From contig JAUHXM010000014.1 in NCBI GenBank assembly GCA_030426605.1, positions 1 through 46,163 on the forward strand: a DNA stretch of 46,163 nucleotides, written 5' to 3'. Positions within the stretch are counted from its first letter, which is position 1. Each line of letters starts with the position of its first letter. Positions 1-46,163 of this stretch are shown one piece after another. The position numbers and the translations under genes are program-made. A model generated the notes under the pieces. That model did no database searches. It had not been told where the DNA came from and was given only the letters and a program-made list of their open reading frames with translations. The DNA comes from Phycisphaerae bacterium (GTDB lineage Bacteria; Planctomycetota; Phycisphaerae; Phycisphaerales; UBA1924).

Positions 1-363
1 CGCCGCCTCGCGTACGAGATCGACAAGCAGAAGCGCGGCGTGTACATCCTCGCCTACATCCTCTGCTCGCCCGATCAGGTCGCCCACATCGAGCGCGACG
101 TCGCGATCTCCCAGCAGCTCCTCCGCGTGCTCATCACCAAGGCGGACCACCTGACCCGCGAAGAGATGGACGCCCACGAGGGCCGTCAGGCCCTCGCCGA
201 CGAAGCCAAGATGAAGGGCTCGGAGGTCTCGTCGTCCGAGACGTCCACCTCGCGTGCCCGCATTGGCGCGCCCGAGGTCGCCGCAGCGGCCCCTGAGGCC
301 CCGGCCGCCGAAGAGGCACCCGCCGAGCAGCCCCAGGCCGAAGAGACCCCCTCGGACGCCTGA
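1..363 (+). CDS. rpsF: 30S ribosomal protein S6, C-terminal part (cut by window edge)
   Basis: The reading frame is open from the first base and reads RRLAYEIDKQKRGVY, the typical C-terminal beta-strand stretch of bacterial S6, which binds 16S rRNA in the small-subunit platform together with S18. The start lies outside the window. After the conserved core (about residue 50 of the visible part) comes an extension of roughly 70 residues rich in Ala, Glu and Pro, probably disordered; acidic tails on S6 are common. The next gene is ssb, about 120 bases downstream, as in the widespread rpsF-ssb-rpsR-rplI arrangement, but rpsR does not follow. The identity is quite safe from motif and context. Confidence 0.9.
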   Translation, partial: RRLAYEIDKQKRGVYILAYILCSPDQVAHIERDVAISQQLLRVLITKADHLTREEMDAHEGRQALADEAKMKGSEVSSSETSTSRARIGAPEVAAAAPEAPAAEEAPAEQPQAEETPSDA

Positions 364-386
364 TTCCGACATCCCAGATCCGAGTC

Positions 387-416
387 ACGCCCGCGTCCGT
401 TCCGGGGCGCGGGCGT
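387..416 (+). terminator. GC-rich hairpin after rpsF, possible terminator or attenuator
   Basis: ACGCCCGCG (387-395) and CGCGGGCGT (408-416) form a perfect 9-bp stem around a 12-base loop, just downstream of the rpsF stop. Only a weak T-containing tail follows, so termination may be partial and ssb could still be read from rpsF. Confidence 0.35.
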
Positions 417-420
417 CTCG

Positions 421-426
421 TATACT
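421..426 (+). promoter_or_regulatory. Possible -10 box (TATACT) ahead of ssb
   Basis: TATACT lies 58 bases before the ssb ATG, directly after the preceding hairpin. No convincing -35 box is visible at the normal distance. A strong hairpin with CCGGCA/TGCCGG arms follows in what would be the ssb leader. Confidence 0.3.
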
Positions 427-483
427 GACTGATCGGGCCCCGGCACACCTGCCGGGCCCCTCGCAATCGATCGGAGGCGGCAG

Positions 484-930
484 ATGGCTGGCAACGTCAA
501 CAAGGTCTTCCTCATGGGCAACCTCACGCGCGACCTCGAGGTCCGCAGCCTGCCCAGCGGCATGACGGTCGCCGGCTTCGGCATCGCCGTGAATGAGCGC
601 TACAAGGACCGCGACGGCAACTGGACCGACCGCGCCAACTTCATCGACTGCGAGATCTTCGGCAACCGCGCCGAAGCGATGTCCAAGTACCTCTCCAAGG
701 GCAGCCCCGTCTTCATTGAGGGCAAGCTTCGCCTCGACCAGTGGCAGGACAAAGAGGGCAACAAACGCTCCAAGCTCAAGGTCGTCGTGGACAACTTCGA
801 GTTTGTCGGCGGCGGACGCGACGGCGACGGCGGCGGTGGGGGCGGCGGTCGCCGAACCGCAAACGCCGGCGCGTCGTACTCCGGAGGCGGCAACGAGCCC
901 GCCATCGACCACGACGACATCCCGTTCTGA
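484..930 (+). CDS. ssb: Single-stranded DNA-binding protein
   Basis: This 148-residue protein binds single-stranded DNA during replication, repair and recombination. The N-terminal 110 residues are a clear OB fold: it opens MAGNVNKVFLMGNLTRDLE and includes the usual segments around FGIAVNERYKD and FIDCEIFGNRAE. A glycine-rich linker (about residues 111-135) follows, and the protein ends in DDIPF, the acidic tail that recruits partner proteins. The start ATG has the Shine-Dalgarno-like GGAGG a few bases upstream. It follows rpsF as in many bacteria, and the length is normal for the family. Confidence 0.96.
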   Translation: MAGNVNKVFLMGNLTRDLEVRSLPSGMTVAGFGIAVNERYKDRDGNWTDRANFIDCEIFGNRAEAMSKYLSKGSPVFIEGKLRLDQWQDKEGNKRSKLKVVVDNFEFVGGGRDGDGGGGGGGRRTANAGASYSGGGNEPAIDHDDIPF

Positions 931-958
931 CCCGAATCGAGCGAACAGCCACCGACGC

Positions 959-974
959 GGGTCTCAGGAGACCC
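959..974 (+). promoter_or_regulatory. Inverted repeat overlapping the tautomerase ribosome-binding site
   Basis: GGGTCTC (959-965) and GAGACCC (968-974) are perfect inverted repeats separated by AG. The Shine-Dalgarno sequence AGGAG (966-970) lies within it, nine bases before the ATG at 980, so an RNA hairpin here could hide the ribosome-binding site. It could equally be a protein-binding palindrome. Confidence 0.35.
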
Positions 975-979
975 GCGCG

Positions 980-1216
980 ATGCCCTACGTCAACATCAAG
1001 ATCACCGACGACGGCGTGACGCCCGACCAGAAGGCCGAGCTGATCCGCCGTGTCACCGACGCCCTCGCGGACGTGCTGGGCAAGAAGCCCGAACACACCC
1101 ACATCGTCATCGACGAGGTCCCTACGGACAACTGGGGATTTGCGGGCATGACCACGACGCAGTACCGGGCGCGGAAGCAGGAGATCACCCGCGCAGGTGA
1201 TTCTCGAAGAACTTGA
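980..1216 (+). CDS. 4-oxalocrotonate tautomerase family protein
   Basis: A 78-residue protein that opens MPYVNIKIT. Removal of the initiator Met exposes the N-terminal proline that serves as catalytic base in this superfamily. Family members tautomerise enol and keto acids or dehalogenate small substrates, usually as hexamers or trimers of dimers; the substrate here cannot be told. The fragment THIVIDEVPTDNWGFAG matches the conserved C-terminal half with its WG motif. The length is slightly above the usual 60-70. The last 32 bases overlap the convergent esterase gene. AGGAG precedes the ATG inside a palindrome. Confidence 0.85.
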   Translation: MPYVNIKITDDGVTPDQKAELIRRVTDALADVLGKKPEHTHIVIDEVPTDNWGFAGMTTTQYRARKQEITRAGDSRRT

Positions 1217-2021
1217 GTACCCGACCGATGACCTCGGGGTTCAGAATGTCGTGGCCGGCCCCCTCCAACTCGACGTACTCACACACGACACGCGCCGCGA
1301 GGAGGGCGTCGTGGAAGTCACGCGCGTGGGATACCGGGATCACCTCGTCGGCGTCACCGTGCATGATGAGTACGGGCGGGTCGGCGTCGTCCGTGTGCGT
1401 CATGGGGCTGGCGTTGACCATCTCGCTTTGGATATCCGGGGGCAACTCCATGCCCCGCATCATGTCGCGCATGAGGCGCGCGATGTCGGTCGGGCCGGAG
1501 AGATCGGCGACGCACGACACGGTGGACGGCACGGGCTCGCCCTCCGGATCGAACGCGCCCTCGGGCCCTGTTACGCCGACCATCGCAGCGAGGTGACCGC
1601 CCGCGGAGTGCCCCCACACGCCGATCTTCTCGGGGTCGATCCCGAGTTCCGGAGCGTGCGCGCGCAGATGCCGCAGCGCGGCTTTGCAGTCTTCGAGCGG
1701 TGCCGGGAACACACCCTGGTGCATTAGGCGGTAGTCGATCCCGACCGAGACGTATCCCGCCCGCGCGACCGCCTCGACGGCATCGCGGTTGCTCCGGCGA
1801 TCGCCCTCGTTCATGCCCCCGCCGTGGATGAACACGACCGCCGGGAGGGCCATCTCGGCATCGACCGGGCGGACGATGTCCATCATGAGCTCGAGCTCGC
1901 CCGCGGGCGTGCTCACCGACGAGAAGGGGCGATCCGAGATCGTGCGGAGCGTGGGCGGTTCGGCGAGTGAGCCGGTGACGAGCACGAGGCACGCGGCGAT
2001 GAATGCCAAACGGGGCAGCAT
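1185..2021 (-). CDS. Secreted alpha/beta-hydrolase, carboxylesterase/BD-FAE-like
   Basis: A 278-residue alpha/beta-hydrolase. Residues 1-20 look like a signal peptide (Arg, then a hydrophobic run ending around SLAEP), so it is probably exported. The HSL/esterase features are present: an oxyanion segment FIHGGGMNEGD, the nucleophile elbow GVWGHSAGGH, an acidic residue in MHGDADEVIPV and the catalytic His in GAGHDIL. Such enzymes cleave short acyl or feruloyl esters, but the substrate is unknown. GGAAAGGA lies upstream of the ATG. It is convergent with the tautomerase gene and overlaps its end; nothing indicates a shared pathway. Confidence 0.85.
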   Translation of the reverse strand: MLPRLAFIAACLVLVTGSLAEPPTLRTISDRPFSSVSTPAGELELMMDIVRPVDAEMALPAVVFIHGGGMNEGDRRSNRDAVEAVARAGYVSVGIDYRLMHQGVFPAPLEDCKAALRHLRAHAPELGIDPEKIGVWGHSAGGHLAAMVGVTGPEGAFDPEGEPVPSTVSCVADLSGPTDIARLMRDMMRGMELPPDIQSEMVNASPMTHTDDADPPVLIMHGDADEVIPVSHARDFHDALLAARVVCEYVELEGAGHDILNPEVIGRVLKFFENHLRG

Positions 2022-2133
2022 GGTGGGGTCCTTTCCAGGGTTCGTGATGAACGACGATCAACTGGTTGTTGCCCGGCGGGGCTCGCACATTCCGGTCGTC
2101 GCTTGCAGATTCGTGCCGTCCCCGGGGCGGGCC

Positions 2134-2165
2134 TACCATCGCAGCCCGCCCGGAGCGTCCGGGCG
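2134..2165 (+). promoter_or_regulatory. Possible rplI promoter and leader hairpin
   Basis: TACCAT (2134-2139) resembles a -10 box. Seven bases on, an 8-bp hairpin (CGCCCGGA 2147-2154, loop GCG, TCCGGGCG 2158-2165) would stand at the 5' end of a roughly 120-base rplI leader. No -35 box is evident, so this is a weak prediction. Confidence 0.25.
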
Positions 2166-2266
2166 GCTCGTTGGGGCCGAACGCGAACCGGGAGGACATC
2201 CGGCTCGGCGGCTCCTGAACTCCGACGCCGGCAACGGCGCGAAGGACAGCGAAAGGAAGTGCCGCC

Positions 2267-2845
2267 ATGGCGCGATCTGTCAAGCTCCTGCTCACCGAGA
2301 ACGTGGACAACCTCGGCATCGTCGGGGATGTGGTCTCCGTCCGCCTCGGCTACGCCCGCAACTACCTGCTGCCCCGCGGCTTCGCGACGACACCGTCCGA
2401 CGAGCTCATCAACGAGCTCGCCGAGCGCCGCAAGCAGGCCGAGGCGGACCTCGCCGAGCTCCGCAAGCAGCGCCAGGCCCTCATCAGCAAGATCGACGGG
2501 CTCGAGATGACCCTGACCCGCGCCTGCAACGATCAGGGCCAGCTCTACGGCTCGGTCACGCAGCAGGACATCGCCGCCGCCCTCACCGAGCTCGGCTACC
2601 CCGTCAAGGCCCGCGAGGTGCGTCTGGCGTACACCATCAAGCGCGTGGACAAGTTCGACGTCACCGTCAAATTCGACAGCGATCTCGAGGCCCACATCAA
2701 CCTGTGGGTCGAGGCGGACCGCGAGCTCGACGGCGACGAGCGCGACGAGATGGAGTTCGACAACGAGGGCAACCTCATCGAGAAGTCCGCGAAGAAGAAG
2801 GGCGACGACAAGCCGGCCGAGGCCGCTCCCGCCCCCGCGGAGTAA
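2267..2845 (+). CDS. rplI: 50S ribosomal protein L9
   Basis: This 192-residue protein binds 23S rRNA at the base of the L1 stalk. The N-terminal domain is unmistakable: VKLLLTENVDNLGIVGDVV, then VRLGYARNYLLPRGFA, the L9 signature. A charged helix (about residues 50-80) connects to the C-terminal domain (about 95-150), and an extra acidic/Lys/Ala-Pro tail of about 40 residues makes it longer than the usual 150. AAAGGAAG lies before the ATG. In most bacteria rplI follows rpsR; here it stands alone behind the esterase with its own leader, followed by a strong hairpin terminator. Confidence 0.96.
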   Translation: MARSVKLLLTENVDNLGIVGDVVSVRLGYARNYLLPRGFATTPSDELINELAERRKQAEADLAELRKQRQALISKIDGLEMTLTRACNDQGQLYGSVTQQDIAAALTELGYPVKAREVRLAYTIKRVDKFDVTVKFDSDLEAHINLWVEADRELDGDERDEMEFDNEGNLIEKSAKKKGDDKPAEAAPAPAE

Positions 2846-2880
2846 CCCGCTCGCCCGATCGTCAGGCACACGCAACAAGA

Positions 2881-2909
2881 AAGGCCCGCGGGTTCGTCCC
2901 GCGGGCCTT
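2881..2909. terminator. Intrinsic, probably bidirectional terminator
   Basis: AAGGCCCGCGGG (2881-2892) and CCCGCGGGCCTT (2898-2909) form a perfect 12-bp stem with a 5-base loop between the convergent rplI gene and the CvpA-like gene. On the minus strand the hairpin is followed by TCTTGTTG and on the plus strand by GTTCATT, so it can serve both genes. Confidence 0.8.
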
Positions 2910-2933
2910 GTTCATTGGGGGGGATCGAGGTGC

Positions 2934-4733
2934 TCAGTCCTGCCGCCGGTTCAGCAGCAGCCCCGGCTCGAGGTTGAGGATCACGACGTCGCCGATCGCC
3001 ATGCGGTCCACCTCGACGTTGAAGCTGCACAGGAAGAGCAGCTTGAGCTCCTGGTCCGTGCGCGAGCTGCTGAGCGGCGTCGCGATGTCGGCCGACCCGA
3101 CGAGCGGGTCGCCGGGCGTGTACCGGATCGTCACCTCGCCCGACTCCTTGTAGATGTACCCGACCGCGTCGTACGCGACGCCCGAGGTGTCGATCAGGCG
3201 GATCGGGGCGTCGCCGTCCTGCAGGCGGGCGACGGGCCCGATGAGGCTGCCCGGCGTGCCGTCCGAGACGTCGATCTGCACGAGCACCTGGTCACGCGCC
3301 ACGCCGAACCGGTCGGTCTTCAGGTTTCGGTCCGGCGGCGAGCCGAAGTCGCCCGGGAACCGGTACACGCCGGTGCCCGTCTGGATCCGGTTCTCGTCGT
3401 CGAGCGAGAAGTTCCGCCGCGCCATCGAGACGTGCAGCGAGAGCTGCCCCGTCAGGCTGTTCGTCGGCTGGATGATGGACGTGTCGGAGGTGTCCACCGT
3501 GACGGCCCGCGAGTCGTCGAACTCGGGGGTTTCTTCCGAGGCGCCGCCCCGCAGGATCGCGCCGTCACGCACGACCGAGTTGCGGGCGTTGATGCTCTTG
3601 TACGACACCGGCTCGGGCGCGCCCTCGCGCAGGTCGATCCGAGCGTTCTTCACCATCAGCCCGATCGGCGTCGATCCCTGCGGCACCACGAACTCAAGCC
3701 CCAGCGTCACGGTCGAGGCCCCGCCGACCGTCGCGAGCACGAGCTCGTCCGAGTCGAACCGCCAGCGCCCGTACGCGTCGTTGCCCGAGGACGCCTGCGA
3801 GATCATCGCGACCGGGAAGACGTTGAACGTCGAGCCGTCCTCACGCTCGCACACCAGGCGTGCCTGCCCGTTCGAGAAGATCACCTGCCCCGCACCACGC
3901 TCGCCCGGGTCCTTCGCCCCGGCATCGAACGACAGCACGTAGCCGGCGACGTGCCCCGTCGCGACCTGCTCGCCGCGGGTGTCCGCGTAGGGCATGGGCG
4001 ACATCTGACCCTGCTGCTCGAACATGAGCAGGGAGGCGATGGGAGATCCGGCCTCCGCGTCGCCGACGGTGTACGTCCGCACCAGCCGCACGTCCTCGCG
4101 CTTGATGGCGATCACGGGCGTCTCGTCCTCCGAGGAGATCCGGTTCGCGTACGCCACGGCGTGCAGGTCGGGGTACCAGCGTGCGAGCGGCTCGTCCGCC
4201 GAGAACGCCCGCTCGGACAGGCTGCCATAGAACGCCCCCGTGATCCGGTCCACGGGGACCCAGAGCCCGCTCGTCAGCTTCAGGCTGCCCACGCCCTCGG
4301 AGCGTTCCTGGTTGTACCAGATCGGCTGATACCCGAGGAACCCCGCGGGGAACCGCGTGGCGCTGATCGCGATGACGAGCACGCCGGCGCAGAGCACGCC
4401 CGAGACCAGCCCGCACAGCCCGCCGCCGACGTAGTCGGCCTGCGTGCTCAGGGTCACGTTCGCGGGGATCAGCTTGTCCAGGATCACGCGCACGATGATG
4501 GTCGTGACGACAAATGGCAGGATGAGCCCGGCGCTCCATGCGACGGCTCCGAGGAACCCGGTGCCGCCGACCGCGCCGAGGATCATGAGCGACAGCGGCT
4601 CCCACAGCGCGAACGCAACGGCACCGCCCACGATCACCGCGACCATGTGGAGCAACGCGTTGAAGAACCCGCGCGTCGCCCACGCGTACGCGATGTTCCC
4701 CACCAGCAAGATGACAGCGATTTGAATGGTCAT
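2934..4733 (-). CDS. CvpA-family membrane protein with long C-terminal domain
   Basis: A 599-residue protein. Residues 1-150 have four hydrophobic segments and look like the CvpA/colicin V production family, an inner-membrane family with a poorly defined role in envelope function. The rest, about 440 residues, is soluble, probably beta-rich, and not recognisable to me. Normal CvpA proteins have only 160-180 residues, so this is a fusion or an elaborated form. It is the last gene of an apparent minus-strand operon: the PilB-like gene ends 30 bases upstream, and pilT precedes that. GGTGAGA lies before the ATG. Confidence is fair for the N-terminal call and low for function. Confidence 0.6.
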   Translation of the reverse strand: MTIQIAVILLVGNIAYAWATRGFFNALLHMVAVIVGGAVAFALWEPLSLMILGAVGGTGFLGAVAWSAGLILPFVVTTIIVRVILDKLIPANVTLSTQADYVGGGLCGLVSGVLCAGVLVIAISATRFPAGFLGYQPIWYNQERSEGVGSLKLTSGLWVPVDRITGAFYGSLSERAFSADEPLARWYPDLHAVAYANRISSEDETPVIAIKREDVRLVRTYTVGDAEAGSPIASLLMFEQQGQMSPMPYADTRGEQVATGHVAGYVLSFDAGAKDPGERGAGQVIFSNGQARLVCEREDGSTFNVFPVAMISQASSGNDAYGRWRFDSDELVLATVGGASTVTLGLEFVVPQGSTPIGLMVKNARIDLREGAPEPVSYKSINARNSVVRDGAILRGGASEETPEFDDSRAVTVDTSDTSIIQPTNSLTGQLSLHVSMARRNFSLDDENRIQTGTGVYRFPGDFGSPPDRNLKTDRFGVARDQVLVQIDVSDGTPGSLIGPVARLQDGDAPIRLIDTSGVAYDAVGYIYKESGEVTIRYTPGDPLVGSADIATPLSSSRTDQELKLLFLCSFNVEVDRMAIGDVVILNLEPGLLLNRRQD

Positions 4734-4763
4734 GCCGTTCTCACCCGTCCGTTCGTGCGCCCG

Positions 4764-6467
4764 TCAGGACGCCTTGCGCCCCGACCCGCCCGATGGCTTC
4801 TTCGCCGGGGCGGTCACGCGCGTGACTTCCTCGACGCTCGTCACGCCCTCGACCGCACGCCGCAACGCGACCTGCGCAAGCGAGGGCATCTGCTTCTTCC
4901 GCATCTCGGCGCGCAGGCCGGACCAGTTCTCTTTCGCGATCAGCGCCCGCTCGTCGGGCCCGATCGGGAGCACCTCGAACACGCCGATCTGACCGAAGTA
5001 CCCGATCCCGTTGCACACCGGGCACGTCTCGGGCTTGGACCGCACCAGCACCTGGCCGCCCTTCTTGTGCAGCTGCTTCACCTTCTCGGCGGGCAGCCCG
5101 AGCTTGGAAAGCATCTCCGCCGGCGGGGTGTACGCGACCCGGCAGTTCTCGCACAGCTTCCGCACGAGCCGGTGGGCGATCACGCCCCTCAGCGCGTTCG
5201 CCGCAGCCTTCTTATCGCCGACCGCCTTGCACCAGATCTGCAGCGCCGCCGTCGCGCCGTCGGCCCGGATGCTCGCGTACACGCGCGTCCGCTCCAGGTC
5301 CGCCTTGGAGATCTCCTGGGCGGTTTGCACGTCGGGCACCTCCGCGGCGCCCACCACGTCCGGGTCACGCCGGAGCATGGAACGCAACTGCGTCGCGTAA
5401 TCCGCGCCGTCCGCGGTCGCGTCGAACGGCGTCTGCCGCACACCCTCGATCGCGTCGTCGATCTCGAACTCGAGCGTCTGCACGTTGGACGTGTACGCGT
5501 CGTGCTCCTTGAGCAGGGCGTACAGCGTCGTCGTCCGCCCGTTGTCCGACGGGGCCGCGAGCAGCACCACGCCCGAGCCGTCCTCGACGAGCTCGCGGAC
5601 CGCTTTGAGCTGCGGCGGGTCGAGCAGCCCGATCTTGTCGAGCTTGCGACGGACCGACGCCGCCGGGTCGAACAGCATCGTCAGCTTCATGCCCGCCTGC
5701 GATCCGCTGGTGGTCAGGCGGATCGGCGTCGAGACCTCATCGGCGGTCACCGTGATCATCGCCGTCTGCTTGCGCCGGCGGTCGCCGACGTCGAGCTCGC
5801 CGCACTTCTTCCAGAAGTCGATGACCGCGACCGCCTGCTGCGGGGCCAGCGGCTCGCCCTGCTGACGCACGCCGTCCACAAGGAAGCTCGCGGCGTACTG
5901 CTTCTCGCCCGCCGGCATGATGTCGATCTGACTCGCCCGGACCTCGCGTCCGTGCAGCAGCACTTCCTCCGCGGCGACGCGCAGCTCGTAGTCCGGCGTC
6001 CCCTTCTCGGGCACCTTCATCGGAGCTTTGCTCGGCGACGCGATCTTGAGCTTCGAGGTCCCCATGGACTTCTCGCCCTTCCTCGCCGCCCGCGCTTCCT
6101 TCCACTTCGACATGTCGAGCGTCAGGCGCGCGTGCTCGGGCACCCGCTCGTCCTTGTTCGCGATCGCGACGAACAGCCCGATGTCGAGCGCGTAGATCGC
6201 GATCATCACGAGCATCCCAGCCGCGAACCCGCCGATGCCCGGCACCGGCATCAGCACAACGGCGAGCACGCCCGCCAAGCCCGCGATCAGGTGCACCAGC
6301 CCCCAGGTTTCACGACCCAGAAAGAAGCGTGCGGCGTGCTTGTCCAGGACGTTCGACACCAACCACGCCCACCCGATGATCGGGATGAGCATGACAAAAG
6401 GCTGCCACAGGCCGACGAGCATGTACCCCGCGCCCAGCGTCAGACCCGTTCCTCCATCGCCCATCAT
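4764..6467 (-). CDS. Membrane-anchored PilB/GspE-like protein with degenerate ATPase motifs
   Basis: From the ATG at 6467 this is a 567-residue protein; an in-frame start further upstream (6560) would add a low-complexity Pro/Arg stretch and looks unlikely. Two or three hydrophobic segments occupy residues 16-105. The C-terminal half aligns by eye with secretion ATPases of the PilB/GspE family: RLVRKLCENC near 433-442 and CPVCNGIGYFGQIGVFEVL near 483-501 keep the four-Cys zinc site and the family tail. The nucleotide site is altered: Walker A reads APSDNGRTTT (305-314), with Arg for the invariant Lys; Walker B reads DPDVVGAAEVPD (368-379), with the following RD changed to PD; and the His box reads SIRADG. 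I infer a structural or regulatory pseudo-ATPase. It follows pilT with a 127-base gap. Confidence 0.7.
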   Translation of the reverse strand: MMGDGGTGLTLGAGYMLVGLWQPFVMLIPIIGWAWLVSNVLDKHAARFFLGRETWGLVHLIAGLAGVLAVVLMPVPGIGGFAAGMLVMIAIYALDIGLFVAIANKDERVPEHARLTLDMSKWKEARAARKGEKSMGTSKLKIASPSKAPMKVPEKGTPDYELRVAAEEVLLHGREVRASQIDIMPAGEKQYAASFLVDGVRQQGEPLAPQQAVAVIDFWKKCGELDVGDRRRKQTAMITVTADEVSTPIRLTTSGSQAGMKLTMLFDPAASVRRKLDKIGLLDPPQLKAVRELVEDGSGVVLLAAPSDNGRTTTLYALLKEHDAYTSNVQTLEFEIDDAIEGVRQTPFDATADGADYATQLRSMLRRDPDVVGAAEVPDVQTAQEISKADLERTRVYASIRADGATAALQIWCKAVGDKKAAANALRGVIAHRLVRKLCENCRVAYTPPAEMLSKLGLPAEKVKQLHKKGGQVLVRSKPETCPVCNGIGYFGQIGVFEVLPIGPDERALIAKENWSGLRAEMRKKQMPSLAQVALRRAVEGVTSVEEVTRVTAPAKKPSGGSGRKAS

Positions 6468-6594
6468 CTCGCGTCTCGCCCCTGTCTTTGGGTGTGTCCG
6501 CGGGCGGGCTGCCGCCGGCGGGTGAGCCCCGAACGCCCCCCGCGGGGGGGCCCAGAGCATACGCCAACGCCGCCCACCCCGCGCCGGGCAGCGG

Positions 6595-7755
6595 TCACTT
6601 GAGCTTCTTCAGCTTCATCTGCAGCTCGTCCACGTTCGGGCTCGACTCGAGCGCCACCCGCATGTGGATGTATTCCTCTTCCACAAGCCGCACGAGCGAA
6701 TCGTTGAAGTCGATCATGCCCACCTGCCGGGCCTCGATCGAATTCAGGATCTCCCGGATCTCGCCCTCGCGTTCCTCGAGGATGTACTTCCGCACCACGC
6801 CGTTGTTGATCAGGATCTCCAACGCCGGGATCCGGGCGATGTCCTCGTGCAGCGTCGGCAGCAGCTTCTGATACACGAACGCCCGCATCTGGTACGCGAG
6901 GATCCGGCGCACCTGCTCGACCTCTTCTTGCGGGAACAAACCGTAAATACGGCTGAACGTCTGCGTCGTGCTCGACGCGTGGATCGTCCCGTACACCAGG
7001 TGGCCCGTCTCCGCGGCGTGCAGCGCCGCCTCGAACGTCTCCTGGTCACGCATCTCGCCCACGAGCACGATGTCCGGGTTCTCACGCACGAGCGCACGGA
7101 GGGCCGTCTTGAAGTCGAGGCAGTCGATGCCGATCTCACGCTGGTTGATCGTCGCCTTTTTGTCCTCGAAAATGTACTCGATCGGATCCTCGATCGTGAC
7201 GATGTGCACCTTCTTGCGTTCGTTCACGTAGTCGAGCATCGACGCGATCGTCGTGGACTTGCCCGACCCCGTCACGCCGCAGAGCAGCACGATGCCCTGG
7301 GGCTGCATCGCGATCTCCGACATGATCGGAGGCAGGTGCAGCCCGTCGAAAGGCAGGATGTTGCTCGTGATGTTGCGGGCGGCGACGGAGATCGTGCCGC
7401 GCGCCATGAAGAGGTTCACGCGGAACCGGTTCTTCTCCGAGTAGTTGTACGCGAAGTCCACCGAGCCGAAGTGCTCGAGGTCCTTGAGCTGCTGCTCGTT
7501 GAGGATGTGCTTCGCGATCGAGAAGAACTCCTCGGCGCTGACCGGATCGACGTCCAGCCCCTTCAGCGCCCCACGCATCCGGAGCTTGGGCACCTGCCCG
7601 GTCTTCATGATCAGGTCGGAGGCGCCGAAATTGATGCACGCCTTGAGGAAGTCGCCCCAGCGCGTCGCGTGCGGGTCTTCCTTGGCCTTGCCCGAGATGT
7701 CGAGCTGCACGTGACCGGCAGTCGCTTCAGTCGGGGGTGAGTCCGTCACACTCAT
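6595..7755 (-). CDS. pilT: Type IV pilus retraction ATPase PilT
   Basis: A 386-residue hexameric ATPase that powers retraction of type IV pili (twitching, surface attachment). The start ATG at 7755 has AGGAG upstream; the open frame extends further but with unlikely composition. Walker A is intact (GVTGSGKST, about residues 160-168), and the Walker B region with the Asp/His boxes reads VGEMRDQETFEAALHAAETG then GTIHASS, typical of PilT. The N-terminal PAS-like domain (FGASDLIMKTGQVPKLRM) is also typical; the short C-terminal tail ends in a Lys-rich stretch. It is followed on the same strand by the degenerate PilB-like gene and the CvpA-like gene, so co-transcription is likely. No pilin or PilC is nearby. 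Confidence 0.92.
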   Translation of the reverse strand: MSVTDSPPTEATAGHVQLDISGKAKEDPHATRWGDFLKACINFGASDLIMKTGQVPKLRMRGALKGLDVDPVSAEEFFSIAKHILNEQQLKDLEHFGSVDFAYNYSEKNRFRVNLFMARGTISVAARNITSNILPFDGLHLPPIMSEIAMQPQGIVLLCGVTGSGKSTTIASMLDYVNERKKVHIVTIEDPIEYIFEDKKATINQREIGIDCLDFKTALRALVRENPDIVLVGEMRDQETFEAALHAAETGHLVYGTIHASSTTQTFSRIYGLFPQEEVEQVRRILAYQMRAFVYQKLLPTLHEDIARIPALEILINNGVVRKYILEEREGEIREILNSIEARQVGMIDFNDSLVRLVEEEYIHMRVALESSPNVDELQMKLKKLK

Positions 7756-7904
7756 GCGTGGTCGCTCCTGACGCTGATTGACTCGTGTTCCACCCGGGAC
7801 CCGGGCGCGGGGGAAGCGTACGCGCCGCGTCCCGGGCCCGCCGCGTCGGGTCCCATTCGCACCGCACCGCCGAGAGTTCCCGATCCCGGGTCCCGCAGCG
7901 GCAG

Positions 7905-7944
7905 AGAACAAAAACAAACCGGCCCGGGCAAACGCCCGGGCCGG
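7905..7944 (-). terminator. Intrinsic terminator of the sigma factor gene
   Basis: On the minus strand an 11-bp stem, CCGGCCCGGGC with its complement (7919-7944, loop GTTT), is followed by a run reading GGTTTGTTTTTGTTCTC. This is a textbook Rho-independent terminator about 30 bases after the sigma factor stop codon; it insulates that gene from pilT. Confidence 0.88.
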
Positions 7945-7975
7945 GTTGGGTCAGGGAACTGAGAAGGTGGGGGGG

Positions 7976-9055
7976 TCAGTTCGACCCGGCCGCCTCGGCC
8001 TCTTCCGATGCCTGGTCCTCCTCGGTGGTGCCGAGGAAGTTGGCTTCGAGCTCGACCTTGATCTTCTCCATCGCCTTGTTCTGAATCTGACGGACACGCT
8101 CCTTGGTCACGCCGATGATCTGCCCGACCTGCTCGAGCGTCATGGGCTTCTCCTGCGCCCCGTTCTCAAGCCCGAACCGGTGCTCGATCACGGTCCGCTC
8201 GACCGTCGAGAGGTCCGCCTGGTTCTCCGTGACGATGCGGCGCACCTCGTCGGCGGCGTCCCGCTCGAAATCGGCCCGCTTGGTCTCGAGGAAGTTCGAT
8301 CGCTCGAGCTTCGGGTCGAAGTCCGTCGGGAACCGCTGGCGGTACTTGCTGAGCTTCATCCCCTGGCGGCTGAACGCCTTGAGAATCGCCCGGCACGCGT
8401 ACGTCGAGAACTTGAACCCACGCCCAGCGTCGAATTTATCAACGGCGCGGAGCAGGGCCATGTTCCCCTCGGAAACCAGGTCGGCGAAGTCCACCTCGCT
8501 CATCCGGGTCCGCTTGGCCATCGCGAGAACGAGCGCGAGGTTCGTCTCGGCGATCTGCTCACGGATCCGGTCCGCCCGGCGGTGCCAGCGGAGGATCTCC
8601 TCCGCCTGTGCCGGCGTGGGCGTGCGGTCGGCGCGGGCCCAGATCGCGTGCTGGAGCTCGCGGACCCGGTACCGGGCGTAGTTGAACTGGTGGAAGAGGA
8701 TCTTCTCTTCCGCCGCCGTCAGGATCACCTGCTGGCTCGACTTCACGGAGCGTGTGCGGCTCGACGCCGTCACATCGTCCATCACCGGGTGGTACCAGGT
8801 GGTGTCGGGCTTGGCGACATCGGGCTGGAGCTCATAGATCTCCTTCTCGGCGTTGTTCGTGTAGAACGCCTCGGAGTCGATGAAGTCCTGCTCCTTGGCG
8901 AGGATCCGCGTCAACAGGCGCTCGTCCTCGTGGCTCAGACGGCGCGAGGCACCGCCCGCCCGCGAAGCGGAGCGCGTCGTCCCCACGCGGGTGCGGCGAC
9001 GCACCTGCTCGAGAGGACTGGGGGAGGTTCGGGAGGCTTGCGTCATTGCGGTCAT
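7976..9055 (-). CDS. RNA polymerase sigma factor, sigma-70 family
   Basis: A 359-residue sigma factor. Region 2 runs from about residue 185 (DFADLVSEGNMALLRAVDKF then GRGFKFSTYACRAI), the core-binding and -10-recognising part. Region 4 near the C-terminus (MTLEQVGQIIGVTKERVRQI) is the -35-binding helix-turn-helix. The first 60 residues are Arg/Ser-rich, and an acidic tail closes the protein. The usual WWIRQAI of housekeeping factors is replaced by YACRAILKAF, which suggests an alternative group rather than RpoD. The start at 9055 has GGATGGAAAG just upstream, but ATG 9046 is possible. It is divergent from sodA across a long gene-free stretch. Confidence 0.88.
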   Translation of the reverse strand: MTAMTQASRTSPSPLEQVRRRTRVGTTRSASRAGGASRRLSHEDERLLTRILAKEQDFIDSEAFYTNNAEKEIYELQPDVAKPDTTWYHPVMDDVTASSRTRSVKSSQQVILTAAEEKILFHQFNYARYRVRELQHAIWARADRTPTPAQAEEILRWHRRADRIREQIAETNLALVLAMAKRTRMSEVDFADLVSEGNMALLRAVDKFDAGRGFKFSTYACRAILKAFSRQGMKLSKYRQRFPTDFDPKLERSNFLETKRADFERDAADEVRRIVTENQADLSTVERTVIEHRFGLENGAQEKPMTLEQVGQIIGVTKERVRQIQNKAMEKIKVELEANFLGTTEEDQASEEAEAAGSN

Positions 9056-9599
9056 CTTTCCATCCGCCAGCGTCCAGCGGGCGGTCCATCTACGTGTCCT
9101 TGGGGCGTCGGGCCCCGGGCTTGCTCCAACCATGCCCGGCACTCGCCAGGTCGTGGTTTGCCGTCCTCATCCAGTGCGTCCATGCCCGGAATTGGTCGCT
9201 GGATCGACCTCCAGTCCTTGGAGGTCTCAGCGCTCGGAACACCGGTGGACAACACGCCCCTCGGCGGGCAACCTGACGGGACTACGTCCCATGCCCGCAC
9301 GAAGTTCGCCTTGTCGCGGCATTCAGATGCTCCGAATGCCGCCTCACCGTCTCCGATCGGGGGTTGCACACACGCTCGGCCGTCCTTCCCCAAATCCGGG
9401 CATCCCCACAAGGGCCCCCGAATCTGGTTGTAGGACACCAGGAGAACTGCGTCCTGGCTGCCGATCATCCCGACCCATCGGATTTGCTCGCGGCGCTCGT
9501 GTTGAGCCGGCCCGCGAAGGGGAGTGGGTCCTCTGGATGTCGGCCTGGCGGCGATCGGCCCCGTCTTGACGCCCCGGCATGCCAGGGCTACCGTTCTCG
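9056..9599. other. Gene-free region with small hairpins between the sigma factor gene and sodA
   Basis: No open frame here has protein-like composition. Several perfect short hairpins are present: ACCTCCA/TGGAGGT (9207-9225), GGGAC/GTCCC (9278-9290), GCGGCATTC/GAATGCCGC (9316-9342) and CCAGGA/TCCTGG (9438-9457). They would lie in the 5' leader of the sigma gene if its promoter is distant, or could belong to a small RNA. Nothing further can be identified. Confidence 0.4.
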
Positions 9600-9665
9600 G
9601 ACGTCGGACGATAATGTCGCACCGACGTCTCTGAAGCGGATTGGGAGTATAGCTGACGACGTCGG
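9600..9665 (+). promoter_or_regulatory. Three GACGTCGG elements upstream of the sodA promoter (candidate operators)
   Basis: GACGTCGG occurs at 9600-9607 and 9658-9665, and its complement CCGACGTC at 9622-9629. The third copy ends just before the -35 box, where an activator or repressor would act. In RNA the middle copy could pair with either neighbour, so mutually exclusive hairpins are also possible if the region is transcribed. Confidence 0.45.
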
Positions 9666-9666
9666 T

Positions 9667-9695
9667 TTGTGGCAACACGCCGCGGCACATATTGT
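9667..9695 (+). promoter_or_regulatory. Predicted sodA promoter
   Basis: TTGTGG (9667-9672) and TATTGT (9690-9695) are separated by 17 bases, the optimum for a sigma-70 promoter. Transcription would start near 9702, giving a leader of about 100 bases to the GTG start of sodA. Confidence 0.5.
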
Positions 9696-9805
9696 CGTCA
9701 CTTTTTGTTCGGGCTTCGGTCGCCTCAGATCGGCCCCATCGGGCCGCGAGGACCTCCCCGCCCGACCGTCCGCGCCGCGATCCACCACCAACGGAAAGGC
9801 CCATC

Positions 9806-10447
9806 GTGCTCCAGACGACCCACGAGTTGCCCGCCCTGCCGTACGCCCACGACGCCCTCGAGCCCCACATCGACGCCCGGACGATGGAGATCCATCACTC
9901 CAAGCACCACGCGGGGTACGTCTCCAAGCTGAACGCCGCCCTCGAGGGCACGCCCCACGCCGAGACCCCCCTCGAGGACCTTCTCAAAAACCTTGGCGAC
10001 CTACCCGAGTCCATGCGCGGGGCGGTCCGCAACAACGGCGGCGGGCACTTCAACCACTCCCTCTTCTGGACCTCCATGGGCCCGGGCAAGGGCGGTGCCC
10101 CCGCCGGCGACCTCGCCGCGGCGATCGACAAGGCGTTCGGGTCCTTCGACAAGTTCAAGGACGAGTTCGCCAACGCCGCCGCGACGCGGTTCGGCTCCGG
10201 ATGGGCTTGGCTGTGCGTCAAGCCCGACGGCTCGCTGCACGTCACCTCGACCGCGAACCAGGATACGACCCTCATGCCCGAAGCCTTCGGCGGCATGGGC
10301 GCCGGGCACACCCCCATCCTCGGGATCGACGTCTGGGAGCACGCGTACTACCTGAACTACCAGAACAAGCGTCCCGATTACATCAACGCATTCTGGAACG
10401 TGATCGACTGGGACGTCGTCGCGAAGCGCTTCGCCGACGCGTCCTGA
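9806..10447 (+). CDS. sodA: Superoxide dismutase, Mn-type of the Fe/Mn family
   Basis: A 213-residue enzyme that dismutates superoxide to oxygen and hydrogen peroxide. It opens with a GTG preceded by GGAAAGG, then [17 protein letters not shown], the standard Fe/Mn-SOD start. Metal ligands are visible: His in MEIHHSKHH, His in [13 protein letters not shown], and Asp and His in [18 protein letters not shown]. The Gly triplet before HFNH and the Gln in TANQDTTLM are features of manganese rather than iron enzymes. There is no signal peptide, so it is cytoplasmic. Upstream lie a promoter and repeated GACGTCGG elements, and a hairpin terminator follows. An aerobic respiratory organism would need it. 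Confidence 0.94.
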
Positions 10448-10472
10448 CACGCAGATCCATCGTCATCCCCAG

Positions 10473-10496
10473 GCCCACGGATCTCGGTCCGTGGGC
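10473..10496 (+). terminator. Terminator after sodA
   Basis: GCCCACGGA (10473-10481) and TCCGTGGGC (10488-10496) form a perfect 9-bp stem with a 6-base loop, followed by GTTGTTGT. It lies 26 bases after the sodA stop and just ahead of the next gene. Confidence 0.7.
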
Positions 10497-10513
10497 GTTG
10501 TTGTGCGCTCCCC

Positions 10514-10519
10514 TAGGAT
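10514..10519 (+). promoter_or_regulatory. -10-like box TAGGAT five bases before a GTG start
   Basis: TAGGAT is followed by five bases and then the GTG of the next gene, which would put the transcription start at or next to the start codon (leaderless). The same bases also contain AGGA, so a conventional ribosome-binding site cannot be excluded here. Confidence 0.35.
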
Positions 10520-10524
10520 GGCCC

Positions 10525-11004
10525 GTGCGTAAGAACGTGCTGCTGACGCTCTGGCTGCTCTTCCCGCTCGTCACGATGGCGGCGCTCGTCTGGGTGATCG
10601 TCGCGACGGTGGGGGTGCCAAAGAAAATGGACGCCCCCGCGCGCGGCCCGGGCGCGGGCGACACCGGCGGCGCCAACGCGCTCGGCGAGTGGCTCGCCGG
10701 CAACAACCCCAACGAAGTCAACCCCGCGATGTGGCCCGGCGGCGTCGAGCTGCGCGTCGCCACCGACGCCTTCACGAGCCAACCCACCCTCTCGCCCGTC
10801 GGCGAGGAGGGGACCCACGTATGGGCACCCTTCGAGCGTGGCGGGTTCTACGTCTGGTCGCTCAAGCCCTATGACGCCCGGCTCGCCGACGAGTTTGTCG
10901 TGAGCAGCCCGAGCGACGAGCCGCGCCGATTCGTCCTCCCGAAGACGGACGCGGCCGGCGTCGCCCGGACCGACGCGATCACCGTCACCATCGTGTTCCC
11001 GTGA
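10525..11004 (+). CDS. Small membrane-anchored protein of unknown function
   Basis: A 159-residue protein from a GTG start. Residues 2-32 hold one long hydrophobic segment (LLTLWLLFPLVTMAALVW), so it is a signal-anchored protein. The remainder, with a Gly/Ala/Pro-rich linker then a compact segment containing ERGGFYVWSLKPYDARL, is probably outside the cytoplasm. I recognise no family. Its stop overlaps the start of the next membrane protein gene (TGATG), so the two are translationally coupled. A TAGGAT box sits directly before the start codon. Confidence 0.6.
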   Translation: MRKNVLLTLWLLFPLVTMAALVWVIVATVGVPKKMDAPARGPGAGDTGGANALGEWLAGNNPNEVNPAMWPGGVELRVATDAFTSQPTLSPVGEEGTHVWAPFERGGFYVWSLKPYDARLADEFVVSSPSDEPRRFVLPKTDAAGVARTDAITVTIVFP

Positions 11005-11546
11005 TGCGCATCCCGCGCACGAAAGCGTGGCGGGCCTACCCGGCGTTGGACGTCTTCACCGACGCGGAATGCCGCGTATACATGCGCGAGGCACGCGGCC
11101 GGATCTGGGTACGAGGGACTCTCATGGCGGCGACCGGCTTCCTCGCCGGCGCCGCCATGGCGGCGATCCTCGCGGTCATCCTGAACGCCGTCATGGACGC
11201 CTTCCGTCTCGGCAACACGCGCGACACGACATACCAGTGGTTGATCGTCGTCGCGATCGGCGCATTCGCGGCGTTGTTCCTTCCCGTGCTCGGCGCCTTC
11301 ATCGGGTCCGACGCGTGGTCGCGCAGCGCCCTGCGCCGGCGTCTGTGCCTGACCGAGTGCGGCGGCTGCGGGTACAACCTCGTCGGCATCACGGTGACGG
11401 AGAACCCGAGCGCGGCGGACGATGCGGCGGTGCGGTGCCCCGAGTGCGGGCTCGTCACGCCGCTGAAGGGATCGGGAAAGACACCCGCCGACTTCGAGCC
11501 GCGCACCGCGCCGCCGACGAGCCGCCCCGAATGGACTAGGTCCTGA
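11004..11546 (+). CDS. Two-TM membrane protein with C-terminal zinc ribbon
   Basis: A 180-residue protein whose ATG overlaps the preceding stop codon (a GTG three bases earlier is an alternative). Two hydrophobic segments lie near residues 38-65 and 78-98. A cytoplasmic-looking tail holds CGGCGYNLVG and, 26 residues on, CPECG: two CxxC pairs that should bind one zinc. Similar ribbons close another small membrane protein at 45334-45786. The role is unknown. It is coupled to the gene before it, and its end overlaps the convergent DUF1501 gene by 11 bases. Confidence 0.65.
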   Translation: MRIPRTKAWRAYPALDVFTDAECRVYMREARGRIWVRGTLMAATGFLAGAAMAAILAVILNAVMDAFRLGNTRDTTYQWLIVVAIGAFAALFLPVLGAFIGSDAWSRSALRRRLCLTECGGCGYNLVGITVTENPSAADDAAVRCPECGLVTPLKGSGKTPADFEPRTAPPTSRPEWTRS

Positions 11547-12864
11547 TCAGCTTCGTCGCCCGGAACGACTGCCCCAGCACCTCGCGAGCATCGGCCCCGA
11601 GCCAGTCTCCCAGCACGTTCGCGTAAACGCTCCGGAAGTCGAGCCCGAACTTCAGATCGCCCTCGTCCAGGTTCTGCAGCGAGGGCTGATTCCCGAACAC
11701 GCCGGGCTTGACGCCGGGCCCGAACAGGAACATCGGCGCCGCCGTCCCGTGGTCCGTCCCGCCCGAGGCGTTCTGCCCGACGCGACGCCCGAACTCGCTG
11801 AAGCTCATCGTGAGCACGCGCCGGTCGTTCTCCTGCGCCTTGAGGTCCTGGTAGAACGCGCGGACCGCGTCGCCCCACTGGCGCAGCAGGTTCGCGTGCT
11901 GCCCCTGCGCCCCGCCCTGCCCGGCGTGCGTGTCGAACGACCCGTGCGACACGTAGTACACCCGCGTCTTCATCCCCGCGCGGATCATCGCGCTGACCAT
12001 CTGCAGCTGCTGACCGAGTTCCGTCTGCGGGTACCGGACCAGGGGTTCGACCGCGACGGCGCGCCGGATCGTGTCGCTCGCGACGCGGGCGTCCAGCGCC
12101 GTGCGCATGAGGAACGACTTGGCGCTGTCGGCCGGCGCGTCGTCCGTCGGGCCGGTCGTCGTCACACGGTCGTACGCGTCACCGACGGACTTGTCGCCCT
12201 CCGCCGCCCACTTGAAGAGCTCGGCGGACTCGAACGTCACGGGCTTGACCCGCTGCCCGCTGATCGCGAGCGGCGCGTCGGGACCGATCGCCAGCGGCGC
12301 GACCGGCGTCCCCTCGGCCCGCCCGGACTCGCCCTTGCCGTACCCGCAGCACTGGTGATCGACGTACCGCCCGAGCCACCCATCGCCCGTGCCGTTCGTG
12401 TCGCCCGTGTGCCAGACGTCCATGGACGCGAAGTGCGAGCGGTTCGGGTTGGGGTACCCCACGCCCTGGACGACGGACATGAGCCCCTCGTCGTACATCT
12501 CCATGAGCCCGTCGAGCGCCGGGTGGAGCCCGACGTCGCCCACGCCGCGCCCCGTGAGGCGCAGGACCTCCCGCTCGCCCATCGCGATCGTCGGGCGTAC
12601 GCGGTGGTACGAATCGTCCGCGAAGGGAACCACGGTGTTCAGCCCGTCGTTGCCGCCCGAGAGCTGCACAACGACGAGGACCTTGTCCTCGTCCACGCCC
12701 GCGACGGACGACGCGCCGAGGGTCGTTGGCATCGCGAGCGCTGAACGTTGGATGAAGTGGGGGACCGTGATCGCCGCGCTCGCCATCGCGAGCCCGGTGT
12801 GGACGAACTGCCGCCGCGTCCAGGCGTTTGCGTCCGACGGGTTGTGGTGCAGTGATCCGCTCAT
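11536..12864 (-). CDS. DUF1501 family exported protein
   Basis: A 442-residue protein of the DUF1501 family, related in fold to alkaline phosphatase/sulfatase-like enzymes and abundant in planctomycetes. A twin-arginine type signal (TRRQFVHTGLAMASAA) occupies about residues 15-35. Conserved family pieces follow: VVVQLSGGNDGLNTVVPF, the HFASMDVWHTGD region, YYVSHGSFDTHAGQ, and TMSFSEFGRRVGQNASGGTD then HGTAAPMFLFG. GGAG precedes the ATG at 12864. It lies 49 bases after the DUF1800 gene, and the two families are regularly found as such a pair; I infer that they act together at the cell surface. The biochemical activity is not established. Confidence 0.9.
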   Translation of the reverse strand: MSGSLHHNPSDANAWTRRQFVHTGLAMASAAITVPHFIQRSALAMPTTLGASSVAGVDEDKVLVVVQLSGGNDGLNTVVPFADDSYHRVRPTIAMGEREVLRLTGRGVGDVGLHPALDGLMEMYDEGLMSVVQGVGYPNPNRSHFASMDVWHTGDTNGTGDGWLGRYVDHQCCGYGKGESGRAEGTPVAPLAIGPDAPLAISGQRVKPVTFESAELFKWAAEGDKSVGDAYDRVTTTGPTDDAPADSAKSFLMRTALDARVASDTIRRAVAVEPLVRYPQTELGQQLQMVSAMIRAGMKTRVYYVSHGSFDTHAGQGGAQGQHANLLRQWGDAVRAFYQDLKAQENDRRVLTMSFSEFGRRVGQNASGGTDHGTAAPMFLFGPGVKPGVFGNQPSLQNLDEGDLKFGLDFRSVYANVLGDWLGADAREVLGQSFRATKLIRT

Positions 12865-12913
12865 GACAACTCCAGATTCCCTGATGCCTCGTGCCTGATG
12901 CCTCAAGCCTCAC

Positions 12914-14434
12914 TCAACACAACTGGTACTCCGGCATCGCCGACGCGAGCAGCATCATGTCCGCCGCGACCTTGGGCGTGACCGAATCGGCACGCTGGGC
13001 GATGGTCATGAGCTCGTCCACCGCGCGCGGTGTCGTCGCGGGCCCGAGCATGAACCCCGCGATCGCCTCGCCGAACGCGCGCGGCGACGCGCTGCCCGGG
13101 TCGTCCACCAACGCCTTCACCAGCGGCTTCGCGTCGTACGTCCCCGCGCCGAACAGGTCGTACCCCGTCGGCGTCCGCCCCGTGAGCAGGTAGGCGAGGA
13201 TGTTTTGACGCGTGTAGAGCGTGGACGTGCTGATCCACGACCGCCCGCCGGCCCACCCCTTCACGCTCGGCGGCTGGAACAACGCCTGCCCCATCTTGTC
13301 GAGCGCCGCGACGAGCGTCGGCACGTCCCGCACCGGCGTGCCCAGCGACCGGATCGCGCCGACGACGAGCTCGGCGGGGCTCTTGATCTGCTCGCCAACG
13401 ACCGCGTCCGAGTAGAAGTGCTCCGACAGGAAGAGACGCCGCAACGCCCGCTTGATGTCGTACCGTTCGCGGAGGATGTACTTCGCCAGATCGCCCACCG
13501 CCGTGCGCGCGACGGGGTCCATGTCCGGCTCGGTCAGCGGGATCTCGCGGCAGAAGAACCGGTAGAGCTTCGCCGCGATGAATTCGGCGCACTGCCGGCG
13601 CGCCAGGATCGCGCGGACAAACCCGTCGCCGTCGAGACGCCCCACGGTGCCCAGGATGCGTTTGATGCCCTGGTCGTGGTTGCGTTCGTTGAAGACAAAC
13701 GTGTCGTCCTCGTATGAGTAGCCCGTGAGCGCGCGGGCGCCCTCCTTGATGTCGTTCTCGGAGTAGTTGCCCTCTCCCAGGCTGAACAGCTCCATGAGCT
13801 CGCGCGCCAGGTTTTCGTTGGGCTCGCCCTTGCGCGACGCGTTGTTGTTCAAGTACCGCAGCATCGCGGGGTCGCGGATGATCGCGAAGAGCAGCTCGCC
13901 GAAGTTGCCCACCGCCTGCGACCGGAACAGCTGGTTCTGCAGGAACATGTGGTAGCTGTTCTCGATGGTGCGGTAGCCCGTCGCGAAGTGCCCGTGCCAG
14001 AAGAGGGTCATCTTCTCCTCGAGCGGGCGTGGGGTCTCGATCATCCGAGTCAGCCACCACGTCTGCATCGCGCGGATCTGGGCGCGGTCGTCGCGCTGGG
14101 CGCGCATGCGCCGGGCGCGGAACATGTCCACGATGTCCTCGTTGCCGTTCTGCCGCGCCACGCGCGCCTGCCGGCGTTCCTCGGCGCTCAGCGGGCGCAT
14201 GATGTCCTTGTCGAACTCGGTGGCGCTGGGCCAGTCGTACGCGACCGACTCGTAGTCGAGCAGGTGATCGACCGCGCCCTCGAGGCCGAGATCAGCGAGC
14301 GCCCGGATCTGCCCGGGGGTGCCGCCGAACCCCGCACGCCAGAGGAGGTGCCGCGCCTCGCGCTCGCCGAACGCCTCGGGGTCGAGCGGCACGAGCGTGC
14401 CGGGCCGGGCTGTGCGTGGTGCCGCGTGGGGCAT
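12914..14434 (-). CDS. DUF1800 family protein
   Basis: A 506-residue protein of the DUF1800 family, starting at the ATG at 14434 with CGGAG upstream. Recognisable family segments are EAFGEREARHLLWRAGFGGTPG near the N-terminus, MTLFWHGHFATGYRTIENSY and LARELMELFSLGEGNYSEND in the centre, and VKGWAGGRSWISTSTLYTRQN toward the C-terminus. No clear signal peptide is seen. It is the first gene of the pair with DUF1501. The function is unknown; the family is common in planctomycetes and other environmental bacteria. Confidence 0.9.
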   Translation of the reverse strand: MPHAAPRTARPGTLVPLDPEAFGEREARHLLWRAGFGGTPGQIRALADLGLEGAVDHLLDYESVAYDWPSATEFDKDIMRPLSAEERRQARVARQNGNEDIVDMFRARRMRAQRDDRAQIRAMQTWWLTRMIETPRPLEEKMTLFWHGHFATGYRTIENSYHMFLQNQLFRSQAVGNFGELLFAIIRDPAMLRYLNNNASRKGEPNENLARELMELFSLGEGNYSENDIKEGARALTGYSYEDDTFVFNERNHDQGIKRILGTVGRLDGDGFVRAILARRQCAEFIAAKLYRFFCREIPLTEPDMDPVARTAVGDLAKYILRERYDIKRALRRLFLSEHFYSDAVVGEQIKSPAELVVGAIRSLGTPVRDVPTLVAALDKMGQALFQPPSVKGWAGGRSWISTSTLYTRQNILAYLLTGRTPTGYDLFGAGTYDAKPLVKALVDDPGSASPRAFGEAIAGFMLGPATTPRAVDELMTIAQRADSVTPKVAADMMLLASAMPEYQLC

Positions 14435-14555
14435 GGGCGTCTCCGAAGGGGCGGACCGGGGGTCAACGCCCGGCACGCGCGCGCATTGCACGCCATCCGG
14501 GCGACCCCGTCACCTCTCTATCGGAATACGGCGGCCAGCGGGCGAGCGTTCCGCG

Positions 14556-16142
14556 CTATCGGCCCGTCACGCGGGCCACCCGCCCCGCCCGGCGGGCCCA
14601 GAACATCACCAACGCGATCGACGCGAGCAGCAGCGCCCCGCCCGTCTGGTGCAGCGTCGTGACGAGCGCCTCGCCGGGCCGGATCGCGTGGGCGGTCGCG
14701 AGCTCGCTCGAGACCGGGATCTCCGTGGGTTGGTCGCCCGTCATGACGACCCAGAGGGCCATCCACCCCAACAGGAACTGGACGAAGAGGACCGCGAAGA
14801 CCGCGCGTCCTGTCGTCCGGATCGCTCGCCCGTGCCGATCGCCCTTGCCGGCGCGCCCGCAGGCGGACGCCGCGATCACGGCCGCCACGACGACGACGAA
14901 CGAGAACCCCGCGTGGGTGTAGATCGAGTGCGACGAGGGCTCGCCCTCGCCCGTGGTGATGTGGCGCGCGAGCGCGCCGAAGATGATCTGAACGGTCGTC
15001 AGGACGAGCGCGATGAGCGCCATCTTGCGGATTGATCTGGCGCTCCCAGCGGTGGCGTCATCGAGCGGGCCGTCGGCGGCAGCGCGGTCGAACAGCACCG
15101 CGGCGACCATGGCGCCCGTCGCGAAGACGATCTGTGCGAACACGCCGTGAAACGCCGCAACCCACGCGAGATTCTCATCAACGCGCACGATGCCGTAGAG
15201 CCCCTGGATGAAGATCAGCGCGAACAACCCGCCCGTTGCCCCGGCGGTCTTGTTCCTTGCGATCATCGCGTGCGTGTAACCGAGCGCGCCGATGCCGACG
15301 GCCGCCATGAGCGCGATCGAACCGGACGCGGGCAGCGCCTCGGCGTGCCCCGCGCCCATCGCGCCCGCCGCCAGGATCAGGAAAACCCAGGTAATCCCGA
15401 GCGCGGTCAAGCGATCACGCCCCGGTGTGCGCACGAGCGCGACGATCCAGAGCGTGAGTGTCGTCAGCCCCACGAGCGACCCGAACAGCCGGTGCGAGTG
15501 CTCCATGAAGATCCGCGGCTCGCTCATGAGCGAGATCGGGAAGAGCGCGCTGAACGCCCCGTAGCTCGTCACCCCGTCGGGGACCGCCATCCCCGACTCG
15601 GTGCTCGTCACCGCCCCGCCGATCCCGATCAGGGGCAGCATCGCGAGGGCCGCGACCGCGCCGAACCAGGTCAGCCACCGGTCGGCGGTGGGGGCCATGC
15701 GGTCCCGGGGCGACACGGCGCTCCCGATGAACCCGCCGACCGCGCCGATCAGCATGCACAGCGCGACGAACCCGAGCACGACGAACGCCGCGTTGGGCTG
15801 CAGCCGGTTCGCGGCGTCGGTCATCTGCTCGGTCGTCTCTGGCTGCTCGACGATCTTGGACCCGAGCAACAGCATCGCGAGCAATCCCGCGATGAGCCCG
15901 GACCCCGCGCCGAGCCGCACGCCCCCCTTGGGCCCGCCGAGCCGCCCGATGACTGCCGTCATGACGAGCAGGGTCGCCATGCAGAGCGCGCCGAGCATTG
16001 CGTAAGAGCCTGTCGTTCCTTGGGTTGAGAGCGACACGGAGTGCGTCGTGAGCCAGGCGGTCCACATCGCGACGGACGCCGCGAACCCGCCGGCGAGGGA
16101 GCCGGTGAGGACGGGCGGGCGTGGATCGGGCAGGTTGGTCAT
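14556..16142 (-). CDS. ctaA: Heme A synthase (CtaA/COX15) with extra N-terminal membrane domain
   Basis: A 528-residue multi-pass membrane protein that should convert heme O to heme A for the caa3 oxidase encoded nearby. Family motifs are the first His pair in FMEHSHRLFGS (about residue 213), AAFHGVFAQ, SIYTHAGFSF and LHQTGGALLLAS, which supply the heme ligands. Typical CtaA proteins have 310-390 residues; here about 170 residues with three or four additional hydrophobic segments precede the core. The heme O synthase partner CtaB is not in this window. It is divergent from actA; the 220 bases between them contain two palindromes that may control both directions. Confidence 0.85.
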   Translation of the reverse strand: MTNLPDPRPPVLTGSLAGGFAASVAMWTAWLTTHSVSLSTQGTTGSYAMLGALCMATLLVMTAVIGRLGGPKGGVRLGAGSGLIAGLLAMLLLGSKIVEQPETTEQMTDAANRLQPNAAFVVLGFVALCMLIGAVGGFIGSAVSPRDRMAPTADRWLTWFGAVAALAMLPLIGIGGAVTSTESGMAVPDGVTSYGAFSALFPISLMSEPRIFMEHSHRLFGSLVGLTTLTLWIVALVRTPGRDRLTALGITWVFLILAAGAMGAGHAEALPASGSIALMAAVGIGALGYTHAMIARNKTAGATGGLFALIFIQGLYGIVRVDENLAWVAAFHGVFAQIVFATGAMVAAVLFDRAAADGPLDDATAGSARSIRKMALIALVLTTVQIIFGALARHITTGEGEPSSHSIYTHAGFSFVVVVAAVIAASACGRAGKGDRHGRAIRTTGRAVFAVLFVQFLLGWMALWVVMTGDQPTEIPVSSELATAHAIRPGEALVTTLHQTGGALLLASIALVMFWARRAGRVARVTGR

Positions 16143-16185
16143 GGGCGCCCCTTCAGGAGAAGAAGGATCGGAGCTCCGGGGAGTT

Positions 16186-16204
16186 ATTGAGACCGCGTCT
16201 CAAT
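16186..16204. promoter_or_regulatory. Palindromic operator candidate between ctaA and actA
   Basis: ATTGAGAC and GTCTCAAT, separated by CGC, form a perfect inverted repeat with 8-bp arms and a centre-to-centre spacing of about one helical turn. That fits a dimeric helix-turn-helix regulator. It lies about 45 bases upstream of the ctaA ATG and about 160 upstream of actA. Confidence 0.5.
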
Positions 16205-16254
16205 TACGGGCAAACAGGCAGGCAACCCATGGTAGGGGGTCTAGGAGGGGGCAA

Positions 16255-16273
16255 ATTTCGGTGTGGCCGAAAT
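16255..16273. promoter_or_regulatory. Second palindrome upstream of actA
   Basis: ATTTCGG and CCGAAAT flank TGTGG as a perfect inverted repeat. It lies upstream of a TAGGCT -10-like box (16295-16300), the most plausible promoter of the act operon, at a distance suiting a regulator site. Confidence 0.45.
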
Positions 16274-16362
16274 GCGGGGGTTTGACCGAGGTGCTAGGCT
16301 GTGGGCTGGTCCGCGTGCCCGTTCGCGCGCGGGGTCCACCCATCTTGCCAGGGGATCTGACT

Positions 16363-17058
16363 GTGCCATCTCTCTTCCCGCGGTGGATGAACGCGTTGCC
16401 CACGCTGGGGGCTGTTGCCGGGCTGGGCGGGTTCGTGACGGTGGTCGGTGCCGTCACGTACTACTTCACGCCCAAATTCTGGGAGGTCGGGTACATGCCC
16501 GAGCAGCCCAGCACGGGGTTCAACCACCGGATCCACGCGGGCACGCTCGGCATCGACTGCCGGTACTGCCACTCGAACGTCGAGGACTCCAAGATCTCCA
16601 ACGTGCCGACGGTCTCCGTCTGCTACGGGTGCCACCAGGAGAACCACGTCAGCTCCGAGTACGTCTCGGACGACAAGGTCGCGTTCATCCGCGAGGCGTA
16701 CGAGACCAACAGCTCCATCGAGTGGGTGAACGTGCACGTCCTGCCCGACTACGTGCAGTTCCCGCACCACGTGCACGTGAACGCGGGTGTCAGTTGCTAC
16801 TCGTGCCACGGGCAGATCATGGGCATGCCGGTCGTCTACCAGGCCGAGCCCCTGAGCATGAAGTGGTGCCTGGACTGCCACCGCAACGCGGAGGAGAACC
16901 TCGTCCCGCCGGACAAGGTGACGGATCTCGCGTGGGTGCAGCAAGACTGGTTCGACAAGAACCCGAGCGACCGGAATCACGAAGGCCTGACGCCCGAACA
17001 GCTCGTGCAGTCCCTGCACCGAGACCCACCCGAGCACTGCGCGGCGTGCCACTACTGA
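16363..17058 (+). CDS. actA: Alternative complex III pentaheme cytochrome c subunit
   Basis: A 231-residue protein that starts at a GTG preceded by AGGGGA. One N-terminal membrane helix (about residues 12-35, AVAGLGGFVTVVGAVTYYF) anchors it. Five CxxCH heme motifs follow in order: CRYCH, CYGCH, CYSCH, CLDCH and CAACH, the last at the very end. This number and order match ActA of the quinol-oxidising alternative complex III, which takes electrons on toward the monoheme cytochrome. It opens the operon, divergent from ctaA, and the following actB starts 27 bases after its stop. Confidence 0.93.
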   Translation: MPSLFPRWMNALPTLGAVAGLGGFVTVVGAVTYYFTPKFWEVGYMPEQPSTGFNHRIHAGTLGIDCRYCHSNVEDSKISNVPTVSVCYGCHQENHVSSEYVSDDKVAFIREAYETNSSIEWVNVHVLPDYVQFPHHVHVNAGVSCYSCHGQIMGMPVVYQAEPLSMKWCLDCHRNAEENLVPPDKVTDLAWVQQDWFDKNPSDRNHEGLTPEQLVQSLHRDPPEHCAACHY

Positions 17059-17085
17059 GCCCTCACCCGACGACGAGACACGACG

Positions 17086-20000
17086 ATGACGACGCTTGAT
17101 CAATGCCCGTCCACAAAGGGTTCGAAGGACGTTCAGCTTGGCGGCATGGACTCGCCCGCGCCGGGGCAGCCCTGGCGTTCGCTTGACGAGTACGCGGGCA
17201 CGCCCGAGTTCCGCAACTTCGTCGAGCGTGAGTTCCCGGCGGGCGCGTCGGAATTGGCGCGCGAGTCGCGCCGGTCCTTCATGAAGGTGATGGGCGCCGG
17301 GCTCGCGATCGCGGGAGCGGCGACGGTGCCGGGCTGCCGACGCCCGGCGCGCGAGATCATGACCTACTCGCAGACGGTCCCCGAGGAGATCATCCCGGGC
17401 AAGCCGCTGTACTACGCGACGAGCCTCCCCCTTCCCGGCGGCGGCGCCGAGGGCCTGCTCGTCGAGACCCACGCGGGTCGCCCGACCAAGGTCGAGGGCA
17501 ACCCGCTGCACCCGATCAACCGCGGCAAGAGCACCACGTGGTCGCAGGCGGCGGTCCTCGACATCTACGACCCGGACCGCCTGAAGAACCCGGTTTTCCA
17601 CAACCAGGCGCGCGGCAAGCTCAACGCGACGTGGGACGACTTCAAGGGCTGGCAGGCCGAGCACTTCGCACGCTTCGACGCGACCGACGGTGCCGGGCTT
17701 GTGTTCGTTGTCGATAAGAAGACCAGCCCGACGCGCGACGCGATGCGCGACGCCGTCAAGAGCCGGTGGGGCGCCGCGGAGTGGATCGCGTACAACCCCG
17801 CCGAGTCGAACTCCATGGCCGAGGGCACGCGGATCGTGTTCGGCTCGCCCATGCGAGTGCGGCACACCCTCGCGAACGTCCAGCGTGTGCTGAGTCTCGA
17901 CGCGGACTTCATGGACGAGGGGCCCGAGGCGCTCGTCTGTGCTCGTGACTTCGCGGCGACCCGCGTCGTGCATCATTCGGGCGACGAGATGAGCCGCCTG
18001 TACGTCGCCGAGTCGCGCCCGTCGGGCACGGGCTCGATGGCGGACCACCGCCTGCGGATGTCGCCCAGCGGGATCTCGTCGATGGCCGCCGAGGTGGCGC
18101 GGTACGTCTTCGCCGGCGCCGGGGTGTCGAGCGCGGCGTCGCTCGTCGAGGGCCTCGTCGCGGTGCCGTCGCACGGCGACGAGCGTGGGCACGAGAACCA
18201 CGCGCGGGAGATCGCCGAGGACCTGCTCGCGCACCGCGGGCATTCGGTGATCATCGCGGGCCCGACCCAGCCCGCCGAGGTGCACGCGCTCGTCGCCGCG
18301 ATGAACGAGGCGCTCGGCGCCGTCGGCACGCACGTTGGATACAGCCCGATGGGCGAGGAAGAGGCCGCGGACTGTTGCTCCGTGATGGCGGACCTCGCGA
18401 CGCGTCTGGACACCGTGGACACCCTCGTCTGCATCGACGCGAACCCGGCGTACGACATGCCGGGCTTCGCCGACGCGATCGCGGGCGTGGGCACGCTCAT
18501 CACGCTGAGTGTCGGGCCGAGCGAGACGTCCGACGTCGCGACGTGGGCGCTCAACAGCGCGCACCCGCTCGAGAGCTGGGGCGACGCCGAGGCGTGGGAC
18601 GGCACCGTCGCGCCGACGCAGCCGATGATCGCGCCGCTGTACGAGCCGGCGCTGAGCGAGATCGAGTTCCTGGCGCTGCTCGCCGGGCCCGACCATGGGG
18701 GGTCGGATCAGCCCGACGGGCACGCGCTCGTCACCCAGGCGTGGTCGGCCCGCACGGGCACCGCGATGGGCGACGCGTTCGACAAGATCTGGCGCCGGGC
18801 GCTGCACGACGGCGTGCTCGCGGGCTCGGGCTCGCGGGCCCAGCGCCCGAGCGCGAACTGGGGCGCCGTCCGCGGCGCGATCGGAGCGCTGGCGGCGTCG
18901 CGCTCCGCGGCGCCCGCCGGGCTTGAGGTCGTCTTCCGCACCGGTCGGCGCGGCGACGGGCGAAACGCGAACAACGCCTGGCTGCAGGAGATGCCCGACG
19001 TCGCGACGGCGGTCACGTGGGACAACCCCGTGTGCGTGAGCCCGCGCACCGCCGAGGCGCTCGACCTGCTCCCGCCCGGCGCGGACGCCGAGGACGCCAA
19101 CCCGTACACCAAGCAGCAGATGCCCCAGGCCCGCCTCGCGACGCTCAACGTCGGCGGGCACGAGATGGAGGTCGCCGTCTGGGTCCTCCCGGGCATGCCC
19201 GACAACGTCGCGGCGGTCGAGCTCGGCGGCGGGCGCACCGTGTGCGGGCTGGTGGGCAACGAGGTCGGGCACAACACCTACGCCGTCAAGCCCGTGGGCG
19301 CGAACACCGCGTCCGGCGCGAGCCTCACCCGCGCGAGCGGCACGCAGACCATCGCGTCCACCCAGAACCACTGGACCATGGAGGACCGGACCACGATCGT
19401 CCGCGCGATGGACAAGAAGTGGTTCGACGAGCACGCGGCGCAACCGCCCAAGAGCAAGCCCGACAAGATCTACGGCACCGAGCTCGCGCACACCAAGCTG
19501 AACGTCGCCGAGCAGCTCGGCGAGCTCGCGCACACGCCCGAGGTCGTCTCGATCTACGAGAACCCGGAGAACGCGTCGCGTGCCGACGCCGCCGAGGGTT
19601 CGATCTACTCGAAGGGCCCGCAGTGGGGCATGACGATCGACATGAACGCCTGCACCGGGTGCGGCACGTGCACGATCGCCTGCCAGAGCGAGAACAACAT
19701 CCCGGTGGTGGGCAAGTCCGAGGTCGCCAAGGGCCGCGAGATGCAGTGGATCCGCATCGACCGCTACTTCACCGGCGACGTCAACAACCCCGACCAGATG
19801 CTCATGCAGCCCATCGCGTGCGTGCACTGCGAGAACGCGCCGTGCGAGACGGTCTGCCCCGTCAACGCGACGGTGCACGGGCCCGAGGGCACGAACAACA
19901 TGGCCTACAACCGGTGCATCGGCACCCGCTACTGCGCCAACAACTGCCCGTACAAGGTCCGCCGCTTCAATTTCTTCGACTGGGCCCAGTCCAAGTTCCG

Positions 20001-20670
20001 CGGCGGGCTCGATGCCTCGTACGTCGGCGAGGACATCAAGAAGCGCTTCGAAGAAGGCATCGCGAGCGATCGGACGTTCAACCAGAACTTCATCCCGCCG
20101 CGACTGCGTGAGAAGGTGGACGAGATCTCCAAGATGCAGAAGAACCCGGACGTCACGGTCCGGAGTCGGGGTGTCATGGAGAAGTGCACCTACTGCGTGC
20201 AGCGGATCAACGCCGCCCGCGCCGAGGTGAAGGTCAACGGCATGTGGAACGAGCCGGACCAAACCGGCCCGATCCCCGACGGGTTCTTCCAGGTCGCCTG
20301 CCAGCAGGCGTGCCCGACGGACGCGATCGCGTTCGGCGACATCCTGGACCCCGCCGCCAAGGTCAGCGAACTCCGCGACTCGCAGCGCGGGTACGCGCTC
20401 CTGGGCTACCTCGCGACGCGCCCGCGCACCACCCACCTCATGCGGGTGAGGAACCCAAACGCCGCGATTCATGAGTACGACCACCACGACCCGCTCCACC
20501 ACGGGCCGGACCACGGCGGCGGCCACGACTCGCACGGCGACGACCATCAGGACGACAGCCACGAGGGCGACGGGCACGCGTTCGTCGATCCGATCAAGAA
20601 GCGACTTGAAGATGGGTACTCGATGAGCCTGCGGGTTCTCGGTCAGAGCATCACGGGGGTGCAGGCGTGA
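17086..20670 (+). CDS. actB: Alternative complex III iron-sulfur subunit (fused molybdopterin-like and Fe-S domains)
   Basis: A 1194-residue subunit. A twin-arginine type motif ([10 protein letters not shown]) lies at residues 61-70, typically offset in ActB. Residues 90-800 resemble the molybdopterin oxidoreductase fold, although ActB proteins carry no molybdenum. The C-terminal Fe-S part holds the cysteine groups [11 protein letters not shown] (about 855), [13 protein letters not shown] (912), [11 protein letters not shown] (944), CTYC (1035) and CQQAC (1073), enough for three 4Fe-4S and one 3Fe-4S cluster. A tail around 1129-1165 is strikingly rich in His and Asp. It should relay electrons within ACIII on the periplasmic side. 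The next gene overlaps it by four bases. Confidence 0.93.
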
Positions 20671-22310
20671 GTTCGATCCATCCCGACCAGATCACCGCCG
20701 AGCGCCTCGCCGGGCTCCGCGACGCGCCGGGCGACTACGTCGGCCCCGCGGGCGGCGCCGACGGGTCGCTCATCGAGGACCCCGCGGTCCGCGCGCCGCT
20801 GGTGCTCAACGACCGCTCGTTCGCCGAGGTGACCGAGACCGTCTGCTCGTACGCCGAGTGCGGCCCGCCCAAGGCGTGGCTTGGGCTCATCACGATCACG
20901 AGCCTCATCGCCGCGGTCGGCACGGGCATGATCCTCTACCTGATCATCACGGGCGTCGGCGTGTGGGGCCTGAACAACCAGGTGGACTGGGCCTGGGACA
21001 TCACCAACTTTGTGTTCTGGATCGGTATCGGCCACGCCGGCACGCTCATCTCCGCGATCCTCTGCCTGCTCAAGCAGAAGTGGCGCACCGCGGTGAACCG
21101 CAGCGCCGAGGCGATGACGATCTTCGCCGTCGTGTGCGCGGGCATCTTCCCGGGCATCCACGTCGGCCGCGTCTGGTTCGCCTGGATGCTCTTCCCCATC
21201 CCGAACTCGAACGGCATCTGGCCCAACTTTCGCTCGCCGCTGCTCTGGGACGTCTTCGCGGTGTCCACCTACGCGACGGTGTCGCTGCTCTTCTGGTATA
21301 TGGGCATGATCCCGGACCTCGCGACGCTGCGTGACCGGGCGCACCTGCGGATGCTGCAGGGGCGCGAGCGCCGCCTGACGCTCCCGATGCCGGTCGGCAA
21401 GGACATCGTGCTCCCGTTCGTCCCCAGCGCCGAGCGCGTCGCGGCGTACATCTACGGCTTCCTCGCCCTGGGCTGGCGTTTCAGCTCGCGCCACTGGCAC
21501 CGCTACGAAGCGGCGTACCTCATCCTCGCGGGCATCTCAACGCCCCTCGTCCTCTCGGTGCACTCGATCGTGTCGTTCGACTTCGCGACCTCGATCCTGC
21601 CCGGGTGGCACACGACGATCTTCCCGCCCTACTTCGTCGCGGGCGCCGTGTTCGGCGGGTTCGCGATGGTGCTCTTCCTGCTCATCCCGTGCCGCCAGGT
21701 CATGCCCGGGTTCAAGGACCTGCTGACCCTGCGCCACCTCGAGAACATGGCGAAGATCCTCCTGCTCACCGGCATGATGGTCGGGTTCGCCTACTCGATG
21801 GAATTCTTCATCGCCTGGTACGGCGGCAATGAGTTCGAGTGGTCGGTGTTCATCAACAACCGCGCGAACCCCGCGGAGGCGCCCTACTGGTGGGCGTACT
21901 GGACCATGATCGGGTGCAACGTGCTGAGCCCGCAGATCTTCTGGTTCCGCAAGCTGCGTCAGAACCCGCTGGCGATCTGGATCGTCGCGGGGTTCGTGAC
22001 GGTCGGCATGTGGTTCGAGCGGTTCGTGATCATCGTCACGTCGCTGCACCGCGCGTTCCTGCCCGGCGAGTGGCACATGTTCTTCCCGACGTGGGTGGAC
22101 ATCCTGACCTTCGTCGGCTCGTGCGGCATCTTCGCGACGCTGTTCCTGCTGTTCCTGAAGTACCTGCCCGTGTTCGCGATGGCCGAGCTCAAGGCCGTCA
22201 TGCCGCAGGCGGACCCCCACGGGGGCGGGCACGGCCATGATCCTGTCGCGTCCGTCGCCGGCGGCGCGAGCGCCGGGGGGGCGTCTGCCTCGAAGGGAGT
22301 CGGGCCGTGA
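20667..22310 (+). CDS. actC: Alternative complex III membrane subunit, NrfD/PsrC family
   Basis: A 547-residue integral membrane protein starting at a GTG that overlaps the actB stop (GTGA). About ten hydrophobic segments begin at residue 70 ([20 protein letters not shown]), with the NrfD-like arrangement of charged residues between them, e.g. [12 protein letters not shown] and [18 protein letters not shown]. In ACIII this subunit is thought to form the quinol site and part of a proton route. The C-terminal 30 residues are Gly/Ala/His-rich (PHGGGHGHD). The next gene overlaps by four bases, so the operon is tightly coupled. Confidence 0.92.
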
Positions 22311-22930
22311 TCTCACCTGCCAACATCCTCGCGGACATCGCCGACTACATGCCGTTCATGAAGCGTCCGGCACCTCGGTTCATCTCCGAATCGGGCAACC
22401 GGATCTATGGCATTGTCGCGGAGTACGCCGACCCGCACGCCGTCACCGTCGCCGCCGAGCAGTTCCGCGACGCGGGCTACACCCGGTGGGACGTCTACTC
22501 GCCCTTCCCGATCCACGGCATGGAGGGGCACATGGGCATCAAGCGCACCATCCTGCCCGTGGCGGCGTTCGGCGCTGCCGTCACCGGCGTGCTGGCCGCG
22601 CTCGCGCTGCAGTACTTCACGAACGACATCGACTACCAGTTCGTGGTGCAGGGCAAGCCAACCAACGCGTGGGAACCCTTCATCCCGGTCACCTTCGAGC
22701 TGGGCGTCCTGCTCACGGCGTTCACTTGCATCGGCGGCATGCTGATGCTCAACGGGCTGCCCCGCTGGAACCACCCGCTGTTCAGCTCCGAGCGGTTCCT
22801 GAAGGTGTCGGACGACCGCCTGATCATCGCGGTCGAGGCGGCCGACGCGAACTTCGACCCCGATGCCACCCGGCGCCTCCTCGAAGAGAGCGGCGGCACC
22901 AACATCGAACTCATCGAGGACGACGACTGA
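22307..22930 (+). CDS. actD: Alternative complex III subunit ActD (DUF3341)
   Basis: A 207-residue protein with a GTG start overlapping the actC stop. The N-terminal part (to about residue 70) is soluble and contains [20 protein letters not shown] and [17 protein letters not shown], characteristic of the DUF3341/ActD family. Two membrane helices follow (about 76-100 and 122-145), then a short tail. ActD is a structural subunit of alternative complex III without cofactors. Its stop overlaps the start of actE (TGATG). Confidence 0.9.
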
Positions 22931-23688
22931 TGCGGACCTCACGACACATCACCCTCGGCGTCGCGCTGCTGGGCACCCTTGCCGCAGCGGTCCTCCCCGC
23001 CTGCCGGGGCGACCGCTCGGAGAAGCCCCCACGCCGGTTCCTGCCCGACATGGACCAGCAGCCCCGGTGGAACCCGCAGGACCATTCTGAGTTCTACGTG
23101 GACGGCCGCGTCCATCGCGTCCCCGACGACCGCGCCGTTGCGTTCGGGTATCACCCGACGAGCCCGGCGATGCTCGACGACGTCGCGTGGGGCGCGTCCT
23201 ACCTGGACGAACGCGCCGCGCTGCTCGCCGAGGACGACGCGTATTACCGCGGGCTCGACGCCGACGGCGGCTACGTCGCCTACGCCCCCGTCGAGCCCAC
23301 GGCCGCGATGATCGAACGCGGGCAGGAACGGTTCAACATCTACTGCTCCGCCTGCCACGGGTATCTGGGCGACAGCAAGGGCACCGTGGGCGATCGCTGG
23401 AGCATCCCGCCGGCGAACCTGCACAACCCGCTCTACACCGACCGCTCGGCGAACCAGGGCACCGACGGGTACATCTTCCACATCATCCGCAACGGCTTCT
23501 GGAACGACGACGGCACGAACCGGATGCCCGCCTACGGGCACGCCGTGGATGAGGCCGACGCCTGGGCGATCGTGCTCTATCTCCGCTCGCTGCAGCGTTC
23601 GCAGGGCGCGACGCTCAACGACCTGGAATCGGGCGAGCGGTCCCGACTCGAATCGACGCGGGGCGCCGCCCCCGAGGGGGGTGCGTGA
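22930..23688 (+). CDS. actE: Alternative complex III monoheme cytochrome c subunit
   Basis: A 252-residue protein. The N-terminus has a signal ending in a lipobox-like LPAC near residue 27, so it may be a lipoprotein. The single heme site CSACH lies near residue 139, preceded by GQERFNIYC, and the probable axial Met is in NRMPAYG near 200. This fits ActE, the exit cytochrome of ACIII that passes electrons to the oxidase or a soluble carrier. The ATG overlaps the actD stop, and its own stop overlaps the actF start. Confidence 0.92.
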   Translation: MRTSRHITLGVALLGTLAAAVLPACRGDRSEKPPRRFLPDMDQQPRWNPQDHSEFYVDGRVHRVPDDRAVAFGYHPTSPAMLDDVAWGASYLDERAALLAEDDAYYRGLDADGGYVAYAPVEPTAAMIERGQERFNIYCSACHGYLGDSKGTVGDRWSIPPANLHNPLYTDRSANQGTDGYIFHIIRNGFWNDDGTNRMPAYGHAVDEADAWAIVLYLRSLQRSQGATLNDLESGERSRLESTRGAAPEGGA

Positions 23689-25010
23689 TGGCCCAGATGT
23701 CTGCCCGCCCGGCCGCGATCTCGGACGACGCCTACAACGCGCGCCTAGAGAAGATCGCCAGCTCGCCCGAAATGCGCGAGGACAACATCACCCTGCCTTA
23801 CGCAGGCGCGATGAAGCTCTCCGGCGCGATGGGCGTCGTCGGCATCCTCGGCCTGCTGCTCGTGGTGATCGGGGCGTTCGTCTACAACCCGAAGCACGCG
23901 CTCGCGGCGTTCGAGGTGGGGCTCTTCACCGTCACCGCCGCCTCGCTCGGGTCGCTGTTCCTTGTGATGATCTGGAACATGATGATCGCCGGGTGGCACG
24001 TCACGATCCGGCGTCACTTCGAGAACGCGGCGTCGCTGCTCCCGTTCTGCTGCCTCGGGCTCGGCGCCGTCGTGCTGATCGAACTGTGGGGCCCCGGGCG
24101 CGAGGGCTCGGGCGTGCTGCTGCAGTGGCTCTACGCCGAGAAGCAGGGCACCTTTCTCGTCGAGCACAAGGCGGGCTACCTGAACCCGCTCTTCCTGGGC
24201 GTTCGCTGGGTGATCTACACCGTGGTCTGGTCGTTCCTCGCGCTGCGACTGCGGGCGCTGAGCCGCGAGCAGGACCGCACCGGCGACCGGTGGCTCAGCC
24301 GCAAGGCGCGGTTCATGTCGGGCTGGGGCCTGCTCATCACGGCGCTGACGACCGCGTTCGCCGCCTTCGACTTCCTGATGTCGATGGACTACCGGTTCTT
24401 CTCGACGATGTGGGGCGTCTACTTCTTCGCGATCAGCGCGCTCGCGGCGGTCTCGCTCGCGTCGCTCGTGTTCGCCGGCATCCGCTCGATGGGCCGCCTC
24501 ACGGGCGTTGTCACCGACGAGCACTTCCACGATCTGGGCAAGCTCGTCTTCGCCTTCACCTGCTTCTGGGCGTACATCGCCTTCGGGCAGTACTTCCTGA
24601 TCTGGTACTCCAACATCCCCGAAGAGACGTACTACTTCATCCACCGCACGACGGGCGACTGGAAGCCCCTGTTTGTCGCCCTCACGTTCGCGCACTTCGT
24701 GGTGCCGTTCGTGCTGCTCGTATCGCGGATCCCCAAGCGTTCGACGCTCGCCCTGGGCGTCGCGGGCGTCTACATGCTCGTGCTCACCGTCGCGGATCTG
24801 GTCTGGATCATCCGCCCGATGGTCTACCTGGGCGCCGAAGGGGCCGAGGCGGGCCCGGGCATGATGGGCTGGTGGCTGGACGCCGCGGGCATCCTGGGCG
24901 TGCTGGGCATCTACGGCGCGCTGTTGATCCGCCAAACCGCGTCGGCACCGCTGATCCCGACCAAGGACCCGATGCTGCACGAGGCGATGGCCCACAAGAA
25001 CTACGTGTAA
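23688..25010 (+). CDS. actF: Alternative complex III membrane subunit ActF (NrfD-like)
   Basis: A 440-residue integral membrane protein. The ATG at 23688 overlaps the actE stop; a GTG three bases earlier is an alternative. About ten hydrophobic segments follow a 40-residue cytoplasmic start. Segments such as AAFDFLMSMDYRFFSTMWGV and FGQYFLIWYSNIPEETYYF are typical of ActF, the second NrfD-like subunit, homologous to ActC but probably without the quinol site. It ends at 25010, and a 27-base gap with a tandem 14-bp repeat separates it from the next gene. Confidence 0.9.
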   Translation: MAQMSARPAAISDDAYNARLEKIASSPEMREDNITLPYAGAMKLSGAMGVVGILGLLLVVIGAFVYNPKHALAAFEVGLFTVTAASLGSLFLVMIWNMMIAGWHVTIRRHFENAASLLPFCCLGLGAVVLIELWGPGREGSGVLLQWLYAEKQGTFLVEHKAGYLNPLFLGVRWVIYTVVWSFLALRLRALSREQDRTGDRWLSRKARFMSGWGLLITALTTAFAAFDFLMSMDYRFFSTMWGVYFFAISALAAVSLASLVFAGIRSMGRLTGVVTDEHFHDLGKLVFAFTCFWAYIAFGQYFLIWYSNIPEETYYFIHRTTGDWKPLFVALTFAHFVVPFVLLVSRIPKRSTLALGVAGVYMLVLTVADLVWIIRPMVYLGAEGAEAGPGMMGWWLDAAGILGVLGIYGALLIRQTASAPLIPTKDPMLHEAMAHKNYV

Positions 25011-25038
25011 GACGAGACGAACCAGACGAGACGAACCA
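25011..25038 (+). repeat. Tandem 14-bp repeat ahead of a small membrane protein gene
   Basis: GACGAGACGAACCA occurs twice in direct tandem (25011-25024 and 25025-25038). The final A is the first base of the next gene's ATG. No Shine-Dalgarno sequence is visible between the two genes. Confidence 0.75.
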
Positions 25039-25469
25039 TGAGTCATCATCAGCACACGCCCGAACCCCACGAGCAGCCCGACGCGTGGCACCAGCACATC
25101 GCCGCCGAGGGCATGCCCCAGCAAGAGCACGGCGCCCGGGCCAACCCCGTCGCGCTGACGCTCACGCTCTTCGGCATCGTCCTCAGCTTCGTCTTCCTGC
25201 TGCTCGTCGTCTGGCTCTACTACAACACCTACACCACCCAGCTCAAGGCCGAACGCCGCGAGTCCGTCACCGAGACGCAGCGCACCGACTATGAGACCAA
25301 GCGCGGCGGCGCCCAGACGCGCCTCTCTCAGTCCCCGGGCTGGATCGACCGCACCAACGGCACCGTGCACATCCCGCTCGACCGAGCCGTCTCCCTCGTC
25401 ATCGAGGAGTACGGCCGGGCCGGCGCGATGGCGCCCGCCACCACGGAGGTCGCCCGCGACGATGGCTGA
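25038..25469 (+). CDS. Small single-TM protein between ACIII and Sco genes, unknown
   Basis: A 143-residue protein. The first 35 residues are His/Glu/Gln-rich (MSHHQHTPEPHEQPD), then one membrane helix spans about residues 42-66 (LTLFGIVLSFVFLLLVVWLYY). The rest, soluble and probably periplasmic, ends with WIDRTNGTVHIPLDRAVSL, a phrase that resembles small accessory proteins found beside cytochrome oxidase genes. It could be an ActG-like subunit or a copper/assembly factor; I cannot decide. It overlaps the Sco gene by eight bases, so it is clearly part of the operon. A tandem repeat precedes it in place of a ribosome-binding site. Confidence 0.7.
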   Translation: MSHHQHTPEPHEQPDAWHQHIAAEGMPQQEHGARANPVALTLTLFGIVLSFVFLLLVVWLYYNTYTTQLKAERRESVTETQRTDYETKRGGAQTRLSQSPGWIDRTNGTVHIPLDRAVSLVIEEYGRAGAMAPATTEVARDDG

Positions 25470-26352
25470 GCGCCGGCTCATCCCGTGCCTGATCACCGCC
25501 GCCCTCGCAGCCGCGATCGCGTGCGCCCCCGCGCACGCCCAGCGCCTGCGCGACCGCTCGGAGATCAAACAACTCCAGGGCGTTGATCTCGAAGAACGCA
25601 TCGGCGAGACCATCCCCCTCGACATCGAGCTCACCGACGCGAACGGCCGGACCGTGACGCTCGGCGATCAGCTCGGCGGGCGCCCAACCGTCCTCGCGCT
25701 CGTCTACTACGACTGCCCGATCGTCTGCTCCGTCGTGATGGACCGGCTCGCCGAGTCGATGAATGGCCTCGACTACGCCGTCGGCGAGGACTACTCGACC
25801 GTCGTCGTCTCCTTCGACCCCAGCGAGACCACCGAGCAGGCGATGGCCCGCAAGCAGGTCTACCTCTCGGGCTACACCCAGCCCGTCACGCCCGCGACGC
25901 AGGCGGGGTGGACGTTCCACACCGCCGACGCGATCGAGATCGCGAGGCTGATCAACGCCGTGGGCTTCAACATCCAGAAGCTCGACAACGGCGAGTACTC
26001 GCACCCCGTCGGGCTGTGCGTCGTCTCGCCTGAGGGCAAGATCTCACGCTACATGTACGGGTTCGACTACCCGCCCAAGCAGTTGAAGCTGTCATTGCTC
26101 GACGCGAGCGAGGGCAAGATCGCCCAGTCGCTCGGCGACCGGTTCCTGCACTTCTGCTACCGCTACGACCCCACCGCGGGGGCGTACTCAATGGAAGCCA
26201 TGACCGTGATGCGCATCGGCGCCGTGCTGACGGTGATCGTGCTCACAGTCCTCATCTCGGGCTTGCTCATCGCCGAGCGTGCCCGCCGCCGTCGCCGCTC
26301 CAAGTCGATGGCCGTTGAATCTCCCGCACCCCGAGCCATGGGGCACGCCTAA
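25462..26352 (+). CDS. Sco1/SenC family copper chaperone for the CuA centre
   Basis: A 296-residue thioredoxin-fold protein. A signal peptide covers about residues 1-27 (ending AHAQ), and a C-terminal membrane helix lies near 253-275, unlike most Sco proteins, which are anchored at the N-terminus. The copper-binding pair is CPIVC near residue 86, and the third ligand His is in YSHPVG near 180. Sco proteins reduce and load copper into CuA of oxidase subunit II, and coxB follows with a one-base overlap (TAATG). The start at 25462 lies inside the end of the preceding gene. Confidence 0.9.
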   Translation: MAERRLIPCLITAALAAAIACAPAHAQRLRDRSEIKQLQGVDLEERIGETIPLDIELTDANGRTVTLGDQLGGRPTVLALVYYDCPIVCSVVMDRLAESMNGLDYAVGEDYSTVVVSFDPSETTEQAMARKQVYLSGYTQPVTPATQAGWTFHTADAIEIARLINAVGFNIQKLDNGEYSHPVGLCVVSPEGKISRYMYGFDYPPKQLKLSLLDASEGKIAQSLGDRFLHFCYRYDPTAGAYSMEAMTVMRIGAVLTVIVLTVLISGLLIAERARRRRRSKSMAVESPAPRAMGHA

Positions 26353-27554
26353 TGACGTTGACGCTCGCCGAAGCCGGATTCTTCCAGAAGCTCTTCTTCC
26401 GAGAAGCGCCCTCGACGGACGCCGTCGAGTTCGTGGACAACTTCTCCCACTTCCTGTGGTGGCACTCGGTCTTCTGGTTCGTGCTGTTGATGGGCCTGAC
26501 GGCGTACTTCGTGGTGAAGTACCGCCGCCGCCCGGGCAACATGTACGCCGAGCCCAGCCCCTCGCACAACACCGTGATCGAGACCATCTGGACCGTCGTC
26601 CCCTCGCTCATCCTGATCGTGATCTTCCTGTTCGGGTTCTGGGGCTACATGGACAAGATGGTGTCCAAGTCCGACGCGCTCGAGCTGCAGATCAAGGGAT
26701 GGAAGTGGGGCTGGGGCATCACCTACCCCAACGGCACCGATTCGCTCGAAACCGCGTACCTTGACGAGGGCGGGCGCGCGTTCCCCGTGTTCTACATCCC
26801 CGAGAACACGGACATCACCCTCACGATGTCCTCGCAGGACGTGATCCACTCGTTCTGGATCCCCGACATGCGCGTGAAGATGGACGTGATGCCCAACCGC
26901 TACACGGGCTACTCGTTCACCTCGCCGCCGGTGCCGGAAAACGCGACCGCCGAGGTGCTCTGGGAGGACGGCCCGCTCGTCGCCCACAAGGATATGTGGA
27001 TCTTCTGCGCCGAGTACTGCGGCGACAACCACTCCGAGATGGCCGGCATCATGCGCGTCGTCTCGCAAGAGCACTACGACGCGTGGATGGTCGCGAAGAT
27101 GTCCGGGATCGGGCCCGACGTGCTGGGCCCCGCGCTCTTCACCACCAAGTGCGCGACCTGCCACAAGCTCGACGGCTCTCAAAACTCGACCGCGCCCTCC
27201 TGGAAGGGCGGCGCCGAGTACTTCGATCAGCAGTACGGCTTCGGTTACGACGTCCGTCTGAACAACGGCGAGGTCATCGAGCGCGATGTCGACTACGTCC
27301 GCAACTCCATCCTCAATCCCTCGTCGCAGGTCGTCGCGGGATACCCGGGCAACATGCCGTCCTTCGACGGGCTCCTCACCGACACCCAGCTCGAAGCCCT
27401 GATCTGGTACTACCGCAAGCAGTCCGACCGCAGCGGGCTCGACGCCGAACCCGCCGAGGGCGAAGAGGGCGCCGAAGACGGGGCATCCGAAGAGGGCGCC
27501 CCCGCCGAATCCTCTGAAGAAGCACCCGCCGACGACACCGCGGCCCAGCCGTAA
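26352..27554 (+). CDS. coxB: Cytochrome c oxidase subunit II with fused cytochrome c (caa3 type)
   Basis: A 400-residue protein. Two membrane helices (about residues 33-56 and 78-97) precede the cupredoxin domain. CuA ligands are seen as His in VIHSFWIP (near 166) and the [12 protein letters not shown] motif near 219. A cytochrome c domain follows, with CATCH near 267 and the axial Met in GNMPSFDG near 336. This fused form defines caa3 oxidases, which take electrons directly from their donor complex, here most likely ACIII. The last 45 residues are a Glu/Ala/Pro-rich tail. Confidence 0.95.
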
Positions 27555-27573
27555 GACCGCGAGGAGATCGACG

Positions 27574-29367
<1,794 letters not shown>

Positions 29368-29403
29368 CGAAAAGACCATCACCCGCCCGACGCGGAGCAG
29401 ACC

Positions 29404-30120
29404 ATGACGACCATCGACGCACCTGACATGCATTCCGGGCACCCGCCCGCGGACACGCGTTCCAAGAAGGAGCGGCTGTTCTGGAAGAACCGCGGGCACT
29501 CAGAGCACTTCCGCTCGCACGAAGAAGAGTTCGACGCCTGCAAGTTCGGCATGTGGCTCTTCCTCACGACGGAAGTGCTGCTCTTCGCGGGGATCTTCTG
29601 CGCCTACGCCGTCTTCCGCACCATGTACCCCGAGGCCTGGGCCGCGGGCAGCCACTACCTGAACTGGAAGATCGGCGCGCTCAACACCGTCGTCCTGCTG
29701 ATCAGCTCGTTCACCGCCGCCATGGCCGTCCGCTGCGCCCAGCTCGACCAGCAGCGATGGCTGAAGCTCAACCTGATCATCACGCTGGTCTGCGCCGCCC
29801 TGTTCGTCTTCATCAAGCTCAAGTTCGAGTACCTCCCCAAGCTCTCAGAGGGCAAGGCCCCGGGCACCTTCTTCAGCTACCCCTTCGCCCACGACCCGCA
29901 CGAGCCGCTCTGGTGGGGCGTCTACTACATCGGAACGGGCATCCACGCCCTGCACGTCCTCATCGGCGCGGGCCTGCTCGGATGGGTCCTCTACCGCGCC
30001 TGGCGCTACAAGGCCTACGGCCCGACCGAGTACACCATGGTCGAGAACTCCGCCCTCTACTGGCACCTCGTTGACCTCGTCTGGATCTTCCTCTTCCCGC
30101 TCCTCTATCTCGTTCACTAA
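29404..30120 (+). CDS. coxC: Cytochrome c oxidase subunit III
   Basis: A 238-residue membrane protein with about five helices, a form common in caa3 oxidases. Family segments include FGMWLFLTTEVLLFAGIFC, GIHALHVLIGAGLLGWVLY and the closing YWHLVDLVWIFLFPLLYLV. Subunit III supports stability and proton uptake of the oxidase. It begins MTTIDAPDMHSGH, strikingly like the start of coxA. CGGAG lies before the ATG, 36 bases after the coxA stop. Confidence 0.93.
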   Translation: MTTIDAPDMHSGHPPADTRSKKERLFWKNRGHSEHFRSHEEEFDACKFGMWLFLTTEVLLFAGIFCAYAVFRTMYPEAWAAGSHYLNWKIGALNTVVLLISSFTAAMAVRCAQLDQQRWLKLNLIITLVCAALFVFIKLKFEYLPKLSEGKAPGTFFSYPFAHDPHEPLWWGVYYIGTGIHALHVLIGAGLLGWVLYRAWRYKAYGPTEYTMVENSALYWHLVDLVWIFLFPLLYLVH

Positions 30121-30133
30121 GCCGGAGCGCACC

Positions 30134-31006
30134 ATGAGCGACACACAACACCAGGCCGAAGCACCCGCCTTCAACCCCATGGACCCGCACGGCACCAACT
30201 ACGCCGACGATCACCACGGGCACGTCATCGTGGGATGGAAAACCCAGCTCACCATCCTCGTCATCCTGCTCATCCTCACGGCACTCACCGTGAACGTCGC
30301 GCAGGCCGAGGCCATCATCATGGCCGAGCTGAACATCGTGATCCCGCACTGGGTCAACATCATCGGCGCCATGCTCATCGCGACGGTGAAGGCCACCCTC
30401 GTCTGCATGTTCTTCATGCAGCTCAAGTACGACAAGCCGCTCAACTCGATCGTCTTCGGGTTCTGCCTCTTCTGCGTCTTCCTCTTCCTCTTCTTCGCCA
30501 CCCTCGACCTGACCCACCGCGACACCATCCGCCCCGAGCGTGCCCAGTATCTCATCGCCGGCGGCACGGGCGTCGGGCTCGACCAGACCATCCAGGACAA
30601 CACCCTGTCGGCCGGCATCGGTCCGCGCCCTTCAATCAACAACCAGGCCATCACCGAGTTCCGCTTCGAGCAGGCGCTCACCAACAAGTACCACGGCGAC
30701 GCCGAGGCGATGTGGACCTACTACTACTCCCACCAGGACCACCCGCACCGCCACGAGAAGGACACCGAGAACTACTTCCACGCACTCGGCTTCGATCACC
30801 ATGAAGAGCCGAGTTCCGAAGAGCTCTCGCGTCCCAAGCACGGCACCACCCCCGGGCTCTTCGACGACCGCGCGCCGTCGCACGACACCCACCACGCCGC
30901 CGATGACGACCACGCCGCCGACGATCACCCGGACGACCACGAAGCCGGGCCCGCCGCGGACACCAACGCAGAGACCGAGGACCACACCGCGGGCGATGAC
31001 TCCTAA
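30134..31006 (+). CDS. coxD: Cytochrome c oxidase subunit IV-like protein with long His/Asp-rich tail
   Basis: A 290-residue protein. The N-terminal 125 residues contain three membrane helices (GWKTQLTILVILLILTAL, WVNIIGAMLIATVKATLVCM, FGFCLFCVFLFLFFATLDL), with KATLVCMFFMQLKYD typical of prokaryotic subunit IV. Ordinary members end here at 100-120 residues. About 160 further residues follow, with many His, Asp and Glu (SHDTHHAADDDHAADDHPDD), probably cytoplasmic or periplasmic and disordered. GGAG precedes the ATG. It lies 13 bases after coxC, and its end overlaps the next start. Confidence 0.85.
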   Translation: MSDTQHQAEAPAFNPMDPHGTNYADDHHGHVIVGWKTQLTILVILLILTALTVNVAQAEAIIMAELNIVIPHWVNIIGAMLIATVKATLVCMFFMQLKYDKPLNSIVFGFCLFCVFLFLFFATLDLTHRDTIRPERAQYLIAGGTGVGLDQTIQDNTLSAGIGPRPSINNQAITEFRFEQALTNKYHGDAEAMWTYYYSHQDHPHRHEKDTENYFHALGFDHHEEPSSEELSRPKHGTTPGLFDDRAPSHDTHHAADDDHAADDHPDDHEAGPAADTNAETEDHTAGDDS

Positions 31007-31865
31007 CCACGAGACACCAACCCGCCCACACAAGCGCGGCCCGCGCCCAATCGCCTGGTCGCTCACGATCCTCTCCCTGATCGCCCTGCTCGCGTCGGGC
31101 TATGTCCTCGCCCAGCGCATCGAGGCGTACAACGCCGCCAACCCGCGCCCCCTCTACGTCTTCCAACGCGTCGAGAAGCGCGAGTTCCGGTTCAACGACC
31201 GCGTCGTCACGCTCACCGATGAACTGGACGAAGAGGGCAACGGCACCGTCGCGCTGACGTACGGCGACGCATCCCTCGACCTCCCCGTCCAGATCCCCTC
31301 GCCGCACCCGCTGCCGGGCTTGTCGCGCCACCGCAACTGGCTCGCGGTGCTCGCCTTCGCCGACGCCACGGGCATGAACGGCGCCGAGGTCAAGACCAAG
31401 CTCGAGTCCGGCGAGATCGATGCGCGCATGGTCGTGGTCATCCGCGAGCCCAACGCAGGCGTCGGTTCCGACCCGCTCCTCCCCGTCGAGATCGACGAGG
31501 ACGAGTGGGGGTGGAACGAGGTCATGCGGACCCGCACCACCTTCGCGTTCCACGAGCTGCTGCCCGAGGGCGGCATCCGCTCCGAACGCCTCCGCTTCCC
31601 CGAGTCGGGCCGGTCCTACGACCGGCGCGTCGCCGAGGCGTTGCGCGCGGGCAAGCCCATCCCCGAGCGCGACCCCGCCGAGCTCGCCGAACGCACCTGG
31701 CAGTTCGACGCCGCGCTGAGCCTGACAAACCGCCCGCCCTCGATCACGCACGAGCAGCAAGCGCTCCGCAACGCGGGGTGGACGCTCCCCGTCGCCTCCG
31801 TCAGCGTGCTCGTCTTCATGCTCTCGCTCGCGATGGCGCTCGCCCCGCCGAAACGCACCGAGTGA
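30996..31865 (+). CDS. Unknown membrane protein at the end of the cox operon
   Basis: A 289-residue protein whose ATG lies inside the end of coxD, an 11-base overlap that points to coupled translation. It has one membrane helix near residues 17-37 (IAWSLTILSLIALLASGYVL) and another close to the C-terminus (WTLPVASVSVLVFMLSLAMAL), with about 220 residues of soluble, presumably periplasmic domain between. No metal-binding or catalytic motif stands out, and I recognise no family. Position suggests an assembly or accessory factor for the oxidase. It is the last gene before a terminator. Confidence 0.7.
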   Translation: MTPNHETPTRPHKRGPRPIAWSLTILSLIALLASGYVLAQRIEAYNAANPRPLYVFQRVEKREFRFNDRVVTLTDELDEEGNGTVALTYGDASLDLPVQIPSPHPLPGLSRHRNWLAVLAFADATGMNGAEVKTKLESGEIDARMVVVIREPNAGVGSDPLLPVEIDEDEWGWNEVMRTRTTFAFHELLPEGGIRSERLRFPESGRSYDRRVAEALRAGKPIPERDPAELAERTWQFDAALSLTNRPPSITHEQQALRNAGWTLPVASVSVLVFMLSLAMALAPPKRTE

Positions 31866-31884
31866 TCGCCTCCACGCTCCGTGC

Positions 31885-31924
31885 GCAAAAGAACACCCCG
31901 CATCTGAATCGAAACGGGGTGCTC
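31885..31924 (-). terminator. Terminator between the cox operon and the OmpA-like gene
   Basis: CACCCCG (31894-31900) pairs with CGGGGTG (31915-31921) across a 14-base loop. Read on the minus strand, the hairpin is followed by TTCTTTTG. It lies about 25 bases after the OmpA-like gene's stop and may also stop the cox operon. Confidence 0.65.
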
Positions 31925-31946
31925 CCTCAGTCAGGTTGAACCGCGC

Positions 31947-32828
31947 TCACTTGGTCGGGTCGAACACCCGGGCCGGCGGCGTCTCCGCGTCCGCATCAAC
32001 ACGCTGCGGCACGTCGCTGTCCGGTGCCACCGCGGTCGTGTCAGCGTACAGATCACGCGTGCTCGGCACCAGGAAGATCTCCACACGCCGGTTCGCCGGG
32101 GTGTTCCCCGAAGAGGTATTCGCGACCGACGGGCGGTACTGCCCCCAACCCGCAGCGTACATCCGATCCCACGAAACGCCCGAATCACCCAGCGCCTTGC
32201 GAACCGAGATCGCCCGATGCGCCGACAGGTGCATGTTCGTCGGGTGCCGCTGCGCCGTCCGCGGGCTGATCCGCTCGGCGTCCGTATGACCAACGATCTT
32301 CACGTCGTAGTCGCCCGCCTCGGGCGTCTGCAGGATGGACGCGAGCGCGCTGAGCGATTCCATCGCCGGCGACTGCACCTCGTCAGATCCCGAGCGGAAC
32401 GTCAGGTCCGAGGCAAACCGCAGCATGCCGCGCTCGCTGTCGTACTTGATCAGGTCAGGGAACTGCGCCGCGAGCTGCGACAGCGCGAGGTCCGTCGCCG
32501 GGTCGAGCCGCCCGACCTCCATGTTCGCCAGACGATCCTCGAGCCCAGCGAGCATGCTGCCCGCGTCGCGCAGCTGCCCACGCAAGCGGCCGTTCTCGTC
32601 CTGCAACGCGCCGATGGTCCGCTGCGCGTCGGTGCCCGCGCCCGTCAGCTGGGTATACCGCGCCCGGAAGTCCGACAGGTCGTTCTGCAACTCCTGGTTG
32701 CGGTTCATCAGGCTCCGGTTGGTCTCCCAGAGCTTGTCGTATTCCTCTTGGCTGACGCACCCCGTCAGCGCAGCCCCCGCCGCGAGGATCAGGACGGGGA
32801 CGGCTCGATTCCAGACTCGCGTGCGCAT
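31947..32828 (-). CDS. OmpA/Pal-like peptidoglycan-binding lipoprotein
   Basis: A 293-residue protein. The signal peptide ends in the lipobox LTGC (Cys near residue 24). A coiled-coil stretch (about 30-110) follows, with heptad-like Leu and charged residues (LWETNRSLMNRNQELQNDL), then an OmpA-like domain (about 130-260) with the family elements VKIVGHTDAERI, LSAHRAISVRKAL and NRRVEIFLV. These bind diaminopimelate of peptidoglycan, so the protein probably tethers the envelope layers. GGAGG precedes the ATG. It is divergent from the amidohydrolase gene and convergent with the cox operon. Confidence 0.88.
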   Translation of the reverse strand: MRTRVWNRAVPVLILAAGAALTGCVSQEEYDKLWETNRSLMNRNQELQNDLSDFRARYTQLTGAGTDAQRTIGALQDENGRLRGQLRDAGSMLAGLEDRLANMEVGRLDPATDLALSQLAAQFPDLIKYDSERGMLRFASDLTFRSGSDEVQSPAMESLSALASILQTPEAGDYDVKIVGHTDAERISPRTAQRHPTNMHLSAHRAISVRKALGDSGVSWDRMYAAGWGQYRPSVANTSSGNTPANRRVEIFLVPSTRDLYADTTAVAPDSDVPQRVDADAETPPARVFDPTK

Positions 32829-32993
32829 CGCATGCCTCCGTGCTCAAGGCGCAGGGTGCCCCCCTCCGCCCAGGTGTATCCTCCATGCTACCCGACACAC
32901 GCGAGCCTCGCCGACCGCACGCGCACCCGTCGGCGAGGACCGCGCAAAAACCGCCGACCCAGCCCCCTCCCGGCCCGAACCCTCGACCGACAG

Positions 32994-34283
32994 ATGACAC
33001 CAGGAAGCCAAATCCCCGAATCCGGGGTCGTCCAGATCGACGCCGCCGCCATCGCCGACGCCCGCTTCGAGTGCGCCCCGGGGTCACTCCTGCTCTTCCG
33101 CGGGCGCGGACGGACGACCGTCCTCGCTGCGGGTGACCCGGCCGAGTTCGACGCCGCCCTCCCCGCGCCCGACGCCCGGGTCAGCCTGCCGACCTCGACC
33201 CTCGTCCCTGCGATGGTCAACGCCCACACCCACCTCGACCTCACCCACATGGGCCCGATCGCCCACGACCCCGCCCACGGCCTCACGCCCTGGCTGCACA
33301 AGATCGTCGCCGGACGCGTGCACGAGCCCGACGAGATCGCCGACTCCGTGCGCCAGGGCATCGCCAAGTCCCTCGCCGGCGGCGTCGTCGCGGTGGGGGA
33401 CATCGCCGGCTGGACCAACCACGGCCCGACCCTCGCCCCGCACGCCGCCCTCGCCGACTCCCGCCTCGTCGGCACGAGCTACGTCGAGTTCTTCGCCATC
33501 GGCACCCGCCAAGACCACGCGCTCGACATCATGCGCACATTCGTGCGCGATCACCGCGACACCTTCGACGCCGCGCTCACCAGCAACGCCCGCCTCGGGC
33601 TCACACCCCACGCGCCCTACACCGTCAGCCGCGCGGCCTACGACGCCTGCGTCGAGTTTGCCGCGGATTACCCGCTCACAACGCACCTCGCCGAGTCGCA
33701 CGCCGAGCGCGAGTTCATCGCCGACGCGAGGGGACCCAAGCGCGAACTCCTCGCGGCCATCGGGTTCTGGCACGAATCCATCGCCGCCGACCTGGGTGAC
33801 GGCGCCCACCCCATCGAGCACCTCGCCCCCGTCCTCGGCCGCGCCTCGTGGCTCGTCGCGCACGTGAACGACGCCGACGACGCGGGCATCGCCACGCTCG
33901 CGCGCACAAACACGTCCGTCGCCTATTGCCCGCGCTCGAGCGCCTACTTCGGCACCGACCACGAGTTCGGCCCGCACCGCTACCGCGACATGCTCGCGGC
34001 GGGCGTGAACGTCTGCCTGGGCACCGACTCGATCGTGAACCTCGACACGCCCGAACGCATCGCCGTGCTCGACGAGATGCGCCTGCTCGTGAACCGCGAC
34101 GCGCTCGACCCGGCGACCGCGCTCGCGATGGGAACCACCCACGGCGCCCGTGCCCTCGGGCTCGACCCGACGTCCTTCACCTTTGCAGAGGGCGCCGCCG
34201 TGCTCGGGATCGTCGCGATCGACGACGCCCCGTCGCTCGCCGCCGCCCTCTCCGCGCCGTCAGCGTTCCGCCTGCTGTGCTAG
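32994..34283 (+). CDS. Amidohydrolase of the cytosine deaminase/chlorohydrolase group
   Basis: A 429-residue metal-dependent hydrolase. Metal-binding residues of the TIM-barrel superfamily are visible: HTHLD near residue 78, His in TPHAPYT near 206, His in TTHLAES near 226, and Asp in CLGTDSIVNLD near 344. The piece SVAYCPRSSAYFG is typical of deaminases acting on purine- or triazine-like substrates. An aminodeoxyfutalosine deaminase of the futalosine menaquinone route is one possibility, which would suit an organism using menaquinol with ACIII, but nothing here proves it. The ATG has no clear ribosome-binding site. Confidence 0.8.
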   Translation: MTPGSQIPESGVVQIDAAAIADARFECAPGSLLLFRGRGRTTVLAAGDPAEFDAALPAPDARVSLPTSTLVPAMVNAHTHLDLTHMGPIAHDPAHGLTPWLHKIVAGRVHEPDEIADSVRQGIAKSLAGGVVAVGDIAGWTNHGPTLAPHAALADSRLVGTSYVEFFAIGTRQDHALDIMRTFVRDHRDTFDAALTSNARLGLTPHAPYTVSRAAYDACVEFAADYPLTTHLAESHAEREFIADARGPKRELLAAIGFWHESIAADLGDGAHPIEHLAPVLGRASWLVAHVNDADDAGIATLARTNTSVAYCPRSSAYFGTDHEFGPHRYRDMLAAGVNVCLGTDSIVNLDTPERIAVLDEMRLLVNRDALDPATALAMGTTHGARALGLDPTSFTFAEGAAVLGIVAIDDAPSLAAALSAPSAFRLLC

Positions 34284-34383
34284 GAGACGGATTCCGGTTT
34301 GACGGCAATCTGCGGGGTCTGAAGCTTGGAATGGGTCTAGAGTTCCGGAATCACCGCACGCCGTAGGAGTGCCCGACCCGACC

Positions 34384-36912
34384 ATGAGTGCCAAGTGGCG
34401 ACGCATCCAGGCCTGGGACGCCGAGCACCTCACCGGGTGGCTGACGCCGGTCCGGATTGTCATGGACTGGCTGAGCTCGATTCGGCTCGCCGTCATCCTG
34501 CTCGTCTTCGTCGCGCTCTACGCCGTGCTCGCGAGCGTGCCCATCGGGCTGCTCGCGCTCGCGCCGACGTATCTCGTCTACGCCATCACGGTCGCGCTCG
34601 CCGCCTGCATCCCCGCGGCGGTGGGGGCGCTGATCATCCGCGCCGCCATGCAATCCGCCGGCCGCGCCCCGCGGTTCATCGCGACGTTCGTCGTCATACT
34701 CGCGCTCGCCGTCGCAGGAGCGTGGGCGTGGCGAACGTTCGCCTGGCCAACGCTGAAGTACGATCCCACCGACCAGACCGGTCTGCGTTTCTTCGCCGGC
34801 TTCGTCGATCGGTACGACGCCGTCACCGTCCGCCGCCTGCCGATCCTTGAGATGACCGAGCTCGAGTTCTACGCGTGGTGGCCCCTGACCGGCACGCTCC
34901 TGCTCTTCTGCGCAAACCTCATCGTCGCGACGATCCGGCGCATCGAGTTCACGTTCAAGAACCTCGGCGTCCTCACCGTCCACACCGGCATCATCACGAT
35001 GGCGCTGGGATCGCTCATGTACGGCCGGTTCAAGGTCGAGGGCGACACCATCCTCCTCGCCGCACCGCCCATCGAGGGCGCCGGTCCCCAGGCGGGGCCC
35101 GGGCAATCCATGTTCTACGACAACACACGCGTCGTCCTGAACGTCGCCCAGCACACCGGCATCGGCGGCCGACCGCAATGGGAGCAACGCGTCATCGCCG
35201 GTCTCCCGCGCTACAACGTCTACGGCATCGATCAGGCGACCGACGCCGAGCTCCTCAGCTCGCTCGAACGAACCGATACCCCCGAGTCGCTCCCACTCGC
35301 GATCGACACCCCGCCCGGCGACGGCCGCTACGTGGATCCCGATCTCGAGTTCCGCATCGTCGGGTACGCGCCGCAAGTCGAGCTCGTCTCCGACTGGGCC
35401 CGCGCCGAACCGCCCGCGGACACCGACCCCAACCCCCTCCGCGAGCTCGAGCTCTACGCCGAGCTCCCGCCCGAAGCTGGAACGTCCGTCGATCCCACCA
35501 GGCCCGCCTTCCGCTTCACCCTCATGCCCGCCCAGCCCGCACGCCGCGTCTCCGACAACGCGATGCTCGGCATCGAATACACGACGGGCATGGACGAGGC
35601 CCGCTGGAACGCGCTCACGACGCCGCTCCCGCGCCCGATGATGCACGCCCTCGTTGTCCAAATCCCTGGCGCGGACCCGGTCGTCCTCGACGCCGTCCCC
35701 GGTACGCGCCACGACATCCCCGGCGCGAACGTCGCGATCACCACGACGCAGCTGCACCCCACCCCGCCCTTCCCGATCATCACGCCGGGCTACGAGAATG
35801 CGTCGTCGCCCGTCGCGATCATCACGATCGAGCCCCTCGACGAGCACAGCGACGCCGAGCCCTTCGAACGCTGGCTTTACTACCGCTTCCCCGCGATCGA
35901 CCAGGACATCGCCGGCACCCAGGCCGACGGCCGCCCGAACCGCGGGCCCGCCGACCGCGACCTGATCGACGTCACCTACCTCGACGCCTCGCGCCTGCAG
36001 ATCCACATGGACGAGCGCCCCGACGGCACCGTCCGCTCGATCATCCGCCAGCCGCGCGGCGCCGTGCGCGTCGAACCAGACCTCACCAACGACCGCCTCG
36101 AAGACGTCATCCCCGGCATCGACATCGCGCTGGCGCGCCAATGGGATCACGCCCGACTGGTCCGCGCTCCCCGCGTGCTGGCACCCGAAGAGCAGAACGC
36201 CCAAGACCTCGGCACCCACGCCGGCTCCGCGCTCGCCGTCGAGATCTCCTCGCCCGCGCGCGGCGACTGGAAGATCGTCGAGTGGGTCCCGTTCTCACGC
36301 TACCTCGGCGTCGGCGACGAAGACGCACAACGCGAGGTCACCCTGCCCGACGGCCGCACCATCCGCGTCGCCTTCGGCCGCCAGCAGCACCGCCTGCCCG
36401 GCTTCCGCGTTCGGATGATCGACTTCGAGATGATCGCCTACGACCACCGCGGCGCGCCCCGCGACTACCAGTCCGTCGTCCGCGTCGAGCCCACCGAGCA
36501 GAACGACGACGGCCCGGACTTCGACCCCTTCGACCACACCGTCAAACTCAACGCGCCCTTGCGCGCGCCGTTCCACTGGGACCCCGAATCGCCGTGGATC
36601 ACAAACACCGCGCGCCGCATCGGCGCCGGGTTCAACCCCAACCAGTTCAAGTTCTCGCAAGCAGGATGGGACCAGCAGGGCTGGCAGCAAACCCAGCAGA
36701 TGGTGGACGCCGGCGAGCTCGACCGCCCCTTCGCACGCTACACCATCCTCGGCGTGGGCAACAACCCGGGCATCCACGTCATCGCGCTCGGCGGCATCCT
36801 CATGTCCGTCGGCACCCCCTGGGCGTTCTACGTCAAGCCCTGGCTTGTCCGCCGCGAGCGAGACCGCCTGAAGCGCGCCCACGCCGCGTCACCGAAGGAG
36901 GCCGCCGCATGA
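34384..36912 (+). CDS. ResB/Ccs1-like cytochrome c biogenesis protein
   Basis: An 842-residue protein of the system II cytochrome c maturation pathway. Three or four membrane helices lie within the first 210 residues (SIRLAVILLVFVALYAV, then TFVVILALAVAGAW, WPLTGTLLLFCANLIV, LGVLTVHTGIITMAL), followed by a very large extracytoplasmic domain and a last helix near 800-820 (GIHVIALGGILMSVG). With CcsA it delivers heme to apocytochromes. An upstream in-frame GTG at 34369 is possible; TAGGAG stands 14 bases from the chosen ATG. Its stop overlaps the ccsA start. It serves the cytochromes encoded by the act and cox genes. Confidence 0.82.
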   Translation: MSAKWRRIQAWDAEHLTGWLTPVRIVMDWLSSIRLAVILLVFVALYAVLASVPIGLLALAPTYLVYAITVALAACIPAAVGALIIRAAMQSAGRAPRFIATFVVILALAVAGAWAWRTFAWPTLKYDPTDQTGLRFFAGFVDRYDAVTVRRLPILEMTELEFYAWWPLTGTLLLFCANLIVATIRRIEFTFKNLGVLTVHTGIITMALGSLMYGRFKVEGDTILLAAPPIEGAGPQAGPGQSMFYDNTRVVLNVAQHTGIGGRPQWEQRVIAGLPRYNVYGIDQATDAELLSSLERTDTPESLPLAIDTPPGDGRYVDPDLEFRIVGYAPQVELVSDWARAEPPADTDPNPLRELELYAELPPEAGTSVDPTRPAFRFTLMPAQPARRVSDNAMLGIEYTTGMDEARWNALTTPLPRPMMHALVVQIPGADPVVLDAVPGTRHDIPGANVAITTTQLHPTPPFPIITPGYENASSPVAIITIEPLDEHSDAEPFERWLYYRFPAIDQDIAGTQADGRPNRGPADRDLIDVTYLDASRLQIHMDERPDGTVRSIIRQPRGAVRVEPDLTNDRLEDVIPGIDIALARQWDHARLVRAPRVLAPEEQNAQDLGTHAGSALAVEISSPARGDWKIVEWVPFSRYLGVGDEDAQREVTLPDGRTIRVAFGRQQHRLPGFRVRMIDFEMIAYDHRGAPRDYQSVVRVEPTEQNDDGPDFDPFDHTVKLNAPLRAPFHWDPESPWITNTARRIGAGFNPNQFKFSQAGWDQQGWQQTQQMVDAGELDRPFARYTILGVGNNPGIHVIALGGILMSVGTPWAFYVKPWLVRRERDRLKRAHAASPKEAAA

Positions 36913-38753
36913 ACCGCGCGTTCATCCTCTCCGTCATCCTCGCGGTGCTCACCGCGTCACCCCCAGCGCGTGCCCAGAGCGCCCCCGCCGGCAACGCCCA
37001 CCCGGAGCACAACGCGCTCTCCCTCGACGACCCGGCCAACGCCGACATCGCCTTCCCCTTCGGCCGCCCCGAGCCCGCAACCGCCACCCTCGAAGACAAG
37101 CTTGCGTTTGCCGACGCGCTGGACCTCACCGCCTTCCGCGCCCTCGCCGTCCAGCACGACGGCCGAGTGAAGATCATCGACACCCTCGCCCGCGAGACTG
37201 TCTCCGCCCTCACCGGCAAGCAACACCACACCATCTATATCCCCGTCCGCAACGACGCCGACGGCTCGACCACCTACGAGAAGGTCAAGCCCGACCCCGT
37301 CTTCACGATGCTCGACGTCATCATCGACCCCGCGTTCAATGCGGACGTCCCCGCGATCGCGATCGACTTCCTCCCGTTGCGCCGCGCGATCCTCGAAGCC
37401 GAGCTCAACGACCCCGCGCTCGCCGAGCGTCAGCTCAAGCTCGGCATGGTGGCGCCCGCCGTCATCGAGCGCCAGATCCCCGCGATCGCCCAATCTCGCG
37501 GCGGCGACCCCGCCTGGCGCGCCGCGATCATGGACACCGACTCCGGGCTCGAGCTCTTCTGGTTCGGGTCCGCCAACCTCCTCATGGTCCCGCCCGCAAC
37601 CACGAGCGACGTCTGGCACCACATCGCCGAGGGTTCGGACGAAGCCCGCTCCGCCGCGCAAGAACTCGGCGCCGCCTGGCGCGCGTTGGACGCCGACCGC
37701 GCGAACGCCGCCCTCGCAACGCTCGCCGAGGCGCTCCCCGCCGCGAACGCCGACGTGTACCCCGGCACCCGCCGCGGGCTCGAGCTGGCGTACAACCAGT
37801 CCGCCCCGTTCGAGTGGGGCAGCTGGTTCTACCTGCTGAGCTTTCTCCTCTTCGTCCTCGCGTTCGGCATCGGGCGTAAGTGGATGAAGGTCGCCGGGCT
37901 GACCACGTTCCTCCTCGCCCTCGCGCTGCACGGCGCCGGCTTCGCGGCCCGCTGCATCATCGCCGAGCGGTTCGCGATCCAGAACCAGTACGAATCCATG
38001 ACGGGCGTGAGCCTCTTCGCGGCGGTGGTGGGGCTCGCCCTGATGCTGGCGCGCAAGCAGTGGCTCTTCGGCGCCGCCGCCGCGGGCACCGGGTTTCTCG
38101 TGCTCATCACCGCGACGCAGACCGCCATCCCCGGCGCGAGCATCGGTCGCGAAGCGGCGATCCTCAACACCTCCGTATTGCTCAAGTACCACGTCACGAC
38201 CGTGCTCACCAGCTACGGCCTCATCACGCTCGGATTCGTCGTCAGCCTCTTCTACCTCGCAACCCACTACGGCGCGAAGTACTTCGGAAAGTCCGAAGCG
38301 GAGTTGGTCGCCGCGGGTGCTGTTGGATCCTCCCCCGTCGCCGACGGGGGAGGTGCCCGCGGAGCGGGCACAGATTCCTCCCTCTCCCCTGCGGGGGAGA
38401 GGGCCGGGGTGAGGGGGGCAGATTCCGCGCCCACAACCGCGCGCACGCTCAAAGACCTCGACACCGCCCAGCTCATCATCCTCCAGCTCGCCTTCTGGAC
38501 CCTCGCCGTCGGCATCCTCCTCGGCGCCTGGTGGGCCGACCACTCCTGGGGGCGATGGTGGGCGTTCGACCCCAAGGAAACCTGGGCGCTCGTCACATGG
38601 ATCATCTACCTGATCGTGATCCACGTGCGGGCCGCGGGCCTGCGCGACAAGGGCCTGACCACCGCGTGGCTCAGCGTCGTCGGGTTCGTCGTGATGCTCT
38701 GGACCTACTTCGGCGTCAACCTGCTGCTGCCCGGGCTGCACGCGTACGCTTAA
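36909..38753 (+). CDS. ccsA: CcsA/ResC-like cytochrome c biogenesis protein, with a repeat-encoded insert
   Basis: A 614-residue protein. A signal peptide (residues 1-24), about 270 periplasmic residues of unknown fold, and then a CcsA domain of about eight helices from residue 300. The heme-handling motif WGRWWAFDPKETWALVTW lies near residue 547, with His in LLKYHVTTVLTSYG and in the closing GLHAYA as probable axial ligands. AAGGAGG precedes the ATG, which overlaps the ResB stop. Residues about 474-506 (GSSPVADGGGARGAGTDSSL and following) are encoded by palindromic repeat DNA and look foreign to the protein; they lie in a loop before the WWD helix, and the frame stays open. Confidence 0.85.
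   Translation: MNRAFILSVILAVLTASPPARAQSAPAGNAHPEHNALSLDDPANADIAFPFGRPEPATATLEDKLAFADALDLTAFRALAVQHDGRVKIIDTLARETVSALTGKQHHTIYIPVRNDADGSTTYEKVKPDPVFTMLDVIIDPAFNADVPAIAIDFLPLRRAILEAELNDPALAERQLKLGMVAPAVIERQIPAIAQSRGGDPAWRAAIMDTDSGLELFWFGSANLLMVPPATTSDVWHHIAEGSDEARSAAQELGAAWRALDADRANAALATLAEALPAANADVYPGTRRGLELAYNQSAPFEWGSWFYLLSFLLFVLAFGIGRKWMKVAGLTTFLLALALHGAGFAARCIIAERFAIQNQYESMTGVSLFAAVVGLALMLARKQWLFGAAAAGTGFLVLITATQTAIPGASIGREAAILNTSVLLKYHVTTVLTSYGLITLGFVVSLFYLATHYGAKYFGKSEAELVAAGAVGSSPVADGGGARGAGTDSSLSPAGERAGVRGADSAPTTARTLKDLDTAQLIILQLAFWTLAVGILLGAWWADHSWGRWWAFDPKETWALVTWIIYLIVIHVRAAGLRDKGLTTAWLSVVGFVVMLWTYFGVNLLLPGLHAYA
38329..38370 (+). repeat. Two adjacent perfect palindromes inside ccsA
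   Basis: CCTCCCCCGTCG/CGACGGGGGAGG (38329-38353, 12-bp arms, one-base loop) is followed directly by TGCCCGC/GCGGGCA (38354-38370, 7-bp arms, loop GGA). They lie immediately before the dispersed palindromic repeat and in the same coding frame. Confidence 0.85.
38375..38426 (+). repeat. Dispersed palindromic repeat, copy 1, inserted in frame in ccsA
   Basis: CCCTCTCCCC (38380-38389), loop TGCG, GGGGAGAGGG (38394-38403), then CCGGGGTGAGGGGGG and GATTCC. It shares arms, tail and both ends with the copy at 40618-40671. CAGATTCC occurs on both sides (38371-38378 and 38419-38426), but GATTCC at the right end is part of the repeat itself. Confidence 0.85.
38745..38750 (+). promoter_or_regulatory. 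-10-like box TACGCT just before a gene start
   Basis: TACGCT lies at the 3' end of ccsA, nine bases before the ATG at 38760, and could start a nearly leaderless transcript. No ribosome-binding site is seen. Confidence 0.25.
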
Positions 38754-38759
38754 GACGTC

Positions 38760-39209
38760 ATGAGCGTTTCAGAAGATCGCTTGAGAGCGGTGGCGGCTCG
38801 ATTGCGAGAGTACTCGACGCCTGATCCAGAAGCCAGCCCTCATTACGAGTGGCTGTCGGATGCGATTCTGTGGTCGGACGAGAATCCAAGGGTCGAATCG
38901 CCGGCTGATGTCTGGTGCATCATCGCGTTGAGGCCCGTATGGCATGCGCGAACACGGCTCTTACTCGGCAAGCCCTTGGAGAAGTTCGAAGAGGATTGGG
39001 TGAATGCCCAAGCGATCATCCCGTTCTGGGTTGGCCTCATCCCGGATCGGTGTTCGCCTGACAACTTGCCACTCGTGGAGTTTGCGCGGCAACAGCTAGC
39101 AATGGCTTCACGAGAGCTTGAGAAGTGCGAACGGCTGATGAACTGGCAAGACATTCGCGATGCTCGATCGAGGGCGACGGGCAACTCGCCGAATCAGTCC
39201 TCTGAGTGA
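38760..39209 (+). CDS. Orphan protein of atypical base composition
   Basis: A 149-residue soluble protein with many Trp, Arg and Glu residues; segments such as WLSDAILWSDENP, WHARTRLLLGKPLEKFEEDW and AQAIIPFWVGLIPDRC are compact and protein-like. I recognise no family. Third codon positions are clearly less G/C-dominated than in neighbouring genes (TTG, AGA, GAA and CAA are frequent), which suggests recent acquisition. It starts six bases after ccsA with no ribosome-binding site and is followed by strong palindromes, a typical spot for inserted DNA. Confidence 0.65.
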   Translation: MSVSEDRLRAVAARLREYSTPDPEASPHYEWLSDAILWSDENPRVESPADVWCIIALRPVWHARTRLLLGKPLEKFEEDWVNAQAIIPFWVGLIPDRCSPDNLPLVEFARQQLAMASRELEKCERLMNWQDIRDARSRATGNSPNQSSE

Positions 39210-39224
39210 TGCCCCGCCTCCGCC

Positions 39225-39304
39225 GGGTGCCATGGTCTGAGCAACGCGAAGGCCATGCCCGTGCCCTGACGCGTGGCCTTCGCTCCGCTCAGACCACGGC
39301 ACCC
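39225..39304 (+). repeat. 80-base long-arm hairpin
   Basis: Outer arms 39225-39242 and 39287-39304 (GGGTGCCATGGTCTGAGC against GCTCAGACCACGGCACCC) pair with one mismatch. Inner arms 39246-39257 and 39272-39283 (GCGAAGGCCATG against CGTGGCCTTCGC) pair with one G-T. The whole block folds into a nearly continuous stem between two genes. Confidence 0.85.
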
Positions 39305-39318
39305 GTCGCGCCACACGA

Positions 39319-39385
39319 CGAGCCCCTCGCGTGAGCGAGGGGATTCCGCCGGAACAACGATCCCCCGGCTCACGCCAGGGGCTCG
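39319..39385 (+). repeat. 67-base hairpin with an alternative inner fold
   Basis: Outer arms CGAGCCCCTCGCGTGAGC (39319-39336) and GCTCACGCCAGGGGCTCG (39368-39385) pair with one mismatch. The left arm can instead fold alone as CCCCTCGC-GTGA-GCGAGGGG (39323-39342). It ends immediately before the -10-like box of the glycosylase gene. Confidence 0.85.
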
Positions 39386-39391
39386 TACAGT
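39386..39391 (+). promoter_or_regulatory. -10-like box TACAGT, five bases before a GTG start
   Basis: TACAGT, then CCTCC, then the GTG of the DNA glycosylase gene. No Shine-Dalgarno sequence is present. The spacing predicts transcription starting at the start codon. Confidence 0.4.
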
Positions 39392-39396
39392 CCTCC

Positions 39397-40119
39397 GTGC
39401 CCCGCCTCCTCCGCCGCGACTACGCCCACCCCGCCGACACACTCGCCCCCGCGCTCCTCGGCTGCACCCTCGTCCGCGTCCTGGATGACGGCACCCCCCT
39501 CGCCGGCACCATCGTCGAGACCGAGGCTTACCTCGGGCCCGAAGACCGTGCCGCGCACTCGTACAACAACCGCCGCACCGCGCGCACCGAGCCCATGTTC
39601 GGGCCCGCGGGCACGAGCTACGTCTACTTCTCGTACGGCATGCACTGGTGCATGAACGTCGCCGCCGCCGAGCCCGGCGTGCCCCACGCCGTTCTCCTTC
39701 GCGCCATCGAACCCACCGAGGGCATCGACCGCATCCGCGCGCACAGAGCCGGCCCCAAGCCCCGCAAAGCACCCCTCCGAGACCAGGACCTCTGCTCCGG
39801 CCCGGGCAAGATCGGCCAGGCCTTCGCCCTCGATCGCGCGCAATCCGGCCTCGATCTCACCCAATCAGACGAGCTGTGGCTCGAACCCGCACGCGAGAAC
39901 GTCAGTTCGGATATCGTACGGGTATCGCCCCGTGTCGGAATCCCAAACGCCGGTGTGTGGGCGGCGCGCCATCTCCGCTACTTTCTTTGCGGGCATCCAC
40001 ACGTGTCCGGCCGACGAATATCCGGACGTCCCCTCCGGGCGTCGCAATCAGACCCGCACGCCCGGGCAACACCGGGCAAGCCCGAACCGTGCCCCGATCC
40101 GGAACGTACGATCCGTTGA
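39397..40119 (+). CDS. 3-methyladenine DNA glycosylase (AAG/MPG family)
   Basis: A 240-residue repair enzyme that removes alkylated purines such as 3-methyladenine. The start is a GTG at 39397, since PRLLRRDYAHPADTLAPALLG begins the family homology. Conserved parts are IVETEAYLGPEDRAAHSYNNR (containing the catalytic Glu), MFGPAGTSYVYFSYGMHWCMN, LCSGPGKIGQAFAL and the closing RYFLCGHPHVSG near residue 210. About 30 Arg/Pro-rich residues follow the usual end, probably read-through into formerly non-coding sequence. It follows large palindromes and has a TACAGT box at leaderless distance. Confidence 0.93.
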   Translation: MPRLLRRDYAHPADTLAPALLGCTLVRVLDDGTPLAGTIVETEAYLGPEDRAAHSYNNRRTARTEPMFGPAGTSYVYFSYGMHWCMNVAAAEPGVPHAVLLRAIEPTEGIDRIRAHRAGPKPRKAPLRDQDLCSGPGKIGQAFALDRAQSGLDLTQSDELWLEPARENVSSDIVRVSPRVGIPNAGVWAARHLRYFLCGHPHVSGRRISGRPLRASQSDPHARATPGKPEPCPDPERTIR

Positions 40120-40140
40120 GGGGTGGGAGGAACTCAAGTC

Positions 40141-40545
40141 GTGGGTGAGACGTTCGACATCGCGAAGATCATGGACAACGCCGGCGGGTTCTCCCCCGCC
40201 TGCTACCCCTTCATCCGCGACGGGCTCGCGCACACCGTCGAGATGGTGCACGGCGGGGACGCCGCCACCGCCGAGCTCGCCCCCGAGGACGAGTCCCGCC
40301 ACGTCAACGGCCAGCAACTCTGTTTCGGTCTCCGTGACTACGGCATCGAGCGTTACGGGCTCCTCGCCCGCGACGTCCTCGGCCGCTGGGGTATCCGCCA
40401 GACCGAGGACTTCGGCAAGATCATCTTCGCCATGGTCGAAGCCGGGCTGATGCGCAAGACCGACGACGACACCCTCGAAGACTTCCAAGGCGTCTACGAC
40501 TTCGACGACGCCTTCGACGTCCCCCAGCCCACCTCACAGAACTGA
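40141..40545 (+). CDS. Minf_1886-like protein (Verrucomicrobia/Planctomycetes-restricted family)
   Basis: A 134-residue soluble protein starting at a GTG ten bases after GGGAGG; a possible GTG at 40123 overlaps that ribosome-binding site and is less likely. Sequence such as CFGLRDYGIERYGLLARDVL and FGKIIFAMVEAGLMRKTDDD matches my memory of the small family found in Verrucomicrobia and Planctomycetes (Minf_1886). It has no known function. A TACGAT box at 40107-40112 would give a transcript with a leader of about 20 bases. The acidic end is unstructured. Confidence 0.75.
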   Translation: MGETFDIAKIMDNAGGFSPACYPFIRDGLAHTVEMVHGGDAATAELAPEDESRHVNGQQLCFGLRDYGIERYGLLARDVLGRWGIRQTEDFGKIIFAMVEAGLMRKTDDDTLEDFQGVYDFDDAFDVPQPTSQN

Positions 40546-40617
40546 CGATCTGGCACGCCGCATCCGAGGCGACCGGGCCGCGACGCGCGCGATTCGAGGG
40601 TATGGACCCGCGCGCTC

Positions 40618-40671
40618 TTCCTCCCTCTCCCCCGCGGGGGAGAGGGTCGGGGTGAGGGGGTCCGGGATTCC
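40618..40671 (+). repeat. Dispersed palindromic repeat, copy 2 (intergenic)
   Basis: CCCTCTCCCC (40623-40632), loop CGCG, GGGGAGAGGG (40637-40646), then TCGGGGTGAGGGGG and GATTCC. The arms are identical to those of copy 1 in ccsA; only the loop and a few tail bases differ. Confidence 0.85.
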
Positions 40672-40720
40672 AATGCCGCGGGACCCCGATCCCGCAGTCC
40701 GCAGGTTCCATCCGCTGCCA

Positions 40721-40757
40721 TTCGGGGAGAGGGCAGGGTGAGGGGTCTCCGGATTCC
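40721..40757 (+). repeat. Dispersed palindromic repeat, copy 3 (right half only)
   Basis: TTCGGGGAGAGGGCAGGGTG followed by AGGGG and GGATTCC matches the right half and tail of copies 1 and 2. The left arm is missing, so this copy cannot fold. Confidence 0.7.
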
Positions 40758-40777
40758 CGCGGTCTTCCCGCATCCAA

Positions 40778-40783
40778 TATCCT
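40778..40783 (+). promoter_or_regulatory. -10-like box TATCCT, six bases before an ATG start
   Basis: TATCCT, then CCCCGC, then the ATG of the permease gene. No Shine-Dalgarno sequence is present, which fits a leaderless transcript beginning on the A of the start codon. Confidence 0.4.
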
Positions 40784-40789
40784 CCCCGC

Positions 40790-42307
40790 ATGCCCGAAAA
40801 CGGACCCGAGCGCCCGAACACCCCCGACCCGTCCGACCGCCCCGCGTGGTCCAGGCTCCACCTCTGGCAGATGCAGCCCGTCCGCGACGTCCTCCTCGGG
40901 CTCGGCGTCGTGGGCCTCTTCTGGCTCGGGCAGAAAATCAGCATCGTCACCGTGCCGCTGCTGCTCGCGATCCTGCTGGCCTACCTCTTCGAGCCCGTGA
41001 TCGCGTGGCTGACAAAGAAAACGAGCTTGAGCCGCCCGGCGGCGGTGTCGTCGGTCATCGTCGCCGTCGTCCTCGTTGTCGTCGTGCCAGCGACGCTGGG
41101 GCTCACCTACGGCGTGATCCAGACCGTCGGGCTCGCCGGGCGCATCACGACCAACACCCAGATCCTGCTCGACGCGTTCGAGAAAGAGACCCGCGCCACC
41201 AACACCGAGCTGGCCTACGACGCCGCCCGCGAACTCGCCCTCAACGCGCCGCCCGAGGACCCCGCCGCGCCCGAACGCGAGCCGTCCCCCGCGGGCATCG
41301 GCGAAGACGACACCGAGCTCACCGATGTGGACCCGACCGACAAGGACGAGCTCGTCGATGTCGCCCGGCGCGAGCTGCGCGACAAGCCCCCGCCCCCGAC
41401 CGCCGAGGAGATCGAAGACCTCCGCCTCACCGCCGCGGAGTCGCGCGATACCGCCGCCAACGCCCGGCGCCGCCTCGAACGCCTCGCCGGCGACCCGTGG
41501 CCCTGGATCCTCGGGCAGATGCTCGACCGCCACGACGCGCACAGCGTGGACGAAGCCATCCGCGCCGTCAGGCTCTGGATCAAGGACAACTTCGACCAGG
41601 TCGCCGTCGGCACCGCCAACGCCGGCGCGAACGCCATCCGTCTCGTCGCGGCGACCCTCGCCCGCCTCTTCGGGCTGGGGTTCCTGCTCTTCCTCACCGC
41701 GTTCTTCTTCTACTTCCTGAGCACCGGGTGGGCGGAGTTCAAGGGCTTCGTCGTCAAGCTCCTGCCCGACAAGCACAAGGACCAGATCACGCACCTCGCC
41801 GTGCAGTTCGACGCCGTCATCGCCGGCTTCGTCCGCGGACGCCTCACCATCGCCTTCCTCCAGGCGATCGTGTTCTCGCTCGGCTACTGGGCGATCGGGG
41901 TGCCGGCGGCGTTCATCCTCGGGCCCGCCGTCGCCGTCCTCTCCATCGTGCCCTACCTCGCCCTCGTCGGGTTGCCCGTCTCCGTCGCGTTGCTCTGGCT
42001 CGAAGGACACACCGGGTTGCGCGGCAACTTCCTCTGGGTGCTCGCCGCGCCCGTCGCCCTGTACTTCATCGGACAGGCGTTGGACGACTACGTCTGGACC
42101 CCGCTCATCCAGGGCAAGCAGACCGGGCTCGACACCCCGATGATCCTCTTCGCCTCGCTCGCCGGCGGCGCGCTCTTCGGCGTCTTCGGGCTGCTCATCG
42201 CCATCCCGATCGCCGCCTGCGCCAAGATCCTCATCAAGGAACTCGTCTGGCCCAAGTTCAAGGACTGGGCCGAGGGCCGCGCCGCCGACCCGCTCCCGAT
42301 CGACTGA
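40790..42307 (+). CDS. AI-2E/PerM family membrane permease with long acidic insert
   Basis: A 505-residue membrane protein of the family that includes TqsA and PerM; members export small molecules or act as ion antiporters, and the substrate cannot be inferred. Helices near residues 30-75 and 80-105 come first, and the C-terminal helices include FGLGFLLFLTAFFFYFLSTG, then GRLTIAFLQAIVFSLGYW and GPAVAVLSIVPYLALVGLPV, which are family typical. The usual length is about 350; here about 110 residues rich in Asp, Glu, Pro and Arg (about 140-230) are inserted before the helix pair. It begins at an ATG with a -10-like box six bases upstream. Confidence 0.88.
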   Translation: MPENGPERPNTPDPSDRPAWSRLHLWQMQPVRDVLLGLGVVGLFWLGQKISIVTVPLLLAILLAYLFEPVIAWLTKKTSLSRPAAVSSVIVAVVLVVVVPATLGLTYGVIQTVGLAGRITTNTQILLDAFEKETRATNTELAYDAARELALNAPPEDPAAPEREPSPAGIGEDDTELTDVDPTDKDELVDVARRELRDKPPPPTAEEIEDLRLTAAESRDTAANARRRLERLAGDPWPWILGQMLDRHDAHSVDEAIRAVRLWIKDNFDQVAVGTANAGANAIRLVAATLARLFGLGFLLFLTAFFFYFLSTGWAEFKGFVVKLLPDKHKDQITHLAVQFDAVIAGFVRGRLTIAFLQAIVFSLGYWAIGVPAAFILGPAVAVLSIVPYLALVGLPVSVALLWLEGHTGLRGNFLWVLAAPVALYFIGQALDDYVWTPLIQGKQTGLDTPMILFASLAGGALFGVFGLLIAIPIAACAKILIKELVWPKFKDWAEGRAADPLPID

Positions 42308-42361
42308 CCCGCGACACGCCGCACGATTCTGCTATCTTGGCTCCCTCAGGAGGGACACCCC

Positions 42362-42715
42362 ATGACCGAAACCCCGCCCAGCACGCCCCAGCCCGTCGCG
42401 GCCCAGCCCGATCTGACCGCCATCAAGATCCCGCTGCTCATCTCGGGCATCTTCAACTGCATCGGGGCCCTCAGCTGGGCCTCCACGTGTTTCCTCTTCT
42501 TCATGGGCATCCCGCTGGCCGTGCTCGCGGTGTTCGAGTTCATGCAGTTCGCCAAGCTCAGCAAGCCAGACGTGAACCCCCCCGAGCACAAGGACCGCAC
42601 GAAGGTCATCGCGATCTGCGAGATCTGCTCGATCCTCTGCCTGAGCCTCGCCGGGCTGATCTGCGGCATCATCGTGATGATGAACCTGACCAAGATGGAC
42701 AAGCCCCGCGCATAA
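42362..42715 (+). CDS. Small two-TM membrane protein, unknown
   Basis: A 117-residue protein with an AGGAGGG ribosome-binding site at ideal distance. A Pro/Thr-rich start is followed by hydrophobic segments at about 23-60 (IPLLISGIFNCIGALSWAST and FFMGIPLAVLAVFEFM, perhaps two short helices) and 84-107 (CEICSILCLSLAGLICGIIV). Several Cys residues lie within the helices. A TATCTT box at 42333-42338 could be its -10. It follows the permease by 54 bases and is convergent with the next gene. I recognise no family. Confidence 0.75.
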   Translation: MTETPPSTPQPVAAQPDLTAIKIPLLISGIFNCIGALSWASTCFLFFMGIPLAVLAVFEFMQFAKLSKPDVNPPEHKDRTKVIAICEICSILCLSLAGLICGIIVMMNLTKMDKPRA

Positions 42716-42733
42716 GCCGGAACCACGGGGGCG

Positions 42734-43285
42734 TCACCCGTCTCCGCGGTACCGCTCGGGGATCTCCCCCGCGCTGCGTGTGTCCACCCACGCCAGGCTC
42801 AGCACCTTCCACCCCTCGTCCGTCCGGACGAGCTGGATCGAGTTGATCCCCTGCATGAAGGGGTCGCCCGCGCCGTCCGCGGTGTGGTACGCGTCGTAGG
42901 TGCTCCACACGTGCGCCAAAGCGCCGTAGATCTCGACCTCGTTCCGCACGCCCTTCTCGTAGAACGCTTGCTGCTCGAACATCGCCCCCGCGCGCTCGAC
43001 GTACTCATTCGGCGTCATCGACCCGAACGACCACGCGACCCCGCCGTCCTCGGTCCGCTGCCCGCGCCGGAACGTCATGCTCGCCCGGTCGTCCAGAAAC
43101 TTCGCCCGGAACGCGTCCCAGTCGCGCGCCGCGCCGGCGTCGCCGGAGATCACGGCGTACAACGCGTCCACCGCGTCGAGCACCGCGCGCTCCTGTTGAT
43201 GCTCGTCGAGCACGCGGGCCGTCCACCCCGCCCCCGCGAGCGCCCCCGCGCAGACCACCGCTGTCACGATCGTTCGATTCCGCAT
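42734..43285 (-). CDS. Exported NTF2/SnoaL-like (DUF4440-type) protein
   Basis: A 183-residue protein. Residues 1-24 form a signal peptide or anchor (RTIVTAVVCAGALAGAGW). The rest looks like a single NTF2-like cone-shaped domain: an initial helix (ERAVLDAVDALYAVISGDAG), DWDAFRAKFLDDRASM, and strands ending INSIQLVRTDEGWKVLSLAW, as in DUF4440 and SnoaL proteins. These bind small ligands or act as enzymes; nothing tells which. AGGAGGG lies before the ATG. It follows ffh on the same strand with a 57-base gap. Confidence 0.75.
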   Translation of the reverse strand: MRNRTIVTAVVCAGALAGAGWTARVLDEHQQERAVLDAVDALYAVISGDAGAARDWDAFRAKFLDDRASMTFRRGQRTEDGGVAWSFGSMTPNEYVERAGAMFEQQAFYEKGVRNEVEIYGALAHVWSTYDAYHTADGAGDPFMQGINSIQLVRTDEGWKVLSLAWVDTRSAGEIPERYRGDG

Positions 43286-43342
43286 GGCGTCCCTCCTGTT
43301 GGTTCCGGTTGAACCCGGGGACCGCCCGCGCGGTTGCTCGTC

Positions 43343-44860
43343 TCAGCGGCGCTTCTTGGGCTTGCGCTTCTTCACGCCCCGGCTGCCAGACTTCGTCGAG
43401 CCCTTCGTCCCCAGCCCGGGCATGCCGGACATCATGCCGCCCATGCCCCCGCCGGCGAGTTGCTTCGCCGCCGCGACGCGCGCCGAGCCGCTCATCCCGG
43501 ACATCTGCTTCGTCATCTTGTTGAGCAGCCCGAACTGCTTGACCAGCTGCCCGACCTGCGTCTGCTCGTTGCCCGATCCCTGCGCGATCCGCTTCTGCCG
43601 CTTGCCCTTGATCAGGTCCGGCTTGGCGCGCTCCGCGGGAGTCATGGACTGCACCATCGCCTCGGTCCGGTCGAGCTGCTTCTCGTCGATGTCGATGTCC
43701 TTGAGCATGCTCCCCACGCCGGGCAGCATCCCCATGAGCTGCTTCATCGGGCCCATCCGGCGCAGCGACCGCATCTGCTTGAGGAAGTCGTCCATCGTCA
43801 GCTCCCCCTTGGCCATCTTCGCCTGGAGCTTCTCCGCCTCCTCCTCCGTCACCTCCTGCTGCGCCTTCTCGACGAGCGAGACCACGTCGCCCATCCCGAG
43901 GATCCGCCCCGCCATCCGCTCGGCGTGGAACGGCTCGATCGCATCGAGCTTCTCGCCGACGCCGATGTACCGGATCGGCGCGCCCGTGACGTGCTTTACC
44001 GACAGCGCCGCCCCGCCGCGCGTGTCCGAGTCGAACTTGGTGAGGATGACGCCGTCGACCTCAAGGCGCTCGTGGAACGCCTTCGCCGAGTTCACCGCGT
44101 CCTGCCCCGTCATCGCATCGACCACCAGGAAGATGTGGTGGGGGTTGAGCACCTTGTGCACCGAGTGCAGCTCGCCCATCAGCTCGTCGTTCACGTGCAG
44201 ACGCCCAGCGGTATCGAGGATCAGCACATCCACGCCCGCCTCGCGCGCCGCCTTGAGCGCGCGTTTGCAGACATCCACCGCAACGCCCACCCGCTCGCCG
44301 TACGCCCCGACCTGGTCGGCCTCGCCGTAGAACCGCACCTGCGCGCCCCCGGGCAGCTGGTCGGCCTGGCCCGCGACGGTCTCGAGCTGCTCGACCGCGG
44401 CGGGCCGCTGCAAGTCCGCCGCGCACAGCATCACCGACCGGCCCTGCTTCTTGAGCATCGCCGCGAGCTTGCCGCACGTCGTCGTCTTCCCCGACCCCTG
44501 CAACCCGCACATCATCACCACCGTCGGCCCGGGCGACATCTTCAGGATGCCCGGCCCCGACTGCGTCAGCGCCTCCTGCGGGTCGGCATCGGGATCGCCC
44601 CCGAGCAGCTCGACCAGCCGCCGGTTGACGATCCCGATCATCTCCTGCCCGGGCTTGAGGCTCTTGGTCACCTCGCGCCCGACGGCGTCCGCCATCACCC
44701 GCTCGCAGAACGTCTCGACGACGTCGTACTGCACGTCCGCTTCGAGGAGCGCGGTGCGGACCTCATCCATCGCCTCGCGGACGTTGGACTCGGAGATCGA
44801 GCCCTGCCCGGAGAGCTTCTTGAAGACGCCGTTGAACCCGTCGGAGAGTCGGTCGAACAT
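43343..44860 (-). CDS. ffh: Signal recognition particle protein Ffh
   Basis: A 505-residue GTPase that binds 4.5S RNA and signal sequences and delivers ribosomes to FtsY at the membrane. The N domain (residues 1-95) opens FDRLSDGFNGVFKKLSGQG. The G domain shows GLQGSGKTTTCGKL near 118, DLQRPAA near 148, DTAGRLH near 206 and the TKFD base-recognition motif near 265. The Met-rich M domain (about 325-445) contains QMRSLRRMGPMKQLMGMLPG and the RNA-binding IAQGSGNEQTQVGQL. A Gly/Met then Lys/Arg-rich tail is longer than usual. GAGGGCGG precedes the ATG. Confidence 0.97.
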   Translation of the reverse strand: MFDRLSDGFNGVFKKLSGQGSISESNVREAMDEVRTALLEADVQYDVVETFCERVMADAVGREVTKSLKPGQEMIGIVNRRLVELLGGDPDADPQEALTQSGPGILKMSPGPTVVMMCGLQGSGKTTTCGKLAAMLKKQGRSVMLCAADLQRPAAVEQLETVAGQADQLPGGAQVRFYGEADQVGAYGERVGVAVDVCKRALKAAREAGVDVLILDTAGRLHVNDELMGELHSVHKVLNPHHIFLVVDAMTGQDAVNSAKAFHERLEVDGVILTKFDSDTRGGAALSVKHVTGAPIRYIGVGEKLDAIEPFHAERMAGRILGMGDVVSLVEKAQQEVTEEEAEKLQAKMAKGELTMDDFLKQMRSLRRMGPMKQLMGMLPGVGSMLKDIDIDEKQLDRTEAMVQSMTPAERAKPDLIKGKRQKRIAQGSGNEQTQVGQLVKQFGLLNKMTKQMSGMSGSARVAAAKQLAGGGMGGMMSGMPGLGTKGSTKSGSRGVKKRKPKKRR

Positions 44861-44943
44861 GATCGCCGCCCTCGGTTTCCCGGGGCGCTCCAGAGTCTGG
44901 GTTCAGGGCCGTGACCGCAGCCGGTACCACGATAGGTATCGAT

Positions 44944-45296
44944 TCATGGCTTGGAGTGCCTCATCGGCGGGGCGGGCTCCGTGGGGAATCGACCGCTCTT
45001 GAGCAACTGGTACACCGGGTCCGCACCGGCAACCGTGGCAAGAAGCATGACGAACAAGAAGGTTCGAATGAGCCAGCCTCGGAACGTCCAGAGGCCCACG
45101 ATGCACGCAGCGAGTATCAGGAGGGCTGGACGGTGAGCACAAGCATGCCGAGGGCCCGATCAACCATCTCTTCCATCGTGTTGCACCCGGACTCGTGGAC
45201 CTGATTCGCGAGCCATCCCGGAACGATCCACAGCAGGAGGGATATCACGGCGAGCCCAAGTGCCCACCGCTGTCCAGTTGAAACGCGGTTGAGCAT
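44944..45296 (-). pseudogene. Frameshifted gene for a small membrane protein
   Basis: Reading the minus strand from the ATG at 45296 gives MLNRVSTGQRWALGLAVISL and on to residue 59, stopping at a TGA (45117-45119). Just before that stop the reading frame one base back continues as LILAACIVGLWTFRGWLIR, then TFLFVMLLATVAGADPVYQL, ending at a TGA at 44944. Both parts are hydrophobic and protein-like, and neither alone has a sensible structure; together they make a protein of about 116 residues with three membrane helices. One lost base (or a sequencing error) near 45118-45135 explains it. The second part has no start codon of its own. The function is unknown. Base composition is less GC-rich than the surroundings. 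Confidence 0.6.
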
Positions 45297-45322
45297 CTTT
45301 CGATCGCATCAAGCTGTTTCGC

Positions 45323-45328
45323 TACCAT
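45323..45328 (+). promoter_or_regulatory. -10-like box TACCAT, five bases before a GTG start
   Basis: TACCAT, then CTGGC, then the GTG of the zinc-ribbon protein gene, with no Shine-Dalgarno sequence. The layout is the same as upstream of the DNA glycosylase gene. Confidence 0.4.
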
Positions 45329-45333
45329 CTGGC

Positions 45334-45786
45334 GTGAGCGAACCCAACGCCCCGCCGACGCACCCCCCGGCGAAGCCGACATGGCTTGTCCAGGCCCGCC
45401 CCAGGGGCATGACCCACGAGCCCTGGGCCGACCAGCGCGTCGCGGCCCGCTCGGCGCTCCAGGCCGAGGCGATCCTCCAACGCCTCGGGTACGAGTGCGA
45501 CCTCGGCACCGCGCGGATCGTCGCCGACCGCGCGGATCCGGCGACGCCCGCGGCCCCCGCCAAGCTCGTGTGCCGAACGTGCGGGCACGAGCTCGACGGC
45601 CTCGTCGTCCGCGCCGCCGTCGTCACCTGCCCCGAGTGCGGGCACGGGCAGGTGCTCATGACCTGGCTCGCCCCCGAGGATCAACGCCACGAGTGGTGGC
45701 GATTCGTCGTCGTGCTGCTCGCTGTCGTGGGCGCGCTGGGCCTGGGCGTCATCTCGCTCATGATCGTCACGGCGATCGTGCTTTAG
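45334..45786 (+). CDS. Zinc-ribbon membrane protein, unknown
   Basis: A 150-residue protein from a GTG start without a ribosome-binding site. After a Pro-rich beginning and a helical region (RSALQAEAILQRLGYECDLG), a zinc ribbon with CRTCGHELDGL near residue 88 and CPECGHGQ near 108 is followed by a closing membrane helix (FVVVLLAVVGALGLGVISLM). The CxxCG arrangement recalls the protein at 11004-11546, although helix order differs. The stop overlaps the stop of the convergent gene by three bases. I recognise no family. Confidence 0.7.
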   Translation: MSEPNAPPTHPPAKPTWLVQARPRGMTHEPWADQRVAARSALQAEAILQRLGYECDLGTARIVADRADPATPAAPAKLVCRTCGHELDGLVVRAAVVTCPECGHGQVLMTWLAPEDQRHEWWRFVVVLLAVVGALGLGVISLMIVTAIVL

Positions 45787-46163
45787 GGCTCGTCCGCTTC
45801 TCGGTCGTACCCGATCCCGTTCCACATCGCGTTGTCGCCCTCGTCCACCGCGACCCACCAGTCCACCTCGTCGTGCTGGCGGTAGCCCAGCTCCTGCAGC
45901 GTGTGCGGCTCGCCGTGCCCGTCGAGGAAGCTCACGTTCGCCCTGCCCCCGTGCCGAGGGTCGGCGGGGCTCGGGTCGTCCTGCGCGAACTCGTCCGAGT
46001 GCGTGTTCGGCACGTCCAGCCGCGGCGAATCCATCGTGTACGCGTGCTCGCGGATCCCCTCGGTCGTCCGCAGCAGCTGCGACCCCGAGCTGTCGGCCAG
46101 CGCCACGGTATCGAACGGCACGACGATCCTCGACAGCCGCACCGGGTAGTTCGCGGCCTCGCC
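45783..46163 (-). CDS. C-terminal end of an H-X9-DG (DUF1559-type, prepilin-like) protein
   Basis: The open frame enters from the right edge and carries at least 126 residues. HGGRANVSFLDGHGEPHTL contains the H-X9-DG motif (His, nine residues, Asp-Gly) that ends the many planctomycete proteins with a prepilin-type N-terminal cleavage signal. The N-terminal part, including any prepilin signal, lies outside the window. Such proteins are probably exported pseudopilin-like surface proteins of unknown role. An internal ATG at 46142 does not look like the real start because the homologous sequence continues upstream. Confidence 0.8.
   Translation of the reverse strand, partial: GEAANYPVRLSRIVVPFDTVALADSSGSQLLRTTEGIREHAYTMDSPRLDVPNTHSDEFAQDDPSPADPRHGGRANVSFLDGHGEPHTLQELGYRQHDEVDWWVAVDEGDNAMWNGIGYDREADEP

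Follow-up and report, generated by a model that had tools for sequence, protein, structure and literature searches.

Secretion and pilus ATPases of the PilB/GspE family are regarded as catalytic motors. In Myxococcus xanthus PilB, mutants in the Walker A Lys and the Walker B Glu lose ATPase activity and motility; ATPase-dead PilB signals in this species, probably in its nucleotide-free state (PMC5544727). PilT with a dead Walker site can still support retraction, through PilU (PMC6762196); both cases are precedents for non-catalytic roles within the family. In PilB, residues E357 and R455 connect neighbouring subunits where the interface is open or apo (PMC5424180). The protein described here is of known fold and family, and is encoded in the window (the whole stretch of DNA analysed, 46,163 nucleotides) by a gene that the initial annotation had read as a membrane-anchored PilB/GspE relative that had lost its ATPase residues. 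This gene and its neighbours are arranged as follows.

2934..4733, minus strand: CvpA-type protein, 599 aa, starting about 30 bases past the stop of the next gene listed (PF02674, E 5e-6)
4764..6467, minus strand: membrane-anchored PilB/GspE-family gene, very probably for a pseudo-ATPase, 567 aa
6595..7917, minus strand: pilT, upstream and in the same direction, with intact P-loop GVTGSGKSTT (TIGR01420, 383 bits, above cut-off)
7976..9142, minus strand: sigma-70-type factor, upstream of pilT (PF04542, PF04545)

The longest version of the pseudo-ATPase reading frame extends to 6560, and a start at 6467 is plausible, given how soon the first membrane helix follows. Pfam finds a single domain, PF00437 (T2SSE), at residues 175-550 (144 bits, E 6e-42). 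The top NCBIfam model is that of GspE (TIGR02533), at 189 bits against an equivalog cut-off of 630; all NCBIfam equivalog models score the protein far below cut-off, and the PilT/PilU retraction ATPase model TIGR01420 gives 33 bits against 319. Comparison with a same-genus relative yielded a dN/dS of 0.32, and the protein is therefore under selection. The gene is real: its conservation throughout the class, together with this ratio, rules out a pseudogene or frameshift, and sequencing error or chance is ruled out by the absence of the Walker A Lys from 223 of 224 relatives as well.

The AlphaFold model, built with 75 homologues as input, has a pLDDT of 94.1 and a pTM of 0.81. Structure comparison (VIA) aligned it with PilF/PilB (5oiu_B) at Z 38.6 over 382 residues and 3.0 A, and residues 159-555 match the PilF and PilB cores (Z 38, about 380 residues, 3 A), so that by both PF00437 and this alignment the protein has the N2D and RecA-like C-terminal fold of PilB/GspE. 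PilB and GspE are soluble, without membrane segments, but here helices are predicted at residues 21-105, in keeping with the added N-terminal helices of the initial annotation.

6153..6407, minus strand: three predicted transmembrane helices, H21-47, H52-71 and H78-105 (residues 21-105; AlphaFold model, hydropathy)

The hydropathy scan by itself flags two membrane helices, and the model adds a predicted juxtamembrane helix at 119-137. Anchor columns W33, W55 and P74 are conserved in 90-97% of 73 class sequences. With this many helices, the N-terminus is expected on the periplasmic side and the ATPase-like part in the cytoplasm. Two intact anchored homologues of other families (L070 and L071) have an apparent signal peptide ahead of the anchor.

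The motifs of the window's copy were read against the seven intact PilB/GspE proteins encoded by the same genome; PilB equivalences (R257, R271, R286, E357, H420, R455) were taken from the spacing in PMC5424180 and from alignment columns.

5526..5555, minus strand: degenerate Walker A APSDNGRTTT, residues 305-314, Lys replaced by R311 (GPTGSGKT in intact paralogues)
5463..5477, minus strand: Asp-box remnant TLEFE with E333 (TVEDP in intact paralogues)
5331..5366, minus strand: Walker B region DPDVVGAAEVPD, residues 368-379, with its Glu (E376) kept and the Arg of GEIRD lost
5253..5279, minus strand: lost His box YASIRADGA, residues 397-405, His replaced by R401
5013..5153, minus strand: zinc-type tetracysteine C439, C442, C482 and C485, all four Cys kept

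The initial annotation was partly borne out by this comparison. The Walker A Lys is indeed an Arg, the His box is gone (STLHTNDA in intact paralogues, ASIRADGA here), the four zinc-site Cys remain, and alignment with the intact paralogues shows the RLVRKLC segment and the C-terminal tail to be retained. Its statement that the RD pair of the Walker B region had been lost holds for the Arg but not for the Asp, as GEIRD has become AEVPD. A further loss, absent from that annotation, is the gamma-phosphate Arg finger (PilB R286), here L265; the equivalent of the PilB R271 finger is retained as R250. The window's copy keeps both catalytic glutamates, E333 of the Asp box and E376 after Walker B, and weak nucleotide binding by this copy is therefore possible.

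We counted these residues across the class, taken as Phycisphaerae, in 224 distinct aligned sequences (an earlier alignment had 73). The Walker A Lys was present in none of the 73 and in one of the 224, the His-box His in three, and the R286 equivalent in 35, which supports the initial reading of a pseudo-ATPase and extends it to the whole class. The R271 equivalent was found in 87 and the Glu after Walker B in 107, and no sequence kept more than four of six key catalytic residues. Other positions were fixed or nearly so: the Asp-box Glu E333 (PilB E357, Mg-coordinating), G310 and R436 (PilB R455) each in 224 of 224, Thr or Ser at position 312 in 222, and the complete tetracysteine in 216. Catalytic residues were intact in all seven same-genome paralogues and in six anchored homologues from outside the class. 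Loss of ATPase activity is thus well supported by the sequences, and the window's protein is very probably a pseudo-ATPase.

Where the initial annotation had proposed asking whether the Walker A Arg is conserved in orthologues, the answer was mixed: Arg is the replacement in 120 of the 224 (Leu in 38, Val in 34, others in fewer) and so is not fixed, the trait being loss of the Lys. We accordingly rejected Arg as a conserved stand-in for Lys. The same annotation held that orthologues with a normal GKT/S motif would mark the protein as a divergent active enzyme; orthologues of this kind do occur, but beyond the class, where they represent the ancestral condition, and their existence is no sign of activity in the window's protein. 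Within the class there is a single Lys. It belongs to L331 (genome G432, contig C68:10750-12750), the sole class member with this residue (GPPKSGKTTT); this sequence has neither His box nor Arg fingers, its same-group relatives carry Arg or Val, and its Lys may be a reversion or a relic.

Full-length orthologues that include the anchor are present in nearly all relatives in the order; within the class, a first count gave 68 of 81 genomes and a later, larger one 274 of 298. Of some 140 genomes sampled outside the class, about ten had an anchored homologue, and each of the six such sequences examined had intact catalytic motifs. In an IQ-TREE phylogeny the class sequences formed one clade (support 100/100), which grouped with the anchored intact homologues apart from other PilBs (98/97). 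The catalytic loss, on this tree, has one origin, at the base of the class; the single clade and the 274 of 298 genomes rule out a horizontally acquired oddity. Intact GKT/GKS relatives in other planctomycete families (L068-L073) share the membrane anchor, which therefore, again judging by sequence, predates the loss. A near-complete P-loop persists in several members (GPPRSGRT, GPAGSGVT, GPAGSGRT). From the tree grouping and these members we consider it likely that the anchor was gained first, that the Lys and other catalytic residues were then lost, and that decay of the loop followed.

Neighbouring genes were compared in 41 regions from different families and in 80 named loci (labelled Phycisphaerales, Phycisphaeraceae, Phycisphaerae or Planctomycetota, a few seemingly mislabelled). 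The constant neighbour is CvpA, and PilT is the usual one. A cvpA gene lies downstream in the same direction in 40 of the 41 regions, and is adjacent in 74 of the 75 named loci with room to look; pilT precedes the pseudo-ATPase gene in 33 of the 41, in one of them (L106) with an intervening gene, and is adjacent in 56 of 71 named loci with room to look, overall about 80%. The P-loop of PilT is intact in the window, as first annotated, and so it is in nearly all copies of the locus PilT that the motif scan read, with GKS/GKT kept wherever the reading was clean (the copies at L108 and L092 were unread by the scan). Where the locus had no pilT, an orthologue was found elsewhere in genomes G011, G062, G215 and G198. 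Three further genomes, G092, G065 and G089 (loci L090, L100 and L091), have apparently lost the pilT orthologue and have distant paralogues only, while the pseudo-ATPase and cvpA genes persist. The orthologue missing in these three checked genomes weakens the candidacy of PilT as an obligate partner.

CvpA is a widespread, poorly understood membrane protein, and we know of no tie between it and pili. PF02674 scores the annotated window copy at 27 bits, just below its cut-off of 29.3, and at 31 bits, above it, in the genome scan; this was the single CvpA found in the genome. The AlphaFold model (pLDDT 90.6) has four membrane helices. Its C-terminal domain is large, beta-rich and confidently modelled over about 400 residues. 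The ectodomain had no PDB match at E ≤ 0.001 (best 6e-3, probability 0.07), which, for a domain modelled as part of the whole protein, is no proof of a new fold. CvpA open frames measure 355 to 861 aa beside the dead form and 201 to 251 aa beside the intact form, which suggests that growth of the ectodomain and loss of the ATPase belong together, this being one evolutionary contrast and not many. A candidate fusion of pseudo-ATPase and CvpA at L026 (a 1089-aa open frame) was rejected, since its tail has no CvpA-like sequence by eye and looks like out-of-frame high-GC DNA. We hold a partnership of the pseudo-ATPase with CvpA to be highly probable.

Other genes are less regularly present. The sigma-70-type factor was found in 38 of the 62 named Phycisphaerales loci with enough upstream sequence, in close relatives only, and probably stands outside the core unit. 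A hisF-like gene lies ahead of pilT in 11 of the 41 regions (L080-L084, L086, L092, L093, L099, L101 and L105). Elsewhere in the window, 14556-29367 holds a respiratory cluster with a CtaA-like protein, an iron-sulfur (Fer4) protein, NrfD, cytochrome c, SCO1 and COX1, which looks like an alternative complex III with a cytochrome oxidase. At L106:5991-7730 (genome G109) the gene between pilT and the pseudo-ATPase gene encodes an intact PilB with an FHA-like N-terminus, a possible active partner of the pseudo-ATPase. The pseudo-ATPase locus contains no pilin, GspF or secretin gene, and the link to a pilus therefore rests on homology and on PilT; the genome as a whole has seven intact PilB/GspE genes, seven GspF genes, PilM and five secretins.

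The lineage has thus been left without its Walker A Lys, without the His of the His box and without most of the Arg fingers that contact phosphate, and has kept the fold, the zinc site, the anchor and the neighbourhood; by its sequence relationships it is derived from an active, membrane-anchored PilB/GspE-type motor. We give about even chances to the protein being a nucleotide-free partner of CvpA, a ring or adaptor tethered to the membrane that serves to dock or regulate PilT or a pilus or secretion machinery. In such a mechanism the pseudo-ATPase would still form a PilB-like ring or part-ring beneath the inner membrane, staying nucleotide-free (apo, open), and with CvpA would make up a fixed inner-membrane platform. 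On a pilus or secretion machine this platform would dock or gate further motors of the PilT family, as a rule the one encoded in the same locus; the pseudo-ATPase would work through binding and conformation and not through ATP hydrolysis. Survival of E333 and R436 while the phosphate contacts decayed fits a nucleotide-free ring, and is no proof of one, because both residues are also invariant in active PilBs. A scaffold role in a pilus or secretion system, taken by itself, has at best the same even chance and perhaps slightly less. The fuller proposal is tentative and, as a whole, rather doubtful: a previously undescribed, class-wide inner-membrane complex, made up of CvpA and a dead ring of PilB type bonded to it, on whose fixed platform interchangeable PilT-type motors would dock or be gated, with ATPase loss and growth of the CvpA ectodomain marking a change from motor to structural hub.

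The main rival, which we consider unlikely, is a role in the cell envelope centred on CvpA, with the pseudo-ATPase a cytoplasmic CvpA scaffold in envelope homeostasis or solute handling that has left the pilus world altogether. The tie of CvpA to deoxycholate resistance in enteric bacteria (PMC6705877) gives this reading a precedent in stress resistance. No gene other than that of CvpA is a constant partner, and the genome yielded no second CvpA; the pair, moreover, persists in the three genomes that lost the PilT orthologue. PilT nonetheless adjoins in most genomes, and also in other families with an intact anchored PilB (L098, L099), which suggests a link to a machine of the type IV pilus kind. 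Two further alternatives are each quite improbable. Inactive subunits might join hexamers of active PilB or PilT and so tune or slow them, as the invariance of the interface residues E333 and R436 in all 224 sequences and the intact FHA-PilB of G109 (L106) would allow, but the locus has no conserved intact PilB partner, and work on Vibrio cholerae PilT/PilU speaks against mixed hexamers in that pair (PMC6762196). About equally improbable is a sensor that would bind a ligand such as ATP or ADP and change conformation without hydrolysing it: in its favour are the invariant G310 and E333, the near-invariant T312 and the post-Walker B Glu of 107 sequences, but elsewhere the P-loop is free to vary (DNGR, GQGR, HMGR, RHGQ) and Leu, Val or Ile is frequent at position 311, which a retained phosphate-binding site would not lead one to expect. 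That the protein is a divergent active ATPase with Arg substituting for Lys is very improbable, since despite the Arg of 120 sequences (and of 75 of the 80 named Phycisphaerales loci) and the two catalytic Glu of the window's copy, 103 of the 224 have neither Lys nor Arg, with the His box and the Arg fingers lost as well.

A loss of single origin, maintained class-wide, means that the PilB fold is selectable for something besides ATP hydrolysis. The dead lineage amounts to natural knock-outs of each catalytic residue, including intermediates with a near-normal P-loop and Lys replaced by Arg or Val, and its neighbourhood ties CvpA to the type IV filament superfamily, a testable entry to CvpA function. 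In the open-access literature searched we came across no natural lineage of dead PilB/GspE spanning a class, no membrane anchor of this kind and no pairing of PilB with CvpA, and as far as we found the intact anchored PilB-like proteins of L068-L073 are likewise undescribed.

These last are the nearest lineage in the tree, with the same N-terminal anchor and with cvpA, often also pilT, as neighbours; they differ in having GKST/GKTT, GEIRD and the His box intact and a CvpA of 201-251 aa, against at least 355 aa (open-frame length) beside the dead forms. With PilB/PilF, the type IV pilus extension ATPase (PDB 5tsh, 5oiu), the pseudo-ATPase shares a common fold over 380 residues (Z 38, 27% identity), the tetracysteine zinc motif, the Asp-box Glu and the inter-subunit Arg equivalent to R455, but it is without the Walker A Lys, the His box and the gamma-phosphate Arg finger, and in place of an N-terminal MshEN/GSPII domain, of which Pfam finds none, it has three predicted membrane helices. 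The type II secretion ATPase GspE/EpsE (PDB 4ksr, 1p9r) is the best sequence family match (4ksr, E 5e-40) and shares the zinc motif, whereas the pseudo-ATPase is far under the equivalog cut-off, has lost catalytic residues, lies outside any gsp cluster and has its own membrane anchor. In PilU and catalytically dead PilT mutants a non-hydrolysing family member may likewise act via a partner motor; PilU, however, retains its catalytic motifs and the death of PilT was engineered there, whereas that of the pseudo-ATPase is natural and class-wide.
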